DNA of 64,000 bases from Syntrophus sp. PtaU1.Bin005 (GTDB taxonomy: Bacteria; Desulfobacterota; Syntrophia; Syntrophales; Syntrophaceae). Position 1 is the stretch's first letter. Each line of letters opens with the position of its first letter. Both the position numbers and the translations under genes were made by a program. Shown here piece by piece: positions 1 through 64,000 of the stretch. The notes beneath the pieces are model-generated. The model was not told the origin of the DNA. It saw nothing but the letters and a program-made list of their open reading frames with translations, and ran no database searches. Location of the stretch: NCBI GenBank assembly GCA_002067745.1, contig MVRU01000006.1, forward strand, positions 1-64,000. The letters run 5' to 3'.

Positions 1-1381
1 TGCCGATATGTCGGATCTGAATCATCCTTGGCGCATCGGCAATAGCGCGGGCGGTGTTGCCGAAGAGGGCCTCCTTCTGCTCCGCACTCATGAGGCGGAA
101 GAGCTTACCGGGCTGTGTGAAGTAATTATCGTCGTCCTCACGGAAGTTCCAGTTCTTGGCATCGCCATAGAGCTTGAGCGGCGGTTCGGCGAAGTCCAGC
201 TGCTCCTGCCACTCGCCGTAGCTGTTGGGCTCGTAGCCGATCGTTGATCCGTAGTTGCCGTCCACCCGCATCTGGCCGTCGCGGTGATAACTATGGAAGG
301 GACAGCGGGGGGCGTTGACGGGGATCGAGAGATGGTTCACGCCGAGCCGGTAGCGCTGGGTGTCGCCATAGGAAAACAGGCGGCCCTGGAGCATCTTGTC
401 GGGTGAAAAACCAATGCCGGGAACAACGTGGGCCGGGTTGAAGGCCGCTTGTTCGACCTCTGCGTAGTAGTTTTCCGGGTTCTTGTTCAGTTCCATGACC
501 CCCACTTCGATGAGGGGATAATCGCCGTGATACCAGACCTTGGTCAGGTCAAAGGGATTGTAGGGATGATTCAGGGCCTGCTCCTCCGTCATGATCTGGA
601 CGTACATGGTCCAGCGCGGAAAATCACCGTTCTCGATGCTGTAATAGAGATCCCGCTGATTGCTTTCCCGGCACTTGGCGATCACAGCCTCCGCCTCCGC
701 ATCGGTGAGGTTTTTGATCCCCTGCTGGGTTCTGAGGTGGAACTTGACCCAGTAGCGCTCGTTTTTAGGGCTGATGAAGCTGAAGGTGTGGCTGCCGAAG
801 CCGTGCATGTGGCGAAAGCTTGCCGGAATGCCGCGGTCGCTCATCACCACGGTCACCTGATGGAGGGCCTCGGGCAGGGACGACCAGAAGTCCCACATGC
901 TGTTGGCGTTGCGCAGATTGGTGCGCGGGTCGCGATGGACGACATGGTTGAGGTCCGGGAATTTGAGAGGGTCGCGGAGGAAGAAAACGGGCGTGTTGTT
1001 GCCCACCAGGTCCCAGTTGCCTTCCTCGGTGTAGAATTTAAGCGCAAAACCGCGAATGTCCCGCTCGGCGTCGGCAGCGCCTCGCTCTCCAGCCACCGTG
1101 GAAAAGCGTGCAAACATCTCCGTTTTTTTGCCGATCTCGGAAAATATTTTTGCCTTCGTGTACTTGGTGATGTCATGGGTGACGGTGAAGGTTCCGTAGG
1201 CGCCGGAGCCCTTGGCGTGCATCCGCCGTTCGGGAATCACCTCCCGATCGAAATGCGCCATTTTTTCCAGGTACCAGACGTCCTGCAGAAGCTGTGGCCC
1301 TCGCGGCCCGGCGGTCACAATGTTGTTGTTGTCGACAACGGGGGCGCCGGCCCGGGTCGTTAATTTCTTCTTTTCAGCCAT
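1..1381 (-). CDS. katA: Monofunctional heme catalase, C-terminus cut by window edge
   Basis: This catalase dismutates hydrogen peroxide to water and oxygen. Reading the minus strand from ATG at 1381 (preceded by GGGAGGAAAAAGCA) gives 460 residues with no stop before the window edge, so roughly the last 20-40 residues of a small-subunit catalase are missing. The active-site His is H55 in MHAKGSGA, the distal Asn is N128 in [10 protein letters not shown], and the proximal heme-ligand signature [14 protein letters not shown] with its Tyr lies near residue 340. It follows the Fur-family gene on the same strand after 134 bp, a gap that holds a PerR-box-like palindrome, so peroxide-responsive control is likely. 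The family assignment is secure; the exact clade is not. Confidence 0.96.
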
Positions 1382-1471
1382 TGCTTTTTCCTCCCTTGAA
1401 ATGGTTTTGTTCCGGAAGAAAATCGGAAAAGGTTGGTTGTCACGTCCACAATGTCCGTCATTATAGTTTGA

Positions 1472-1486
1472 TAGGAATTTATCCTA
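1472..1486. promoter_or_regulatory. Candidate PerR/Fur operator
   Basis: TAGGA-N5-TCCTA is a perfect inverted repeat in an A/T-rich 15-bp setting between the regulator gene and the catalase gene. Its size and near 7-1-7 arrangement resemble PerR/Fur boxes. Operator function is inferred from position and symmetry only. Confidence 0.45.
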
Positions 1487-1515
1487 ATTAAAAGAAAAAG
1501 GCAATCGTTTTTATT

Positions 1516-1965
1516 TTAAATTTTTTCAGGAAGTTCGTTGAGACACTGACCGCAAATGCCGTAGATGACGATGTTTTTGGAATCGATATTTCCCCAGTCG
1601 CTGACATCAGGGGGCAGGGAGACGTCATCCAGATGAGGCCATGAAAAGTCGGAGATTTTTCCGCACCGGCGGCAGATCAGATGGTGGTGGCGAGCAAAAG
1701 TTGCCTCGAATCGGGACAGGCTTTCCGCCGTCTCGACCCTGCTGATCAAGCCGTGATGTGCGAAGGTGGCGAGGGTCCGATAGACCGTGTCCAGGGAAAG
1801 ATTGGGCAGATTCCGTCGCAGGCGCCGGTGCAGCGCCTCCGCCGTGGGATGGTCGGTGGACCGCACGAGTTCCTGATAGATTTCCAGCCGCTGGCGGGTT
1901 ACCTTGAGTCCGGCCTTCCGGCAGATTGCCTCAAAATCAACACTTTTTTCCTGTAAGGCTTCCAT
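1516..1965 (-). CDS. perR: Fur-family metalloregulator, PerR-like
   Basis: This is a DNA-binding repressor of the Fur superfamily, 149 residues if translation starts at ATG 1965, which has a GGGG-containing Shine-Dalgarno; an upstream ATG at 2058 would add 31 unrelated residues. The winged-helix part (about 10-85) contains KVTRQRLEIYQEL and the recognition segment LSLDTVYRTLATF. The dimerisation part has the metal-binding run RHHHLICRRCG and a second CGQC pair near the C-terminus, together a structural Zn(Cys)4 site. PerR rather than Fur is suggested by the catalase directly downstream; the sequence alone does not separate the two. Confidence 0.85.
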   Translation of the reverse strand: MEALQEKSVDFEAICRKAGLKVTRQRLEIYQELVRSTDHPTAEALHRRLRRNLPNLSLDTVYRTLATFAHHGLISRVETAESLSRFEATFARHHHLICRRCGKISDFSWPHLDDVSLPPDVSDWGNIDSKNIVIYGICGQCLNELPEKI

Positions 1966-2060
1966 ACTTACCCCGCAGACCCCATCATACCGGGCATTGG
2001 ACCGTAAAAACGACATTCGGAAGAGAAACGCTGGAGATAGGAGATCGTAACAACTCAATA

Positions 2061-2089
2061 AAACTAAAGTATGCAGGCAAAAGTGTCAA
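2061..2089 (-). promoter_or_regulatory. Candidate sigma-70 promoter of perR-katA
   Basis: On the minus strand TTGACA (2089-2084) is followed after 17 bases by TAGTTT (2066-2061), about 95 bp upstream of the chosen regulator start. The -35 is a full match and the -10 is weak. Confidence 0.45.
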
Positions 2090-2146
2090 GAAATAAAGTG
2101 AGCATCTCTCCGTGAGTTCGAGCCGGCAGGACCCGACCTCGATCTT

Positions 2147-2176
2147 TGATTTGACATCGAACCTTTCTTGTAATAC
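2147..2176 (+). promoter_or_regulatory. Candidate promoter of menFDB
   Basis: TTGATT (2147) and TAATAC (2171-2176) are 18 bases apart; an overlapping TTGACA at 2151 gives a 14-base spacer. Either choice places transcription start near 2183, downstream of the GTG at 2112, and so supports the ATG at 2232 as the menF start. Confidence 0.4.
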
Positions 2177-2231
2177 GTCTCCTCCCGGGAGTCCGTCATT
2201 TAAAATAAGGAAACAACCAGTTGTTTATACC

Positions 2232-3596
2232 ATGAAATCCGATTTTTTCTTTTATCCCCTCTTTCAGGAAGAGATCAACCGCCTCGTCCAGCATCCCGGG
2301 AGGAAAGAGGCCAGATACCTTGTGCGCATCGAGAAGGAGGTGGCTTTGCCCGATCCGGTCCTCGATCTTGTCCTCTCCTGCCCGGTGGCGGAAAAATTCT
2401 ACTACAGCGCCAAGGACGCCCCCTTTGAACTCGGGGGATTGGGAAGCGCCCTGGTGATCGAGGCCGTATCGGGCGGCGAAGTGCTGGATGGGTTCCGCCG
2501 CTTGTGGAACCGGGATGAAACCATTCCCGTCTTCGGCGGCTTTGCCTTTGATGTCGAGGAAGAGCCCGCTCCCGAATGGCGATCCTTCGGACGCTACCGG
2601 TTCACGCTGCCGCTCGTTGAGATTTTCAGATCCCCCGGGGGCGCAAGGATCCGCGTCAATCATATCAATAATAAAAGGCTGCCCCGGGAGCATGTCCTCC
2701 GGGAACTGACGGACGGTCTGCAATCCCTGGACGCCCTGCCCCGCCTTTCCCCGGCAGCAGGCCAGCCGGTCCCTGCGGAGAGGACGCTGATCCCTGAAAA
2801 GCCTCAATGGAACAGGATGATCAAAAAGGCGCTCCGGACCATCGTCGAGGGGGATTTGAAAAAGATCGTCCTGGCCCGGAAGAAGGTTTTCACGCGGAAG
2901 GATCGCTGGGATCCTGTTCAGATTGCCGCGGTCCTGGCGGGAATTTCAGAGATGTCTTCGCTCTTTTTCTACCAGATCGAGGACGGCGTTGCGTTCCTGG
3001 GCCGTTCCCCGGAGCGGCTCTTCCGCATGCAGAACGGGATCCTCCTGGCGGATGCCATCGCCGGAACGCGGACCCGGGGGAAAAATCCATTCGATGATCA
3101 ACGCCTCGAGGCGGAATTGCTGAACACCCCGAAGGAGCTGGAAGAGCATCGTTTTGTCGCCGGCTTCATCGAGACCAGGATGCATCAGCTCTGCGCGGAT
3201 GTGCAGGTAGAATCCAGGGAAGAGATCCTGAAGCTGAAAAATGTTCAGCACATCATCACCCGGTATTCCGGCCGGTCGCAGCAGAATTTCTCCCCTTTGG
3301 CCATTGCCGAAGCCTTTCACCCCACCCCCGCCGTGGGCGGTTTTCCCCAGGAGGAAATCCGTTCGTGCCTTCGCCGTTATGAACCCTTCCAGCGGGGATG
3401 GTACGCGGCCCCCATCGGCTGGATGAACCGGAAAAACGCCGATTTCTCCGTCGGGATCCGCTCGGCCCTGGTCAACGGGAAGTCGTTGCATATTTTCGCC
3501 GGAGCCGGTATCGTCTTGCAGTCAAACGCCCATGCCGAATGGAAGGAAACGGAAAAGAAGATGGACAACTTTGCCGCCATCCTGGGAGAAATCTGA
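2232..3596 (+). CDS. menF: Isochorismate synthase MenF
   Basis: MenF converts chorismate to isochorismate, the first committed step of menaquinone synthesis. From ATG 2232 the protein has 454 residues; an in-frame GTG at 2112 would add 40 residues of low plausibility, and a promoter candidate lies between the two. The chorismate-binding domain fills the C-terminal half: LKKIVLARKKV, FLGRSPERLF, DAIAGTRTRG, the ELLNTPKELEEH segment with its metal-binding Glu, HPTPAVGGFP, RGWYAAPIGW and the closing IFAGAGIV. The stop overlaps the menD start (TGATG), so the two are translationally coupled. Confidence 0.93.
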   Translation: MKSDFFFYPLFQEEINRLVQHPGRKEARYLVRIEKEVALPDPVLDLVLSCPVAEKFYYSAKDAPFELGGLGSALVIEAVSGGEVLDGFRRLWNRDETIPVFGGFAFDVEEEPAPEWRSFGRYRFTLPLVEIFRSPGGARIRVNHINNKRLPREHVLRELTDGLQSLDALPRLSPAAGQPVPAERTLIPEKPQWNRMIKKALRTIVEGDLKKIVLARKKVFTRKDRWDPVQIAAVLAGISEMSSLFFYQIEDGVAFLGRSPERLFRMQNGILLADAIAGTRTRGKNPFDDQRLEAELLNTPKELEEHRFVAGFIETRMHQLCADVQVESREEILKLKNVQHIITRYSGRSQQNFSPLAIAEAFHPTPAVGGFPQEEIRSCLRRYEPFQRGWYAAPIGWMNRKNADFSVGIRSALVNGKSLHIFAGAGIVLQSNAHAEWKETEKKMDNFAAILGEI

Positions 3597-5332
3597 TGCC
3601 TCCCCTGCCGCTGTCCGATAATCTCAATCTGCTGTGGTCGTCGCTGATCGTCGCCGAACTGATCAAGAACGGGCTGGACACGTTTTTTATTTCTCCCGGC
3701 AACCGCAATGCCCCCTTGATCTCCGCCCTGGCCCATGAGGACCGGGCCAGGAAGAAGGTCTGCGTGGACGAGAGGGCGGCCGGATACCGTGCCCTCGGTC
3801 ATGCGAAGGCCACAGGCCGTCCCGGCGTATTGGTCTGCACCTCCGGAACGGCGCCGGCCAACTATTACCCGGCGGCCATTGAAGGTTTCCGGGACGAGGT
3901 CCCGATGATGATCCTCAGCGCGGACCGCCCCCCGGAGCTCGTGGGAAGCGACGCCAACCAGACGATTGTCCAGCCGGATCTTTACGGGTCCTATTGCCGG
4001 GACTCCCTTTTCCTGCCCTGCCCCTGTGCTGATTATCCCCTGGAGGCCCTGCTGGCCAAGATCGATTACCTCGTTACCGCGGCAACCGGTCCGGTCCACG
4101 TCAACTGCGCCTTCCGGGACCCCCTGGTGCCGGGCCTTCCCGACCCTCAGCCGATTCCCAAAGGGCTGCTGGAGATGGCAGAGCGTCTGTACAGCCGAAG
4201 CAGGCCCTACACAAGCTACCCCGCCCCGGAGACGATGATCCGCGACATGGACGGCATCGCGGCTAAAATCGCCGCCACCTCCAGGGGGCTGGTGGTCATC
4301 GGCCGCCTCGATGGGCCTGAGGATATCGAAGCCCTCGAATGGCTGGTCATGACCCTCGGCTGGCCGGTGTTCTGCGACGTCGCTTCGTCCATGAAGGGGA
4401 TTCTTCCGGCGACCCGGCAGCTCTTCAGCCTGGATCACCCCGAAGCCATCCGGTTGATCGCGGAATACTCCCCCGAAACGATCCTGCAGTTCGGTTCCGG
4501 TCTCGTATCCAAGCATTACTACGCCACCCTTCTGCCTCAAAGCGAGGCGGAGGTGATCCAGATCTGCCCCCGGAAGGGGCTGCGCGATCCCGCCCATCGG
4601 GTGAACAGCCGCATCCTGGTTTCCGCCCATGCCTTTGTAGACGCCTTGAATCTTCAGAACGATCTGTCCCTGGACAGGGTGGCGCGACTGCGTCTTCTCG
4701 GTCCCATGGAAACCCTCTACCAGCTCATGGAAACCCTCCTTGCCCGGAAGGTCTTGAGCTTTCCCGGAATCGCGGTCGACATCCTTGCCGGGATTCCCGA
4801 CGGGGAGGGCCTGTTCCTGGGAAATTCCCTGGTCATCCGGGCCTTCGATGCCGTCCGTTCCCCCTTTCCACGGAGGATTTCCGTTATCTCCAACCGCGGG
4901 GTGAGCGGGATCGAGGGAAATATCGCCACGAGCGTCGGCTTTGCCGAAGCCTCACAGCGGCGGGTGACAGCGGTGATCGGCGACATCTCCTTTCTTCATG
5001 ATCTGAATTCCCTCCTGCTTCTCGCCGGGAGCACGACACCCGTCATCCTCGTCGTAATCAACAACGGGGGGGGGAGGATTTTTGAGAGGCTCCCCATCCG
5101 CAATTTTCCCGAGATTATCGATCCTTACATGACAACCCCCCACGGCATGACCTTCGAGCGGATGGCAGCTCAGTTCGATCTGCCCTATTTCAAGGCGGGG
5201 ACACCGGGGGAAGTGGCTCATCATTACGGCCAGGCCCTGAAGCTGGAGCGTTCCGCCATCCTCGAAGTGATCCTGTCCCCGGAGGAAGATCTGAGAACGT
5301 TTGCGGACATGCAGCAGATCCGCCTGCCATAA
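3596..5332 (+). CDS. menD: SEPHCHC synthase MenD (ThDP enzyme)
   Basis: MenD joins isochorismate and 2-oxoglutarate with loss of CO2, using thiamine diphosphate and a divalent metal. ATG at 3596 overlaps the menF stop and gives 578 residues, the usual family length; the frame stays open upstream but only over menF. The N-terminal part has ISPGNRNAPL and the cofactor-activating Glu E59 in CVDERAAGYRALG, then TSGTAPANYYPA and SADRPPEL. The C-terminal ThDP/Mg motif runs from GDISFLHDLNSL to VINNGGGRIF (about residues 460-505). It is the second gene of menFDB. Confidence 0.95.
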   Translation: MPPLPLSDNLNLLWSSLIVAELIKNGLDTFFISPGNRNAPLISALAHEDRARKKVCVDERAAGYRALGHAKATGRPGVLVCTSGTAPANYYPAAIEGFRDEVPMMILSADRPPELVGSDANQTIVQPDLYGSYCRDSLFLPCPCADYPLEALLAKIDYLVTAATGPVHVNCAFRDPLVPGLPDPQPIPKGLLEMAERLYSRSRPYTSYPAPETMIRDMDGIAAKIAATSRGLVVIGRLDGPEDIEALEWLVMTLGWPVFCDVASSMKGILPATRQLFSLDHPEAIRLIAEYSPETILQFGSGLVSKHYYATLLPQSEAEVIQICPRKGLRDPAHRVNSRILVSAHAFVDALNLQNDLSLDRVARLRLLGPMETLYQLMETLLARKVLSFPGIAVDILAGIPDGEGLFLGNSLVIRAFDAVRSPFPRRISVISNRGVSGIEGNIATSVGFAEASQRRVTAVIGDISFLHDLNSLLLLAGSTTPVILVVINNGGGRIFERLPIRNFPEIIDPYMTTPHGMTFERMAAQFDLPYFKAGTPGEVAHHYGQALKLERSAILEVILSPEEDLRTFADMQQIRLP

Positions 5333-5360
5333 CCCCATTTCAGAAAGGAAAGAGAAACCC

Positions 5361-6254
5361 ATGATTTCAGAAATTTTTGACCCGGAACTCTGGCTTGAAG
5401 TTCCCGGCTTCGAATTTACGGACATCACCTACCATCGCGCCAAGGAACAGGGGACCGTCCGCGTCGCCTTCAACCGGCCGGAAATCCGCAATGCCTTTCG
5501 GCCCAGGACGGTCGACGAACTCTACCTGGCTCTGGACCATGCCCGCATGACCCCCGACGTCGGCGTGGTGCTCCTCACGGGAAATGGCCCTTCTCCCAAG
5601 GATGGCGTCTGGGCCTTCTGTTCCGGGGGCGATCAGCAGATCCGTGGCAGGGACGGCTATAAATATGCGGGCCAGAAAGGGGCGGTCGATTTCAGCCGCC
5701 TGGGACGGCTTCATATCCTTGAAGTTCAACGCCTGATCCGGTTCATGCCCAAGATTGTCGTGGCCGTTGTCCCCGGCTGGGCCGTCGGCGGCGGTCACAG
5801 CCTCCACGCCGTGTGCGATCTCACGCTTGCCTCGAAAGAGCATGCCATCTTCCGGCAGACCGATCCCGATGTCGCCAGCTTCGACAGCGGTTACGGCTCC
5901 GCTTACCTGGCAAAGCATATCGGCCAGAAGCGCGCCAGGGAGATTTTTTTCCTGGGGTTCAACTATACCGCCCAGGATGCCTTCGAGATGGGCATGGTGA
6001 ACAAGGTCGTTCCTCACGTGGATCTGGAGAACGTCGCCCTTGAATGGGCGGGAATCATGAACTCCAAATCGCCGACGGCCATGCGGATGCTGAAGTACGG
6101 TTTCAACCTGCTGGACGACGGCATGGTGGGACAGCAGATCTTCGCCGGGGAGGCTACACGGCTGGCATACGGCACACCGGAAGCCGAAGAAGGGCGCAAT
6201 GCCTTTCTGGAGAAGCGCCCCCAGGACTTCAAGAAATTCCCCTGGCACTTCTGA
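5361..6254 (+). CDS. menB: 1,4-dihydroxy-2-naphthoyl-CoA synthase MenB
   Basis: MenB is the crotonase-fold enzyme that closes o-succinylbenzoyl-CoA to the naphthoyl ring. ATG 5361 follows GAAAGGAAAGAG and gives 297 residues. Visible signatures are CSGGDQ (residues 87-92), the oxyanion-hole segment GWAVGGGHSLHAVCDL (139-154) and the catalytic stretch SFDSGYGSAYLA (173-184). QTDPDV carries Asp168 where, as I recall, the E. coli enzyme has the Gly that forces it to borrow bicarbonate, so this is probably a bicarbonate-independent enzyme. The menF-D-B block ends here; the substrate-forming menC and menE come 4.5 kb later. Confidence 0.95.
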   Translation: MISEIFDPELWLEVPGFEFTDITYHRAKEQGTVRVAFNRPEIRNAFRPRTVDELYLALDHARMTPDVGVVLLTGNGPSPKDGVWAFCSGGDQQIRGRDGYKYAGQKGAVDFSRLGRLHILEVQRLIRFMPKIVVAVVPGWAVGGGHSLHAVCDLTLASKEHAIFRQTDPDVASFDSGYGSAYLAKHIGQKRAREIFFLGFNYTAQDAFEMGMVNKVVPHVDLENVALEWAGIMNSKSPTAMRMLKYGFNLLDDGMVGQQIFAGEATRLAYGTPEAEEGRNAFLEKRPQDFKKFPWHF

Positions 6255-6282
6255 AATCCAGAGAACCAGGGCGGATCGGGCA

Positions 6283-6309
6283 CGTTATGCGTCCAGCCGA
6301 CGCATAACG
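6283..6309. terminator. Perfect 11-bp hairpin after menB
   Basis: CGTTATGCGTC (6283-6293), loop CAGCC, GACGCATAACG (6299-6309) form a perfect stem about 30 bp after the menB stop. There is no T-run on either side, so it may be an RNA end or processing signal, or a protein-binding palindrome, rather than an intrinsic terminator. Confidence 0.45.
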
Positions 6310-6413
6310 CCCGGGATGCCGAAACGGATCGGCCGGAAAGGGGATGCGCTCCGCACTCCCGGCCGCAACGGAAGAGAGAGCGCCTTGCGTGCCCCGATGC
6401 CGGAGAATGCTTC

Positions 6414-7163
6414 TTACACCCGGACTATCTGAAACAGCTTTTCCTGAGGCGCGTAAATGTATTCCTGTATCTTCTCATGCATCACTCTGTGGACCTGTGG
6501 CGCAAAACCGGGCTCTTTGCGCACCCGCTTGTACAGGGGGCTGAAGGTGTCGTGGGGGTTGACGTTGGGCTTCAGGATAACCTGATTTCCCGTTTGCTTG
6601 TCCATGAAAACCATCTGGTTTTTCTCCACGGGAATCAACACCAGGTCTCCCCTGGTGGGCAAGGCGCTCAGATCCGTCCTGGCGCCGGTAATGTAGGCCA
6701 GGGCATCAGCCTGGCAGCAATGTATCGAGGTCTGCACCTTGATGGACTGGCGCAGAGGAAGCCTGTCGGGATATAAAATTTTGAAGGCCTCCTGAGCCGC
6801 CCGGAAGGCAAAGGCGCTCCCCCCGCAGTATCCATGAACCTTCATCACGTCGGCAAGCTTAATTTCAACCACATCGCTTGTGGCCACCCCGACGAGGACG
6901 GAATCAGGACTTCTCATCAGGATCGAAACATCGGGAATTTTCACAAAAGGAAGTTCCTGTTCGTTTCCCGGCAGGCCTGCCGCCGGAGGGGCACCGGAAC
7001 GTTCGTTCCCGGCAAAGACACGCTCCGAAGAGGTGAACGCGATCACTGCCGTGCCTAACATGGTTGCACTCTTCAGAAAATCTCTCCGATCCAGATCCGT
7101 TGCCCGATGCGGATCGGACGCCGCCTCACCAACGCTTGCCTGCCCCTTTTCCAAACGTCTCAT
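6414..7163 (-). CDS. Tat-exported FmdE-domain protein
   Basis: This 249-residue protein starts at ATG 7163 behind AGGAGGGC. Residues 26-31 are RRDFLK, followed by a hydrophobic stretch and a plausible cleavage site near FAG (52): a twin-arginine signal, so the protein should be exported folded, perhaps with a bound metal. The rest resembles the FmdE family (named after formylmethanofuran dehydrogenase subunit E): HGYCGGSAFAFRAA (110-123) with His110 and Cys113, and HCCQADALAYITGAR (148-162). FmdE domains bind Zn or other metals through such His/Cys residues. It is transcribed away from the flavocytochrome c gene. Its reaction is unknown; a metal-cofactor or redox role is inference. Confidence 0.7.
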   Translation of the reverse strand: MRRLEKGQASVGEAASDPHRATDLDRRDFLKSATMLGTAVIAFTSSERVFAGNERSGAPPAAGLPGNEQELPFVKIPDVSILMRSPDSVLVGVATSDVVEIKLADVMKVHGYCGGSAFAFRAAQEAFKILYPDRLPLRQSIKVQTSIHCCQADALAYITGARTDLSALPTRGDLVLIPVEKNQMVFMDKQTGNQVILKPNVNPHDTFSPLYKRVRKEPGFAPQVHRVMHEKIQEYIYAPQEKLFQIVRV

Positions 7164-7617
7164 TTTTCAAAGCCCTCCTTAGATATGTTCTTCAGATATG
7201 TTCTTCAAGCCGCACGGTATCGACTCACCCCAAAGCATCTCGCCACCATTCCATGCAGCCTCCCGTGACGGCACACCGGCGGATCGATTATACCATGCGA
7301 ATCCTCTGTGGCCATTTCTTTTTGACCTCTCGCGGGCGTTGCAATCCGGAGGTTCCTGAGTCCACCCGGATGTCCACCCCGGGGCCCGCTGAACCTTCCT
7401 CTGCAACCGCCCCCCGGCAAAGAAAAAGCCGCCGGAACATGTCGTGACAACTCTTCTCTCGTCAATGCACCCTGGCGATATCAGCGCCGATTGACACGGC
7501 ATCTTTTTGCACCTATAATCTTTTTGTTGCGGACTTGCAGGATCAAGCCCCAGGGTTCAGGAAGCGTATTCAAACCCACAACCGTTTTTATGTTTCCCCG
7601 ATATGAGGAGGTTTCCC
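7164..7617. other. Intergenic region between divergent genes
   Basis: No credible gene in 454 bp. It holds the leader of the FmdE-type gene with a 13-bp tandem repeat (AGATATGTTCTTC at 7181-7193 and 7194-7206), and the consensus promoter and about 90-nt leader of the flavocytochrome c gene. Confidence 0.7.
7491..7519 (+). promoter_or_regulatory. Full-consensus sigma-70 promoter
   Basis: TTGACA (7491-7496), 17-base spacer, TATAAT (7514-7519): twelve of twelve consensus bases at ideal spacing, upstream of the flavocytochrome c gene. It is the strongest-looking promoter in the window and predicts start near 7526 with a roughly 90-nt leader. Confidence 0.85.
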
Positions 7618-9390
7618 ATGAAATCAGGAAAATGGATGGCGTCAATGCTCTTTGCGGTCATTGCCGTCTTCGCATCGGTGCTGCTCTGGGCTTCAGCAAA
7701 TGGGCCCTATCTTGCCGATGCCCACAAGGACAAGGGATTGAATTGCGCCGCCTGTCATGGCGACACCATGGAGGTTGATGACAACGAAACACTTGTCAAC
7801 TCCGCCTGCGTCAAGTGCCACGGGTCGCTCGCCAAGGTGGCTGAAAAGTCGGAAGAAGCGGTCAACGCGCACAAATCGCATCTCGGCAACATGAACTGCA
7901 CGGTCTGCCATGCCGGGCATGCCGATTCCATGTCGTACTGTCTCGGCTGCCATCATTTCGACATGAACATACCCTTCGGCAAAGTCGCCGCCCGTGTGCC
8001 TTCGACCACTCTGCCCGTTGTGAAAGAGATCCCGGCGAACCTTCGAACGGACAAGACGGATATCGTGATCATCGGGGCAGGGGCAACGGGCTTTGCCGCG
8101 GCCATCACCGCCCACGACAGGGGGGCGAAAGTCATTCTCCTGGAAAAAATGCCCATTACCGGCGGGAACAGCCAGCTTGCCGCGGGCGGAATGAACGCCT
8201 CGGAAACAAGGATTCAGAAGGAGAAAGGCATCAAGGATTCCGTGGATCTCATGTACGAAGACACGATGAAAGGCGGAAAGAACACCAGTGATCCCGGTCT
8301 GGTCAAAATCCTGGCAAAGGATTCCGCCGCCGCCGTTGATTGGCTCACCTCTCTCGGAGCCGATCTGAGCGATGTGGGGCGATTGGGCGGGGCAAGCGCC
8401 GCCAGGGCCCACAGGCCCAGCGGGGGAGCCGCCGTCGGCGCGAACATCACCCAGGCCCTGAAGAAAAATGCGGAAGACCGCAAGATCGATATCCGGGTCA
8501 ACAGCCGGGCGATCAAGATTCTGGAGGACGGCAAGGGACGCGTGACCGGCGTGCTGGTGGAAGGCAAGCACAGCAAACTCTACAAGATTTCGGCCAAGGC
8601 GGTCATCATTGCCGCCGGGGGATTTTCCGCCAATCCCGAACGAGTGGCCTATTACCAGCCGACGTTCAAAGGGATGACCACCTCCAATCAACCGGGCGCG
8701 ACGGGCGACGGGATACAACTCGGTGATGCGGCAGGTGGGGATCTGGTCGATATGAAGCAGATACAGATACATCCCACGGTTGCCGCAGGCAGCCGCATCC
8801 TGATTACTGAAGCGGTGCGCGGCAACGGTGCCATTCTCGTGAACCGCGACGGCAGGCGGTTTGTAAACGAAATGACGACCCGCGATGCCGCCTCCGCCGC
8901 CATTCTCGCCCAGACCGGCAAGTCGGCGTTCCTCGTCTTTGACGAAGGGATCCGAAAAAGCCTCAGGCAGATCGAAGGCTACTTTCATCTGAATCTGGTC
9001 ACCGCCGGGACGACCATAGCCGACCTGGCAGCAAAGATCAAAGTGCCTGCAGCAGAACTTGAGGCGACCCTCAGCGCCTACAATAAGGCCGTTGACGAAA
9101 AGAGCGATGCCGCGTTCAAGAGGCCTGACATGCCCCGGTCGATCAAAACTCCGCGATTCTATGCCATCGAAATCATGCCCGGTGTGCATTACACCATGGG
9201 CGGCCTGAAGGTGGATGCAAACGCCCAGGTGATGGCTAAGGACGGCAAGCCCATTCCCGGACTGTTTGCCGCCGGTGAGGGGACAGGCGGTGTTCATGGC
9301 GCAAACCGCCTGGGCGGAAATTCCATCACGCAGACCATCGTTTTTGGAAGAATCGTCGGTGAAAGCGCCGCAAAATTTGCAAAACAGTGA
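7618..9390 (+). CDS. Tetraheme flavocytochrome c, fumarate-reductase family
   Basis: This is a periplasmic 590-residue oxidoreductase starting at ATG 7618 after GAGGAGG. Residues 1-28 form a signal peptide. Four CxxCH heme sites follow: C43-H47, C64-H68, C94-H98 and C108-H112, as in Shewanella Fcc3/Ifc3. The FAD domain begins near 148 with IIGAGATGFAAA, continues through LLEKMPITGGNSQLAAGG and TTRDAASAAI, and ends with HYTMGGLKVD and GANRLGGNSITQT, which carry the conserved His and Arg of fumarate-reductase-like enzymes. Electrons would come from menaquinol, matching its position inside the menaquinone gene cluster, but no CymA-like donor is encoded here. Substrates other than fumarate are possible in this family. 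Confidence 0.9.
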   Translation: MKSGKWMASMLFAVIAVFASVLLWASANGPYLADAHKDKGLNCAACHGDTMEVDDNETLVNSACVKCHGSLAKVAEKSEEAVNAHKSHLGNMNCTVCHAGHADSMSYCLGCHHFDMNIPFGKVAARVPSTTLPVVKEIPANLRTDKTDIVIIGAGATGFAAAITAHDRGAKVILLEKMPITGGNSQLAAGGMNASETRIQKEKGIKDSVDLMYEDTMKGGKNTSDPGLVKILAKDSAAAVDWLTSLGADLSDVGRLGGASAARAHRPSGGAAVGANITQALKKNAEDRKIDIRVNSRAIKILEDGKGRVTGVLVEGKHSKLYKISAKAVIIAAGGFSANPERVAYYQPTFKGMTTSNQPGATGDGIQLGDAAGGDLVDMKQIQIHPTVAAGSRILITEAVRGNGAILVNRDGRRFVNEMTTRDAASAAILAQTGKSAFLVFDEGIRKSLRQIEGYFHLNLVTAGTTIADLAAKIKVPAAELEATLSAYNKAVDEKSDAAFKRPDMPRSIKTPRFYAIEIMPGVHYTMGGLKVDANAQVMAKDGKPIPGLFAAGEGTGGVHGANRLGGNSITQTIVFGRIVGESAAKFAKQ

Positions 9391-9609
9391 TGACGGACAA
9401 ATCGATCTCATCTTTTCGGGGGACATAACATGTATTTCCGGATGGCTCATACGTGTTATGCCCCCAAAACTCTTTCATAATCAGGAATGATCACGAGACA
9501 GCCCCGGGGATCCGGTGCCGCTCCGGATCAAAAAGCTTTTTCTCAGGGATTTCACCACTGGAATCCATCACGTTCATCTGGCGGCATCGCCGGAAAGAAG
9601 GCAGAGGCA

Positions 9610-10074
9610 ATGAGAAGAAACGTCATTTGGCCGTATGCGCTGTGGATGGTGCTCTTCGCGGCTGCGGTTTCCGGATGCGCCCCGGTTTTCTGGAGGGGGG
9701 AAAAGCCACGCATCGATATCGTCAGTATTGCTCCCAAGGAGATGCGCCTTATGGAGCAGACGTTTTTGATGGAGCTTCGGATTCTCAATACCACGGAGAG
9801 GGACTTGAACATCACCGGGGTTGTTTTCGATCTGGAGATCAACGGCCAGCCCTTTGCCAAGGGGGTTTCAAATCAGAGCCTTACCGTGGAGCGCCTGAGC
9901 ACGAAGACCGTCAAAATCGAGGCTTATACCGGGCTCACCAGCATCCTGCGGCAGCTTTCGGAGCTGGGGAAAGGGGGATTCGATTCGGGATTGAAGTACC
10001 GGCTGAAAGGATCCCTTTATTCGGGGGCGCCTTTTTTCCGCATCCCCTTCAACGAAACGGGCGAATTCAAGTAG
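9610..10074 (+). CDS. LEA14-like lipoprotein
   Basis: The 154-residue protein begins at ATG 9610 (AGAAGGCAGAGG upstream). A signal peptide ends in the lipobox VSGC with Cys near 20, so it should be lipidated in the periplasm. The mature part, with ITGVVFDLEINGQPFAKGVSNQ and KTVKIEAYTGL, resembles the LEA type 2 (immunoglobulin-like) fold seen in small bacterial lipoproteins. It lies 219 bp behind the flavocytochrome c on the same strand; a shared transcript is possible. No enzymatic function is indicated. Confidence 0.7.
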   Translation: MRRNVIWPYALWMVLFAAAVSGCAPVFWRGEKPRIDIVSIAPKEMRLMEQTFLMELRILNTTERDLNITGVVFDLEINGQPFAKGVSNQSLTVERLSTKTVKIEAYTGLTSILRQLSELGKGGFDSGLKYRLKGSLYSGAPFFRIPFNETGEFK

Positions 10075-10104
10075 AAGAAGAGGGGCTTTTCCTGCAGGTC
10101 CATG

Positions 10105-10121
10105 CCCCGGTTGAACCGGGG
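10105..10121. terminator. Palindromic hairpin
   Basis: CCCCGGTT-G-AACCGGGG is a perfect 8-bp inverted repeat about 30 bp after the lipoprotein stop, between convergent genes. There is no T-tract, so terminator function is only suggested by position. Confidence 0.35.
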
Positions 10122-10152
10122 GAGCACCCTTAATTAGGATGGGGTTCATCGA

Positions 10153-10491
10153 TTACCCCGACGTATCATGACCGCCCTGTGCCTGCTCCCTCTGGTATTC
10201 CGCGATGGCTTCCTCTACGACTTTGTCCCAGTCCCGTTCATATTCGTCCTCGATGCAGTCGTATCCCAGGTCGAGCCACGTCCCGTCTTCCATCTCGGCA
10301 TAGACATGGAAGATCTTCGGGTTCTGAATCAGGCCGATGACCGTTTCGCCGGGCTGAATCGTCCTTGCATCCGATTCCAGATTCGCGTCAACCTCCAATG
10401 GAATGACATCGACGCTCCGCTGGTCATAGCCTTCTTCCGTTTCCACGACGAGGAGTCCATGGACTTTGATTCTCTTGAACTTGTAATTCAT
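10153..10491 (-). CDS. Conserved-looking small acidic protein, function unknown
   Basis: The 112-residue protein starts at ATG 10491 (GGAGGGTGGGCAG upstream); a start six codons earlier would overlap that ribosome site. It is acidic, cytoplasmic (no signal or membrane segment) and has no motif I recognise; notable stretches are KFKRIKVHGLLVVE, QPGETVIGLIQNP and an acidic C-terminal half with CIEDEYERDWDKVVEEAI. The good ribosome site and sensible composition argue that it is a real gene, convergent with the lipoprotein and divergent from menC. Confidence 0.55.
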   Translation of the reverse strand: MNYKFKRIKVHGLLVVETEEGYDQRSVDVIPLEVDANLESDARTIQPGETVIGLIQNPKIFHVYAEMEDGTWLDLGYDCIEDEYERDWDKVVEEAIAEYQREQAQGGHDTSG

Positions 10492-10837
10492 CTGCCCACC
10501 CTCCGGCATGCCTCTTCCCTGCCACTTCTTTCCATCGCGTCAAATCGCCCGTTATCCCGGCCGTTGCCCCTTGTCTCCCCCCGGCGTGACCTGCTCATCA
10601 TCATACTCAAGTTCCCATGGCTGTTCAACATAAAGGTTGCCCAGAACTTCGCGGCCGAAGGGCACAAGCCCCTCCCCCTCGGCCGCCTTTTATCATTGAC
10701 ACGCTGCGGTCTTTTTCCCTATGCTCACCTTCTGTTAAGACGAAGGCTTCCATCCATCCCTGCGCGGGGACACCTTGGACGTTTCTTCGTCTACCATGCT
10801 TTCCTCCCACAGAGGGGGATTTCGGGGCACATTCACG
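10492..10837. other. Intergenic region upstream of menC
   Basis: No gene is supported in 346 bp. The only recognisable element is the menC promoter candidate at 10696-10725. Open frames here have poor composition and no ribosome sites. Confidence 0.6.
10696..10725 (+). promoter_or_regulatory. Candidate promoter of menCEHA
   Basis: TTGACA (10696-10701), 18-base spacer, TATGCT (10720-10725). The same -35/-10 pair recurs at 17502-17530. It would give the second menaquinone block its own transcript with about 105 nt of leader. Confidence 0.6.
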
Positions 10838-11965
10838 ATGAGGATCATCGGCACAGAAGTCTATCGCTTTTCTCTTCCCTTCGCCAGGCCGGTGACGGTC
10901 GGCCGGAAGGTCCTGCATGACAGGGACGGGCTCCTGATCGCCCTTAGAGCCGGGAACAACCATTGCGGCTATGGGGAGATCGCCCCCCTGGCCGGCTTTG
11001 ATACGGTGACGCTGGAACGATGTCTCCAGGATATCCCGTCGGTAGGGAAGACCATGAAAAGCCTTTGCGTCACCTGCGGACCGCTCCTGCTGACGGAGCC
11101 TCTTCTGGGCATGGCCGACGCCCCGGTGTCCTCCTGGACGGAACACACCCTCTTCGGTGTGGAAAGCGCCCTGCTGGGCCTTTATCTCCAGGCCGGTGGC
11201 GGGAAGAGCCGGAACAACCTTCCCCCCTTTGCGGATGGAACCTGGAGGATCCCCGTCAACGCCCTTTTCATCCCGGAGCCCGCCGAAGAGGGCCTGGAGC
11301 GGCAGATCCGGGACCTGAAGAACAGCGGTGCAACGACAATCAAGATCAAGATAGGCAGGCTCCCGGAAAATGGGGAAATCCGGCAGATCCGCATCCTGGC
11401 CGAAGAGATGGGAACGGGGGTCTCCCTGCGCCTTGACGGCAACCGGAACCTGACGGCGGCGGCATACCGGCGCTATTTTGAGGCTCTCTGCGATCTTCCC
11501 GTGGAGTACGTCGAAGAGCCCCTTGCGGAAGCGGAGCTGGAAAAGGCAGGCGATCTCCCATGGCCTCTGGCCCTGGATGAATCGCTGGCAGGCCTTCTCG
11601 ATCCGGAAGAACCCCGTCCATCGGAACTGGACCCGGCGGTGAGGGCGGTCATCCTCAAGCCCGGACTCCTCAGGGGTCTGCATGCCATGGCTCGGGCCGT
11701 CGAGGATGCGGAGCGCAGCGGCATCCGGACGATCCTCAGCTCCGCCTTCAATTCCGGCCTCACCCTCTCCGTCCTTGGCGTCTTTTCCCGCCTGGCCGGC
11801 ATTCCGCCGGAGACAGCCCATGGTCTGGATACATTGCGCTACCTTGCCGCCGATATTCTGACGCCGTCCCCCGGACTGAGCGGAGGGAAGCTGGAAATTC
11901 CCGCCGTGCTCCTCCTCGGAAGGGCGTTGCTCAACCCGTCCTGCCTCGGGGAGAAAGTCTTATGA
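10838..11965 (+). CDS. menC: o-Succinylbenzoate synthase MenC
   Basis: MenC, an enolase-superfamily enzyme, dehydrates SHCHC to o-succinylbenzoate. The chosen ATG at 10838 gives 375 residues starting MRIIGTEVYRFSLPF, a typical MenC/muconate-cycloisomerase opening. The barrel carries the catalytic Lys pair in TTIKIKIGRL, the metal ligands in LRLDGNRNL (Asp), YVEEPL (Glu) and ALDES (Asp), and a second catalytic Lys in VILKPGLLRG. The upstream ribosome site is only moderate. The stop overlaps the menE start as ATGA. Confidence 0.92.
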   Translation: MRIIGTEVYRFSLPFARPVTVGRKVLHDRDGLLIALRAGNNHCGYGEIAPLAGFDTVTLERCLQDIPSVGKTMKSLCVTCGPLLLTEPLLGMADAPVSSWTEHTLFGVESALLGLYLQAGGGKSRNNLPPFADGTWRIPVNALFIPEPAEEGLERQIRDLKNSGATTIKIKIGRLPENGEIRQIRILAEEMGTGVSLRLDGNRNLTAAAYRRYFEALCDLPVEYVEEPLAEAELEKAGDLPWPLALDESLAGLLDPEEPRPSELDPAVRAVILKPGLLRGLHAMARAVEDAERSGIRTILSSAFNSGLTLSVLGVFSRLAGIPPETAHGLDTLRYLAADILTPSPGLSGGKLEIPAVLLLGRALLNPSCLGEKVL

Positions 11966-13425
11966 AGCCCGTCTTCCTGCAGAACGAATCCATCGACCTG
12001 GCGCGGCTGTTCGAGGAGTTCCGGCCGAATCCGGCCCTGCTGACGCCGGAGGGCGTCCGGACCTTTGGTGACATCAGCAAGAGCCTTGGAGACGTGATCG
12101 CCACCCTCCGGAAGGCCGGGGTGCGCCGGGGCCATCTGGCGGCACTCCACGGGGAAAACAGCGAGCTGCACCTGCTCCTGATGCTCGCGGCCTGGGTTGA
12201 GGGATTTCTCTATCTTCCCCTGGATTTCAAAGCACCGCTGGAAAGTCTTCTGAAGGCCGCCCCGCTTGATTTTCTCATTACAGCCGGGGATGTGCCGCCT
12301 TCCGCCGACGTGCCCATTCTTCACCCCGGCATACTGCTTCAGAGCCCGCCCTCCGATGCGGATCTCTGGAGGGAAGGCCGTCCATGGCCGGCGATCCCGT
12401 TCCGGCAGGAGGCCAGCGTCATCTTCACATCGGGATCGACGGGAAAACCCCGTGGAATTATTCATACCGTGGGCAATTACATTTACAGCGCCCTGGGAAC
12501 GGACATCTTCATCGGGATGGAGCCGGAGGACCGCTGGCTTATCAGCCTGCCCCTTTTCCATGTCGGCGGCATCCTGATCTGGATCCGCACTCTCCTGGCA
12601 GGAAGCGCCTGCATCCTGCCGGAATCGATGAAAGGAATCGATGCCGCGATCCGGATCCACCGCCCCTCCGTCCTGTCCCTGGTGCCGACTCAGCTCATCC
12701 GCTGCCTGTCCTCAGAAGACACCGTCGCCGCCCTTCAAAAGGCCAAGGCCATCCAGCTGGGCGGCGCGCCGATTCCGGCATGGCTGATTGAAAAGGCTCT
12801 GGATCTGGGCATTCCCGTGATGCCGACCTACGGGTCCACGGAATCATGCACCCAGGCCACAGGTGTGGCGAAAGGTTCGGACAGGAGCTCCTATTTCACC
12901 GCCGGGAAACCGCTTCCCTATCGGGAAATCCGGATTGCGAAGGACGGGACCATCCTGCTGGGGGGAAAGACGCTTTTCCGAAGATATCTCGACGATCCCC
13001 CGACACCACCCGCCGAAGGAGAAGGAATCTTTCGGACGGCAGACCTCGGCTATCTGGACCCCGCAGGCAATCTGGTGGTGCTGGGGCGGAAGGATGGGAT
13101 TTTCATCTCCGGAGGCGAGAACATCTCCCCATTTGAGATTGAAAATGCCCTGCTGGCGCTGGATTCCATCTCAACGGCCATCGCCGTGCCGGTCCCCGAT
13201 CGGGAGTTCGGGCTGGTCCCCTGGGCTTTCGTCGAATGTTCAGGTTTGTTCGATGCAGGCTGGCTTCTTGCCACCCTGAAGAAGCGGCTGCCCGGCTACA
13301 AGGTTCCGAAGCGGATCCTCCGGCTGGAACCGCAAAACAGGGAGGGAAAAATGAAATACAGCCGGGAAGCCCTGGCGAAGCTGGCCGAAGAAATGGCCGG
13401 CCCGGGGCCGGCAGGCGGCCGATGA
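11962..13425 (+). CDS. menE: o-Succinylbenzoate-CoA ligase MenE
   Basis: MenE activates o-succinylbenzoate with ATP and CoA; it belongs to the ANL adenylating family. The 487-residue protein has the P-loop-like A3 motif IFTSGSTGKPRGI (about 154-166), LPLFHVGGI, LGGAPIPAWL, the A5 motif PTYGSTESCTQ, the A7 region FRTADLGYLD and the A8 hinge GRKDGIFISGGENISP. The A10 lysine is probably in NREGKMKYSR near the C-terminus. It overlaps menC and menH by ATGA junctions. Confidence 0.93.
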   Translation: MKPVFLQNESIDLARLFEEFRPNPALLTPEGVRTFGDISKSLGDVIATLRKAGVRRGHLAALHGENSELHLLLMLAAWVEGFLYLPLDFKAPLESLLKAAPLDFLITAGDVPPSADVPILHPGILLQSPPSDADLWREGRPWPAIPFRQEASVIFTSGSTGKPRGIIHTVGNYIYSALGTDIFIGMEPEDRWLISLPLFHVGGILIWIRTLLAGSACILPESMKGIDAAIRIHRPSVLSLVPTQLIRCLSSEDTVAALQKAKAIQLGGAPIPAWLIEKALDLGIPVMPTYGSTESCTQATGVAKGSDRSSYFTAGKPLPYREIRIAKDGTILLGGKTLFRRYLDDPPTPPAEGEGIFRTADLGYLDPAGNLVVLGRKDGIFISGGENISPFEIENALLALDSISTAIAVPVPDREFGLVPWAFVECSGLFDAGWLLATLKKRLPGYKVPKRILRLEPQNREGKMKYSREALAKLAEEMAGPGPAGGR

Positions 13426-14273
13426 AGGCGTTGTCTCTGCATTACGGAGAATTCGGCCACCGGAATCTCCGCACCGTTGTCTTTCTGCACGGATTCATGG
13501 GAAGCCGCCACTCGCTGCAAGCCATCGCACAGCCTCTTGCCGGGATCTGCCGCTGCCTGACCTTCGATCTTCCCGGGCATGGGAATTCCCTCTTTGGCAG
13601 AAGCGACTCCCTCAGGGCCCTGCAGACGATGGAAGACGCCGCCCATCTGGTCCTGCAGAATCTGGATGCCCTGGGGGTGAGCCGCTTCAGCCTCTACGGA
13701 TATTCCATGGGAGGGCGGCTTGCTCAGAATGTCGCCCTTCTGGCTCCGGATCGGATCGAGCGGATCGTCCTTGAATCGGCCTCTTTCGGCATTGCCGATC
13801 CGGAAGAGAGACGACGGCGATACCTCCAGGATCAGGACCTGCTGGCCGATGTGCGGACGGAGAAGGATCTTGCGGCATTTCTGGAAGGGTGGTATCGTCT
13901 GCCCCTGTTTCGCACCCTTGCGGGTACATCCGCCCTGCAGGAGATTCTACGGACGAGGCGGGACAACAACGTCGCGGAACTCCGCCAATCCCTGAAGATT
14001 CTCAGCGTCGGGAGCCACCCCTTCTTTGCGGAGCGATTGGCGGGGTTGCGCTTTCCCCTGTTCTATTTCTGCGGGGAGAGGGATGAAGCCTATTGCGGAA
14101 CAGCCAGAACGATCAAGGAGAAGATCCCCGGGATGAACGTGACGGTCTTTCATAACGCTTCTCACAACATCCACGCCCAGTTCCCGGAAAAGATCCTCCG
14201 GGCCCTGGAGCGGATTCTCAAGGCGGAGCAGACCGCCGTCCCCCGGGGCGCAGACAAAGGAGCTGAAAGGTGA
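13422..14273 (+). CDS. menH: SHCHC synthase MenH (alpha/beta hydrolase)
   Basis: MenH removes pyruvate from SEPHCHC. ATG 13422 overlaps the menE stop and gives 283 residues. The alpha/beta-hydrolase landmarks are the oxyanion segment VVFLHGFMGSRHS, FDLPGHGNS, the nucleophile elbow GYSMGGRL (Ser about 90), an acid in the FYFCGERDEAY region and His in HNASHNIH near 246. Position between menE and menA confirms MenH rather than a generic esterase. The stop overlaps the GTG start of menA. Confidence 0.9.
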   Translation: MKALSLHYGEFGHRNLRTVVFLHGFMGSRHSLQAIAQPLAGICRCLTFDLPGHGNSLFGRSDSLRALQTMEDAAHLVLQNLDALGVSRFSLYGYSMGGRLAQNVALLAPDRIERIVLESASFGIADPEERRRRYLQDQDLLADVRTEKDLAAFLEGWYRLPLFRTLAGTSALQEILRTRRDNNVAELRQSLKILSVGSHPFFAERLAGLRFPLFYFCGERDEAYCGTARTIKEKIPGMNVTVFHNASHNIHAQFPEKILRALERILKAEQTAVPRGADKGAER

Positions 14274-15154
14274 ATCGAGAAACATTAAAGGCGTGGGTTC
14301 AGGCAAGCCGACCGCCGTTCTTCGTCGCCACCCTCATTCCGCTGACCGCCGGGGCAGTCCTGGCGCATCGCCAGGACTCGTTCGAAGTGCTCCCTTTTGC
14401 CCTGGTCCTCGTGGCATCTTTTCTGGTGCACTTTGCAACGAATATTTCCAATGATTATTTCGATCACATGCAGGGAACCGATGCCGGGGAATCCATCGGC
14501 GGCTCCCGCGTTCTCCAGGAGGGCAAGATCACGTTAACGGAGCTGGGGAAAGCCATCATCCTTCTTTATACCGTCGCTGCGCTCATCGGTTTCTATCTCG
14601 TCTGGACCCTGAAACTGTGGGCAATTCTTCCCCTGATGGCCCTGGCCTTTTTCAGCAGCCTCTTTTACGTGGCGCCCCCCGTCAGGTACGGCTACCACGG
14701 TCTTGGCGAACTGTTCGTCGCCATCAACATGGGTCCGGTCATGGTCATGGGTTCCAACTGGGTCCTCCTGGGTCGCGTTGACTGGTCCGCCCTGCCCGTT
14801 TCACTTCCCATCGGACTGATGGTGGCTCTGATCCTGTATTACCAGAGCCTGCCCGACATGGAAACGGACGAGGCCGCGGGCAAGCGCACCCTGGCGGTCC
14901 GCCTCGGGAAAAGAGGCGCCCGGACCATCCTAGCCGTCTTCTGGACGTCGATCTATGCCAGCGTCGCCGCCCTGACCCTGGCCGGCTACTTTTCCCCGAT
15001 CGCCTGGTGTACGCTCTTGACGTTGCCCCTTCTGATCAAGGTCTGGAGACTTGTCGTCTCGATCCGCAATTGGGTGGAATTGGATTTTCATGGAAAATAT
15101 ATCCGCATCTTTTATTTCATCAACGGTCTGATCCTCATTGCCGCCCTGTTTTAG
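14270..15154 (+). CDS. menA: DHNA prenyltransferase MenA
   Basis: MenA attaches the polyprenyl chain to 1,4-dihydroxy-2-naphthoate in the inner membrane. The 294-residue protein starts at GTG 14270, overlapping the menH stop. It has about eight to nine hydrophobic helices and the two Asp-rich UbiA signatures: NISNDYFDHMQGTD (about 61-74) and QSLPDMETDEAAGKRT (about 198-213), which bind the Mg-prenyl diphosphate. It closes the menCEHA block; the final methylation gene is at 38219. Confidence 0.94.
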   Translation: MNRETLKAWVQASRPPFFVATLIPLTAGAVLAHRQDSFEVLPFALVLVASFLVHFATNISNDYFDHMQGTDAGESIGGSRVLQEGKITLTELGKAIILLYTVAALIGFYLVWTLKLWAILPLMALAFFSSLFYVAPPVRYGYHGLGELFVAINMGPVMVMGSNWVLLGRVDWSALPVSLPIGLMVALILYYQSLPDMETDEAAGKRTLAVRLGKRGARTILAVFWTSIYASVAALTLAGYFSPIAWCTLLTLPLLIKVWRLVVSIRNWVELDFHGKYIRIFYFINGLILIAALF

Positions 15155-15370
15155 GACCGGTCTCGCCCGCCCCAACGGCGAGGCGGACCCCCCGGAAGAG
15201 ATGTCCGAGGGACGGCAACGGCGGGGCCGATGCCGTGGTCTAAAATGATTGCGTTAAGGATGCAAATCAGATAGTCTTTAGCGGAATGGATTGTGGAACC
15301 CGCTCCTCAATAAACAGCCGTACGAGCGATACTGCCCTCAGCGGTTTCGCAAAACCCTTTATGGTGTTCT

Positions 15371-16072
15371 ATGGACAGCAAAATACTCCAGGAAGTTTCC
15401 TGCATCCGGGCTGACGGAGAGGTCGTCGCCACCAGCGAGAGAATCATCCGGGAGACGGCGCTGACCGTGCTTGTGGATGGACGGCACTTCGCCACCGCCA
15501 TGATTCTGGGCGCCCTTGAAAAGGAGTTTGTCATCGGCCACCTGTACATCCAGGGGCGAATTCGACATGCAGGAGACATTTCCTCGATCGAGATCGAAGA
15601 TCAAACCGTCCGCGTTAAACTCAGGCCCGGCCTAGAACAGCGCGCCCTCCCCGCCGCGCTCACCTCGGGACTGAAGGTGCAGCACGAGGATGTCCGCCGC
15701 TGCGTCCAGGCCATCCTGACCTCGCCGATTTTCGAGGAGACAGGGGCCGTCCATTGTGCGGGGCTGTTCCGTGAGGGCAGGGAATCGGTCTGCATTGCTG
15801 AAGATCTGGGCCGCCACAACGCCCTGGACAAGGTCATTGGAGCCGGCCTGCTGAAGGATGTCGATTTCGCTGACGTCGTGGCCACTTCCACGGGCCGCCA
15901 ACCGGCGGAAATGATCCTGAAGTGCCTGAGCGCAGGCATTCCCATCATCGCAACCAAGGGCGTCCCCACGTCCCTGGGCGTGGAATTGGCGGAAAAGGCG
16001 GGGATCACCCTGGTGGGCATGGTAAAACGGAATTCCATGGTCGTGTACTCTCATTCCTGGAGGATCCTGTGA
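15371..16072 (+). CDS. FdhD-like protein 1 lacking the CxxC loop
   Basis: FdhD transfers sulfur from IscS to the Mo/W-bisPGD cofactor of formate dehydrogenases. This 233-residue copy has the family signatures GAVHCAGLF and CIAEDLGRHNALDKVIGAG (about 130-158), STGRQPAEMILKCL and PIIATKGVPTSLGVELA. The cysteine pair of the flexible loop that carries the persulfide in E. coli FdhD is absent: the equivalent region reads LEQRALPAALTSGLKVQ. It may thus bind cofactor without transferring sulfur, or use another residue. A near neighbour in tandem follows. The ATG start has no strong ribosome site. Confidence 0.8.
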   Translation: MDSKILQEVSCIRADGEVVATSERIIRETALTVLVDGRHFATAMILGALEKEFVIGHLYIQGRIRHAGDISSIEIEDQTVRVKLRPGLEQRALPAALTSGLKVQHEDVRRCVQAILTSPIFEETGAVHCAGLFREGRESVCIAEDLGRHNALDKVIGAGLLKDVDFADVVATSTGRQPAEMILKCLSAGIPIIATKGVPTSLGVELAEKAGITLVGMVKRNSMVVYSHSWRIL

Positions 16073-16074
16073 CA

Positions 16075-16899
16075 ATGACGGCGCCGGGATTGAAGCGGTT
16101 TAACGTCCAGAGGCTGGAGGAAGGGTCCTTTGTGCCTGCCGAGGCTCTTCTCATCATTGAAAAAGAGCTTCCGATCATCGTCAACGGCGAACTTCTCGCA
16201 ACAGCGTCGGTGACGCCCCTGATGGAAAGGGAATTCGTCGCCGGGTACCTCTTCGGACAGAGCTTTATCGAGAGTGCCGTGGAAATCGTGTCGCTGGAAA
16301 TTAAGGAAAAAGGGGCCTACGCGGTTCTGGCTGATGCGGATGCGCTCAAGGGCAGGAAAGAAAAAACCACCTACCGCATCGTCTCCGGCGGCGGCCGAAC
16401 AGCCTATTTTGAGACATCCGTCCTTCCCTGCCTCACGTCGGATGTTAAAATCGACAGGCAGCACATCTTCCAGGCCATGACCCTCCTGTTTGAAAAGGCC
16501 GCGCTTTATGAGCAAACGGGAGGCGCTCATTCCGCCGCCCTTTTCGACACCCGGGGCAATCTCCTGTGCCTCATGGAGGACATCGGCAGGCACAACACAC
16601 TGGACAAGATCATCGGCTATGCACTCCTGAACGGGATCGACTGCACCCGCACCTTCATGGTTTCCACCGGGCGCATGGCCTCCGAAATGGTCATCAAAAT
16701 CGCCCGCGCCGGCATCCCACTGGTCGCCACCAAGACCGCTGTCACAGACAGGGGGCGGGAGATCGGCGAGCAGTGCGGAATGACCGTCATCGGCTCCGCC
16801 CGGGCCGCAGGTTCCAGAATGATCAAGGACATGGGGGACAGCAACATTGCCGAGAAAGCGGAAATGAAGATTTATACCGGCGCAGAAAGGGTGCTTTAA
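16075..16899 (+). CDS. FdhD-like protein 2
   Basis: The second FdhD paralogue in tandem, 274 residues from ATG 16075; an in-frame GTG at 16069 overlaps the previous stop and sits closer to GGAGGA, so either start is possible. It shows GGAHSAALF, LMEDIGRHNTLDKIIGYAL, STGRMASEMVIKIA and PLVATKTAVTDRG. In the sulfur-transfer loop region only one Cys remains (SVLPCLTSDVKI) instead of CxxC. The C-terminal extension AEKAEMKIYTGAERVL is unlike the first copy. Tandem placement suggests a heteromer or division of labour in cofactor handling. Confidence 0.8.
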   Translation: MTAPGLKRFNVQRLEEGSFVPAEALLIIEKELPIIVNGELLATASVTPLMEREFVAGYLFGQSFIESAVEIVSLEIKEKGAYAVLADADALKGRKEKTTYRIVSGGGRTAYFETSVLPCLTSDVKIDRQHIFQAMTLLFEKAALYEQTGGAHSAALFDTRGNLLCLMEDIGRHNTLDKIIGYALLNGIDCTRTFMVSTGRMASEMVIKIARAGIPLVATKTAVTDRGREIGEQCGMTVIGSARAAGSRMIKDMGDSNIAEKAEMKIYTGAERVL

Positions 16900-16924
16900 C
16901 AAATCAGACGAAAGGAGAAGGATA

Positions 16925-17401
16925 ATGGCAAAGAAATTTCTGGTGGCACTGGACAAGTCAAACAGTTCCCTGAAAGCGATCGATTTCGTGGCGGGCACCA
17001 TCAATCCCTCGGCCCAGATCACCCTGATGAGCGTTGTGGCGGATCCGGCGGCAGCCTGTGAACTGAAAGGGCCTACGGAGCTGCATCCCCTGTTGGAGGA
17101 GGGCCTCAAGGACTTCTGCGTGATCGAGGAAGCCAAGAGAGCGGCCGCCCAGGGATTCCTGGATGAAGCCAAAAATAAGCTGGTCAGGGCCGGGTTTCCC
17201 GCCGAGCATATCTGCGTTGAACTTCGCAGTCAGGAAGGCGATATTGCCGGTGACATTCTCATCGAGGCCGCCAGGGAAAACTACGACGCCGTCATTATCG
17301 GCAGACGGGGAATGGCGGACAACAAGAAGTACGCCTTTGGCAGCGTTTCCAACAAGATCATCCAGCATGCGGAAAATCTGTCGATCATTGTCGTAGACTG
17401 A
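16925..17401 (+). CDS. Universal stress protein UspA family
   Basis: A 158-residue cytoplasmic UspA-fold protein with a strong ribosome site (AAAGGAGAAGG). The opening KKFLVALDKSNSSLKAIDF and the nucleotide-binding end IIGRRGMADNKKYAFGSVSNKI (about 124-145, close to the Gx2Gx9GS pattern) indicate an ATP-binding type. It follows the FdhD pair after 25 bp and is probably co-transcribed. Specific role unknown. Confidence 0.85.
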   Translation: MAKKFLVALDKSNSSLKAIDFVAGTINPSAQITLMSVVADPAAACELKGPTELHPLLEEGLKDFCVIEEAKRAAAQGFLDEAKNKLVRAGFPAEHICVELRSQEGDIAGDILIEAARENYDAVIIGRRGMADNKKYAFGSVSNKIIQHAENLSIIVVD

Positions 17402-17413
17402 CGGAAGGAACAT

Positions 17414-17459
17414 CCGGCGCCCCCCGGCATGAGATCAGGACAGGAGCCGGGGGCGCCGC
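17414..17459. terminator. GC-rich terminator-like hairpin
   Basis: GGCGCCCCCCGGC and GCCGGGGGCGCC pair over 12 bp with one bulged C, just after the stress-protein stop. There is no clear T-tract, so termination may be inefficient or factor-assisted. Confidence 0.5.
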
Positions 17460-17501
17460 ACTTCATTCCCGCTCCCATATCCGGCGGTTACTTTTTTTTC
17501 A

Positions 17502-17530
17502 TTGACAGGAAAGGGTGCTTTTCCTATGCT
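17502..17530 (+). promoter_or_regulatory. Strong candidate sigma-70 promoter
   Basis: TTGACA (17502-17507), 17-base spacer, TATGCT (17525-17530), about 47 bp before the RseC-like start. It would drive the RseC-like/ApbE/ABC genes and perhaps read on toward rnf. Confidence 0.7.
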
Positions 17531-17576
17531 CCTCTCCGAATACTTCTGCTTCAAGCAATGGATGTGATGTAACGAT

Positions 17577-18095
17577 ATGGCACAGTATGGGGCCACGGTA
17601 ACGGGCCTTCTTCCCAACGGCAGGGCGGAGATTGTCATCCGGCCGGACAGGCCCGACATTCCCCATGCCAGCGAAATTGCAGGTCGCGTATGCCACTGCG
17701 CAACGGAGAACTCCATCGTCCGGACCGAGGCATTGAACCTGGCAGGCGCCTCCCCCGGCGACTGGGTGTCTGTTTCCCGAAAGCGCTCATCTGTCGTCAA
17801 GAATGTGATGGTGCTGGTCGGGTTCCCCTGTGCCGGTTCGATGGCCGGCGGGATTCTGGGTGCCTCGATGGAAAGCGGCAATCTGGCGATCTTCGTTCCT
17901 GCAGGAGCGCTCCTGGGCTTCCTGCTGGGGATCTGGTTCTATCGGCGCTGGTCCGATGAGAATATGCCGGTCATCGATTCCATCATCAAAACCAGGGATG
18001 AGGTTGCCGCCATTTTTGCAGCCCGGTCCGGCGCAGAGGGAAAGGGGCCGTCAGGCTGCCAGGTTGGCTGTGACCGTTGCGCTTCCATGTTATAA
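17577..18095 (+). CDS. RseC/MucC-family membrane protein
   Basis: A 172-residue protein of the RseC/MucC (SoxR-reducing system) type. The N-terminal cytoplasmic part has CHCATENSIVRTEALN and GDWVSVS; two hydrophobic helices follow (about 82-98 and 103-121), and the tail ends in a Cys-rich stretch GCQVGCDRCASM. In other bacteria RseC-like proteins accompany Rsx/Rnf complexes, which fits its place at the head of the ApbE-rnf region. The terminal cysteines may bind metal or take part in redox reactions; that is inference. Confidence 0.75.
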   Translation: MAQYGATVTGLLPNGRAEIVIRPDRPDIPHASEIAGRVCHCATENSIVRTEALNLAGASPGDWVSVSRKRSSVVKNVMVLVGFPCAGSMAGGILGASMESGNLAIFVPAGALLGFLLGIWFYRRWSDENMPVIDSIIKTRDEVAAIFAARSGAEGKGPSGCQVGCDRCASML

Positions 18096-18233
18096 CAACT
18101 CCTTCCATTCCTCCCGAAGCCTCCCAGAATTTCCCCGTCATGATGCCGAAGAGCCCCATGGACAGGACAGCGCCTACAGGAGACAGAGCCCCGCCCCTTA
18201 ACATATTGAGAAAACGGTCAGAAATACAAGACG

Positions 18234-19244
18234 ATGAAAAAAAGTCATAAAGCGATCCTGATGCTCCTTCTCTCCGGATCCATGTTCGGCTTTTTCTGGA
18301 TGGCCTGGAACCGGATTGCTCACGAGCCCCTGGTCCGTTCCCGTTTGATGATGGGGACCATCATCGAGATTACGGCCTGCGACCGGGGTGCCGAAGCGGC
18401 GATCACGGCGGCCTTTACGCGCATGCAGCAGATCGAGGACGCCGTCGGCAGGGAAGAATGGTCCGACCTGAGCCGTCTGGCCGCCTCAGCCGGAGGCCCC
18501 CCTCTTAACGTCAGCAGCGATACGTGGGAGATCCTCTCCCTGGCCGCCGAATACTGGCGGAAGACCAACGGGGCCTTCGATGTAACGGTTAATCCTCTTT
18601 TGGAACTGTGGGGTTTCGGCTACGACGGAGAGGGCAATTTTCCCGAACCTGACGCCATCAAGGCCGCCCTGCCCAGGGTCGGCAGTGACAAGATGCTGTT
18701 CTTCCCGGGAAAGCGGCAGATCCGATTGGCGAAGCCTGGAATGTCCTTGACCGTAGGCGGCATCGCCAAGGGGTACGCCGTTGAAGAGGCCGCCAGGATT
18801 CTCATGAAGAACGGCATCACGAACGCCATGATCAATGCCGGCAGCAGCATCAAGGTGATCGGAGACGGCCCAGGCGGCCGCGGCTGGCGAATCGGTGTGG
18901 AAAACCCGCGATCGGCCGGAAAGCTGGTTGGGGTGATTGTCCTGCGCTCCGGTGAGGCCATGGGCACATCCGCCGACAACCGGCGCTTTTTCATCAAGGA
19001 CAGTCACCGCTACTCCCACATCATCGACCCCCGCACCGGCTGGCCGGCCAAGGAAACCATGGCCCTGGTGACCGTGATTACGGACAATGCAGCAACGGCC
19101 GACATCGTCACCAAAGCCCTCTTCTTGAACAACATCGACTGGAGCATGGCCTTTTTAAAACAGGAAAACCTCAAGGCCATCCTGATCGACAGCCAGGGAA
19201 AGCTGCACAAGACCCCGGGGTTTCAATTGCTGAGGCCGTCATGA
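18234..19244 (+). CDS. apbE: FAD:protein FMN transferase ApbE
   Basis: ApbE covalently attaches FMN to Thr residues of RnfD and RnfG on the outer face of the membrane. The 336-residue protein has an N-terminal signal/anchor (7-27) without a lipobox. Family motifs are RLMMGTIIEITA, FDVTVNPLLELWGFG, GGIAKGYAVEEAA, INAGSSIKVIGDG and the C-terminal MGTSADNRRF and HIIDPRTGWP with the metal-binding Asp. It shares the locus with rnfD and rnfG and overlaps the next gene (ATGA), so regulation is likely joint. Confidence 0.92.
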   Translation: MKKSHKAILMLLLSGSMFGFFWMAWNRIAHEPLVRSRLMMGTIIEITACDRGAEAAITAAFTRMQQIEDAVGREEWSDLSRLAASAGGPPLNVSSDTWEILSLAAEYWRKTNGAFDVTVNPLLELWGFGYDGEGNFPEPDAIKAALPRVGSDKMLFFPGKRQIRLAKPGMSLTVGGIAKGYAVEEAARILMKNGITNAMINAGSSIKVIGDGPGGRGWRIGVENPRSAGKLVGVIVLRSGEAMGTSADNRRFFIKDSHRYSHIIDPRTGWPAKETMALVTVITDNAATADIVTKALFLNNIDWSMAFLKQENLKAILIDSQGKLHKTPGFQLLRPS

Positions 19245-20026
19245 TTTCCGTGGAACGCGTTTCCCATTCCTTTCATGGTTATCCTGCCCTCAAGAACCTC
19301 TCTTTTTCCGTCTCGCCGGGCGAGTGCTTCGGCCTGCTCGGTCCCAACGGCGCAGGAAAATCGACGCTGATCAACATCCTCGTGACCCTGCTGCAGCCGG
19401 ACAGCGGCTCCGTGACGATAAACGGCTGGCCGCTGGCAACCGAAGCGGCGAAGATCCGAAGTTCCATCGGCGTGATCTTTCAGGATTCGAGCCTGGACGA
19501 GCGTCTGACCGCTCATGAAAACCTGTACTTTCACGCCATGTTCTATCACGTACCCCCCCGGGAAGCCTCTCAACGCATCACCGCTCTCCTGGCCATGGTG
19601 GGCCTGGCCGACCGCAGCAACGATCGGGTGATCACCTTCTCCGGCGGAATGAAACGCCGCCTGGAAATCGCCCGGAGCATCCTGCACCAGCCGCAGCTCC
19701 TGCTTCTGGACGAGGCGACCGTCGGCCTCGATACCCAGGCCCGCCGCCGCATCTGGGACTATATCGCCAGCCTCCGCCAGGATTACCCCCTCACCATCCT
19801 TCTCACAACCCACTACCTCGAGGAGGCGGAAATCTGCGATCGGATCGCCATCCTAGATCACGGGGCCGTCATCGCCTGCGATACCCCGGCCCGCTTAAAA
19901 GAAATCCACGGGCAGAAGACCCTGGACGACCTCTTTCTCCACCTGACCGGACGGGACCTTCAGGATTCGGAAACCGGTGAACTGGAGCGGCTGAAGGCGG
20001 CCCTGCGCGTTCGGAGAATCAAATGA
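19241..20026 (+). CDS. ABC transporter ATP-binding protein
   Basis: A 261-residue ATPase of the DrrA/CcmA-like exporter class. Walker A is GPNGAGKST (about 34-42), the Q-loop is in IFQDSSLDERL, the signature is TFSGGMKRRLEIAR, Walker B is LLLLDEATVGLD and the H-loop is in LLTTHYLEEAE. It overlaps apbE upstream and the permease downstream by ATGA junctions. Cargo is not evident from sequence; linkage to apbE/rnf could mean export of a factor for the complex, but this is speculation. Confidence 0.88.
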   Translation: MISVERVSHSFHGYPALKNLSFSVSPGECFGLLGPNGAGKSTLINILVTLLQPDSGSVTINGWPLATEAAKIRSSIGVIFQDSSLDERLTAHENLYFHAMFYHVPPREASQRITALLAMVGLADRSNDRVITFSGGMKRRLEIARSILHQPQLLLLDEATVGLDTQARRRIWDYIASLRQDYPLTILLTTHYLEEAEICDRIAILDHGAVIACDTPARLKEIHGQKTLDDLFLHLTGRDLQDSETGELERLKAALRVRRIK

Positions 20027-20790
20027 CCAGCGGCCTGAAAGACAGTTACTACATCATGAAGCGCGATCTTATCCGGATGACGCGCCAGAAGATGCCGCTC
20101 ATCGGGGCCGTTGTCCGGCCTATCCTCTGGCTTTTTTTTCTCGGGACCGGACTCAAATTCGGGTTCATCGCCCTGCCGCTCGTCGGGATCAACTGGCAGC
20201 AGTACATCTTTCCCGGCATCATCGCCATGAACGTCCTTTTTTCCGGGGTGATGTCCGGGGCCACGATCGTCTGGGACCGCGAATTCGGTTTTCTCAAGGA
20301 GATCACCATCGCTCCGATACCCCGCTGGTCGATCATTCTCGGGAAGGTCCTCAGCGGCACCATCATCGCGGGCTGCCAGGGAGTTCTCGTTCTGGCGGTC
20401 TATCCGCTCCTGGGCATCTCCCTCGGATTTCTGCAGTTGGCCCAGACCCTGCTGGCCATCTTTTTCATCGCCATGGCGGTAACCGCCGTCGGCGTGCTGC
20501 TCGCCGCGCGGATCCGCACCCTTGAAGGCTTCGGCGCAGTCAACAACTTCGTTGTCATGCCGGTCTTTTTCCTCAGCGGCGCCCTTCATCCCCTGTCCAA
20601 CATCCCGGACTGGCTGAAGATTCTGATTTATCTCAATCCCTTCAGCTATGCGGTGGATCTCCTGCGCGTTATTCTTCTGGGGCTGGATGGAGATCCCGTG
20701 CTTGACATCCTGACCATCGTCCTGTTTACCAACGTCATTTTCCTGTCCGCGCTCTACCTCTTTGCGCAGCGCAGGCAATATTATCCTTGA
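20023..20790 (+). CDS. ABC-2 type permease
   Basis: The 255-residue membrane partner of the preceding ATPase, with about six hydrophobic helices and the ABC-2 hallmark near the C-terminus VMPVFFLSGALHPLSNIPDWL followed by YLNPFSYAVDLLR. This is the DrrB/NodJ type used for drug, lipid or polysaccharide export. Translational coupling (ATGA) with the ATPase gene shows they form one transporter. Confidence 0.87.
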   Translation: MTSGLKDSYYIMKRDLIRMTRQKMPLIGAVVRPILWLFFLGTGLKFGFIALPLVGINWQQYIFPGIIAMNVLFSGVMSGATIVWDREFGFLKEITIAPIPRWSIILGKVLSGTIIAGCQGVLVLAVYPLLGISLGFLQLAQTLLAIFFIAMAVTAVGVLLAARIRTLEGFGAVNNFVVMPVFFLSGALHPLSNIPDWLKILIYLNPFSYAVDLLRVILLGLDGDPVLDILTIVLFTNVIFLSALYLFAQRRQYYP

Positions 20791-20954
20791 AGCAGGGATC
20801 ATCGATCCCGAAAGAGGGATGAACTCCGCTTCCGGATCGAACATGGCGGCAGAGCGGCGGAAATGGGGCGACGAAGGCGCATCGGGGCATACGTCGGGGA
20901 GCCGGCAACGCAGTATGCTAAAATGGCGCTTTGATATGGCATTGGAATAGGTTG

Positions 20955-21878
20955 ATGAGACGATCCTTCAGCGAAGAAATGGCCTGCTGCCGGTGCTGCC
21001 CGCGTGAATGCGGTGTCAACCGCCTCAGGGGGGAGACCGGCTTCTGCCGGACCGGTTCCGGCATTCCCGTTGCCCATATCGGATTGCACTTCGGAGAGGA
21101 GCCCCCTATCTCCGGTTCCCGTGGATCGGGCACCATCTTTTTCGCCGGATGCAATCTCCGCTGCGTCTTCTGCCAGAATCATCAGATCAGCCAGGAGTTT
21201 CAAAGGGGGAGCGTGCGAACCCTTTCCCCACGGGAACTCGCCGACGAAATGCAGCGCCTTGAAAAAGCCGGGGCACACAACATCAACCTCGTCTCTCCGT
21301 CCCACCTCATCTTCCACCTGGCGGATGCAATATCAATCGCCCGGAACAGGGGGCTCACCCTTCCCATCGTCTACAACTCCAACGGCTACGATTCCGTTGC
21401 CGCGCTCCGTGAGATCCGGGGGCTCATCGATATCTTTCTGCCCGATCTGAAGTATCTCGACGAGGATGCGGCCAGGGGGCTTTCCGCCGCCGGCGATTAT
21501 GCCCGGATCGTCCCCGGCGTCCTCGGGGAGATGTTCGCCCAGGTCGGCCCCCTCGTGCTCGATGAGGCCGGCTCAGCCCGGCGGGGTCTGCTGGTCCGCC
21601 ATCTCGTTCTGCCCGGCCATCTTGAAAACAGCCGTTCCTGCCTCCGTTTTCTGGCCGGCCTTTCCCGGGATCTTCCCGTCAGCATCATGTCCCAGTATTC
21701 CCCGCAATTCCGGGCAGGAGACTATCCACGGATCAACAGGACTCTTTCCGAAGAGGAGTACGAATCGATCATCGACTGCGCCCTGGAACTCGGCCTGGAA
21801 AATGCCTTCGTTCAGGAGTGCGGAAGTCAACAGGAATACCTGCCCGATTTTTCACGGACCGACCCCTTTCAAGCTTAA
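20955..21878 (+). CDS. PflX-like radical SAM protein
   Basis: A 307-residue radical SAM enzyme of the PflX/COG1313 group (similar to pyruvate formate-lyase activases). ATG 20955 is chosen; TTG codons at 20931 and 20952 are alternatives. The N-terminus is a Cys-rich knot, CCRCCPRECGVNR with C31 beyond it, then the radical SAM motif CNLRCVFC (C66, C70, C73) that binds the SAM-coordinating [4Fe-4S] cluster. Later landmarks are YNSNGYDS, LPDLKYLDED, VRHLVLPGH and MSQYSPQFRAG. Substrate unknown. It stands 164 bp behind the ABC genes and 302 bp before rnfC. Confidence 0.85.
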   Translation: MRRSFSEEMACCRCCPRECGVNRLRGETGFCRTGSGIPVAHIGLHFGEEPPISGSRGSGTIFFAGCNLRCVFCQNHQISQEFQRGSVRTLSPRELADEMQRLEKAGAHNINLVSPSHLIFHLADAISIARNRGLTLPIVYNSNGYDSVAALREIRGLIDIFLPDLKYLDEDAARGLSAAGDYARIVPGVLGEMFAQVGPLVLDEAGSARRGLLVRHLVLPGHLENSRSCLRFLAGLSRDLPVSIMSQYSPQFRAGDYPRINRTLSEEEYESIIDCALELGLENAFVQECGSQQEYLPDFSRTDPFQA

Positions 21879-22180
21879 CCATGCACGGAGACTCCCGATG
21901 TTCCCTCCTGTTGCCGACAAAATATTTCTTGACAAAGCCATGATTACATAATATCCACATCGACGCTATCCTAGGAGGCTGAATGTCGGTGAGATGCTGA
22001 TGTTTTCAGAGAATTCTCAAGCAGTTCACCGATGGGTAATGCAAGATCGTATTCGGGTGGCAAGTCTGGTTGTTGAAAGCTTTTCTGACCTTTTCCTCTT
22101 TCATTTAGGGAGGCGCGTTAGATCTCAAGAGTTTTTCGGCTTGCATAATAAATTTTAATTTTATCAACGGACTGTCTACT
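21879..22180. other. Leader region upstream of rnfC
   Basis: 302 bp without a supported gene. A promoter candidate is at 21929-21957, leaving some 215 nt of transcribed leader. A 54-codon open frame (from ATG 21994) ends before rnfC but resembles nothing I know. The ribosome site of rnfC itself is weak, so leader-based control is possible. Confidence 0.5.
21929..21957 (+). promoter_or_regulatory. Candidate promoter of rnfCDGEAB
   Basis: TTGACA at 21929-21934 is clear; the -10 is uncertain (TATCCA at 17 bases or TAATAT at 14 bases). Confidence 0.4.
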
Positions 22181-23503
22181 ATGAGCACGTCATTATTGAC
22201 TTTTGCCAAAGGTGGGGTTCATCCTCCAGAATCCAAAGAAATTACCGAAAGATTGGCTATTGAGAAGATGCCTCTGCCCGAGGAGTTCGAAATTCCGCTC
22301 CTTCAGCATTTTGGCGCCCCATGCCAGCCTCTGGTCAAGAAAAAGGACCGTGTTGAGGAAGGCGATCTCATCGGCCAGGTTACGGGCGGACTGGGAGCCA
22401 ATGTGCATGCCAGCGTCACCGGAACCATCACGGATATCGGCACATCCATCGGGCCGGTCTCCCTCAATGTCCCCTCGGTGACCATTTCCAGGGATCTCGA
22501 AGCGCCGGATAAAACCTATACGCCTTCGGATTGGAAATCTCTGAGCCCGCAGGAGCTGCTTTCGAAAATAAAGGATGCCGGCATTGTCGGCATCGGCGGC
22601 GCCGGATTCCCGGCCCATGTCAAGCTGGCTCCGCCTCCGGGCACCAAGGTCGACAAACTGATCCTGAACGGCGCCGAATGCGAGCCTTACCTGACCACGG
22701 ACCATCGGGTCATGCTGGAAAAGCCTGAAGAGGTCATCGTGGGGGCCCAGATTCTCCTTCGCGTGTTGGGGATCTCGGAAGGGCATATCGGTGTTGAAGC
22801 CAACAAAAGCGACGCCATCGATGTCCTGCGGAAGGCCGCTGAAGCGCAGAAGCTCGACGGCGCGAAGATCTCGATTGACGCACTCCAGGTTAAATATCCC
22901 CAGGGATCTGAAAAACAGTTGATTGAAAGTGTGACCGGACGCAAAGTCCCGGGTGGCGGATTGCCTTTCGACGTCGGCGTGATTGTTCAGAACATCGGCA
23001 CAACGAAGGCTGTTTATGACGCTGTTGTTCTCAATAAGCCGCTCTATGAAAAGGTCATTACCATTTCCGGCAGGGGCATTTCGAGACCGGCCAACCTCCA
23101 GGTTCGGGTCGGTACGCGCATTCGGGACATCGTTCAATATCTTGGCGGTACGAAGCCGGATCTGGCGAAGATCGTCATGGGAGGCCCCATGATGGGATTC
23201 GCTGTATCAACTTTGGACATTCCTGTGACAAAGACGGTTTCGGGAGTCCTCTTCCTGACCAAAGAAGAGATCGATGATCAGCCCCATGGGCCCTGCATCC
23301 GCTGCGGATGGTGTGTAGAGGCCTGCCCCATGGGATTGTCGCCGAACGAGATCGGCCTTTATGTTGAGGCCGGACGGGCTGCGGACACGGCGCCTTTTGG
23401 AGTCTTCGACTGTTTTGAGTGCGGTTCCTGCGCCTTTGTCTGTCCTGCCAAGAGACCGCTGGTCCAGTTCATCCGCCTGGCCAAGCAAAAGGCAAAAAGA
23501 TAG
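22181..23503 (+). CDS. rnfC: Rnf complex subunit RnfC
   Basis: RnfC is the peripheral subunit that binds NAD(H) and FMN and carries two [4Fe-4S] clusters. The 440-residue protein begins with the RnfC N-terminal barrel (GGVHPPESKE), continues with the Rossmann-type NADH/FMN segment GIGGAGFPAHVKL and LNGAECEPYLTTDHR, a SLBB-like part around 280-330, and two ferredoxin motifs: CIRCGWCVEACPMGL (about 372-386) and CFECGSCAFVCPAKRP (about 411-426). It is shorter than the E. coli protein, which has a long repeat tail. First gene of rnfCDGEAB. Confidence 0.95.
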   Translation: MSTSLLTFAKGGVHPPESKEITERLAIEKMPLPEEFEIPLLQHFGAPCQPLVKKKDRVEEGDLIGQVTGGLGANVHASVTGTITDIGTSIGPVSLNVPSVTISRDLEAPDKTYTPSDWKSLSPQELLSKIKDAGIVGIGGAGFPAHVKLAPPPGTKVDKLILNGAECEPYLTTDHRVMLEKPEEVIVGAQILLRVLGISEGHIGVEANKSDAIDVLRKAAEAQKLDGAKISIDALQVKYPQGSEKQLIESVTGRKVPGGGLPFDVGVIVQNIGTTKAVYDAVVLNKPLYEKVITISGRGISRPANLQVRVGTRIRDIVQYLGGTKPDLAKIVMGGPMMGFAVSTLDIPVTKTVSGVLFLTKEEIDDQPHGPCIRCGWCVEACPMGLSPNEIGLYVEAGRAADTAPFGVFDCFECGSCAFVCPAKRPLVQFIRLAKQKAKR

Positions 23504-23529
23504 TCTAAAAGATAAGGAGCAAAGCCATC

Positions 23530-24582
23530 GTGGAGCAAGTAAAAGATACTCAAATTTCAGAACATCCGTTACCTGCATGCACGGTCTCCATTTCTCCGCA
23601 TGTCAAGAGCCGCGAATCCACGGCCAAGATCATGTGGACCGTGAATGCCTGTTTGTTGCCTCCCCTTCTTTTATCCGTTTTCATCTTCGGATTTCAGACC
23701 CTGATCATCACCCTGGTCAGCGTTTTCAGTTGCGTTATCGCCGAGGCGGTTTCCCAGAAGCTTCTTCACCGCTCCATCACCATCAAGGATGGGAGCGCCG
23801 TGTTGACGGGTCTGCTTCTAGCCTACATAATACCCCCTGGAGTGCCCTACTGGATGCCGATCCTGGGCGCGGTTTTTACGATCTACATCACCAAACATCT
23901 GTTCGGGGGGCTGGGCTTCAACATTTTTAATCCGGCACTGATCGGGCGCGCCTTCCTGGTGGCCACGTTCCCTGTGGCCATGACGTCGGCCTGGATCATG
24001 CCCATGAACGACTTCTCCATTTTCAAATACATGCAGCCCGGGGTCGATGCGGTCTCCACAGCTACCCCTCTTTATGTACTGAAGCATTACGGCCTGGCGG
24101 CCCTCATCGAGAAATACGGCGCTGTTTCCACCATGTACAAGGATTTCTTTCTTGGTGTGCGGCCCGGCTGCATCGGTGAAGTCTCCAATCTGCTCCTCCT
24201 CCTTGGAGGGCTGGTGCTGATCTTCAAAAAATACATCTCTTGGCACATTCCGGTTTCCGTTATTGCAACCATCGGTGTGTTGACCTGGATTTTCGGCGGT
24301 GAAGGCTACTTCAACGGCGATCCCATTCTGGCCGTTCTTACCGGCGGCGTGTTCCTTGGCGCCATTTTCATGGCTACGGATTACGTCACCTCACCCACCC
24401 AGAAATACGCCCAGCTTGCTTTCGGATTCGGGGTCGGCGCCATTACGGTTCTGATCCGCCTCAAAGGCGGCTATCCGGAGGGTGTCTGCTATGCGATTCT
24501 GCTCATGAATACCCTCACGCCGGCATTGGATTCATGGTTTCAACCCAAGCGTTTTGCTCCAGCGAAAGGTGCGACAAAATGA
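23530..24582 (+). CDS. rnfD: Rnf complex subunit RnfD
   Basis: RnfD is an integral membrane subunit carrying covalent FMN on an extracytoplasmic loop Thr. The 350-residue protein starts at GTG 23530 behind AAGGAGC and has about nine to ten helices, with the NQR2/RnfD signatures NIFNPALIGRAFL and TDYVTSPT. The flavinylation site reads DAVSTATPL (about 177-185): the usual Gly of S-G-A-T is Thr here, and the acceptor Thr is kept. The stop overlaps the rnfG start by ATGA. Confidence 0.94.
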   Translation: MEQVKDTQISEHPLPACTVSISPHVKSRESTAKIMWTVNACLLPPLLLSVFIFGFQTLIITLVSVFSCVIAEAVSQKLLHRSITIKDGSAVLTGLLLAYIIPPGVPYWMPILGAVFTIYITKHLFGGLGFNIFNPALIGRAFLVATFPVAMTSAWIMPMNDFSIFKYMQPGVDAVSTATPLYVLKHYGLAALIEKYGAVSTMYKDFFLGVRPGCIGEVSNLLLLLGGLVLIFKKYISWHIPVSVIATIGVLTWIFGGEGYFNGDPILAVLTGGVFLGAIFMATDYVTSPTQKYAQLAFGFGVGAITVLIRLKGGYPEGVCYAILLMNTLTPALDSWFQPKRFAPAKGATK

Positions 24583-25481
24583 ACGAATTTGTAAAAATAA
24601 CATTTCGCTTGACCCTTTCTTGTCTCATGGCTGCCCTGGTGATGGGAACAGCGTTCATCTTCACAGACAAGGCAAAGAAGCACAATGAACACGTCAATGT
24701 TCAGACAACGATGTTGAGCCTGCTCGGCTACAGCGATTTGAACCCCGCCCCCAAGGAATTGAAGCTTTATTCCCTCTATCGCTACATCATTGAAGAAAAG
24801 GGAACGACCTACCTGGGCTACATGGTTCCCGTCACCGAGTCGGGCAAGGAGTCCTATGAACTGCTCAAGCTGAACCTGGAGGGGAAGCTGATGCAGCGTG
24901 TGCCCATGAATATCTCCCCGGATGCGGCGGCTGAAGACGCGGAGCGTGCGACCGCTATGAAGGAGGCTCTGAAAACGGAGCAGGGCATTGCCTACCAGGA
25001 CCGGACCGTCGTAGCCCGCCTCGGAGATCAGCGCTTAGCCTATCTGCTCCCCGGCAAGTTCGGCGGATTCAAGACATTTATCAACGTCATTTTGTCTTTG
25101 AATCCAGATTTCGCCATCCGCGGCCTGGAAATCATGGAGCACGAGGAAGACCCCGGTCTGGGTGCTGAAATTTCCCAGAATTATTTCAAAAACCAATTTC
25201 GTAATAAATCCTTTGAACGTCTGAAATCTCTCGATGTCATCAAGGAGCCTCTGCCCGATGAGTATCGCGCCTATCTGAATGCGCCGGATAAGATGGACAA
25301 GGATAAAGCGGATGCCATTATCAAACAGTATGGTGAAAAGGACATTTACGCCCTGACGGGTTCAACGATTTCCAGCCGGTCTGTAACTGATGGTGTCAAG
25401 AACATGGTCAAGCGTTTCGCCTACAGGATCCAGGTCCTGAACGATGTGATTGCCGACCAGAAAATACCAGCTTTGATTTGA
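24579..25481 (+). CDS. rnfG: Rnf complex subunit RnfG
   Basis: RnfG is anchored by one N-terminal helix (about 8-30) with the FMN-binding domain outside the cytoplasm. The 300-residue protein starts at ATG 24579, overlapping rnfD. The ApbE target motif is ALTGSTISSRSVTDGV near residue 262, with acceptor Thr in GST. It is longer than many RnfG proteins (about 200 residues), with extra sequence around 60-130 containing an acidic helix. HEEDPGLGAEI is a typical FMN-domain motif. Confidence 0.93.
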   Translation: MNEFVKITFRLTLSCLMAALVMGTAFIFTDKAKKHNEHVNVQTTMLSLLGYSDLNPAPKELKLYSLYRYIIEEKGTTYLGYMVPVTESGKESYELLKLNLEGKLMQRVPMNISPDAAAEDAERATAMKEALKTEQGIAYQDRTVVARLGDQRLAYLLPGKFGGFKTFINVILSLNPDFAIRGLEIMEHEEDPGLGAEISQNYFKNQFRNKSFERLKSLDVIKEPLPDEYRAYLNAPDKMDKDKADAIIKQYGEKDIYALTGSTISSRSVTDGVKNMVKRFAYRIQVLNDVIADQKIPALI

Positions 25482-25498
25482 TATAAAGGAGGATAGTC

Positions 25499-26122
25499 TT
25501 GGCCGCCACGAAAAAAACCAACAGTCAGCTTGTCCTTGATGGGATATTTCTGGAAAATCCGATTTTCCGCCTGGCCCTTTCCATGTGCCCGGCCGTCGGA
25601 TTGACGACCTCCATCAAGAACGGATTATTGCTCGGCACGGCAGTCCTCTTCGTGCAAGTCTTTTCCAGCTGCACGATTGCTGCCATAAAAAACTTCATAC
25701 ACCCCCGGATTCGAATCCCCACCTACACCTTGACCATCGCCACTTGGGTCACGGTGATCGACCTGGTCCTTGCTGCCTATGTTCCTGATGCCTATAAGCA
25801 GGTCGGTCTCTTCGTAAAACTGATCGTGGCTTTCGCGATCATCACCATGCGCCTTGAGATGTTTGCCTGCAAAAACAGCGTCTCCGCCTCTTGGTGGGAC
25901 GGCATCGGCATGGGTTTCGGCTTCATGTTCGGCATGGTCACCATCGGTTTTGTCCGCGAGCTTCTCGGTTCGGGCATGCTCCTTGGCTACGATGTTCTGG
26001 GATTCAAGCCGCTGCTGTTCTTTGTTCTTCCTGCGGCGGGGTTTTTCTGCGTGGGTATCATGATGGCGATGTTCAACTATGTGGAAGTTGTTTACAATCG
26101 CCGGAAGGAGAGTAAGTCATGA
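25499..26122 (+). CDS. rnfE: Rnf complex subunit RnfE
   Basis: RnfE is a six-helix subunit that pairs with RnfA in an antiparallel arrangement. Translation starts at TTG 25499, placed 8 bases after a strong AAAGGAGG. The 207-residue protein carries LSMCPAVGLTTS and EMFACKNSV, whose cysteines are the expected ligands for the intramembrane [2Fe-2S] cluster shared with RnfA, as in Rnf structures. The stop overlaps the rnfA start. Confidence 0.93.
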   Translation: MAATKKTNSQLVLDGIFLENPIFRLALSMCPAVGLTTSIKNGLLLGTAVLFVQVFSSCTIAAIKNFIHPRIRIPTYTLTIATWVTVIDLVLAAYVPDAYKQVGLFVKLIVAFAIITMRLEMFACKNSVSASWWDGIGMGFGFMFGMVTIGFVRELLGSGMLLGYDVLGFKPLLFFVLPAAGFFCVGIMMAMFNYVEVVYNRRKESKS

Positions 26123-27087
26123 ACGCTTCGATAAAACGATCCGCTTTTCGGCCGGTCTGGTTGGTTCTTGCCCTGCTGTTCCTTCTTGCCGGATGTGAGA
26201 AAATTGATAATCCCTTCATCAAGAAGGGTGGATTCAAGGACGCCCGCTCCATCATGATCGAATTCGCCGGGGCGCCCGATGCGTCATGGGTCTCGGATCC
26301 CGCCAATTTCAAGGTTTTTCAGAAGAATAACCCCGATGTTCTCCTGCCGGTGAAGCAGGTGGATGTGGGCCCGGACAAGAAGACCGTCTTCTTGAAATTC
26401 GGGGAAGATCTTGATCTGAAACTGGCGCACACGGTCAGTATGGCAAGCATTCCATCCGAGGGGAAAGACATGGGCGCCTCGTTTCTGGACGTCAAGAAGT
26501 CCTATTTCGGCTACCTCTTTTCCATTCTCATCGGTGCAATGCTGATCAACAATTACGTATTCACCAAGTATCTTGGGCTTTGCGTCTTTATCGGAACATC
26601 CAGGAAAAAGAGTACGGCGGTTGGAATGGGGGTCACCTTTACCATCGTCATCGTCATCAGCGCCATGATCTCATGGTTCCTCTACCAGTTCGTTCTGAAA
26701 CCCTATCGGCTCGACTTTCTGCAGGTTGTTACCTTTATCGGCCTCGTCTCGCTGACCGTGCAGGCCGTCGATACCATCCTCCGCAAGGTCAACCCGGCCC
26801 TTTTCAAGGCCTTCGGTGTGTACCTCGTGCTGGTCATCGCCAACTGCGTTATTATCGCCGTTCCCCTGACTCTGGCGAGTGCCGAGTACAACGCCGCTGA
26901 AAGCTTCATGCTGGCCCTGGGTGCAGGCGGCGGATTCCTTCTTGCACTCTTTCTCATGGCATCATCCAGGGAGCGCCTGGAGTTGGCAAACGTGCCTCCC
27001 ACCTACCGTGGATTGCCCATCGCTTTTGTGGCTACAGGGCTCTTTGCCCTGGCCTTCATGGGCTTTTCCGGAATGGCGATTTTTTAA
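26119..27087 (+). CDS. rnfA: RnfA with N-terminal lipoprotein-type extension
   Basis: RnfA is normally about 190 residues of six helices. Here the protein has 322 residues. Residues 1-25 are a signal peptide ending in the lipobox LAGC with Cys26; residues 27-125 are a soluble, beta-rich, Ig-like-looking segment (VSDPANFKVFQKNNPDVLLP, then KKTVFLKFGEDLDLKLAHTV); the RnfA core begins near 127 (SYFGYLFSILIGAMLINNYV) and has LGLC (C155) and ANCVI as cluster ligands. No internal ATG with a ribosome site is seen at the core boundary, and the reading frame is continuous. ATG 26119 overlaps the rnfE stop and has GGAGAG nearby. RnfA has its N-terminus outside the cytoplasm in known complexes, so an exported lipidated extension is topologically possible. 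Confidence 0.9.
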   Translation: MNASIKRSAFRPVWLVLALLFLLAGCEKIDNPFIKKGGFKDARSIMIEFAGAPDASWVSDPANFKVFQKNNPDVLLPVKQVDVGPDKKTVFLKFGEDLDLKLAHTVSMASIPSEGKDMGASFLDVKKSYFGYLFSILIGAMLINNYVFTKYLGLCVFIGTSRKKSTAVGMGVTFTIVIVISAMISWFLYQFVLKPYRLDFLQVVTFIGLVSLTVQAVDTILRKVNPALFKAFGVYLVLVIANCVIIAVPLTLASAEYNAAESFMLALGAGGGFLLALFLMASSRERLELANVPPTYRGLPIAFVATGLFALAFMGFSGMAIF

Positions 27088-27115
27088 AATTAACTGAAAT
27101 GAATTGAGGTATGTC

Positions 27116-27976
27116 ATGGATCCTGTATTGATTAAATTGGCAATTGGAGGCATCGCGTTCCTCGGCTGCATCGGTCTGTTGTTCGGCATCGGCCTGGCGC
27201 TGGCCGCTCAGAAGTTCGCCGTGGAGGGCGATCCCAAGGTAGAAGAGGTCCTGGAAGTTCTGGCGGGGGCTCAATGAGGCGGCTGCGGCTTTGCAGGTTG
27301 CGAAGCATATGCCGAAGCGGTTGTCCACGACCCTGACGTTCCACCGAATCTCTGCTTTCCCGGCAAGGCGGAAGTGGCTGCGGCAGTTGCCGAAATTGCG
27401 GGAAAAACGGTCGGCGGTGTCGAAAATGTGGTTGCCCAGATCCGATGTTCCCGTATCGAAGGGCAGGTCAAACAGAAGTATTCCTATCTTGGTTTCGATA
27501 CCTGCGCAGGTGCAAGTATCGCCTTTGGTGGTCCGCAGGACTGCGCATACGCCTGCATCGGATTGGGCGACTGTGCCGCTTCCTGCCCCTTTGGCGCCAT
27601 TACCATGGAGCAGCAGTTTCCCGTTGTCGATGTGGAAAAGTGTGTCGGCTGCGGATCCTGTGTACGCGCCTGTCCCAAGAAGGTTATTGAGCTGATGCCC
27701 CTGAAGGCTCGCGTCTGGGTTCCCTGCAGCACAAAGGATCCTGGAAAGACGGTGAGGAACATCTGCAAGGTCGGCTGCATCACGTGCAAAATGTGTGTCA
27801 AGGCGTGTCCGGCGGGAGCGGTCAGTATTGAAAACGATGTGGTCCACATTGATCATGACAAGTGTCTGGCCTACGGACCGGACTGCCAGGAAGCCTGCGT
27901 TGCAAAGTGTCCCCGCAACATATTCCGGCCCTTCCGGAAGGAATTTAAAAAGGCGGGAGAGCTTGAAGCGGCCTGA
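27116..27976 (+). CDS. rnfB: RnfB, predicted selenoprotein (in-frame TGA at codon 54)
   Basis: RnfB is the iron-sulfur entry subunit for ferredoxin electrons. ATG 27116 (GAGG 7 bases before) opens the usual N-terminal membrane helix (about 7-31). The frame meets TGA at 27275-27277, then continues without further stops to 27976, giving 286 residues if TGA is read as selenocysteine. The residues around it are GAQ-Sec-GGCGFAGCEAYAEA: Sec54, C57, C62 and C80 fit C-x2-C-x4-C-x17-C of the RnfB/CoFeSP [4Fe-4S] domain, so Sec replaces the first cluster ligand. Further ferredoxin motifs follow (CIGLGDCAASCP, CVGCGSCVRACP, CITCKMCVKACP, CQEACVAKCP). A SECIS-like hairpin starts 10 bases after TGA. A conventional gene caller would start at 27374 and lose the membrane anchor and first cluster. 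Confidence 0.88.
27278..27313 (+). promoter_or_regulatory. Predicted bacterial SECIS element inside rnfB
   Basis: Directly after TGA (27275-27277), GCTTTGCA (27288-27295) pairs with TGCGAAGC (27299-27306): eight base pairs including one U-G wobble, capped by the triloop GGT (27296-27298). GGC at 27278-27280 or 27281-27283 can pair with GCC at 27311-27313 below an internal loop. The loop GG lies 18 bases after the UGA, the same spacing as in E. coli fdhF as I remember it (UGA, 18 nt, GGUC). SelB recognises exactly such a G-G-U loop. Confidence 0.8.
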
Positions 27977-28006
27977 GGACATTTCATAGCAACTTTATAA
28001 TAGACA

Positions 28007-28054
28007 GACAAAAAGAGGGTGCGGACCTTTTCGGTTCCGCACCCTCTTTTTGTC
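28007..28054 (+). terminator. Strong intrinsic terminator of the rnf operon
   Basis: A perfect 19-bp stem (28007-28025 with 28036-28054) is GC-rich at its tip, has an A-tract before and a T-tract after it, and lies 30 bp after the rnfB stop. The symmetric A/T flanks could make it bidirectional, serving the convergent GNAT gene as well. Confidence 0.93.
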
Positions 28055-28112
28055 TCTTCTCTTACGCTGCTTGTTGTTTTGCAGCGTTGCCTGATCCGAG
28101 CCTGGACTTCAG

Positions 28113-28556
28113 TTAATCATCGAGATGCTTTCCCAGATTGATGAACTCGGAGCGGTCAAACCCTACAGATATGAAGAAGGACACCATGTCCACCGCATCC
28201 CATCTCAGTGCGGTATAAATCTCCCGCACTCCCTTCTGCTTGAAATATTTAAAGATGCTTTCCACAAGGGCCTTGCCGATCCCGCCACCCATGTGATTCG
28301 GGTGGGATTCAAGGGCAATGATCCATCCGCTCTTTTCCAGTCCAAAACTCGGTCCTTTAATTTCACCGATGATAAATCCCGTCACGCGGCCGTCTTTTAT
28401 GGCCACGTAACCGACAACGTCCTGCTTCCGAAGATGGAGTTCAATACTCTGCATCCAGGAATCGGTAATATTGCCTTTCATGATAGCACGATGAATCTCT
28501 GTAATCTCAGGCGCATATGTTAAATCTATTTCTTTTATCTCTATATCATCTGCCAT
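28113..28556 (-). CDS. GNAT-family N-acetyltransferase
   Basis: This 147-residue acyl-CoA-dependent acetyltransferase is read from ATG 28556, 9 bases after the stop of its upstream neighbour; an earlier in-frame ATG at 28604 lies inside that neighbour. The GNAT core shows DGRVTGFIIGEI (motif A entry strand), the acetyl-CoA pyrophosphate loop SHPNHMGGGIGKALVESIF (Q/RxxGxG/A type) and VSFFISVGFDRSEFI near the C-terminus. The substrate may be a protein lysine or a small amine. Coupling to the DUF2080-like gene suggests a functional pair. Confidence 0.82.
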   Translation of the reverse strand: MADDIEIKEIDLTYAPEITEIHRAIMKGNITDSWMQSIELHLRKQDVVGYVAIKDGRVTGFIIGEIKGPSFGLEKSGWIIALESHPNHMGGGIGKALVESIFKYFKQKGVREIYTALRWDAVDMVSFFISVGFDRSEFINLGKHLDD

Positions 28557-28564
28557 AATGCAAC

Positions 28565-28837
28565 TCAATCGATCCGTATAATTTTTAAATGCTTTCCAAT
28601 CCAATCCGGAGGCAGGTACACCCGGCCGCTGTTGCCGCTTTGCTTGACCTCCTTGGAAATCATTTCTTCTCCATAGACTTCAAATTTGACTTTTTCAAAG
28701 ATGCTTTTGTCCGCCTGCTGATCCGCGCTTTTTGTTGAGGTCGCTTCCATTATTCTCTCATCTGATTTCTCAGAAGGCTTTCTGGACAATGGAGGCTTCG
28801 ACAAAGAGCTCTTTTTTTCTGATTCCCTTGTTCCCAT
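28565..28837 (-). CDS. Small DUF2080-like (putative DNA-binding) protein
   Basis: The 90-residue protein has a charged, Ser/Lys-rich N-terminal half and a compact C-terminal motif, KEVKQSGNSGRVYLPPDWIG, which looks like the AbrB/DUF2080 type beta-hairpin (GNSGRVYLP-W-G). Such proteins were first noted near transposons but occur widely next to acetyltransferases. It is the first gene of a two-gene unit with the GNAT gene; a role in DNA binding or targeting is inferred from the fold resemblance only. Confidence 0.6.
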   Translation of the reverse strand: MGTRESEKKSSLSKPPLSRKPSEKSDERIMEATSTKSADQQADKSIFEKVKFEVYGEEMISKEVKQSGNSGRVYLPPDWIGKHLKIIRID

Positions 28838-28890
28838 AATCCTTATTTCCTGACTTTTTTTCCTGCCATATTTTAAATTATTCTATGGTT

Positions 28891-28919
28891 TAGCTATGAT
28901 GTAACTTTACTTTTGTCAA
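28891..28919 (-). promoter_or_regulatory. Candidate promoter of the DUF2080-like/GNAT pair
   Basis: Minus strand TTGACA (28919-28914), 17-base spacer, TAGCTA (28896-28891), in an A/T-rich stretch 55 bp before the start codon. The -10 is weak. Confidence 0.4.
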
Positions 28920-29023
28920 GAAATATCTTTCAAGAGGTCAATTCATCAGCTTTGTCCTGTCTTCCTCTCGCGTCCAGCCTTCAGGATGACCGCTTTCAAA
29001 ATTCTTGAAGGCAGCCCCTATGA

Positions 29024-29064
29024 GTATAAAACCCTCTGAATATAGTTTTCTTATTCCAGAGGGT
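29024..29064 (-). terminator. Intrinsic terminator of the SDR gene
   Basis: ACCCTCTG (29064-29057 on the minus strand) pairs with CAGAGGGT (29038-29031), with additional A/T pairs toward the loop, followed on the minus strand by TTTATAC. It lies 60 bp beyond the SDR stop. Confidence 0.8.
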
Positions 29065-29124
29065 CTTATAGGCACTATCAGGCTGTTTCGCACGTGCAGA
29101 GCGTTTTCATCCCCATGCAGCGGC

Positions 29125-29880
29125 TTAGGTCATACCGTAACCACCGTCGACTCTCAGCAGCTGTCCCGTAATATACCTGGAATCGTCGCAGCCGAAGAAA
29201 ACAAAGGCGGGAGCCACTTCTGAAGGTTCCGCATAGCGATTGAGGAGAATGCGCCTCATGTAAATTTCCTTCAATTTTTCATCAGTTGTGATTTTTTCGG
29301 TCATGTCCGTTGTCACGATGCCCAGAGAGATCACATTGGCCGTGACGTTGAATCTTGCAAGCTCTCTCGCGGCTGACATGGTGAAGGAAAGGATGCCGCC
29401 TTTAGCAGCCGCGTAGTTAATCTGGCCCGTCGTTCCCACCAGTCCCGCAACGGAAGTGACGTTGATGATCTTGCCGTAATTCTGCTCCATGAAATATTTT
29501 GCCGCCGCCTGCACACAGAGGAAGGGGCCTTTCATGTGGATGTTAACGACCGCATCCCACTGCTCCTCCGTCATCTTATGGAGCATTGCGGGCTTCGTCG
29601 CACCGGCGTTATTCACCAGGACATCAATTCTTCCAAAATTATCGACAGCGGCCTGGATGGTCTTTACCGCCTCGTCCTTGACTTCGACACGCCCCTGAAC
29701 GGCCACGGCACGACGCCCCATCTTTTCAATCATAGCAACCACTTCATTGGCTGCGGCATGATTACCGGCGTAGTTTACGATAACATCGGCGCCCTCTTCC
29801 GCATAGGCAAGACAAATGGCTCTTCCCACACCTCTTCCGCCGCCGGTTACTACCGCTACCTTACCTTCTAGCTTTCCCAT
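29125..29880 (-). CDS. Short-chain dehydrogenase/reductase, FabG-like
   Basis: This 251-residue NAD(P)-dependent oxidoreductase has the Rossmann motif TGGGRGVGRAI (12-22), NNAGAT (about 89-94), the catalytic Ser in NVTSVAGL, and YAAAKGG with catalytic Tyr and Lys (YxxxK, about 155-159). It most resembles 3-oxoacyl-ACP reductases but could act on acyl-CoA intermediates in a syntrophic fatty or aromatic acid degrader. It stands alone between a promoter candidate and a terminator, so it is probably monocistronic. Confidence 0.85.
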   Translation of the reverse strand: MGKLEGKVAVVTGGGRGVGRAICLAYAEEGADVIVNYAGNHAAANEVVAMIEKMGRRAVAVQGRVEVKDEAVKTIQAAVDNFGRIDVLVNNAGATKPAMLHKMTEEQWDAVVNIHMKGPFLCVQAAAKYFMEQNYGKIINVTSVAGLVGTTGQINYAAAKGGILSFTMSAARELARFNVTANVISLGIVTTDMTEKITTDEKLKEIYMRRILLNRYAEPSEVAPAFVFFGCDDSRYITGQLLRVDGGYGMT

Positions 29881-30102
29881 TTCTAAATCCCCCTGTTATT
29901 ATTGTTGATGTTCGTTACTCGAAGTATTTTTTTCTGCTCTTGATCATCTAAAGAAGGTTACGATCGGTCCACAATGTTCAGACTTCAAAAAACTCATCCG
30001 GCTTTGACCATCTTTCAGAATGTTAAGAAAGGGCACGACTTTTTGAGGGCTGGAGATCTCCTTGCACCTCGGGAGCAAAATCATGAACTATTACAGTGTG
30101 CT

Positions 30103-30131
30103 GCAATAACAACTTGATCCTCTTTTGTCAA
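30103..30131 (-). promoter_or_regulatory. Candidate promoter of the SDR gene
   Basis: Minus strand TTGACA (30131-30126), 17-base spacer, TATTGC (30108-30103). Confidence 0.45.
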
Positions 30132-30248
30132 GTCAATTCTACGGGCTCAACGCTTCTCTTTCGCGGGCTTTTTCTGCAATTCAAATGGGAAATACCCTTC
30201 TTCCTCCCGTTCCATGGTCTGTTTCCGAAAGAGACTCCAAACAATAAA

Positions 30249-30276
30249 GGGGTTTAGAGTCCCACTCTAAATCCCC
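30249..30276 (-). terminator. Intrinsic terminator after tRNA-Leu
   Basis: On the minus strand GGGG-A-TTTAGAGT pairs with ACTCTAAACCCC across a three-base loop (one bulged A), followed by TTTATTGTTT. It ends the secG-tRNA transcript. Confidence 0.8.
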
Positions 30277-30303
30277 AGTATCAGAAGTGATATATTGGAT
30301 TTA

Positions 30304-30390
30304 TGGTGCCGAAGCCGGGACTTGAACCCGGACGAGCGTGGCTCACTACCCCCTCAAGATAGCGTGTCTACCAGATTCCACCACTTCGGC
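30304..30390 (-). tRNA. leuU: tRNA-Leu (anticodon GAG)
   Basis: An 87-nt class II tRNA whose 3' CCA is encoded. GCCGAAG at the 5' end pairs with CTTCGGC at the 3' end; the D-arm contains TGGTAGAC, the anticodon loop is TTGAGGG (anticodon GAG, codons CUC/CUU), there is a long variable arm, and the T-loop is GGTTCAAGTCC. It lies directly downstream of secG on the same strand, the order found in E. coli (secG-leuU). Confidence 0.96.
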
Positions 30391-30540
30391 AATATTCCGG
30401 AATACGGATACGGCAAAAAACGGTCTTTTTCAAACTATCTCGATCAGGCCCATTTTCCTGCCGATCGATAAGCTACCCCACCCCTCATGAATTTGTCAAT
30501 ACGAAAAGAGTCTCCCGGCCATTTTTCTTGGTACGGCCCC

Positions 30541-30915
30541 CTACTTCGCCGGCTGTGACTGAGGCGTGGAGACAGGAGGCGCTGTGTTCTGCGCCGGTGC
30601 CGGCGCCGTGGCGGGTGCTGCCGGTGCGGCAGGTGCGGCCGGCCTTTCCGCTACAGGCCTGGAAGCCCCTTCCATCAGCGAGGAGCCTTTATGGATCGAC
30701 GCATAGGACAGGAAAAGCGACGTCAGCATGAAGACGACGGCTACGGCGGTCGTCATTTTTCCGAGAAAGGTCCCTGCCCCGCTGCTGCCGAAGACGGTCT
30801 GGCTGGAACCGCCGAATGCCGCCCCCATACTGGCGCCTTTTCCCGCCTGAAGAAGCACGACGATCACAAGGACAAAACAGGAGATGATATGCAATACATT
30901 AATCAGAATGTGCAC
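30541..30915 (-). CDS. secG: Protein translocase subunit SecG
   Basis: SecG assists the SecYEG channel. Translation is assigned to GTG 30915, preceded by AGAGGCGG; upstream in-frame codons lack a ribosome site. The 124-residue protein shows two hydrophobic helices (about 4-22 and 53-73), separated by the family signature LLQAGKGASMGAAFGGSSQ. The C-terminal 45 residues are an Ala/Pro-rich low-complexity tail (AAPAAPAAPATAPAPAQ), common in deltaproteobacterial SecG. Confidence 0.93.
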   Translation of the reverse strand: MHILINVLHIISCFVLVIVVLLQAGKGASMGAAFGGSSQTVFGSSGAGTFLGKMTTAVAVVFMLTSLFLSYASIHKGSSLMEGASRPVAERPAAPAAPAAPATAPAPAQNTAPPVSTPQSQPAK

Positions 30916-31260
30916 AGTAATTCCGCCTCTTTTAATTTTATTGAGCCTCCTGCCGGAACCAAGAGGACATGCGTTCATAAACAGCGACGCAGTGCCGTAT
31001 ATCACCGATGTCAAAAGAATTCAATCCTTTTTCAGGAGGGCAGCCGTTATAATCCGCGATTCTTTTCTCCCGTTGAAGCCGGTGCTCTCCAGGAAAACCG
31101 AGATCTCATACCCGCTGATAACCGGATACTTCTTCATTTTCTTCTGTTGCGAGGGTTCCATTATGGATTATAACTATGGCTGCAGCACTGCGTTCCGTGC
31201 TTCCCGGGCCCTGTTCACGGGACGATGCGCAGCGAACCTATCCGGGCAAAAGGAGGCATC
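30916..31260. other. Divergent intergenic region secG/polX
   Basis: 345 bp between divergent genes; open frames here lack ribosome sites and family resemblance. I see no tpiA fragment, although tpiA often precedes secG. Confidence 0.6.
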
Positions 31261-32994
31261 ATGAACAATACCGACATAGCCGGGATCTTCGAACACATGG
31301 CGAATTTTCTGGAAATCAAGGGAGAAAACCCGTTCAAGATAAGGGCTTATCGACGAGCCGCCCAGGTCATAGAACATCTGCCCCGGGAACTCGCCGTCAT
31401 GCTTGCGGCGGGAGAGGATTTGAAAAGCCTTCCGGGGATCGGCCAGGCGATTGCCGCCAAGGCGGAAGAGCTGGTACGCACCGGACGCCTGGCCGCCTGG
31501 GAAACCCTGAGAGACTCCCTTCCCGAAGGCCTCTCCGAACTCCTGGAAATACCGGGCATCGGTCCGAAAACCGCTTTTCGCCTGGCGTCAGAGCTTGGGA
31601 TCTCCTCCGTGGACGAATTGGAGCGAGCCATTCGGCAGGGTAAGGTGGCCTCCCTCTTTCGGCTGGGCGACAGGACGGCGGACAATCTGCTGCACCAGAT
31701 CGAGTCCTTGCGGCGCAAGGATCAGCGCATTCCCCTTGGGCGGGCCCTTCCCCTGGTCGAAGACGTTCTCTCCATGCTCCGCCCCCTGCCGGGAGTGAAG
31801 AATCTGGTCGCAGCGGGAAGCCTTCGCCGCTTCCGGGAAACCGTCGGCGACATCGACCTGATGGGAACGGCGGATCATCCGGACCACGTCATCCGCTCCT
31901 TTGTGTCCCTGCCCGCCGTTCGAGACGTCCTCGGCCAGGGGCCCACCAAGGCCAGCGTCATCCTGGCCGACGGTCTTCAGGCCGATCTCCGGATGGTGGA
32001 GCATGAGGCCTTCGGCTCGCTCCTGCAGTATTTTACGGGGAGCCGTCAGCACAACATCGCCCTGAGGACCAGAAATCAGAAACGGGGCTTGAAACTCAGC
32101 GAATACGGAATTACCGATGCCTCCACGGGCAGGCTGGAAACGTTTGCAACGGAAGAGGACTTTTATGCGCGCCTGGGAATGCAGTACATCCCGCCGGAAA
32201 TCCGCGAAGATTACGGGGAGATCGAACTTGCGGCAACCCATGCCCTTCCTGAACTGGTCGAACGCTCAGACATCAGGGGGGATCTCCACGTGCATACCCA
32301 TTGGAGCGACGGAACGGCATCCCTTGAATCCATGGCCCAGGCGGCGAAGGAAGCGGGGTATGCCTATCTGGCCATTACGGATCATTCCGGCGGATTGGGC
32401 ATTGCCGGGGGATTGCATGAAGATCGGCTGCTGAAACAGCAGCAGGCCATCCACGAACTCAACCAGCAGATCGAGGGAATCCGGCTGCTTACGGGGATTG
32501 AAGTCAATATCATGAGCGACGGACGGCTGGATCTGCCGGACGAGATCCTGTCCGGGCTGGATGTTGTCGTGGCATCGATCCACTCATCCCTGAACCAGAG
32601 CGAGGGGAAAATGACCCGGAGGATCCTGAAGGCCCTGGAGAATCCCCATGTGGACATCCTGGCTCACCCGACGGGCCGCCTCATCGGAAAGCGTGAGCCC
32701 ATCGCAGTGGATCTGGAGGCGGTTTTTTCCGCCGCAGCTCAGTATCGCAAGGTCCTGGAGATCAATTCCATGCCCGACCGCCTGGATCTTAAGGACAACT
32801 TCATCTACCGGGCGCGGGAGCTGGGCGTCCTGCTGGCAATCAATACGGATGCGCACCGCCCGGAGCATTTCGAGCTGATCCGCTTCGGAATCGGCATGGC
32901 CCGGCGCGGCTGGTGCCGGCCCTCTTCCATCCTGAACACTCGATCGGTTGACGAGGTGCTTGCTCATTTCAGACAGGGGAACACCTCCCGGTAG
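31261..32994 (+). CDS. polX: DNA polymerase X family protein (PolX) with PHP domain
   Basis: PolX acts in DNA gap repair. ATG 31261 follows AAAAGGAGG and gives 577 residues. The N-terminal 8-kDa-like and helix-hairpin-helix parts include LPGIGQAIAAKAEEL and EIPGIGPKTAFRL; the palm has AGSLRRFRETVGDIDLMG with the metal-binding DxD, and a third Asp in QADLRMV. A C-terminal PHP phosphoesterase domain starts near 340 (DLHVHTHWSDG, AITDHS, GIEVNI, NTDAHRP) and supplies 3'-5' exonuclease or AP-site activity in bacterial PolX. It appears as a single gene. Confidence 0.94.
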   Translation: MNNTDIAGIFEHMANFLEIKGENPFKIRAYRRAAQVIEHLPRELAVMLAAGEDLKSLPGIGQAIAAKAEELVRTGRLAAWETLRDSLPEGLSELLEIPGIGPKTAFRLASELGISSVDELERAIRQGKVASLFRLGDRTADNLLHQIESLRRKDQRIPLGRALPLVEDVLSMLRPLPGVKNLVAAGSLRRFRETVGDIDLMGTADHPDHVIRSFVSLPAVRDVLGQGPTKASVILADGLQADLRMVEHEAFGSLLQYFTGSRQHNIALRTRNQKRGLKLSEYGITDASTGRLETFATEEDFYARLGMQYIPPEIREDYGEIELAATHALPELVERSDIRGDLHVHTHWSDGTASLESMAQAAKEAGYAYLAITDHSGGLGIAGGLHEDRLLKQQQAIHELNQQIEGIRLLTGIEVNIMSDGRLDLPDEILSGLDVVVASIHSSLNQSEGKMTRRILKALENPHVDILAHPTGRLIGKREPIAVDLEAVFSAAAQYRKVLEINSMPDRLDLKDNFIYRARELGVLLAINTDAHRPEHFELIRFGIGMARRGWCRPSSILNTRSVDEVLAHFRQGNTSR

Positions 32995-33115
32995 CCTGCC
33001 GGACCATTTTGCGTTTCGGATGGAACACAGCCCTTATCCGTTCATGGAAAACGCGCGAGGAAGCCGAATGACGGCCTTTAAGCAGCAAAGCCGGCGGCGG
33101 CGCCCAGGCAGGAGA

Positions 33116-33772
33116 TCATCGATGGCTGGTAACGGATATGCGGGGACAGAGATCACCAAGGAGGCAGGAGCTGCAGAGGGGAGAAACCGGACGGCAGACA
33201 CGCTGGCCGAAGGAAACCAGCAGGGTGTTGTAGCGTGACCAGTAGCATCGCGGAAGGGTATCCTGGAGAGCGAATTCCGTCTGCTCCGGTGTTTTTGTCT
33301 TGACCAGACCGAGGCGGTTGGAGATCCGGTGCACATGTGTGTCGACGCAGATGGCCTCTTGTCCGTAGCCCAGCGAAAGAACGAGATTTGCGGTTTTTCG
33401 CCCCACCCCTTTCAACGAAAGCAAATCCTCCAGGGTGTCGGGCACCCGGGAGAAAAAGCGCTCCACAAGAGCCCGGCAGATTTCCGGAATCTGCCGGGCC
33501 TTGTTCCGGTAAAAGCCGACGGGATAGATGGCTTGGCGAATTTCCTCTTCACTCAGCTTCATCATCCCCTCAGGCGTTGAAGCCAGACGGAACAGCTTCT
33601 CGGTGGCCTTACCCGTGACCTCGTCCTTCGTCCTCAGACTGAGCACGGTAGAAATCAGGATCTTGAAAGGATCGTGCTGCCTTTCCGCCAGCTGGGTGAC
33701 GATGGGAAAGTCAGCTCCCCCGGCACTGACTTCAAGCCTGTGAACCAGGAGGTCGATTTCTTTCCTGTCCAT
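33116..33772 (-). CDS. nth: Endonuclease III
   Basis: A DNA glycosylase/AP lyase for oxidised pyrimidines, 218 residues. The helix-hairpin-helix LLSLKGVGRKTANLVL contains the catalytic Lys, CVDTHVHRISNR contains the catalytic Asp, and the [4Fe-4S] loop is C-x6-C-x2-C-x5-C (CRPVSPLCSSCLLGDLC, about 194-210). Downstream of the unlinked fdhE-like gene on the same strand, with 24 bp between them, so the two may be co-transcribed. Confidence 0.93.
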   Translation of the reverse strand: MDRKEIDLLVHRLEVSAGGADFPIVTQLAERQHDPFKILISTVLSLRTKDEVTGKATEKLFRLASTPEGMMKLSEEEIRQAIYPVGFYRNKARQIPEICRALVERFFSRVPDTLEDLLSLKGVGRKTANLVLSLGYGQEAICVDTHVHRISNRLGLVKTKTPEQTEFALQDTLPRCYWSRYNTLLVSFGQRVCRPVSPLCSSCLLGDLCPRISVTSHR

Positions 33773-33796
33773 GAACCGGGCTCCGAATCCTGCGGA

Positions 33797-34627
33797 CTAA
33801 CTATACCCCTCCTCGTAGGCCAGCATGTCCAGATGAAGGGTGGCAATGTCTTCGACATCCAGATCGGCCTCCTGCTCCGTCACTCTCAGATCCACCATCT
33901 TGATGTACCGTTTGCAGACGTTACACACATCCACCCGGTAGCGCTCATCCCCTTCAATCGTAAAATAGGCGAGGGCGTGCTGCTCTTCATTGCCGCAGAA
34001 GGGGCATTTCACCCGCCGGTAATGCCACTCAAAGCCGCACTGGTTGCAGAAAAGATAACGCCGTCCGTCGCCGGCCTTGATCTTGCCGATTTTCGGCTCT
34101 TTGCCGCAGATCGGGCAGTACCCTTCAGACCATTTAAGTTGGGAAATCCGGTCACCATAATGGCTGGCGATCTTTTCCAGTTCAGGTCTCAGGCTTTCTT
34201 CCAGGAACAGCTCCACAAGATCATAAAAATCATCATCTTTTTCTTCCGGAAAATCCCCTTCCGCAAGGGGGTCGAAGGTATGACGGATCATCCTCTCAAA
34301 ATCCAGAGCCCCGCTGTGCAGCTGCTCGATCATTTCCTCTGTTTTTTCCGGAGAACGCTTTTTTGCAATATCCAGAAGCTTAAGAAAATAATCCCTGGGC
34401 AGGGAAAGATTAAATTCTCCCGAGATAAAATCAATCAGGGGCAATCCGCCCGCCACCTTCTGGGGGATCAGGTGCTCATCCACCTGAAAGATCATCCTGT
34501 CGGATGTTTTGTGATACTCTTCCCGCAGGATGAGAAGCTCCGCGAGAATATCCAGCAGTTCGCTGTAATACGGACTGTCGGATTTGTACTGCTCGATCGT
34601 TTTTAGGGCATTCAGCATGTTCGCCAT
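33797..34627 (-). CDS. fdhE: Formate dehydrogenase accessory protein FdhE
   Basis: FdhE assists assembly of respiratory formate dehydrogenases as a rubredoxin-like iron-binding chaperone. The 276-residue protein starts at ATG 34627 (AGGAGGCCTG upstream). The C-terminal half carries the four CxxC pairs expected for the family: YCPICGKEP, FCNQCGFEW, KCPFCGNEE and VCNVCKRY (about 178-245). The N-terminal half is helical. No formate dehydrogenase structural gene lies in the window; mobB is divergent next door, which supports a molybdenum-enzyme maturation locus. Confidence 0.9.
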   Translation of the reverse strand: MANMLNALKTIEQYKSDSPYYSELLDILAELLILREEYHKTSDRMIFQVDEHLIPQKVAGGLPLIDFISGEFNLSLPRDYFLKLLDIAKKRSPEKTEEMIEQLHSGALDFERMIRHTFDPLAEGDFPEEKDDDFYDLVELFLEESLRPELEKIASHYGDRISQLKWSEGYCPICGKEPKIGKIKAGDGRRYLFCNQCGFEWHYRRVKCPFCGNEEQHALAYFTIEGDERYRVDVCNVCKRYIKMVDLRVTEQEADLDVEDIATLHLDMLAYEEGYS

Positions 34628-34883
34628 GCAGTTTCAGGCCTCCTGTCCTTGGACTTGCGCCTTGGTTACAATTCAAGCGCCTGCTACGTATATAATCCTT
34701 CCTGCCAAAAGTGCAAGCAATTATTAATCCCCGGAAAGGGAGATATACTGCTTGAAATGCAATCCGCCTTCGTCTATAAATTTCAGACAGTTCATGTTTG
34801 GATGGATCAAGATGCTCGGAACTTCGCTCTGCTTTGGTTCATCCGTTGAACATGGCGGCCGGGAAAGGGCCCAAGGAGAAGGC

Positions 34884-35390
34884 ATGAAAGCACATACCCT
34901 CATTCCTGTGATTTCCATCGTCGGCAAATCCAATACGGGAAAAACGACCCTGATTGAGAAGCTGGTTCCGGAACTGGCCAGGCGGGGATACCGGGTGGCG
35001 ACCATCAAGCATCATCTGCACGACTTCGATATCGACATCGAAGGAAAAGACAGCTGGCGGCACCGGCAGGCAGGCGCCCGGGCAACGGTCATTGCGACCC
35101 CCCGGAAGACGGCCCTGATTGAAGACGTGGAGGAAGATTTCAGCATCGACGCCCTCCGGGAACGCTATATCCACGATGTAGACCTGATCCTGACGGAAGG
35201 GTTCAAAGGCAACCCCCATCAGAAAATCGAGATATACCGGGCTGCCCTCAAGCGGGAACTTCTCTGCGGCCCGCAGGACAATTTGCTTGCCCTGGCCAGC
35301 GACACACCGCTTGACATCGGGGTGCCCTGCCTGGATATCAACGACATTCAGGGCCTGGCGGATCTCATTGAAGCCTCGGTCTTGAAATGA
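34884..35390 (+). CDS. mobB: Molybdopterin-guanine dinucleotide biosynthesis protein MobB
   Basis: MobB is a GTP-binding helper of MobA in forming the bis-MGD cofactor. ATG 34884 (AAGGAGAAGG) gives 168 residues. The P-loop is GKSNTGKTTLIEKL (about 14-27), followed by TIKHHLHDFDIDIEGKDSWRHRQAGA, the MobB hallmark, here split over residues 41-66, and LILTEGFKGNPHQKIE. It is divergent from fdhE. Confidence 0.92.
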   Translation: MKAHTLIPVISIVGKSNTGKTTLIEKLVPELARRGYRVATIKHHLHDFDIDIEGKDSWRHRQAGARATVIATPRKTALIEDVEEDFSIDALRERYIHDVDLILTEGFKGNPHQKIEIYRAALKRELLCGPQDNLLALASDTPLDIGVPCLDINDIQGLADLIEASVLK

Positions 35391-35438
35391 AGAGAAACGG
35401 CTCTTTTTACGATTGCTGAATCATCTTTACTGTGGCCC

Positions 35439-35786
35439 ATGGATATTTCGAATATTGACGTCCAGCGCATCCTGAAATGGGTGCTGATTGTCCTGATTAC
35501 CGGTTTTATTGCCCAGTTTGGAAAATCCTTCGCCAAATATCTCCTGGAGAAAATCCGGGCGAGAAAAGCCCTGGAAGCGGAGAAGCTGACTTCGGCCGCC
35601 GGCGGCCAAGAGCCCCCGAAGCCGGCCCTGCCGCCGGAGCGCGTTTCCATGGCGCAGAAAGAGCCGGAAGTCGCAACGTTCGCGGATGCCGTTCCTCCAT
35701 CGGAAACAGACGAGGCCAAGCTCCGGAAAAAAGCGCTCAAGGCACAGGTCAAAGAGCAAAAAAAGAAAAAGAAGGAGGACGTTTGA
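35439..35786 (+). CDS. Small single-pass membrane protein, unknown function
   Basis: A 115-residue protein with one hydrophobic helix (about 11-27, ILKWVLIVLITGFIAQF), then a basic linker, a Pro/Ala/Glu-rich middle and a Lys-rich C-terminal end (EQKKKKKED). I recognise no family. It follows mobB by 48 bp with a weak ribosome site. Likely a real but lineage-specific gene. Confidence 0.55.
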   Translation: MDISNIDVQRILKWVLIVLITGFIAQFGKSFAKYLLEKIRARKALEAEKLTSAAGGQEPPKPALPPERVSMAQKEPEVATFADAVPPSETDEAKLRKKALKAQVKEQKKKKKEDV

Positions 35787-35855
35787 AGGATCCCCGTAGT
35801 GCGAAGTCCGGCAGAGGACACCCCGCTGTTCCATGGGCTGCGGCGGCACGGCTTT

Positions 35856-36431
35856 TCAGAAAGACGCCTTCTGCAAATACCCGTGATCCTCTTCCAGGTT
35901 GGCCTGTCCGGCAGCTTCATTGGCAAGGATATCGCAACGTTCGTTTTCTTTGATGTCCGCATGGCCCCGCACCCAGACAAAGGTGACCCGGTGAAGGGAA
36001 CACAGATTCAGCAACCGCTCCCAGAGATCGGCGTTAAGCGCCTTTTCCCTTGAATTCCGCTTCCAGCCGTTTGCCCGCCAGCGTTTTGCCCACCCCTTGG
36101 TGATCCCATTCACCAGATATTGGGAATCCGAGTAAAGCGTCACCGAACAGGGAACCTTCAAGGCCTCCAGACCTCTGATTGCCGCGAGAATTTCCATGCG
36201 GTTGTTCGTGGTCAACCGGTAGCCCCCGGAAAGCTCCTTTCTGCGTTCCCCATAGAGAAGCACAACGCCATATCCGCCCGGCCCGGGATTTCCAAGACAG
36301 GCGCCGTCGGTATAAAGGATTACCTGCTTCTGGGAAGACGCCGCGCCGGACGACGTCGACCCCCCGCCACCGGTTCGGGGCGTCGCAGCCGTATCTTCAA
36401 GGTTTGTTCTTTCCCGACTGTTTTTCATCAC
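35856..36431 (-). CDS. rnhA: Ribonuclease HI with N-terminal extension
   Basis: RNase HI cleaves RNA in RNA/DNA hybrids. The 191-residue protein has the four catalytic acids in [34 protein letters not shown] and [12 protein letters not shown], plus the basic handle region [10 protein letters not shown]. About 35 N-terminal residues are a Gly/Ser/Thr-rich extension not present in E. coli RNase HI; the true start could be later, but no better ribosome-site-preceded start is seen. Confidence 0.93.
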
Positions 36432-36745
36432 GACCTTTCTTGTGCCTCAAAAGAAGAACGCATCATACAAGAGCGGGACGCAAGGTTGCAAGAAAAGAAA
36501 ATCGGGAAAGCCCCGTTGCCGAAGTCCCTGAAGGGGCCTGTCCTTTTTCAGGGCGGTTTGCCTTCAGAATGTTCTTTACAAAATTACTGGTTTTAGTATC
36601 TCATTGGGATGATTGGATATGATGGCAGCTCGAACGAAGCAAAGAGGCCCGGCAGGAACGCGGATCGGGCAAAAACGGCGAAACGCCGAAAAGCCGGCCA
36701 TAAAATCGGATTCATGGAACATTTCGAGGCATTGGAGGTTGCAAC
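36432..36745. other. Intergenic region between rnhA and pspC-like gene
   Basis: 314 bp with no convincing gene; it includes short GC-rich inverted repeats but no clear terminator or riboswitch. Confidence 0.5.
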
Positions 36746-37015
36746 ATGGAGGAAAAGAACTGGCTGCAACGCTTTAAGAAATCACGAAAGGACAAATGGA
36801 TCGGCGGAGTCTGCGGAGGCCTGGGGGAGCATACGCCCATTCCGTCGTGGTGCTGGCGGTTCCTGTTTGCATTTCTGTTCTTCTTCTGCGGATTTGGATT
36901 CCTGTTGTATCTTCTCCTGTGGATTCTCGTCCCCAAAGGCGACAACTTTGGGGGCGAATCGGATGTCCCGCAACAATGGAATGACGAAAACCGGAGAAAC
37001 GGCGCCGGAAGCTGA
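36746..37015 (+). CDS. PspC-domain membrane protein
   Basis: An 89-residue protein with a GGAGG ribosome site. The PspC signature is DKWIGGVCGGLGEHTPIPSWCWRF, here spanning residues 17-40, followed by a transmembrane stretch FLFAFLFFFCGFGFLLYLLL and WILVPKG. PspC-type proteins take part in envelope-stress sensing. It stands 31 bp before htpX, another membrane-stress gene, so a two-gene operon is likely. Confidence 0.85.
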   Translation: MEEKNWLQRFKKSRKDKWIGGVCGGLGEHTPIPSWCWRFLFAFLFFFCGFGFLLYLLLWILVPKGDNFGGESDVPQQWNDENRRNGAGS

Positions 37016-37046
37016 ACGGCGCGATACAATCCCGAGGTAACATGCC

Positions 37047-37877
37047 ATGAACACGCTCAAAGTCATCCTCCTGCTGGCCTCCCTGTCCGGGCTGCTCATG
37101 CTGGCCGGCTATTTTGTCGCGCGGGGAACGGGCGTGGTGATCGCCCTGGTCCTTTCCGCGCTCATGAACTTCGGCAGCTACTGGTATTCGGACAGCATCG
37201 TCCTTCGCATGTATTCCGCCCGCGAAGTACCTCGTGCGGAGGCCCCTGCCCTCCACAACTCCGTAGAAGCCCTGGCCGCGAAGGCCGGTCTTCCGAAGCC
37301 ACGGATTTACGTGGTTTCCAACGATGTTCCCAACGCCTTTGCAACAGGAAGAAATGAAGATCATGCCGCCGTCGCAGTGACGTCCGGCATCCAGAAGATT
37401 CTCGACCGGGATGAACTTGAGGGCGTCCTCGCCCATGAACTTTCCCACATCAAGCATAAGGATATCCTGATCAGCACCATGGCCGCTACGGTGGCGAGCG
37501 CCGTCGTGCTTCTGTCCCGGTGGGCTGTTTTTTTCGGCAATGACGAGGGAGGGGGAATGATCCCCGCCATTGCCATGGCCGTGATCGCACCTGTTGCGGC
37601 AACGGTCATTCAGATGGCGATCTCCCGGTCCAGGGAATATGACGCCGACGCAGGCAGCGCGAGGATCACCGGCAAGCCGGAAGCCCTGGCCTCCGCCCTT
37701 CGGAAGCTGTCGGAAGCCTCGAGGGCCAACCCGATGAATGTGAACCCCTCCACGGCGCACATGTTCATCGTGAATCCGTTATCAGGAGATTTTCTTCGGA
37801 CCCTCTTCAGCACCCATCCGCCGATCGAGAAAAGGATCGAGCGGCTGCTGGCGATGAAAGCGGCTCAGAAGGAATAG
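37047..37877 (+). CDS. htpX: HtpX membrane zinc metalloprotease
   Basis: HtpX degrades damaged membrane proteins. ATG 37047 has GAGGTAAC upstream; 276 residues. Two N-terminal helices precede the catalytic motif LAHELSHIKHKD (HExxH, about 131-135), two more helices follow (148-164, 172-190), and EYDADAGSARITG holds the third zinc ligand Glu. The end has STHPPIEKRIERL. It is paired with the pspC-like gene. Confidence 0.93.
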   Translation: MNTLKVILLLASLSGLLMLAGYFVARGTGVVIALVLSALMNFGSYWYSDSIVLRMYSAREVPRAEAPALHNSVEALAAKAGLPKPRIYVVSNDVPNAFATGRNEDHAAVAVTSGIQKILDRDELEGVLAHELSHIKHKDILISTMAATVASAVVLLSRWAVFFGNDEGGGMIPAIAMAVIAPVAATVIQMAISRSREYDADAGSARITGKPEALASALRKLSEASRANPMNVNPSTAHMFIVNPLSGDFLRTLFSTHPPIEKRIERLLAMKAAQKE

Positions 37878-38218
37878 GGAATGATGAGAGGAAACAGCAT
37901 CCCTTCGAGGTGGGGATCGGCCCCATGCCTTTCTTGGTCCCGAGAAGCCTCCCATGACCGCCGTCGGATTTGTACCTGCCCGCCCGGACCATCTTCAAAT
38001 AATCGATGAAAAATCCGAACGGTCGGGCGGTCGGTGGATTCAGGGAGAACACCTCCTGTTGTGATCCGCCTTGAACTGTGATAGAAAAGCCACGCTGAAG
38101 CGGCCGGAACCCCGCAAAGGGTTCCGGGCTCCGGAACGGCCCGTGAACGGGGAACAGCGGCAATTCCCGACTGAAAGCACAGAAAGATCGCCAGAACTTC
38201 CGAAAAGGACCTCAATCT
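37878..38218. other. Intergenic region upstream of menG
   Basis: 341 bp without a gene. A perfect 9-bp hairpin CCGGAACCC (38104-38112), loop CGCAAA, GGGTTCCGG (38119-38127) lies about 90 bp before menG; it may end the htpX transcript or sit in the menG leader. Confidence 0.5.
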
Positions 38219-39040
38219 TTGAAAGAACGCCTGAAGCGGGATTACGCCCCGGTCAAGAACCTGAAAGCGGATGACCACATTCGCATCGTTCAGGATATAT
38301 TTGCGACGGTTACGGGAAAGTACGATTTTCTCAACCACCTGCTCAGTTTCCGGCGCGATGTTGCTTGGCGGCGCTTTGCCGCCCGGAAGATGCATTTCCC
38401 CAGGACCCGTCGTTACCTGGACGTGGCCACCGGCACGGCGGATCTGGCCCTGGAGGTGGCGAGCCGCTATCCGGATGTTGAAGTAACCGGCGTTGATTTT
38501 GTCCTGGAAATGCTTGGAAAAGCAGTAATGAAAACCGCCCGTCGGAAGGAATGCCGGAACCGGGTATCCTTCGTCCAGGGTGACGCCCTGGCCCTTCCCT
38601 TTGCGGACAGGTCTTTTGACGTGGTGGGAATAGCCTTCGGGATCCGCAACATTCCAGACCGTCCGGGAGCGCTCCGGGAGTTTTCCCGGGTTCTCATTGA
38701 AGGCGGCCAGGTGGCCATACTGGAGATGCAGCTCCCGCAGCAGAAGGTTTTGCAGCTTTTGTGCAGCTTCTATCTCCGCCGGATCCTGCCCCGCATGGCC
38801 CGGTGTTTCACCCGAAACCCGGCGGCCTATCTTTATCTTGCCGATTCCATCATCCAGTTTCCAGCCCCGGAACGATTCGCGGGGATGATTCGCGACGCCG
38901 GCTTTTCCAATGTACGTCACTATCCTCTGACATTGGGCATCACACGGCTTTATGTCGGCACGAAGCCCGATTGCTCCTTGCCCCCCGAAAAGCAACCCGG
39001 CCATTTTCCTGAAAAGAATTCGGACAGGGGCTCATTGTGA
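38219..39040 (+). CDS. menG: Demethylmenaquinone methyltransferase MenG/UbiE
   Basis: MenG methylates demethylmenaquinone with S-adenosylmethionine, the last step of the pathway begun at 2232. Translation is assigned to TTG 38219 behind AAAAGGACC, giving 273 residues. The class I methyltransferase motif is YLDVATGTADLALEVA (about 66-81); VTGVDFVLEML, GDALALPFADRSFDVV and the UbiE signature GIAFGIRNIPDR follow. A short non-conserved tail ends the protein. Separated by 23 kb from the other men genes. Confidence 0.93.
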   Translation: MKERLKRDYAPVKNLKADDHIRIVQDIFATVTGKYDFLNHLLSFRRDVAWRRFAARKMHFPRTRRYLDVATGTADLALEVASRYPDVEVTGVDFVLEMLGKAVMKTARRKECRNRVSFVQGDALALPFADRSFDVVGIAFGIRNIPDRPGALREFSRVLIEGGQVAILEMQLPQQKVLQLLCSFYLRRILPRMARCFTRNPAAYLYLADSIIQFPAPERFAGMIRDAGFSNVRHYPLTLGITRLYVGTKPDCSLPPEKQPGHFPEKNSDRGSL

Positions 39041-39263
39041 CGGTCCGGTGAGCCGGCGGGAATGTGAATCTTTTCCTTCCGGCAGGAACACCGGGGATTT
39101 TTTTCTTGAAAAAAGAGGTAAAGAATGATCTGTTCTCCGGAAAGCAGCGATAGAGGCGCAGGCAGCGAAGGTTCGGGAAAACGGTTCAGGTAAAGGATGA
39201 CATGTTGCCTCTCGAGCGGAAATATCTTGTCCATATCTCCTGATTCGACAGTGTGAGACGATC

Positions 39264-40157
39264 GTGCCGGCTATTTATTTCTTTGAGGTTGTCTGGAAGG
39301 TTGCCTGTTTTCGGAAAGGCGCATGGAAAACAGGCAAATGCACCCTGCGCAGTGCTGTGCGTGAATTCAGCGACTCTCTGCTCCTCTTCGGGCCCGATCT
39401 GGTGGAAGTGGAAAATCCCTATGTCCGCCCCGATCTGGGGGAGATCATAAGCTGGAGCGAGGAGAATGTGTTGTCCAGCCGATCTTCTTCCGGCTATTGC
39501 TCTCTTCCTTTGGAACCGAGGATCATGCTGGCAAGCCACGGGCGGCGAATCCAGGAAAGACAGACGCTCTACGAGCTCTGGGAGGATTCGGGCCTTCAGT
39601 CCCTTTCCGCAAATCTGTTTTTTATCGAGCCGCTGATTTTCTGCCACGCGTTCAAGACGCTGATCAATCATACACGGGAAGATTGTTTTTGCGGACCTCC
39701 GAACGACAGCAGGGAATACGATTATCTGACAGCCGAGGTGCATCTCTGCGTAAAGAAGAAATCGCCGAAGATTGAGACGGTTCTGAGCTCGGACGCCCGG
39801 ATTGCCGGAAAAAGGGGGTTGACCTTCGGCATGGATCTTTACGGCAACCTACGCCATGCCGTCATAGCGCAGTCAGCGGCCCAATCGGCCGCACGTGTTC
39901 CAGGTGATGGGTCGCATCGAGAAAAACCGGTGCCAGGAGAACCTGTTCCGCCTGGAGGACTCGCCAAGGCGGAGCCTGGCAGAGACGCAGGTGTTGCCGT
40001 CAGGGCTCCTGCTGAATCCGGAAAGGACTGTTGCACCCTTTCCATGTCACCCGAAGAAGAGCCTCGGGTGAAAAGAGCGCCTCCCGCCCTGGCATCCGGT
40101 TTCCTGGCCCATATGACCTTTTATGATGAACCCTCCGGATTGCTTTGGATTTTCTGA
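39264..40157 (+). CDS. Unknown protein, probably frameshifted near 39870
   Basis: From GTG 39264 an open frame of 297 codons runs to 40157. Up to about codon 200 the composition is protein-like (NLFFIEPLIFCHAFKTLI, EVHLCVKKKSPKIETVL), but afterwards it turns Pro/Gly/Glu-rich. From about 39892 the +1 frame instead reads like a continuation (HVFQVMGRIEKN, CQENLFRLEDSP, LPSGLLLNPERTV) and stops at 40069-40071. This suggests a one-base change or a sequencing error. I recognise no family; no signal peptide or membrane segment. Confidence 0.45.
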   Translation: MPAIYFFEVVWKVACFRKGAWKTGKCTLRSAVREFSDSLLLFGPDLVEVENPYVRPDLGEIISWSEENVLSSRSSSGYCSLPLEPRIMLASHGRRIQERQTLYELWEDSGLQSLSANLFFIEPLIFCHAFKTLINHTREDCFCGPPNDSREYDYLTAEVHLCVKKKSPKIETVLSSDARIAGKRGLTFGMDLYGNLRHAVIAQSAAQSAARVPGDGSHREKPVPGEPVPPGGLAKAEPGRDAGVAVRAPAESGKDCCTLSMSPEEEPRVKRAPPALASGFLAHMTFYDEPSGLLWIF

Positions 40158-40175
40158 AGAAAAAATAATTTTTTT

Positions 40176-41012
40176 TCAGCCGGTTCCCTCCAGAAATTGC
40201 TCCACCAGACATTCCACCCGGCGCATGAGCTGTTCGTAATCGGGTAGCCCCTTCCCACGTTCCAGAAAAAAGCGGAAAATGCGGGCCTCGACGGAAAAAA
40301 TCTCCCGGAGAAGACGGGCTGTCTCTTCCTGCCGCCGTTCCACCCGGTTCCTGTCACCGTAGGCATCACCGCTGTGTTCATTCAAGCCAAAATCATCAAT
40401 GAGCAGAATATCTTTCAATGCGTCCAGCCCAAGCCCGGACTTCAACGACTGCCAGAAGCACGGCGAGTCTTTGTGCCCCCCCAGATCCGCGGAATTGGCC
40501 ACGATGAGCGCGGCGGGCGGCTCCGGGCCGAAGGCTTCCTTCGCGGAAACGGCGGGAATTTCCCAGTCCGCAAGATACCTCAGGATCGCCGGCGTGGCTT
40601 CCGCGTAATGATCCGTTGCAATGACCGTGCAGAGTCCCGGCTGATCCGCAAGCTTCCTGAGGAGGGGGCGCCACGGGTCCTCCATGCGGGATGCCGCGAG
40701 ATAGGAATCCACGAAGGCCTCCGCAGCCCTCCCCAAATCGGGAACGAACCCTGATCCGGCGCTGGAAGACGCCCCCCCGGCATCATGAAGAAGGCACCTC
40801 AGAAGAATCTGTCGGTAGCCCACCGGGGTCGTACTGCCTTCCTCCCAGGTCGGATGGACGATCTTCTCCCAGAGCCGGGAAGGCGTGATGCCCAGGAAGG
40901 CGAGGCCGCTCTGGTCCAGCGCCGACTGGAGAGAATCCCCCCGGCCGAACAGAACGGCCTGAAGGCTCAGCGTCCCCGAATAGTCCAAAAGAATCAGCTT
41001 GTGCGGTTTCAT
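40176..41012 (-). CDS. HAD-superfamily-like hydrolase
   Basis: A 278-residue protein from ATG 41012, 25 bp after thiE. HAD motif I is LILLDYSGTLS: the nucleophile Asp10 is present but the usual second Asp is Ser, as in HAD members that are not simple phosphatases. TVIATDHYAEATP fits motif II, and LLIDDFGLNEHSGDAYG looks like motif IV. A helical C-terminal part (FFLERGKGLPDYEQL) ends it. Being third in a thiamin gene set, it might act on a thiamin phosphate or precursor, but that is a guess. Confidence 0.6.
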   Translation of the reverse strand: MKPHKLILLDYSGTLSLQAVLFGRGDSLQSALDQSGLAFLGITPSRLWEKIVHPTWEEGSTTPVGYRQILLRCLLHDAGGASSSAGSGFVPDLGRAAEAFVDSYLAASRMEDPWRPLLRKLADQPGLCTVIATDHYAEATPAILRYLADWEIPAVSAKEAFGPEPPAALIVANSADLGGHKDSPCFWQSLKSGLGLDALKDILLIDDFGLNEHSGDAYGDRNRVERRQEETARLLREIFSVEARIFRFFLERGKGLPDYEQLMRRVECLVEQFLEGTG

Positions 41013-41037
41013 GCGATTCTGACCCTGCTCAAAAAAG

Positions 41038-41730
41038 CTAAGAGCGCTCCCGCTGCGCTCCAGACAGATCCCCCTTTTCCTGCGCCTCAGCAATGTCACG
41101 GCAGAGATCCCTCGCGGCCCTGCAGGGATCCGATGCCGCACAGATTGCCGACACCACGGCGATCCGGTCGGCCCCGGCCAGGATGACCGCGCCGGCATTT
41201 TCGTGGGAAATTCCACCGATGGCAACGAGGAAATGGCGGGAAAACGACCGGATCCGCGTCAGGCCCTCCAAGCCCCAGGGTGCTTTGGTATCCCTTTTGG
41301 TGGGTGTGGCAAAAACGGGACTGACGCCGAGATAATCGACGTCCAGGGATTGGGCCTGCACCACGTCTTCCCAGGATTCCACGGAGAGACCGATGATGGC
41401 CTTGGGCCCCAGCAGCCGGCGGGCCGTTTCATAGGGCATATCCTCCTGGCCTATATGGATTCCGTCCGCTTCAGAGGCCAGGACGACATCAAGGCGGTCG
41501 TTGATGATCAGGGGAACCCCGAGAGGGAAGAGGAGCGCTTTCAGGCGTCTGGCCTCCTCAACAAAGGGGCGGGTGGCCAGATCCTTTTCCCGGAGCTGGA
41601 CCCAGGCCGCACCGCCTTGTACGGCCATTGAAACGACCTCTTCGACACTTCTTCGGCCGCACAGGCTGCGGTCCGTGACAAGGTACAATCCATCGGTTTT
41701 TCTCCGGGCGGAAAAAGGTCGATCCATCAT
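41038..41730 (-). CDS. thiE: Thiamine-phosphate synthase ThiE
   Basis: ThiE couples HMP-PP and THZ-P to thiamine phosphate. ATG 41730 overlaps the thiM stop (ATGA) and has CAGGAG upstream; 230 residues. Motifs: YLVTDRSL, AAWVQLREKD (pyrophosphate binding), LIINDRLDVVLASEADGIHIGQED (here residues 75-98), the flexible loop GVSPVFATPTKRDT and VAIGGISHENAGAVILAGADRIAVVSAI with its glycine-rich phosphate site at about 180-207. Confidence 0.94.
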   Translation of the reverse strand: MMDRPFSARRKTDGLYLVTDRSLCGRRSVEEVVSMAVQGGAAWVQLREKDLATRPFVEEARRLKALLFPLGVPLIINDRLDVVLASEADGIHIGQEDMPYETARRLLGPKAIIGLSVESWEDVVQAQSLDVDYLGVSPVFATPTKRDTKAPWGLEGLTRIRSFSRHFLVAIGGISHENAGAVILAGADRIAVVSAICAASDPCRAARDLCRDIAEAQEKGDLSGAQRERS

Positions 41731-42542
41731 CCGGCTCCTGGTGAGGTTCGCATTCGACGGACAAGGTCTTCCTCGGTCAGCTGATAAAGGATGTCCAGGA
41801 AGTGAAGCTGCAGGCTTCCCGGGCCGGGGGAGATTTCCGCAGCCATTTCGCCGGCAACGCCCATGATCGCCATGGCTTGCGCCGCAGCCAGGGCAAAGGA
41901 CGGGTTCACGGCTGCAAAGGCGCCGCAGAGGGCGGAGGCCGTGCACCCAAGCCCCGTCACCCGGGCCATCAGGGGATGGCCGTTTTTGATCCCCAGAAGC
42001 ACCTGCCTGCTCACAATGAAATCCGTCTCTCCGCTGATGCAGATCGTGCTCCCATAGCGTTCGCTCATCCTGCGGGCGGCCTCGACGGCGCGGCTTGAAT
42101 GTTCCGTGGCGTCAACCCCTTTGGTCCGCCCCTTTTCAGCGGCCGCCAACGCCAGAATTTCAGAGGCATTGCCCCTGATGATCGTCGGGGCAACCGCATC
42201 CAGGAGCTTCCGGACGGTCCGGGTCCGATAGGACGTGGCCCCTGCTCCGACCGGGTCCAGCACGATGGGAATCCGCCGCTCGGCGGCCTTCCGTGCCGCG
42301 CTGGTCATAGACTCGACCCAGGGCGGGCTGAGCGTTCCTATGTTGATCACCAGGGCCGACGCGGCGCTGACCATCTCTTCCACTTCCTCCCGGGCATGGG
42401 CCATGACGGGCGAGGCGCCCAGGGCCAACAGGGCGTTGGCCGTGCTGTTCATCACGACATAATTCGTGATATTGTGGATCAAAGGGGCCTGAGCGCGAAT
42501 GGTCGAGACCGCTTCCCAGGTGTTTTCAGGGGTAATCGGCAT
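41727..42542 (-). CDS. thiM: Hydroxyethylthiazole kinase ThiM
   Basis: ThiM salvages hydroxyethylthiazole by phosphorylation. ATG 42542 follows AAGGAGAAGGG; 271 residues. Family motifs: PLIHNITNYVVMNSTANALLALGASPVM (here 21-48), VLDPVGAGAT (substrate and Mg), IIRGNASEI, and VTGLGCTASALCGAF with the catalytic Cys/Gly anion hole. It heads thiM-thiE-HAD; I found no TPP riboswitch in the 140 bp upstream. Confidence 0.94.
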   Translation of the reverse strand: MPITPENTWEAVSTIRAQAPLIHNITNYVVMNSTANALLALGASPVMAHAREEVEEMVSAASALVINIGTLSPPWVESMTSAARKAAERRIPIVLDPVGAGATSYRTRTVRKLLDAVAPTIIRGNASEILALAAAEKGRTKGVDATEHSSRAVEAARRMSERYGSTICISGETDFIVSRQVLLGIKNGHPLMARVTGLGCTASALCGAFAAVNPSFALAAAQAMAIMGVAGEMAAEISPGPGSLQLHFLDILYQLTEEDLVRRMRTSPGAG

Positions 42543-42684
42543 GACTTCCCTTCTCCTTCCTGCTGCTGAAAAGACGGGAGTATCTTATCTTCGGCCGCTG
42601 CCCCTTGCAAGGGGGAATTGCCCCTTGACTTTCAGCGGCGATCAATGTTTCTTCTTCAAGAAAAGAAAGGAATCTTAAAACTTC

Positions 42685-43428
42685 ATGGAATGTTACAGAA
42701 GAAATAGAGGGGCAAAATTCCTCACCAGGGGTTTCCTCTTCATCGCTCTTTCGATCCTCGCGCTGCCGGGAGGGCAGGCTTTGGCCGCGGAAAGATCGCC
42801 GAATGAAGCCTTTAAAAAAAGTTACCCCCAGATCCCGGCGGAAAGGATTTCGGAAACGGCCATCAAGGGGGTTTACGAGGTGATCGTCGGCAATGAGATT
42901 CTCTATTACGCTCCCGAAACGGATTGCCTGCTGCTCGGGGAAATCGTTACGAAGGAGGGGAAAAATCTGACCCGGGAGAAGATTCGGGAACTGATTGCGG
43001 CCAAAGCGAAAAACCTGCCCCTGGATTCGGCGATCACGATCGGAACGGGACCGCATCGCGTCATTGAAATCACGGATCCGGATTGTCCCTACTGCCGCCA
43101 GGCCTCCGCCTTTTTTGCCGGACGGACGGATGTGACCCGTCATATCTTCTTCTATCCCCTTCCCTTCCACAAGGATGCCGAGGCGAAGGCGCTTTATGTC
43201 TTCTGTGCCAAAGACTGGGGAAAAGCCTACGAGGAAGCGATGACAGGAAAGCTGGACAGCATGAACTTCCAGCGCTGCGGGGACAGCCGGGCGGAGGAAA
43301 CCCTCAGGAAGCACAAGGAGGTTGCCACCCGGTTGGGATTGACCGGCACGCCTTTCTTTCTCATCGGGGATTCAGCGGTTTTCGGCGCCAACATCGCCGA
43401 GATAGAAAATCTCCTGAAATCGAAATAA
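42685..43428 (+). CDS. DsbC/DsbG-like periplasmic thiol-disulfide protein
   Basis: A 247-residue exported thioredoxin-fold protein. The signal peptide covers about 1-35 (ALSILALPGGQALAAE). An N-terminal dimerisation-like part resembles DsbC (IKGVYEVIVGNEILYYAPE); the active site is EITDPDCPYCRQAS (CPYC, about 136-139); the cis-Pro loop is LTGTPFFLIG. As in DsbC, a second Cys pair (CAKDW, RCGD) follows. It would act as a disulfide isomerase, reduced through the CcdA-like protein encoded 630 bp away on the other strand. Confidence 0.85.
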   Translation: MECYRRNRGAKFLTRGFLFIALSILALPGGQALAAERSPNEAFKKSYPQIPAERISETAIKGVYEVIVGNEILYYAPETDCLLLGEIVTKEGKNLTREKIRELIAAKAKNLPLDSAITIGTGPHRVIEITDPDCPYCRQASAFFAGRTDVTRHIFFYPLPFHKDAEAKALYVFCAKDWGKAYEEAMTGKLDSMNFQRCGDSRAEETLRKHKEVATRLGLTGTPFFLIGDSAVFGANIAEIENLLKSK

Positions 43429-43492
43429 ATCCCCTTCATCACCAGCAGGTGCCCGGAGCCGCGGACTGCGTCTTTCGGCACCTGCATTCCCG

Positions 43493-44026
43493 CTAATCCG
43501 GCTGCTTCGCGAAAAGGCCGTTCAGGGAAGCTTCGAGATCCGGGCAGCGGCGGCAAACAAGACGACCGTTACGATCCAGGAGGATCATATCGGGAACCCC
43601 GCGAACGCCGTAAGTATCAGCGACCTCTCCCCGCTCATCCAGCAGGACGCGGTAAGAAAGCTGGTATTGACGGGCAAAGGATGAAACCTTCTGCGGGGAT
43701 TCCTGAATGAAGATTTGAACCACCTCCAGGCCTCGCGGGCCGTAGTTGGCGGCGATTTCCCGCAGGTGAGGCACTTCGGAACGGCAATGGGCGCACCAGG
43801 TGGTGCTGAAGATCAGGAGAACGGGTTTGCCTCGATGTTGGCTCAGGCGGAACGATTTCCCCTCCAGATCGGGGAGTTCAAAATCCGGCGCTTCGATGCC
43901 TTCGACTTGGGGCAGGCTTTGCTTCGATCCCTTTTCTCCCTGGTCGGAAGGCTCCAGGCAGCTTACCAGAGAGAAAACCACCAGGGAAAGTCCGACGACA
44001 ACGGGAAGAATCCGTAGAAGTTTCAT
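43493..44026 (-). CDS. TlpA/ResA-like thioredoxin lipoprotein
   Basis: A 177-residue exported thioredoxin. ATG 44026 is chosen because AGGAG lies before it; an in-frame ATG at 44050 is an alternative. The signal peptide ends in the lipobox SLVSC (Cys near 23). The redox site is STTWCAHCRSEVPHL (WCAHC, about 78-82) and the cis-Pro loop GVRGVPDMILLD. A further CRRC pair sits near the C-terminus. It follows the CcdA/DsbD-like gene in the same operon and is likely its reduction partner. Confidence 0.85.
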   Translation of the reverse strand: MKLLRILPVVVGLSLVVFSLVSCLEPSDQGEKGSKQSLPQVEGIEAPDFELPDLEGKSFRLSQHRGKPVLLIFSTTWCAHCRSEVPHLREIAANYGPRGLEVVQIFIQESPQKVSSFARQYQLSYRVLLDERGEVADTYGVRGVPDMILLDRNGRLVCRRCPDLEASLNGLFAKQPD

Positions 44027-44059
44027 GGTGTTCAATGCTCCTGCATCCATTCGTGAGAA

Positions 44060-44776
44060 TTAAACCAGCGCACCGCCGGCCCTGATCAGGAAATATTCGC
44101 CCGTGGCCAGAAGGAGCCAGCCACAGCCCTGTTTGATCCGTACCATCCAAAGGCCTGATTTGGGCAGGCCGGTCAGCAGCCCGGCAAAGGAACCGACGGC
44201 AAGAAGCAGCGTTCCCATGCCCAGGGCAAAAACAAACAGGAGGCTCATGCCGAAAAAGACGTTCTGCCGGCTAGCCACATAAGCGAGCAGCACGGAAAAG
44301 ACCGGCGCCGAGCAGGGGCCTACCAGAAGGCCTGAGGTAATGCCGATCACGAGACTGCCCAGAATGCCGCTGCTCAGGATGCCCTTTTCCGACCGGGCCA
44401 TAAACCCTGGAATCCGGATGGAAATCGAAAAGACATCCAGCATGGCCAACCCCATGAAAATACAGACATTGGCCACGAGAAAGGACGTCAGGAAGCTGTT
44501 CTGGAATCGGCCAAACAGCTGGCCCGTCAACGCGGAAACGCCGCCGAGAACCGCATAGGTCAGGGCCAGTCCCAGCACATAGGCCAGGGAAAGAAAAAAC
44601 GCCCGGGCCCGGGACTGTGCGCCCTGAGCGCCGATGTAGGCGATCACAACCGGCATGACCGGGTAGACGCAGGGGGTGAAACTTACGAGCACTCCGCCAA
44701 GATAGGCGGCCAGGTAAGCCGCAAACAGGGAATCCGCCATGTAGCCGCTCAGGCCGCCCAGGAAAGACTCCATCAT
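44060..44776 (-). CDS. CcdA/DsbD-type transmembrane electron transporter
   Basis: A 238-residue membrane protein with about six helices that passes reducing equivalents from cytoplasmic thioredoxin to periplasmic thiol proteins. The two functional Cys lie in the paired motifs SFTPCVYPVMPVV (about 30-42) and LVGPCSAPVFSVLL (about 150-163), the DsbD-beta pattern. The start overlaps the ridA stop (ATGATGG). It serves the TlpA- and DsbC-like proteins encoded next to it. Confidence 0.87.
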   Translation of the reverse strand: MMESFLGGLSGYMADSLFAAYLAAYLGGVLVSFTPCVYPVMPVVIAYIGAQGAQSRARAFFLSLAYVLGLALTYAVLGGVSALTGQLFGRFQNSFLTSFLVANVCIFMGLAMLDVFSISIRIPGFMARSEKGILSSGILGSLVIGITSGLLVGPCSAPVFSVLLAYVASRQNVFFGMSLLFVFALGMGTLLLAVGSFAGLLTGLPKSGLWMVRIKQGCGWLLLATGEYFLIRAGGALV

Positions 44777-45162
44777 CCATCCTCGCAGAGGGCGACCGCT
44801 TCGATTTCCACCAAGGCCCCCTTGGGCAGTTCCCGGACGGCAACACAGGATCTGGCGGGGCGGGAGTTTTCGAAATAGGTGATATACACCTCGTTGAATT
44901 CATTAAAGTTTGCCATATCGGACAGATAGACGGTGACCTTGACGACGGAGTCCAGACCGGCGCCGCCCGCCTTCAGGACGGCAGCCAGATTGTCAAGGGC
45001 CTTCCCGGCCTGTTCGACAAAAGGCCCCGTCGACAGTTGGCCGGTCCGAGCATCCACCGGAATCTGTCCGGAGACGAAAAGGAATCCGCCCGCCTTCACC
45101 GCCTGCGCATAGGGCCCGACGGGCAGGGGGGCTTCCCTGGTGGTCACCCATTTCTTCTCCAT
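44773..45162 (-). CDS. ridA: RidA-family 2-iminobutanoate/2-iminopropanoate deaminase
   Basis: RidA hydrolyses reactive enamine/imine intermediates released by PLP enzymes. ATG 45162 behind AGAGGAAAC gives 129 residues. The family signature ENSRPARSCVAVRELPKGALVEIEAVA falls at about 100-126 and contains the substrate-carboxylate Arg; PVGPYAQAVKAGGF and FVSGQIPVD start the fold. Overlaps the CcdA-like gene. Confidence 0.93.
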   Translation of the reverse strand: MEKKWVTTREAPLPVGPYAQAVKAGGFLFVSGQIPVDARTGQLSTGPFVEQAGKALDNLAAVLKAGGAGLDSVVKVTVYLSDMANFNEFNEVYITYFENSRPARSCVAVRELPKGALVEIEAVALCEDG

Positions 45163-45192
45163 GTTTCCTCTGAGCACCTCCCTGATGAACGG

Positions 45193-45555
45193 TTAGCCCT
45201 TACCGGAAAGATAATCGGCCAGTTCGCCCCGGACAATGGCCTCGTCCCCCTGATTGTACGCCATGATGTTTTTCAGGAGAACAAAAGAATCCGGATCCAT
45301 GCGGGTGAAATGGACTGCCGCCTTGTTTCGTTCACAGCGGACCACGGTTCCCTCAATCGTCAGGATCCGGGGATCGGGTTCTTCCGACAACCGGAGCTCA
45401 AGGATCACGACATCCTGAAGGTTGAATGGACACCGCGTTTTCAGCAACGCACCCTTGAGGCTGATATTCTCGATTTCTGCGGGACTTGCGGAATCGCCGA
45501 TTTTAAGGGTGACGTGACGGTCAAACGCAATCCGGGAAAACTGCCTTTCTCCCAT
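45193..45555 (-). CDS. PilZ-domain protein
   Basis: A 120-residue single PilZ domain, a candidate c-di-GMP receptor. ATG 45555 behind ACAGGAG is preferred to ATG 45585. N-terminal FSRIAFDRHVTL gives an RxxxxR-like element one residue longer than the canonical RxxxR, and ENISLKGALLKT supplies the N-x-S-x-x-G motif. Ligand binding therefore needs testing. First gene of PilZ-ridA-ccdA-tlpA. Confidence 0.75.
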   Translation of the reverse strand: MGERQFSRIAFDRHVTLKIGDSASPAEIENISLKGALLKTRCPFNLQDVVILELRLSEEPDPRILTIEGTVVRCERNKAAVHFTRMDPDSFVLLKNIMAYNQGDEAIVRGELADYLSGKG

Positions 45556-45906
45556 GGCATCTCCTGTTCTTTCATTCCGCTTCAAGATCCGGGTTTCCTC
45601 AAAATCCCCTGATCGGGATCCGGCATGCGTCTTTGTTCGGCCCCCGGACGCCCCCCGGTCTGTGGACCCGCATAGAGCCTATCGCCTGGAAGTGGAATAA
45701 GTTATTTGCATTTTTGTTTTTTATCGCATGAACGGCTCCTCCGGTCAAGGGGAACTAGCGCCTGAAGCCTGGCGGCGGACGCCCTTCTCACCAGGCCCCG
45801 CTGCACACCATCGGAAGAAAAACCATTGACACCCATGCCGGGCTTCTCTATATTCGCTCCACGCAGGAAAAATAATCCGTGAAATCCATTCCTTTTCGGT
45901 GAATAG
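45556..45906. other. Divergent intergenic region
   Basis: 351 bp between the PilZ gene and the isochorismatase gene; contains the promoter at 45826-45854 and no supported gene. Confidence 0.6.
45826..45854 (+). promoter_or_regulatory. Candidate promoter of the isochorismatase-like gene
   Basis: TTGACA (45826-45831), 17-base spacer, TATATT (45849-45854), near-consensus; transcription would start about 45 bp before the ATG. Confidence 0.7.
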
Positions 45907-46464
45907 ATGAAGCAGGCGCTAATCGTTTCCGACATGCTGGAGGACTTCATCCGGCTGGATGGACCCCTTCCCATGGGTGAAGAAGGCATCAACATCATCC
46001 CCAATCTTCAGAAATTGATCCGGTTCTGCCGGGAAAATGCCATCCCCGTCATCTACTCCAACGATGCGCTATCGCCGGACTGCTTCCTCTTTCAGTCCCG
46101 GATGAATCCCCATGCGATTCAGGGAACGCCGGGAGCGAAGGTCATCAGCGAACTGAAGCCTGAAGATGGTGACCTGATCGTGGAGAAGCCCCGTTTCAGC
46201 GCTTTTTTCAAGACGGAACTCGCCGCCATCTTGAGGAAGCGGGGAGTGGACACGGTTGTCATCGGAGGGGTTTCCACCGAGGTCTGCGTTCTCAGTACGG
46301 CCTATGACGCCGTCTGCCATGATTTTCACGTCATCGTTCTTGACGACTGCGTTGCCTCCCGCTTTCCGGAAACCCGGGACCGGGTGCTCTACGTTCTCAG
46401 AAAAACCCCGCTTTACCCCCTGCTCCGGGTTATGAGCCTTGCCGATTTCCAGAAGACCGTCTAG
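45907..46464 (+). CDS. Isochorismatase-family cysteine hydrolase
   Basis: A 185-residue hydrolase of the nicotinamidase/isochorismatase fold. The triad is D9 (LIVSDMLEDF), Lys in VEKPRFSAF (about 97) and Cys in GGVSTEVCVLSTAYDA (about 122-137). The metal or substrate Asp lies in YSNDALSPD. Substrate cannot be read from sequence: nicotinamide, isochorismate and N-carbamoyl compounds are all possible. It is a single gene behind its own promoter. Confidence 0.85.
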   Translation: MKQALIVSDMLEDFIRLDGPLPMGEEGINIIPNLQKLIRFCRENAIPVIYSNDALSPDCFLFQSRMNPHAIQGTPGAKVISELKPEDGDLIVEKPRFSAFFKTELAAILRKRGVDTVVIGGVSTEVCVLSTAYDAVCHDFHVIVLDDCVASRFPETRDRVLYVLRKTPLYPLLRVMSLADFQKTV

Positions 46465-46644
46465 TTCCAGCTCGCCATCCCGCCGCGATCTTCGCGGGCC
46501 GCGTTACCGGCACCCGCCATGTGTCTGCGTGCTACGGCCTCGTCTCCGCCTTGGCGCCTCGATATCGTCATGAAATCTGGGAGCAACATCGAGAAAGAAG
46601 CAAAGGCGGTCATCTCCGGCATGTTCCCGGATGTGTGACGAGTT

Positions 46645-46681
46645 AAAAAAACCCCGGACAGGAACGGATTTCTGTCCGGGG
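46645..46681 (-). terminator. Intrinsic terminator of the SLC13-type transporter gene
   Basis: Minus strand CCCCGGACAG pairs perfectly with CTGTCCGGGG over a ten-base loop, followed by seven T. It lies about 35 bp beyond the transporter stop. Confidence 0.92.
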
Positions 46682-46714
46682 TCAATTTCCCTGCTATGCT
46701 ATGAATTCAATTCG

Positions 46715-48181
46715 TTAACGGATAACGCCGATCATCTTCCAGTACGGCACGGCCACCAGCAGGGAAATAAAGGCCGCCGCAATGTAGATCAAGCCGAACT
46801 TAAACACATGGGCCGGCGCCCACCCCTTGCCCTGAATCATCCCTTCACCCATCAGAAGAAAGGGTTGCTGGTAGGACAGGAGGAAGAAGTTGACGGCGAT
46901 CAGATAGGCCATGGTCACCGCCAGGGGATGATACCCGAAGTCGTTGAAGAGCGGGATCAGCATGATGATGGTCAACGCGGCGGTGGTGAAGCCCCAGGGA
47001 ACGTCAATGAAGCGGATGAGCAGGAGCCCCGCGGTGATGACCAGCATGAACAGCAGGGGAGCGCCCGCTACGGACATGATGGGCCCTTTGATCAGGGGGC
47101 CGAACCAGGCGGAGATTCCGGAAACACCGAAGATGGGGGGCAGAGCCACGGCGATGCCGAAGAAGCAGACCACGTCCCAGTTGATGCCGGAGCTGATTTC
47201 CGGACCGTTGATGATGCGGAACATGACGAAGAGGAACAGGGCGAACAGGGCCGTAGCCGCCGTGGGAATTCCGTGCTGCCTTTCCGTGAAGAACATCAAC
47301 AGCGAGCCGACAAGGATCAAAAGGGAAATGATTTCATCCTTGGACATGGGGCCCAGTTTCTTGTATTCCTCCTTGAAGACGTCGGAGCTGATGGCGATGG
47401 CTTCTTTCGGCTTGGCCAGAATGTAAGCCAGGGCAATGTACACAAGAGTCACCACAAACCAAGGCAGGGCCAGAATCTTGAACCAGTCGGCAAAATTGCA
47501 CAGGTGCTTGATTTCGGGAGGAAAGAATCCCTGCATGATCGGTCCGGAGAGGGATCCGGTCAACCATCCGGTCCCAGGGAAAAGAGCCATCCCCCAGGCC
47601 ATCAGACAGATAAATGCCGAGCCATTGGAGCGATACTCCAGTTTACAGGCTTCCACAATCCCGATGGCAATCGGAACAACAATAGCCACACGGACGGTGA
47701 TGGAAGGGGTCAGAGCGGACAGCGCAACGCCGATCACGAACCAGCTGATCGCCAGGCCAAGCCAGGTTGCCGGAAACGTCTTCAGAACCATATAGGCGAT
47801 GCGCTTGCCCAAACCCGTTTTCTGCAGAACGAAACCAAAGTAGAGTGCGGGAATCAGGACCCAGACGGCTGATGAAGTAAAGCCGCCCATAACGACTTCA
47901 TAGATTTGCGGTGGCGCCTTGAAGGGGACTTTGCCCGGGAACACCAGACCCGCTTTGTAGGCAAAAAATAGCGCCAGGGTAAGACCAAGGATGATGGAAG
48001 TACCAGACATGAAAGGCAGGTTACCGGGACGGAAGATCCACATCCCAAGACCCGCGATAACGGTACCCATGACGTAATGTCCCAGAGGCGACAACCCGGG
48101 GGCAAACGGCTGTATCAACGCGATCAAAATACCAAGCACAGCAACTGCAAGAACTCCTAACATTTTGCGATCACTCAGCAT
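46715..48181 (-). CDS. SLC13/DASS-type anion permease
   Basis: A 488-residue inner-membrane transporter with 11-13 hydrophobic helices. The family elements are the two Ser-Asn/Thr-type re-entrant segments: LSALTPSITVRVAIVVPI near 155-172 and the C-terminal FRIIN, FIDVPWGFTTAAL part, and a cytoplasmic loop with VFKEEYKKLGPMSKDEI in the middle. DASS proteins carry dicarboxylates, sulfate or other anions, usually with sodium. A dicarboxylate would fit fumarate/succinate turnover here, but the substrate is not shown. Start at ATG 48181 with AAAGGAGGAG. Confidence 0.82.
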   Translation of the reverse strand: MLSDRKMLGVLAVAVLGILIALIQPFAPGLSPLGHYVMGTVIAGLGMWIFRPGNLPFMSGTSIILGLTLALFFAYKAGLVFPGKVPFKAPPQIYEVVMGGFTSSAVWVLIPALYFGFVLQKTGLGKRIAYMVLKTFPATWLGLAISWFVIGVALSALTPSITVRVAIVVPIAIGIVEACKLEYRSNGSAFICLMAWGMALFPGTGWLTGSLSGPIMQGFFPPEIKHLCNFADWFKILALPWFVVTLVYIALAYILAKPKEAIAISSDVFKEEYKKLGPMSKDEIISLLILVGSLLMFFTERQHGIPTAATALFALFLFVMFRIINGPEISSGINWDVVCFFGIAVALPPIFGVSGISAWFGPLIKGPIMSVAGAPLLFMLVITAGLLLIRFIDVPWGFTTAALTIIMLIPLFNDFGYHPLAVTMAYLIAVNFFLLSYQQPFLLMGEGMIQGKGWAPAHVFKFGLIYIAAAFISLLVAVPYWKMIGVIR

Positions 48182-48208
48182 ATCTCCTCCTTTTTTAAAA
48201 AACGTGAT

Positions 48209-48241
48209 TTAAACTTCTAACCTTGCATTACGATCCTTCAT
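48209..48241 (-). CDS. Possible 10-residue leader peptide
   Basis: On the minus strand AAGGAGGTGA (48250-48241) matches the 16S rRNA 3' end over about 11 bases. It runs directly into an ATG at 48241 that opens a 10-codon frame (MKDRNARLEV) ending with TAA at 48209, 27 bp before the transporter start. The spacing between ribosome site and ATG is tight. It may be a leader peptide, a ribosome stand-by site, or chance. Confidence 0.25.
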   Translation of the reverse strand: MKDRNARLEV

Positions 48242-48318
48242 CACCTCCTTCCTCAAAAAAAACAGGAGTCTAGAGTAAAACACTGCCATTCGGAAAAGAC
48301 TCCGAATTCTACACTCTA

Positions 48319-48347
48319 GCTATAATATGACTTGACCTATAGTACAA
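48319..48347 (-). promoter_or_regulatory. Weak promoter candidate for the SLC13-type gene
   Basis: Minus strand TTGTAC (48347-48342), 17 bases, TATAGC (48324-48319), within an A/T-rich patch. Confidence 0.35.
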
Positions 48348-48395
48348 TCCGGAACATAACGCCAGCTCTTTTTAACTCTTCGATCAGGTTTCCTC

Positions 48396-48578
48396 TCAGA
48401 ATCTGAACGTTCTCCGCACCAGCAACTGCCTTACCTTCGGCGAGGAAGCCGCCGAGAAATGCCCCCTGATTTCAAAGCCATCTCCTTCAGGATGTACGAT
48501 GATGGAAGGCCGATCCGGAACCACCGCCCGAGCGCCCTGAACCGGCAGACAGAACACGATTGAGGCAAAAGCACCCAT
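48396..48578 (-). pseudogene. Possible remnant of an exported SRPBCC-like protein
   Basis: A 60-codon frame begins with a signal-peptide-like MGAFASIVFCLPVQGARA and continues with IIVHPEGDGFEIRGHFSAAS, which recalls the first strands of START/SRPBCC (polyketide cyclase-like) proteins, then ends after RRTFRF. Intact members are about 150-200 residues, so most of the domain is missing. No good ribosome site. The assignment rests on one short stretch. Confidence 0.3.
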
Positions 48579-48792
48579 GTCCGGGCGCTTTTGCCGGTGG
48601 GGGAGGGAAAAACATCATCCGGAGCCATACGGTCGGCATAGGAACGGGGCGGACTAACGGCCGGGCGGATTTGCATCCGGTGAGAAAGGGCTTTCCGGCG
48701 AGCATGGCGCGGAGGGCAACAGGAAGGGCATCCATGCTCCGCAGGCCAGGGCGGATCTGGAAGGTGGCCTGGGCCGGAGTCAGGGGGCGCAC

Positions 48793-51474
48793 CTACTCCC
48801 GCTCCAATGCCTCGCGCACCTTGGCGGCCAGGTGTTTGATGGAAAACGGTTTCTGAATGAAAACAACACCTTCTTCCAGCACGCCGTCGCGTGCAATGAC
48901 GTCGGCTGTGTAACCGGATGCGAACAGGCATTTCAGGCCGGGTTTGATATCAAGGAGCCGTTCCGCCAGTTCCCGTCCGTTCATTTCCGGCATGACCACG
49001 TCGGTGAGTACGAGGTCTATCTCGCCACTGCGGGCTCTCATCTGCTGAAGCGCCTTGCCCGGCGTGTCGGCCGTCAACACCCGATAGCCAAGAGCTTCCA
49101 GCATCGCCTGTCCGACGTGCAGAATCACGGCCTCATCCTCCACCAGGAGAACAGTCTCCCCCCGGCTCCCAGGCGGTTCCGCCTTGCTTTCCACCGCCGG
49201 CTCTCCGGCGTCCCCTGCAAACCGGGGCAGGTATATCCTGAAGGTCGAACCCTTGCCGGGTTCGCTGCACACATGGATGTACCCGTTGTTCTGCTTGACG
49301 ATGCCGTAAACCGTAGATAGTCCCAAACCGGTACCCCTTCCCGGCTCCTTCGTGGTAAAGAAGGGCTCAAAGATGTGGCCCAGGGCATCCTTGCCGATTC
49401 CGTCACCGTCGTCACTTACGGCCAGCATCACGTATTCTCCCGGGACACAATCGGGGTGAACGGCGCAATAAGTCTCATCCAGGACTTTATTCCCGGTTTC
49501 GATAGTGACCCTGCCCACCCCGGGAATAGCGTCCCGGGCGTTGATACACAGATTGACCAGCAGCTGGTCAATCTGCGAAGGGTCAACCCTGACCGGCCAC
49601 AGGCCCATCTGGGGCAGCCAGACGAGGGAGATGCTTTCGCCCATCAACCGCTGCAGCATCTTGAGCATGCTCGCTGTGGTGTCGTTCACGTCCAGGACCT
49701 TGGGCGCCACGGTCTGTCTGCGCGCAAAGGCCAGCAGCTGCCTGACAAGACCGGCGGATCGGAGTGCGGACTCCTCGATCACCTTGAGGCTTGTGTAGAT
49801 CGGTCCCTCCGGGGTGCACAGCCTCATCGACAGTTCCACATGACCCAGGATCGCGGTGAGCATATTGTTGAAGTCGTGGGCCACGCCACCTGCAAGCCTG
49901 CCGATGGACTCCAGCTTCTGAGCCTGGATAAGCTGCTCCTGCAGCTTTTCCCGCTCCCCGGCAGCCTCCTTACGCTCCGTAATGTCCTCCAGCAGCGCCA
50001 GGACGTAATCCACACGCCCCCTCGCATTTCGGACACAGCCAACAGAAAGATCCGTGAAGATGATGGTCCCGTCCCTGCGGACAAACCGCTTTTCCAGCGT
50101 ATACTCGTTGATCGCGCCGGCAAGGAGCCGATCAAACTGTTCGATATCGGCAGCGAGATCGTCAGGATAGGTCAATTCCGTCCAGGTTTTCCGCAGGAGT
50201 TCCTCCCGGGAATAGCCCAGCATCCGGCATAACCTGTCATTGACCTGCAGCCAGCCCATTTCGGGAGATGCGATGGCCATCCCGACAATCTGGCGCTCAA
50301 AAAAGAGACGCATCCGCTCCTCGCTGACCTTCAGCGCCCGTTCGGCATTACGCCGATGCAGGATGGCCGTACTGAGAAGAATCACAAGAGCCCCCAGTGC
50401 TGCGACGACGGAGACGGTTGTCCAGACAAGAGTTTTATGGCGGTCGTAAAACGAATCAGGGCGATGGACGAAGAGGGTGCCTTGCGGGACTTTTGACAGG
50501 GGGATGCGAAATCTTTCCAGTTGACGGTAATCAAGCATGTAATGATTGGCATCAAGACCGGCCACCACGGGAATGCGGTCGGCACGCTCGCCACGGAGGA
50601 TGCGCAGGGCCAGTTGTCCGGCCATCCGACCCTGCCGATAACCGCTTACCAGCTTGCCTCCCACGATGCCGTAGCCCAGATAGACCTCCCAGAATGAATA
50701 CGCGGGCACCTTGCTGTATTGGGAGATCCATTTTGTGGTTTCTCCGTACATCATCTGCCGACCGGAATGGTCCGTGATAAGTCCGTTGATGAAAAGGACC
50801 GTGCCGCTTTCGAGCTTCTCCAGCCTTGACTTCAATTCAGGGCCCGGCAGGTCGTCCCAGAACGTGACCTTCAGATGAGAAGGCACCCTCGGCAGCGCAG
50901 CGATGAAGCTGTCGCGATTATACCTGTCTGCCGCCACAGTGGTCCGGCCGATCACGACAATCTCCCCGGTGTCGGGATGCAGACGGAGCGCAAGATTCAC
51001 CGTCTCAACGATTGAAAGATCTTCAGCAACACCCGTGATATCCGGGCAGCTTGAAATCATGGCCGGGCTGAAATCGTTGATGCCGCAAAAGACGATCGGT
51101 ATGCCGGGAAAAAGTCGATTCCGCTGTTCCAGAACGAGTTCGAGGGCATTATTATCCGAAACCATCACCAGATCCGGCGTTGTGCCATTTAATTTTTCAA
51201 GAAGAAATTCCCGGATTCTACGGGAGAGGTCAGACTTGGGATAACGCCGGGAGTCCAGGTATTCGGTGCTGATCTGAATACCTGGGTCGCTGGCCGCGAA
51301 GGTATCCCGGATTCCGTTCATGATCGCATCGGTCCAGGTGAGGCCCGAATGATAGGAATGGATGATGAGAACCCGGCTTTTTCCTTGAGGCCATTGAGCC
51401 TGCACCGGCCATGCGGACAGCAGAACGAACAACGCGGCCCAAATTAACTGGAACAGGCAAGTAAACCGCTTCAT
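48793..51474 (-). CDS. Hybrid sensor histidine kinase with ABC-substrate-binding-type sensor
   Basis: An 893-residue signalling protein. Domains in order: signal peptide (1-27); a periplasmic sensor (about 33-345) resembling ABC substrate-binding proteins (RVLIIHSYHSGLTWTDAI, FCGINDF, GYGIVGGKLVSGYRQG); one membrane helix (about 356-378); PAS/PAC (about 395-510, ending LEDITERKEA); HisKA with phospho-His in GGVAHDFNNMLTAI; HATPase with NLCINARDA, SDDGDGIG and GRGTGLGLSTVYG; and a C-terminal receiver with phospho-Asp in LVLTDVVMPEMNGRELA and Lys in IQKPF. With the receiver attached and no DNA-binding domain or partner regulator nearby, its output is unknown. Confidence 0.92.
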   Translation of the reverse strand: MKRFTCLFQLIWAALFVLLSAWPVQAQWPQGKSRVLIIHSYHSGLTWTDAIMNGIRDTFAASDPGIQISTEYLDSRRYPKSDLSRRIREFLLEKLNGTTPDLVMVSDNNALELVLEQRNRLFPGIPIVFCGINDFSPAMISSCPDITGVAEDLSIVETVNLALRLHPDTGEIVVIGRTTVAADRYNRDSFIAALPRVPSHLKVTFWDDLPGPELKSRLEKLESGTVLFINGLITDHSGRQMMYGETTKWISQYSKVPAYSFWEVYLGYGIVGGKLVSGYRQGRMAGQLALRILRGERADRIPVVAGLDANHYMLDYRQLERFRIPLSKVPQGTLFVHRPDSFYDRHKTLVWTTVSVVAALGALVILLSTAILHRRNAERALKVSEERMRLFFERQIVGMAIASPEMGWLQVNDRLCRMLGYSREELLRKTWTELTYPDDLAADIEQFDRLLAGAINEYTLEKRFVRRDGTIIFTDLSVGCVRNARGRVDYVLALLEDITERKEAAGEREKLQEQLIQAQKLESIGRLAGGVAHDFNNMLTAILGHVELSMRLCTPEGPIYTSLKVIEESALRSAGLVRQLLAFARRQTVAPKVLDVNDTTASMLKMLQRLMGESISLVWLPQMGLWPVRVDPSQIDQLLVNLCINARDAIPGVGRVTIETGNKVLDETYCAVHPDCVPGEYVMLAVSDDGDGIGKDALGHIFEPFFTTKEPGRGTGLGLSTVYGIVKQNNGYIHVCSEPGKGSTFRIYLPRFAGDAGEPAVESKAEPPGSRGETVLLVEDEAVILHVGQAMLEALGYRVLTADTPGKALQQMRARSGEIDLVLTDVVMPEMNGRELAERLLDIKPGLKCLFASGYTADVIARDGVLEEGVVFIQKPFSIKHLAAKVREALERE

Positions 51475-51719
51475 GAACTATCCAGACTCATTTTCTGGGC
51501 CCTGCGATGCGGCCAGGTTTAAAGGCCGCCGCGGAACAGCGCTCCCTTCAAGAGCTTTTCGAGGGTCAAAATCCGCCTCGCCTTTACGCAATGCTTTTCT
51601 GCTGATGGGTCGGGTTCCGATCGTCATCCATGCTCTGGCTGATGGTCGTTTCTTGGATCACCAGGCTGAAGCCTGGTGCCTGGAGCTTTTTTCAGGTGTC
51701 GCGAACACAGAATAGCCTG

Positions 51720-52421
51720 TCATGGGTGGTTTCTCCCATTTCGAGGCCTGTTGTCGAAATGGACGGAATCAGGCCCGTTTGCGCCGCCGGTCACGACGAA
51801 GCTCATCGCTTCCTCGATGCTCCAGTCGGTCTGGACCACTTCCGAAAGCGGAACGATTTCAATGTAACCGGAAGTCGGATTGGGTGAGGTGGGGACATAG
51901 ACAGCCGCCAGGTCACGGCCGCCAGCCTCGTCGCGTATGATCTTGGTTACAAAACCCAATGCCTTCATTTCCGGGGTCGGAAAGCTGATCAAAACGACGC
52001 GTTGGCCGTAAACAGGAGGTTTTCTGAGGGCTGAAAGAAATCGCTTTGTGCCGCCGTAGACGGTCTGCACCAGAGGCAGGCGATTCAGCATCGCCTCCAC
52101 GGCTGCAATCAGTTTGCGCCCAAGCACCATCGAGGCGAACAGGCCAATGCCGTATATCAGGGCCAGCGTAAAGAGCACAGCCACCAGTTTTTGAAATGTG
52201 GAATTGAGAAGCCATGCGGCCAGCGTGCCTGAAACGGGCGCCGCGAGGCTTGCCGCGGCAAGGAGGATCGGCCTGCCTATGCCCGCAAGGAGATCAAGGA
52301 GAAAATCGAATACCAGCCAGGTGACCCACAGAGGCGCAATGGTAAAAAACCCGATCAGCACATGCCGACCAAAATGAGCGCCGTGGTGGACTTGAGCAGA
52401 TTTGGCATCCCGGGCGTTCAC
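51720..52421 (-). CDS. DUF502-family membrane protein
   Basis: A 233-residue protein starting at GTG 52421 after AAGGGGACTC. Two or three hydrophobic helices lie in the first 105 residues (HVLIGFFTIAPLWVTWLVFDF, here split by residues 20-40; LVAVLFTLALIYGIGLFA), followed by the DUF502 hallmarks LPLVQTVYGGTKRFL, VVLISFPTPEMKALGFVTK and VYVPTSPNPTSGY. Function of this family is not established. Confidence 0.88.
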   Translation of the reverse strand: MNARDAKSAQVHHGAHFGRHVLIGFFTIAPLWVTWLVFDFLLDLLAGIGRPILLAAASLAAPVSGTLAAWLLNSTFQKLVAVLFTLALIYGIGLFASMVLGRKLIAAVEAMLNRLPLVQTVYGGTKRFLSALRKPPVYGQRVVLISFPTPEMKALGFVTKIIRDEAGGRDLAAVYVPTSPNPTSGYIEIVPLSEVVQTDWSIEEAMSFVVTGGANGPDSVHFDNRPRNGRNHP

Positions 52422-52770
52422 AATCGAGTCCCCTTACAAAGGCGGGCGCTCGGAAATGTCCGCCGGATAGCCGAGCGCGTTCAAAGCTCTCTGCCCGGCA
52501 GCCATCAGCAGACGATTTTGATCGCCCGACCCGATCGGCGAATGAACTGCCGGCCTGCAGAAACAATCAATGCCGTTCATGCATTGCACAGTTTCCGCCC
52601 GATTCATGGTGTCCCGAAGGAGTCGCCTGTTCCCGACCCTGCGGCCCGGCCTCAATGACAGCCAACGAGCCGGATTGGAAAAATTTCCACCATCCGGCTC
52701 GTTGAAAGAGAAGGATACCCTCCAGCAGAAAAAACCGTTGGGTCTCCGCCTCTTTCCTGCCCTCAAGCCC
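52422..52770. other. Intergenic region with a long hairpin
   Basis: 349 bp with no gene; the only structure is the 13-bp hairpin at 52663-52704. Confidence 0.55.
52663..52704 (-). terminator. Long hairpin after the zinc-ribbon gene
   Basis: CAACGAGCCGGAT (52663-52675) pairs perfectly with ATCCGGCTCGTTG (52692-52704), and the loop can form a small GGAAA/TTTCC inner stem. It lies about 65 bp beyond the zinc-ribbon stop; no T-run follows. Confidence 0.55.
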
Positions 52771-53091
52771 TCATTTAAAAACCGAAAATACGGAAGATTT
52801 TATTTTTCCAAAAAGTCCGCCTTCGCCTTCCAATATTTTTTCCAGTTCGCCGGGATCGAGGTGGATCGCACCGCATCCCTCGTTGATGCAGATGTCGATG
52901 TGGACATCGCCCTGCTGAACCTCCACAAGGCTGTGCGTCCCGCACCGGAAGCAGTGATTTTTGTGCTCATTTTTATAGGTTTCGTTCGCCTCCTGCTGGG
53001 CTGCAGCCCGCACCTCCTCCATCTGCTTCCGGTAATGCTTCTCGAAATAAGCATCCTCACTGTTGATTTTCAAGATAGATTTTTCAGCCAT
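52771..53091 (-). CDS. Zinc-ribbon protein, zf-TFIIB-like
   Basis: A 106-residue cytoplasmic protein. ATG 53091 lies 8-9 bases after AGGAG; an in-frame ATG two codons earlier is too close to it. A charged helical N-terminus (DAYFEKHYRKQMEEVRAA) leads into CFRCGTHSLVEV and CINEGCGAIHLDPGELEKIL, the CxxC-x(n)-CxxxxC/GxxLDxGEL pattern of zf-TFIIB-type domains. Function unknown. Confidence 0.7.
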   Translation of the reverse strand: MAEKSILKINSEDAYFEKHYRKQMEEVRAAAQQEANETYKNEHKNHCFRCGTHSLVEVQQGDVHIDICINEGCGAIHLDPGELEKILEGEGGLFGKIKSSVFSVFK

Positions 53092-53422
53092 GGACATTAC
53101 TCCTTTCTATTCCAGTAGTAAAAAAACAGCGCGCTGCCTGAAATGCCGCCACATCGATCTTGAGAGACGAGCCCTGGCTTCCGTTTCAGCGCAACCCCGC
53201 AACCGCCGCCGGGAGGACGATCCTGCAGGCATAGAATCCGCTTGGCTTTATACCGTTTTATAAAAAAAAGATCGAGCCTATTTATAAAGCAATGGGCTCG
53301 CATGTCAATAACATAGTGGCCAATCTTCGTATATTAAACCGGATTTCGACAGGTTACAGGTTCAAAACGCCATGCCCCATGACCCCTGCCTGCCGTTCCT
53401 GGCCGTTCTGAGATCCGACGGC
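53092..53422. other. Intergenic region
   Basis: 331 bp; the segment upstream of the zinc-ribbon gene is GC-rich and could fold, but I could not match it to a known riboswitch. No gene seen. Confidence 0.5.
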
Positions 53423-53896
53423 CTAAGCTCTTTTTGTAATCAGCCAGTACGTCAATCCCAAAGCCAAAACAACGGCCGCGGTTCCATAGATGAAAGGAGG
53501 CGTTATATATTCGAAATCAAAAATGATGACTTTCCGGGCAATGGCCATCAGCGCCGTGGCGATCACCAGCCGGACAGGCAATACATTCGTGCTCAGGTAC
53601 ATCCTGATGTTGATGAAGATTTCAATGGCGATCAATACGGCCAGAAAACCGCCGAAGGTGGCAAGTATGTCACTGATCTGCAAAAGCATAAAAGGCGGCT
53701 GGACCAGCCGCTGGTATAAAATATAGATGACGTCCGCAATGCCCCAGACAATCACAAGGACCATGAGCACCGCCAGAACTTTCACGGCAATTCTTATGAC
53801 CTTATGCAAAAAACGGATGGTGCGATCTTCATGCGCCGGATCGAACTCATGACCGGATTCAAGCTCCTGGCGCGCTACGTCATCGTCTTTTTCCAT
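53423..53896 (-). CDS. PsiE-family (phosphate-starvation-inducible) membrane protein
   Basis: A 157-residue protein with GAGAGGAAC before ATG 53896. After an acidic N-terminus (1-35) it has four hydrophobic helices; the second loop and third helix contain FGGFLAVLIAIEIFINIRMYL and RLVIATALMAIARKVIIFDF, here spread over residues 83-127, the PsiE core. The family is linked to phosphate starvation in E. coli; its molecular role is unknown. Confidence 0.82.
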   Translation of the reverse strand: MEKDDDVARQELESGHEFDPAHEDRTIRFLHKVIRIAVKVLAVLMVLVIVWGIADVIYILYQRLVQPPFMLLQISDILATFGGFLAVLIAIEIFINIRMYLSTNVLPVRLVIATALMAIARKVIIFDFEYITPPFIYGTAAVVLALGLTYWLITKRA

Positions 53897-54022
53897 GGCT
53901 GTTCCTCTCGATAAGGAAACATGATGTTATGGATTGCCCCAATGGTTCCGGCCAGAGGTCCTGGACGGGCACTCCCGGGTGTCTTGTCAGCTTCCAGCCA
54001 GGACGGAAGCGTCCGGCATCGC

Positions 54023-54880
54023 TTACGCCGCCGGAGAGGCAGCCTCAAGACCTTTCCGCTTCAGAAAGGCCGCCTTGATGGCCTCCACGGCACCGTCAAC
54101 GGTGATGATCCGCATGTTGATCAACAGGTCGTAATGGCCGGGATCCGTCATATCCATGTGAAAATACTTCCGGATGAAGGCTTGCCGGTCGTTGTCGGTT
54201 TTCAGGACGTATTTTTCCGCCTCCTTGCGGGTCGCGTTCTGAACCTTCATGATGTGCGCGATCCGGTCTTCCAGGGGGGCCACCAGCCGGATTCGGAAAA
54301 GCTTCTCCGGAGGCAGAATGTAGTGGGCGCCCCGACCGACGATAATTGCATTTCCGTAACGTCCGATGGTGGCGATAATCTTGATCAGGTGGTCCAGGTA
54401 CTGGTCCGGCCACAGGTGCTTGTGCTCGAAAAAGGAAGCTATCCAGGCGTCGCGTCGGCTCACCTCCTTTTCATCCAGCGATTCGATGACCCGTTTGCTG
54501 ATCTGCGCGCTTTCCGCCACATAGTCGATAATCTGATTGTTCATCAGCTCCATGTTCAGCTCCCGGGAAAGACGCTGGGCGATTTCAGTCCCGCAGGCAC
54601 CCGCCTCCCGGGAAATCGTGATCACGCCCCCGCTGGCTCCCTCTTTAAGTTCCTGTTCGGAAAGATTTTTCATCCGCTGCAATTGACTTTCGATATATCG
54701 CTCGATCCTGGAAGCGGCTTCTCTGTTCTGCTCTTCCACCTCTTCCTTCCTCTTCAAGGTCAGATCGCGGGTGAATTCATTGCAATAGACATTTCCCATG
54801 ATATCTGTGCGAACACTGTAACGCTTCTGGCAGTTCTCCCGCCAGGCGCAAATGGCGCAGTATTTCGTTTCGCCTGCCAT
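54023..54880 (-). CDS. Cytidylate-kinase-like protein with N-terminal Cys motif
   Basis: A 285-residue cytoplasmic protein, ATG 54880 after AAGGAGG. Residues 1-35 hold a Cys cluster (CAICAWRENCQKR, YCNEF) that may bind an Fe-S cluster or zinc. After a coiled-coil-like stretch (about 45-78) comes a cytidylate-kinase-like domain: TISREAGACGTEIAQRL (variant P-loop lacking the usual GKS/T), IVGRGAHYILP, LRIRLVAPLEDRI-type LID region and YDLLINM near the end. A related shorter protein is encoded at 56159. Substrate unknown. Confidence 0.75.
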   Translation of the reverse strand: MAGETKYCAICAWRENCQKRYSVRTDIMGNVYCNEFTRDLTLKRKEEVEEQNREAASRIERYIESQLQRMKNLSEQELKEGASGGVITISREAGACGTEIAQRLSRELNMELMNNQIIDYVAESAQISKRVIESLDEKEVSRRDAWIASFFEHKHLWPDQYLDHLIKIIATIGRYGNAIIVGRGAHYILPPEKLFRIRLVAPLEDRIAHIMKVQNATRKEAEKYVLKTDNDRQAFIRKYFHMDMTDPGHYDLLINMRIITVDGAVEAIKAAFLKRKGLEAASPAA

Positions 54881-55448
54881 GATCGGTACCTCCTTGAAAA
54901 TGGGGTCTTCTCGTCCGGGAACTTCCGTTCGGTCCGGATTTTCCCACTGCTTTCCGGCCCTTTATGCCTTACAGGGAAAAACGGGGCAAAATGACGGCCG
55001 TCAAAGGCCTCTGGGCCACTGATCCGCTGCCGGAAGGGGGACGATGCCTTCCCTATGAACCTTTTCCCTCAGGAAATACGAAAATCCGACAAAAAAGTGG
55101 GCCTAAATTCCCCAAGGTGGAAAAGAAGGACGGCACCGAAGCGTTAAAAAAAGACTTTACTTTTTAACATCAATTAAATATTGACTAATTTGCCTGGGAA
55201 ATCAAGGCGATATTTTGAGTTGAAACAATCTGCAGGCCCTTTGCAATTCTTTTGCAGGAAATGATTGATATTTTTTCGCAATGCGAGTAAACATACATCG
55301 CAAATCAGTGGTGTACTGAGCGCGGTGTCAACTTAACGCATCGGAAAATCGGGACATGGACAGAGATGATCATGGCTTGCTGGGGAGGGCATGGTCACGC
55401 TGACCGGTTTTAATACATAAACATTTCTATTCAGGAGGAATACAGGTC
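54881..55448. other. A/T-rich divergent intergenic region
   Basis: 568 bp with no credible gene. From 55140 to 55330 it is clearly A/T-richer than its surroundings and holds several TTGA/TATTTT-like elements, so promoters for the divergent genes probably lie here, but none stands out. AGGAGG at 55435 is the ribosome site of the next gene. Confidence 0.5.
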
Positions 55449-55904
55449 ATGATGAAAGTTTTTGCAGATCGCCTATTTGATGTGGTGGTGAAACACAAGA
55501 GGGACATTGCAGCAAATTGGGCAAAGGATGTACGAAAAAATCCCAAAACGCCATCATATCATGATTATACCCAGGATCAGTGCATCAGCTACGCGGTGGA
55601 TTTTTACGAAAACTTCACGAATCTTTATTTCGAACCGAAACCTTACTCCGGGCAGGAGGAATATTTCTCCAAGTACGCGGAGCGAAGATTCCAGGAAGGG
55701 ACTCCGCTTAACGAAGCCCTTCATGCCCTCATCATGATGCGCCGGCATCTCTGGCTTTATGCCGACATGCAGGTTGTCTTCACCAGCCCCCTGGACTCTT
55801 ATCAGGCCATTGAGGCCATCACCAAGACCATGCGCATTTTCGACCACGCCATTTATATCATCAGCAGGCGATACGAAGCGTTCTGGAAAGGCGCAAAAAA
55901 ATAA
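55449..55904 (+). CDS. RsbRD N-terminal-like all-helical protein
   Basis: A 151-residue, entirely helical, cytoplasmic protein with AGGAGG upstream. Patterns such as KRDIAANWAKDVRKNP, FYENFTNLYFEP, RRFQEGTPLNEALHALIMMRRHLW (residues 77-100) and FDHAIYIISRRYEAF resemble the N-terminal sensory helical domain of RsbRD-type stressosome proteins (globin-like bundle), here without a STAS domain. It lies between two cytidylate-kinase-like genes read from the opposite strand. Function inferred only loosely. Confidence 0.6.
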   Translation: MMKVFADRLFDVVVKHKRDIAANWAKDVRKNPKTPSYHDYTQDQCISYAVDFYENFTNLYFEPKPYSGQEEYFSKYAERRFQEGTPLNEALHALIMMRRHLWLYADMQVVFTSPLDSYQAIEAITKTMRIFDHAIYIISRRYEAFWKGAKK

Positions 55905-56158
55905 TCCGGTTTCCCGGCTTCCGAAAAGAAACGGTTGTGTAACTCCAAATATGTAGATCGAACAGGCTCGCAGGACGGCTGAACAGGAGCGGTGTGGGTA
56001 TGCACAACCGTGCATTCGGAAGGACGATCGCAAAACAACGTCGGGGGACGCTTTGATGTAAGGTGGAAAGAAATCCGGATCTCTGACGCCCGGTACATTC
56101 AGAGGAGCGGATCCGGAGAATTTTCAACCGGGTTTGATGTTGACGGCGTACCGTCCTC

Positions 56159-56851
56159 TCACATCCCTTTAAATTTAGCCTTAAAGGCGGTCTCGAGCGT
56201 TGCAACCGCCGCATCGATGCTCAGGTTTTCGGTGTTCAACACGAGGTCATAGTCCAGGGGATTCGTGACATCCCGGTGGAAGTACTGTTCAACAAAGGAT
56301 CTCCGATCATATTCCATCTTCAGGACAAAGTCTTCCGCATCCTTCCGGCTTTGATTTCTTGCTTTCTCTGCCTTCTCGATCCGCATGTCCAGGGGGGCTA
56401 TGATCCTGGTCCGGAATGTCGTTTCGCGGGGAAGGATGTACTGAGCGCCACGACCCAGGAGCATGGCATTGCCGTATTTCCCGATCGCACCGACGACACG
56501 GGTCAGATGGCGCAGATACTCATCGGGTGTAAGATGCTGAGTGGCGAACAGGGAACTGAGCCAGGAATTGAGTTTTGATGTTTCCTTCTCATCGAGAGAT
56601 TTGACGGCCTCTTCGCTCTTTTCCGAGCTTTCTGCGATTCGCTGGATAATTTCACTGCCCAGAAGGTCCATTCCAAGCAACGACGCAAGTCTTTTGGCGA
56701 TTTCGACGCCTCCGCTGCCGGGATCAATTGATATGGTCATGCAGGGTTTGGGTTTTTCTTCCTCCATTTTCTTTTGGGCAGCCTGCCGCGTATGCCAGCG
56801 GGCTAGCTGTGCGCTCACCAATTGGTCCAGAGAACGGGTTTCTTTTTTCAT
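56159..56851 (-). CDS. Cytidylate-kinase-like protein, second copy
   Basis: A 230-residue homologue of the protein at 54023-54880, ATG 56851 after AAAGGAGG. It lacks the N-terminal Cys cluster. Shared segments are MTISIDPGSGGVEIAKRLA (variant P-loop), SLDEKETSKLNSWLSSLF, LTPDEYLRHLTRVVGAIGKYGNAMLLGRGAQYILP (residues 107-141), FRTRIIAPLDMRI and YDLVLNTENLSIDAAV. The conserved order shows common descent. Such proteins are annotated as cytidylate kinase-like, but kinase activity is unproven. Confidence 0.75.
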   Translation of the reverse strand: MKKETRSLDQLVSAQLARWHTRQAAQKKMEEEKPKPCMTISIDPGSGGVEIAKRLASLLGMDLLGSEIIQRIAESSEKSEEAVKSLDEKETSKLNSWLSSLFATQHLTPDEYLRHLTRVVGAIGKYGNAMLLGRGAQYILPRETTFRTRIIAPLDMRIEKAEKARNQSRKDAEDFVLKMEYDRRSFVEQYFHRDVTNPLDYDLVLNTENLSIDAAVATLETAFKAKFKGM

Positions 56852-57144
56852 ACGTCATTCCTCCTTTGAATGAAGATTCGGGCTGGCCGTCACGGATACT
56901 CTTCACAGCAAGAACTTAACAGCTTTCAGCTCCACATGCAGATGGATTTTTATAACAGATTCTTCAAAATGGGGCAAGCTTCATCAAAACAAATCATTGC
57001 GGAGCAAGGCGCCATCCTTCCGGGGAAAAATCCGGATCCGGCTCCGGTTCCAGCTTAAATGAGGATAGGGACGTTATAGGCGTACAGAGCCCCAGGGCGA
57101 GGAGCCATTTCGGAATCCGCCGCTCTGAATTGAAATGAGTCGCG

Positions 57145-57693
57145 TCAGGAACGGTTCTTCAGATACTCCCAGGCCAGGGTGATACCCAGGGCGGTTTTTG
57201 AGTCGACAATCCGACCTTCCTTCATCATTTCCATGGCCTCCGGAAAAGAGACGGGAACGAGCTCAATCACTTCGTCCACATCGGGCGGCAGCGCAGCCGC
57301 AAAAAGATCCATGGCCAGATAATAGTGCATGTATTCATTGCAGTAGCCGGGAACCAGATATCCTTCAAACAGTTTGACCAGCGTACGGGCCTGAAACCCG
57401 ATCTCTTCCGCAAGCTCCCGCTGAACGCACTCTTCGATCGTCTCAGGCCCCTTGTCCACGGTGCCGGCGGGGATTTCGAGAAGCATCTGCTCAACAGCCG
57501 AACGATACTGCCGGATGAGGAGGAGCCGCCCCTCGGAGGTCACCGGAACAGCCGCAATGACGGGCTTGTGAGTAATCCAGCTCTGGTCGGCGACCCGCCC
57601 GTCCGGCAGCTGAATCTTTCCTTCGTAGACCTCAAAAATGCGGCACGTGTAGACCCTGTTTTCTTCCAATCTTTTCGGCTTAATTTCAGGCAC
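57145..57693 (-). CDS. NUDIX hydrolase, ADP-ribose pyrophosphatase-like
   Basis: A 182-residue NUDIX enzyme, likely hydrolysing ADP-ribose or related nucleoside diphosphates. The NUDIX box G-x5-E-x7-RELAEEIGF lies at about 77-99, beginning GTVDKGPETIEE. IRQYRSAVEQMLLEIPAG precedes it, as in ADPR-pyrophosphatases. It appears to start at GTG 57693 close behind GGGAAGGA. Confidence 0.9.
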   Translation of the reverse strand: MPEIKPKRLEENRVYTCRIFEVYEGKIQLPDGRVADQSWITHKPVIAAVPVTSEGRLLLIRQYRSAVEQMLLEIPAGTVDKGPETIEECVQRELAEEIGFQARTLVKLFEGYLVPGYCNEYMHYYLAMDLFAAALPPDVDEVIELVPVSFPEAMEMMKEGRIVDSKTALGITLAWEYLKNRS

Positions 57694-57747
57694 TCCTTCC
57701 CATCCCCTTTGTCAATCCTGCCCAGATCTTCACTTCGTCAACCCTGA

Positions 57748-58308
57748 TCAGCTCGTCTCCATGACGGACAACAGGTGGCGCTCGATTTCCTCCTTCGAAA
57801 GCAGTCCGACGAGGGTATTTACCAGCCTCCCCTTGGAGAAGAGCAGCATGGTGGGGATATTCCGGACATTGTACTGTTGAGCGGTCAGGGGATTCTCATC
57901 CACATTCAGCTTGGCGATTTTGATTCCGCCCCCGTATTTTGCGGCCAGTTCTTCGAGATGCGAGGCCAGGGAACGGCAGGGACCGCACCAGGGCGCCCAG
58001 CAGTCCACCAGGACGGAACGGTTCGATGTCAGCACCTCTCCTAAAAACGTGCTGTCCGTAACCTCCACAGGCGTATGCAGGCCGCTTTCCACGACCAGCG
58101 GCGCACCGCAGCGGCCGCAGAGGGGGTGAGCATTGAGCCGATTTTCAGGCATGCGATTCTTTGTCCCGCAATTCAGGCACCGGATGATCATGTCGTCCAA
58201 CTTCGCATGGCATCGGCCGCATACGGGATTTTCCTTAAACCGCGTTCTGGGAATACGATTTTTTGTTCCACAGTTAAGACAACGAATGATGATATCGTCC
58301 GTATTCAT
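57748..58308 (-). CDS. Thioredoxin with duplicated zinc ribbon
   Basis: A 186-residue cytoplasmic thioredoxin related to Trx2/TrxC. ATG 58308 is chosen (GAGGATTTGGG upstream). Two tandem zinc ribbons precede the thioredoxin fold: CLNCGTKNRIPRTRFKENP then CGRC (residues 10-34), and CLNCGTKNRMPENRLNAHP then CGRC (residues 43-67). The redox site is DCWAPWCGPCRSLA (WCGPC about 102-106) and the cis-Pro loop NIPTMLLF. Trx2 proteins usually carry one ribbon. The gene ends 55 bp before the NUDIX start. Confidence 0.88.
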   Translation of the reverse strand: MNTDDIIIRCLNCGTKNRIPRTRFKENPVCGRCHAKLDDMIIRCLNCGTKNRMPENRLNAHPLCGRCGAPLVVESGLHTPVEVTDSTFLGEVLTSNRSVLVDCWAPWCGPCRSLASHLEELAAKYGGGIKIAKLNVDENPLTAQQYNVRNIPTMLLFSKGRLVNTLVGLLSKEEIERHLLSVMETS

Positions 58309-58438
58309 GGAAAAACCCAAATCCTCGTCATGTTTGCTATGCTTTGATCTGCAGCCGCCGCTGAACGGGCCAGCTGAAATTGCCCATAAATTACCCGAGT
58401 TGGATGGAAAAGTAAAGGCCCGAAGAGGGCGGCAAGGC

Positions 58439-59539
58439 TCAGATGAACAGGGCATCGAGAATCCTCAGCTCGACCCGTGAAAAGGGGTATTTCCGGATGT
58501 CAGCGGGGGATGCCCAAAGCCGGTTGCCGGCGGCAGGCGATAGCGGACCACCTTCCTGGATCGTCCCGGAGAAAACGTGAAGCGTCAGCCGGAAATGCGA
58601 GTAGAACTGCTGCAGGGTCATCAGGTGATCCTTCACGGAAATGGAAATGCCGAGCTCCTCCCGGCAGCGGCTTTTCAGGGCATCCGTAACCGTTTCACCG
58701 GGATGGAGCATCCCGCCGGGAAACTTCCAGAGCCCTCCCAGAAAACCGTCTGCCGGTCGTCGAACGATGAAAAAACGGCCCTTAGAATCGCGGAGAATCG
58801 CTGCGCCGGCTTCCTTGTCCGGCCGTTTCGCCTTCTTTCCGGCCACCGGCAGCCGATTCTGGCAGTTGCCGGCGTAGCCCAGGCAGTTCGATCTCAGGGG
58901 GCAATCCGGACACTGCGGAATTCCCGGCCGACAAAGAAGCGCCCCCAGCTCCATGAGAGCCGAATTGAACGGACCGGGCCTCTCGGCGGGAACCAGCTTC
59001 TCCGCCAGAGCAGTGATAAACCGCTGCGTCGCACCGTCGCTCAACGGACTGTCCACAGCGAAAAGCCGGCACAGAACCCGCTTTACATTGCCGTCGACGG
59101 CCGGAACGGCCTTCCCGAAGGCCATACTGAGAATGGCCCCTGACGTGTAGGGGCCGATACCAGGCAGCGCCTTGAGCTCATCGGGATTTTCAGGCAGCCG
59201 GCCGCCATGGAGGTCCACAATCCGCCGGGACGCCGCGTGCAGATTACGGGCACGGCTGTAATAACCCATATTTTCCCAGGCTTTCAGCACCTCTTCCAAA
59301 GGGGACCGGGCCAGATCCTCGAGCGTTGGAAAGCGCTCCAGAAACCGTCGGTAATGAGGAATAACCGCCTCAACCTGGGTTTGCTGCAGCATGATCTCCG
59401 AAAGCCATATGGCATACGGGTCAGCAGTATTCCGCCAGGGGAGGCGCCGCTTATTCCTTTCATACCAGGCCAGGAGGCGTTCCGCGATACCGCCTGCGGT
59501 CTGTTCCGCCCGCTTCAGGGATGTTGTCCGTTTGTCCAT
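58439..59539 (-). CDS. mutY: A/G-specific adenine glycosylase MutY
   Basis: MutY removes A mispaired with 8-oxoG. The 366-residue protein has LPWRNTADPYAIWLSEIMLQQTQV (35-58), with the catalytic Glu in SEIMLQQT, the HhH LPGIGPYTSGAIL, the catalytic Asp in VDGNVKRVLCRLF, and the [4Fe-4S] loop CRPGIPQCPDCPLRSNC. A C-terminal NUDIX-like domain (about 245-366; KFPGGMLHPGE, CREELGI) recognises 8-oxoG. It ends over the upstream part of the thioredoxin gene's leader. Confidence 0.94.
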   Translation of the reverse strand: MDKRTTSLKRAEQTAGGIAERLLAWYERNKRRLPWRNTADPYAIWLSEIMLQQTQVEAVIPHYRRFLERFPTLEDLARSPLEEVLKAWENMGYYSRARNLHAASRRIVDLHGGRLPENPDELKALPGIGPYTSGAILSMAFGKAVPAVDGNVKRVLCRLFAVDSPLSDGATQRFITALAEKLVPAERPGPFNSALMELGALLCRPGIPQCPDCPLRSNCLGYAGNCQNRLPVAGKKAKRPDKEAGAAILRDSKGRFFIVRRPADGFLGGLWKFPGGMLHPGETVTDALKSRCREELGISISVKDHLMTLQQFYSHFRLTLHVFSGTIQEGGPLSPAAGNRLWASPADIRKYPFSRVELRILDALFI

Positions 59540-59711
59540 GTCGGAATCGTTTCTTCGCAGAAGGATTTTATTGATATTTCATGAGAGTTCCCGTATTTTT
59601 AAAGCGCCTCGGCACGATGGAAATCGTATATCACACGACGTGTTCCATCAGGAAGGCACTTTTTCAAGGGAAGCGTTTGATGTCCCTATTCCCCGTCGGG
59701 AGGTTCACGCC

Positions 59712-60149
59712 GTGCTGGAAGTGATGAAAGAACTGATGAAATCCAAGGACACCTGCGTATTGGCAACCGTATCCGGAAATGAACCCCATTGTTCGCTCAT
59801 GTCTTACGCCGTTGATGAGGACTGCAGGGAGATCTACATGATGACCCTCAGAAATACCCGGAAATATGAAAATCTGATGGCCAATCCCGCCGTCAGTCTG
59901 CTTGTCGATACCAGGGGGCAGGACTCTCCGGAAAACCGGCCTCGCACAAAGGCTCTGACCGTGACCGGCCGGTTTGAACGGATTGAAAGTGAAGAGGAAC
60001 AAGAGCGGATTCGGAATCGTCTGCTGGAGCGGCATCCCCACCTGAAGGCCTTTGCCGAAAGCCCGGAAACAGAGTTCTTCCGGATCAGGGCAAAATCTTT
60101 CCAGCTCCTGGACGGAATTACAGACGCCTCCTTCGTTTCTCTGGACTGA
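59712..60149 (+). CDS. Pyridoxamine 5'-phosphate oxidase-like flavin-binding protein
   Basis: A 145-residue split-barrel protein. GTG 59712, 8 bases after GGGAGG, is the preferred start; a longer open frame upstream has no ribosome site and runs over the mutY gene region. KDTCVLATVSGNEPHCSLMSYAVDED (12-37) and YMMTLRNTRKYENLMANPAVSLLVDTR (42-68) are the FMN-binding-type strands of this family. Substrate unknown; many such proteins reduce or bind flavins or heme. Confidence 0.75.
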   Translation: MLEVMKELMKSKDTCVLATVSGNEPHCSLMSYAVDEDCREIYMMTLRNTRKYENLMANPAVSLLVDTRGQDSPENRPRTKALTVTGRFERIESEEEQERIRNRLLERHPHLKAFAESPETEFFRIRAKSFQLLDGITDASFVSLD

Positions 60150-60239
60150 GAGCGCAGGCGGGAAAGAAGAAGTGACGGAACAACCGGTCCCAATGTATTC
60201 ATCCATGCAGGGCCCAGATCTCAGCAAGGGAGAAAATCC

Positions 60240-61889
60240 ATGAACATCTTCAAAGCGGCGGCCAATCAGCTTTACGAAACCGCCAGGAAGGAGGGCCGCC
60301 TCATCGAGGGCCGCTCTCTGGATGAATTGAAAGAAATCGCCCTGCGCCAGGAGGGTGTCATTCAAACCCAGATCGGCTCGGTGGCCGCGGATTCCGAGCC
60401 CATGTCCCGTTCGGCGCCCCACACCCGCAACAGCGTGGACCATCCCTTCGGCGAGGAGGAAGCGCAGCTGGCGGCGGAGATGCTGGAGCTCCTGAAAAAG
60501 GAAACGATCATCTCCCTGGACACCTTCATCGGAGACGGCCGGGACGGTGTTTCAGCACGGTTCCTCATCCCGGAGCAGTACGCCCAACTCGCCTACGGCT
60601 TGAAACTCCTCTTCAATCATCCGCCGGTCGTCCTGGACAACCCAACCTACACGATCATCTACTTCACCGACGGGTCCTTCGAGCGAAACCGCGAGAAGAA
60701 ACTGCTGGAAAAGGACATCTCCGTCCGCCTCATGCTGGGCGAAAAACGCGGAGACCAGGTCAAGATCTGCCGCAATACGATTTATCTCGGTGAGGGGAAA
60801 AAGGGCATCTTCCAGTTTGAAGACTGGCGGATCAAGGCCATCGACAAAACCGGGCTCTTTCTCCACGCCGGCGCCCGCCGCGACTTTCTCTGGGTTTATG
60901 ATCAGGCATCCGGCCGGCCGGAAATGACGGAGATCGTCACCGCGGCGGCAGGCCTGACCGCAACCGGAAAGACGACGACCCTCTGCCGCAAGTTCACGAA
61001 AATACCCAGGGAGCGCTCGGAAATGATCGGCGATGATGGAGGCGCCCTGATGTTTGACGGGGGTTACGCGGCCTTCGAAATGGGCGGCGTTTATGTCAAG
61101 ACGGAAGGGCTGGACGCTAGCCAGCCGGAAATCCTCCGGGCGGCGGAGTCCAAGGAAGCCTTCCTGGAGAACGTGGCCCTGACCAAGTATCCCTACATGC
61201 CCAATTTCGCCGACATCTCCAAGACAGGAAACGGCAGGGCCGTCGTCTCCCGGGACAACCTGGAAATCGCCTCGCCAAGCCTGCGGGCCGATCGCCTGAA
61301 CTACATCATCATCCTGACACGCAATCCCCTGGTCAACGTCATCAGCCGCCTGACACCGGAACAGGCCACCATGCAGTTCATCTATGGGGAATCCATCGAA
61401 AGCAGCGGGGGAAACCCTGAAGAGGCCGGCCGCTTCAAGCGGGAGTTCTTCCTCGATCCCTTCATGGCCGGCGAACGCCTGGAACATGCGATGATTTTTT
61501 ACGATATCGTCAAGCGCAATAAAATCCAGTGCTATCTGGCCAACACGGGAACCATCGGAATCCGGGAAGACAAGGTTACCCTGCGGCAGTCCCTGTCCAC
61601 CTACAACGACCTGGTCCGCAATCAGCTCCGCTTCAGCCTGGAGGCCGACCACCTGGGCTACCACTACCCCATTAAGTGCGACCGGGCCAACCTGGATCTT
61701 ATGGCCGCACACCGGCTTTTTGACGACCAGGACCTTCTGGAAAAGCGACTCCGGGATTTTTACCGCGGCCGCCGGGAATATCTGGAGGAATTTGAAGGGA
61801 CATACGGACGGATTCCAGAGGCGATTCGCGAGGCCCTTCCCTACCAGTACAAGGAATTTTCTCCAAGGGAAGCCTTCGATATCGAATAG
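60240..61889 (+). CDS. pckA: ATP-type phosphoenolpyruvate carboxykinase-like
   Basis: PEP carboxykinase interconverts oxaloacetate and phosphoenolpyruvate with ATP/ADP. ATG 60240 has AGGGAG upstream; 549 residues, similar to the ATP-type enzyme. The P-loop GLTATGKTTT is at 238-247 with Lys244, and EMIGDDGGALMFDGGYAAFEMG (here about 256-277) holds the metal-binding acids. The sequence is clearly divergent from E. coli PckA, and substrate-site residues (for example the RYAG/ GTPaG segments) are not obvious, so a specialised kinase of the same fold is possible. It stands alone. Confidence 0.75.
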   Translation: MNIFKAAANQLYETARKEGRLIEGRSLDELKEIALRQEGVIQTQIGSVAADSEPMSRSAPHTRNSVDHPFGEEEAQLAAEMLELLKKETIISLDTFIGDGRDGVSARFLIPEQYAQLAYGLKLLFNHPPVVLDNPTYTIIYFTDGSFERNREKKLLEKDISVRLMLGEKRGDQVKICRNTIYLGEGKKGIFQFEDWRIKAIDKTGLFLHAGARRDFLWVYDQASGRPEMTEIVTAAAGLTATGKTTTLCRKFTKIPRERSEMIGDDGGALMFDGGYAAFEMGGVYVKTEGLDASQPEILRAAESKEAFLENVALTKYPYMPNFADISKTGNGRAVVSRDNLEIASPSLRADRLNYIIILTRNPLVNVISRLTPEQATMQFIYGESIESSGGNPEEAGRFKREFFLDPFMAGERLEHAMIFYDIVKRNKIQCYLANTGTIGIREDKVTLRQSLSTYNDLVRNQLRFSLEADHLGYHYPIKCDRANLDLMAAHRLFDDQDLLEKRLRDFYRGRREYLEEFEGTYGRIPEAIREALPYQYKEFSPREAFDIE

Positions 61890-61910
61890 CAGGATGGAGG
61901 AGGAGCCCCT

Positions 61911-63305
61911 TCAGCGCATCGGGCCCCTGGCCAGAGAGGCGAAAACTCCCAGACTGCAGAGCAGGGCGAGCAGGAAAAAAGTCCATGTCATGCTTGTTAA
62001 AAGCAGTGGATAGTAGAGTGGGGACAGCTCCACTTTTCCGATCAAGAGGGCGAACATCAGCATGGCGATCCCCATGCTGAACATCTGCCCCAGAATCCGC
62101 ATCGTGGCCAGCGTTCCGGAGGCCAGCCCGAGGAACTTCCTGTCGACGGAACTCATGATGGCGTTCACATTGGGCGACGAGAACAGGGCAAACCCCAGCC
62201 CCAGCAGAACAAGGCTAAGCAGGATGGGAAACAGGGTCGAGAAGGTGGATATGAAGGTGAGCAGGCCCAGGCCGCAGACGGTGAGGGCCATCCCCAGGGA
62301 AGCCAGGATCCTGGGTTGAACCCGGTCGGAGAGGCGGCCGATCACCGGTGAAAAAACAGCCTGAAGAACCGGCTGGATCAGGAGAATCAACCCGGCGTAC
62401 TGCGGAGACAGGCCTTCAATGAGCTGCAGATAGAGGCTCATGAGAAAGCTCACGGCATAGGTGGCGCAGTAGTGGACCAAGGCGGCCAGGTTGGAGAAGG
62501 TGAAGGCCCGGTTTTGGTAGAACAGGGAGACGTTGATCAGAGGGCTGGGATTTCCCTTTTCCCATCTCAGGAAAACCACGATCCCGGCAATCCCGGCAAC
62601 AGCGGATAACCCGGCGGCCGCCGCCGGCAGGAACGAAATGCCAACCATCAGCAAAAGAAGGCTCAGGCTGTAAATGAAGGAGCCTGCCAGATCGAACCTC
62701 TCTCCCCGGGCTTCGGCCCATTCATCTTTCAGCTTCCACAGGGTGCAAAACAGGACGGCCAGCCCCAGGATGGCGTTCAACAGGAAGATGCTCCTCCATC
62801 CCAGATGCTGCGTCAGGATTCCACCGATCAACGGCCCCGCGGAAAGCCCGGTGTAGACGGCCGCAACGTTGATTCCCAGCACTTTCCCCCGTTCGCTGCG
62901 GGGAAAGACAGAGATGAGGATGGCCGTTGATGTCCCAAAGATCATGGCCCCGCCGATGCCCTGAAGAAAGCGCAGGATGATCAGCATGACGGCATCGGGA
63001 GCGGCGCTGCAGGCCAGGGAGGAAAGGGCGTAAAGGGCCACGCCCCAGAGAAAAAGCCTTTTCCTGCCGTAAAGGTCGGCCATCCTGCCCAGGGGGACCA
63101 GGCTCATTGCCGCCGCCAGCAAAAAGATGGTGGCCATCCAGTTCAGAAACAGGGCGTTCAGGGAAAATTCCCGGCCCAGGGCGGGAAGGGCCACATTGAT
63201 GGCGGATCCCATGAACGGCGTAAGAAAAGAGGCCATGGTGGTGACAACCAGGGCCACGGTTCGGCTTGCTGCCGGATAGGATCTGTCAGAAGGTGAGGAA
63301 GTCAA
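61911..63305 (-). CDS. MFS drug exporter, DHA2 (EmrB/QacA) type
   Basis: A 464-residue proton-driven exporter with 13-14 hydrophobic helices. Early elements are MGSAINVALPALGREFSLN and motif A GRMADLYGRKRLFL (about 77-90); motif C-like GIGGAMIFGTSTAIL and TGLSAGPLIGGIL follow, and a second GRLSDRVQPRILA repeats motif A after the central loop. Start assigned to TTG 63305; the ribosome site is weak. Convergent with pckA, 21 bp apart. Confidence 0.88.
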   Translation of the reverse strand: MTSSPSDRSYPAASRTVALVVTTMASFLTPFMGSAINVALPALGREFSLNALFLNWMATIFLLAAAMSLVPLGRMADLYGRKRLFLWGVALYALSSLACSAAPDAVMLIILRFLQGIGGAMIFGTSTAILISVFPRSERGKVLGINVAAVYTGLSAGPLIGGILTQHLGWRSIFLLNAILGLAVLFCTLWKLKDEWAEARGERFDLAGSFIYSLSLLLLMVGISFLPAAAAGLSAVAGIAGIVVFLRWEKGNPSPLINVSLFYQNRAFTFSNLAALVHYCATYAVSFLMSLYLQLIEGLSPQYAGLILLIQPVLQAVFSPVIGRLSDRVQPRILASLGMALTVCGLGLLTFISTFSTLFPILLSLVLLGLGFALFSSPNVNAIMSSVDRKFLGLASGTLATMRILGQMFSMGIAMLMFALLIGKVELSPLYYPLLLTSMTWTFFLLALLCSLGVFASLARGPMR

Positions 63306-63420
63306 AATTCTTTGCCTGCTGGAGCCGGCACAGCTGCAGACGGCTCTCTGGATAGGGAATTAAAGAGGCCCCGGGAGTCGGTCCCCGACGGGACAGACCT
63401 ATCAGAGAGTCCAATCCTGA

Positions 63421-63969
63421 TCAATCGAATTTTGACCCCTGCGAGGGACCGGAAGCCGTCTCCGGCTCATCCAGTGCGGGATTGCCGCCTGCCGGCGGGA
63501 TCACGGAGCCTTCTGATCGCTCCCGGACAACGGTGATCGGCACGTTGACGGTCCCGGCATAAAAAACGACAAGTTCCGCTGGAATGGTCCCCTCATTCAC
63601 GCCGTAATGGAGCTTGTTCACCACCTCGACGATGGGGTCCCCGGCCTTGAGGTGCAGCGTGTCTCCCCCGGTCGTCACGACCGTCAGCCCCCCGCTGAGC
63701 ACAATGCCGGCATTGATCACGGGATGGCTGTGCGTTTCCAGCCGGGCCCCTGCGGGGATGGTGATCCTCCGGATTGAGATCTCCGGCTGACTTTGCGGAT
63801 AGGCAGGCAGCAGCTGCCCATCCCAGCTCCTGGTCGTTTTGACGAGTTCCCTGGAGACAATGGAAACCGGGTCCGCCTCCGGACCGGGCCGAAAAGTAGA
63901 AGCGCAGCCGCTCAACAGAAACAGGACAACGGAAAGGGTTACCGGAAAGCCGATCCTTTTTTGGGGCAT
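63421..63969 (-). CDS. Cupin-domain lipoprotein
   Basis: A 182-residue exported cupin. ATG 63969 lies 8 bases after GGAAGG; ATG 63972 and GTG 63978 are alternatives. The signal peptide ends in the lipobox LLSGC (Cys about 22). The cupin barrel shows IPAGARLETHSHPVINAGIV (two His metal ligands), LSGGLTVVTTGGDTL and LKAGDPIVEV. A Pro/Gly-rich tail ends it. Divalent metal binding is likely; substrate unknown. Confidence 0.8.
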   Translation of the reverse strand: MPQKRIGFPVTLSVVLFLLSGCASTFRPGPEADPVSIVSRELVKTTRSWDGQLLPAYPQSQPEISIRRITIPAGARLETHSHPVINAGIVLSGGLTVVTTGGDTLHLKAGDPIVEVVNKLHYGVNEGTIPAELVVFYAGTVNVPITVVRERSEGSVIPPAGGNPALDEPETASGPSQGSKFD

Positions 63970-64000
63970 CATATGCACCTTCCTTCATTTTTGGCTACCC

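Follow-up and report, generated by a model that had tools for sequence, protein, structure and literature searches.

A predicted selenocysteine at the first cluster cysteine of RnfB in a Syntrophus genome

The rnf operon and the interrupted rnfB frame

The window, the whole 64-kb stretch of DNA that was analyzed, contains an rnf operon in the order rnfC-D-G-E-A-B (22181-27976), with apbE upstream of rnfCDGEAB and rnfB as the last gene. The features of this operon, including those predicted within rnfB, are:

22181..23503, + strand: rnfC (TIGR01945, 530 bits), in the same operon as rnfB
23530..24582, + strand: rnfD (TIGR01946, 339 bits)
24534..25481, + strand: rnfG (FMN_bind, PF04205), between rnfD and rnfE
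25499..26122, + strand: rnfE (PF02508 and NF009070)
26119..27087, + strand: rnfA (PF02508 at residues 134-319 only; TIGR01943 at 133-319)
27116..27976, + strand: rnfB, predicted to contain selenocysteine (Sec); 286 residues plus stop when read through TGA at codon 54
27116..27214, + strand: N-terminal transmembrane helix of RnfB (residues 3-33 in the AlphaFold2 model)
27275..27277, + strand: UGA codon in frame, predicted to encode Sec54, where the N-terminal [4Fe-4S] motif has its first Cys
27287..27307, + strand: bacterial-SECIS-like hairpin inside the coding sequence, with arms at 27288-27294 and 27300-27306

The called start of rnfG overlaps rnfD, and its real start is probably further in. 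RnfA has an extra N-terminal region of ~130 residues with a lipoprotein-signal-like start (LLAGCEK), which matches nothing in Pfam; the RnfA domain itself starts near residue 133, and RnfA frames in related operons seem to be similarly long (~890-970 bp matched).

The rnfB frame starts at ATG 27116, contains an internal TGA at 27275-27277 (codon 54), and ends at the terminal TGA at 27974-27976. The initial annotation had described it as resuming after the internal TGA as a full RnfB, and its coordinates proved right. The read-through protein matched NCBIfam model NF005503 with 452.2 bits (cut-off 252) over residues 8-277, crossing the TGA. This model, the best one for the protein, is named "RnfABCDGE type electron transport complex subunit B" by NCBIfam. 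TIGR01944 was also above its cut-off (91.5 bits vs. 68.7), and the Pfam FeS domain (PF04060) was found at residues 49-81. The N-terminal [4Fe-4S] motif reads U54-x2-C57-x4-C62-x17-C80. The TGA had also been placed exactly on the first Cys of this motif, which agrees with our alignment: column 54 is Cys in 48 of 48 homologs (Sec counted as Cys), and so are the columns of C57, C62, and C80.

An AlphaFold2 model of RnfB, built from 48 homologs, had a mean pLDDT of 89.9. Fold search matched it to the solved RnfB structures of A. woodii (9eri_B, E 3.5e-21, 42% identity) and C. tetanomorphum (7zc6_B, 37% identity). Both share the fold and the order of transmembrane helix, FdI domain, and polyferredoxin, but have Cys at the first FdI ligand, where the window protein has a predicted Sec; the A. 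woodii protein is longer and carries more clusters. Given model scores above cut-off, rnfACDEG neighbors, and a transmembrane helix followed by the four-Cys motif of FdI (Sec taken as Cys), the product is, judged by its sequence, an ordinary polyferredoxin subunit of the Rnf ferredoxin:NAD+ oxidoreductase apart from the predicted Sec54.

UGA at codon 54 and its decoding

To compare codon 54 among relatives, as the initial annotation had proposed, we used 63 distinct RnfB genes from two genome collections. All three expected codons occur: TGA in 10 genes and TGC or TGT in 53, with TAA or TAG in none of the 63. With TGA at the identical codon in 10 distinct genes, it is due neither to chance nor to a local sequencing error. 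A degenerate 24-base pattern around the TGA matched 5 of 395 genomes, every time at rnfB, and a reversed control pattern gave no match in the same search. Wherever the operon could be read, the TGA-containing copies lie within a complete or contig-truncated rnf operon.

Compared with an 84%-identical rnfB of the same genus, the sequence past the TGA has changed mostly at third codon positions, as coding sequence does, and this includes codons 55-86, upstream of the first later start in the open frame (GTG 27374). When the two Sec genes of the genus were compared, synonymous sites past the UGA showed no significant suppression (P = 0.14). These data bear on two other explanations of the interrupted frame. 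The first is that rnfB is truncated at codon 54 (by nonsense mutation, assembly error, or pseudogene formation) and that a Cys-containing RnfB takes over its function; a candidate does exist, as a paralog with 76% identity and TGT at this codon is found on contig C129 of the same genome, outside any rnf operon there. However, the same TGA is present in nine further rnfB genes of other genomes, including a complete genome of the same genus, codon 54 is exclusively TGA, TGC, or TGT, and the sequence past the TGA is constrained at the protein level, all of which make truncation very improbable. The second is that two polypeptides are made deliberately, a membrane peptide of 53 residues and, further on, a ferredoxin from an internal start, for which GTG 27374, opening a frame of 200 residues, could serve. 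It is scarcely credible, considering that C57, C62, and C80, which precede this GTG, are kept in every homolog compared, that codons 55-86 evolve as coding sequence, and that the Cys homologs are single chains.

The genome of the window (2.9 Mb, 165 contigs, 99.6% complete) was also searched for the Sec machinery, whose presence the initial annotation had suggested checking. All four components were found: selA on contig C16 (608 bits), selB on C13 (370 bits), selD on C27 (376 bits), and a tRNA-Sec with anticodon TCA on C15. SelB was above the cut-off in all 10 genomes with TGA-containing rnfB, but it is also present in nearly all genomes with the Cys form, so the machinery alone has no discriminating power.

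The selD gene (L018 on C27) has its own in-frame TGA at "GAGUACKLGP", the usual Sec site of SelD, and is therefore itself a selenoprotein gene; a hairpin was predicted after this TGA as well. Scanning the 64-kb window for further genes interrupted by UGA gave no other convincing candidate.

The hairpin of rnfB has a stem of 7 pairs and the loop AGGUU, with G at the second loop position; this G lies ~18 nt past the UGA. Such a layout is expected of bacterial SECIS elements (consensus of Zhang and Gladyshev, 2005). In the window sequence alone the fold was not significant (z = -0.72; P = 0.34 with codon-preserving shuffles), and much of the hairpin follows from the residues Phe59 and Ala64. Across the family, the hairpin did separate the two forms: all six tested stem pairs were formed in 9 of 10 TGA genes vs. 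4 of 29 close Cys genes (p = 3e-5), and hairpin energies ranged from -5.3 to -13.0 kcal/mol in the former and from -0.9 to -6.7 kcal/mol in the latter (p = 4e-6), the genes not being phylogenetically independent in either comparison. Phe59, Ala64, and a GGC codon at Gly58 are commoner in TGA genes, and the stem is disrupted in most Cys copies within the genus of the window. An Rfam scan around codon 54 returned chance matches only, and no generic bacterial SECIS match was among them.

The features expected of a bacterial selenoprotein gene are hence found together, namely a UGA at the Cys position of homologs, selA/selB/selC/selD, and a hairpin with an early loop G. The proposal that this RnfB is a selenoprotein was borne out computationally by the sel genes, the TGA/TGC/TGT alternation, and the SECIS-like hairpin, and on this comparative evidence UGA codon 54 is very probably decoded as Sec. 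SelB carrying Sec-tRNA(UCA) would bind the hairpin just past codon 54, and the ribosome would insert Sec at the UGA rather than terminate.

Distribution of Sec and Cys forms

A phylogenetic tree of RnfB was computed without column 54. All TGA genes fell into one group of 19 (support 86/76, not starred), the other 9 members of which are Cys genes. The two forms are intermixed inside this clade, and also inside the genus of the window, and at least four changes of the Sec/Cys state are required on the best tree. A single Sec clade without Cys forms was rejected (p-AU = 0.00013). In contrast, a topology in which the Cys copies of the Syntrophus group form one clade, which would permit paralog replacement, had a p-AU of 0.58. 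The simplest reading is one gain of Sec followed by several Sec-to-Cys reversions, the counts alone giving no direction.

Two genomes, that of the window (G000) and G001, have a TGA-containing rnfB in the rnf operon and an orphan Cys-type rnfB elsewhere. G001 is a complete genome of the same genus, a single contig of 3,179,300 bases. The orphan gene of the window genome is:

L102 (G000:C129) 1464-2294, + strand: orphan Cys-type rnfB, 76% identical, with TGT at the codon

There is no rnf operon around it on the short contig C129, where it adjoins ABC transporter genes and an alcohol dehydrogenase-like gene. The orphan of G001, at position 146694 (L099), is flanked by an hdrA-like gene and formate dehydrogenase-like genes. 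In two other genomes of the genus, G002 and G003, the rnfB within the operon has Cys, and no second rnfB copy was found in either.

A formate dehydrogenase-like gene of G001 appears to be split into two frames after "...NNIDHCART" (L099 10990-12039 and 9358-10941, both on the - strand). The split probably falls at the usual Sec codon, which is consistent with Sec use in the genus.

Predicted role of Sec54 and related selenoproteins

Sec54 would take the place of the first of four Cys in the N-terminal ferredoxin-like domain of RnfB (FdI, also called B8). In the Rnf complex of C. tetanomorphum, the FdI domain has four Cys placed for a cluster, is mobile, and has been proposed as an electron shuttle linking RnfB with the metal site of RnfA/E (PMC9588780). 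In A. woodii, B8 shifts towards RnfA/E upon reduction and acts as electron donor of the [2Fe-2S] cluster AE1, and Na+ is drawn in as AE1 becomes reduced; mutations of the B8 cluster cysteines abolish ferredoxin-dependent NAD+ reduction and growth (PMC11889175). If the window protein works like these homologs, selenium most likely provides one of the four ligands of the FdI [4Fe-4S] cluster, and this mobile cluster would be the electron relay connecting the rest of RnfB with the [2Fe-2S] cluster in RnfA/E, in a step tied to Na+ binding. By analogy with the role of FdI/B8 (PMC9588780, PMC11889175), Sec54 is likely a ligand of the mobile cluster from which RnfA/E receives electrons. Selenium in this position could affect the potential, the kinetics, the oxidation resistance, or the exchange of the cluster.

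With the UGA still read through, Sec54 might instead be a redox-active or metal-sensing selenol beside a three-Cys or otherwise rearranged cluster. Published lists do include an Fe-S oxidoreductase-like selenoprotein whose Sec lies in a UGH motif, along with other families of Fe-S-related proteins, direct contacts between Sec and such clusters as a ligand have been called largely untested (PMC13188914), and FdI can move within the complex (PMC9588780). On the other hand, residue 54 is aligned to an invariant Cys of a four-Cys motif, and the A. woodii enzyme is dead without its B8 cysteines (PMC11889175), making a selenol outside the cluster unlikely. Proceeding from Sec54 as a ligand, one could speculate that selenium tunes the RnfB cluster so as to ease reverse electron flow from NADH to ferredoxin in syntrophs and sulfate reducers, and that the cell swaps to the orphan Cys RnfB at low selenium. 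This combination is doubtful, and paralog switching by selenium supply is a hypothesis; if true, tuning and swap together would amount to a selenium-controlled Rnf pump.

In anaerobes, Rnf is one of the major pumps for energy coupling, and the cluster with the predicted Sec is located where electrons are handed over to the ion-translocating core. The natural Sec/Cys pair at one ligand, both among close relatives and as paralogs in one genome, makes the effect of selenium on a [4Fe-4S] electron-transfer center directly testable. It should also be mentioned that gene callers which stop at UGA will truncate such rnfB genes.

The initial annotation doubted whether the finding was new, and with good reason: a selenoprotein family with the motif UxxC, named "Fe-S cluster domain-containing protein" (PRK07118/NF005503), is tabulated in two reviews, of 2022 and 2026, which give ABC78902.1 and WP_258165141.1 as examples (PMC9312934, PMC13188914). 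The window RnfB belongs to the same NCBIfam model and has the same UxxC (U54-x2-C57). By accession range, we take ABC78902.1 to be a protein of Syntrophus aciditrophicus SB. Since NCBIfam names NF005503 as RnfB, RnfB with Sec has already entered the catalogues, and the window gene adds one more member to that family. The 2008 survey of Zhang and Gladyshev (PMC2398784), to which both family tables refer, is silent on the family in its main text, and the 19 selenoproteins reported for S. aciditrophicus in a 2006 survey do not include it (PMC1794560). Unlike the reading given here, the tables name neither Rnf, nor the operon, nor the cluster, so work on bioenergetics may have overlooked Sec-containing RnfB. 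No paper naming the family as RnfB, or discussing or testing Sec in RnfB, was found in a search that covered mostly open-access main texts; the only paper found with RnfB, selenoprotein, and selenocysteine together has five selenoprotein genes, all of them others (PMC5109826). The Rnf link of this catalogued family thus appears to be undiscussed in the literature.

Other listed selenoproteins are related in part. A Sec-containing RnfC-like family (ISME J 2016, PMC5029168) and PrdC are related to an Rnf subunit, but to a different one from RnfB, and no in-frame TGA interrupts the rnfC of the window operon. Sec-containing HdrA and HgcB are Fe-S proteins in which Sec replaces a Cys, as predicted for the window RnfB, although these subunits are unrelated to RnfB and have other roles.
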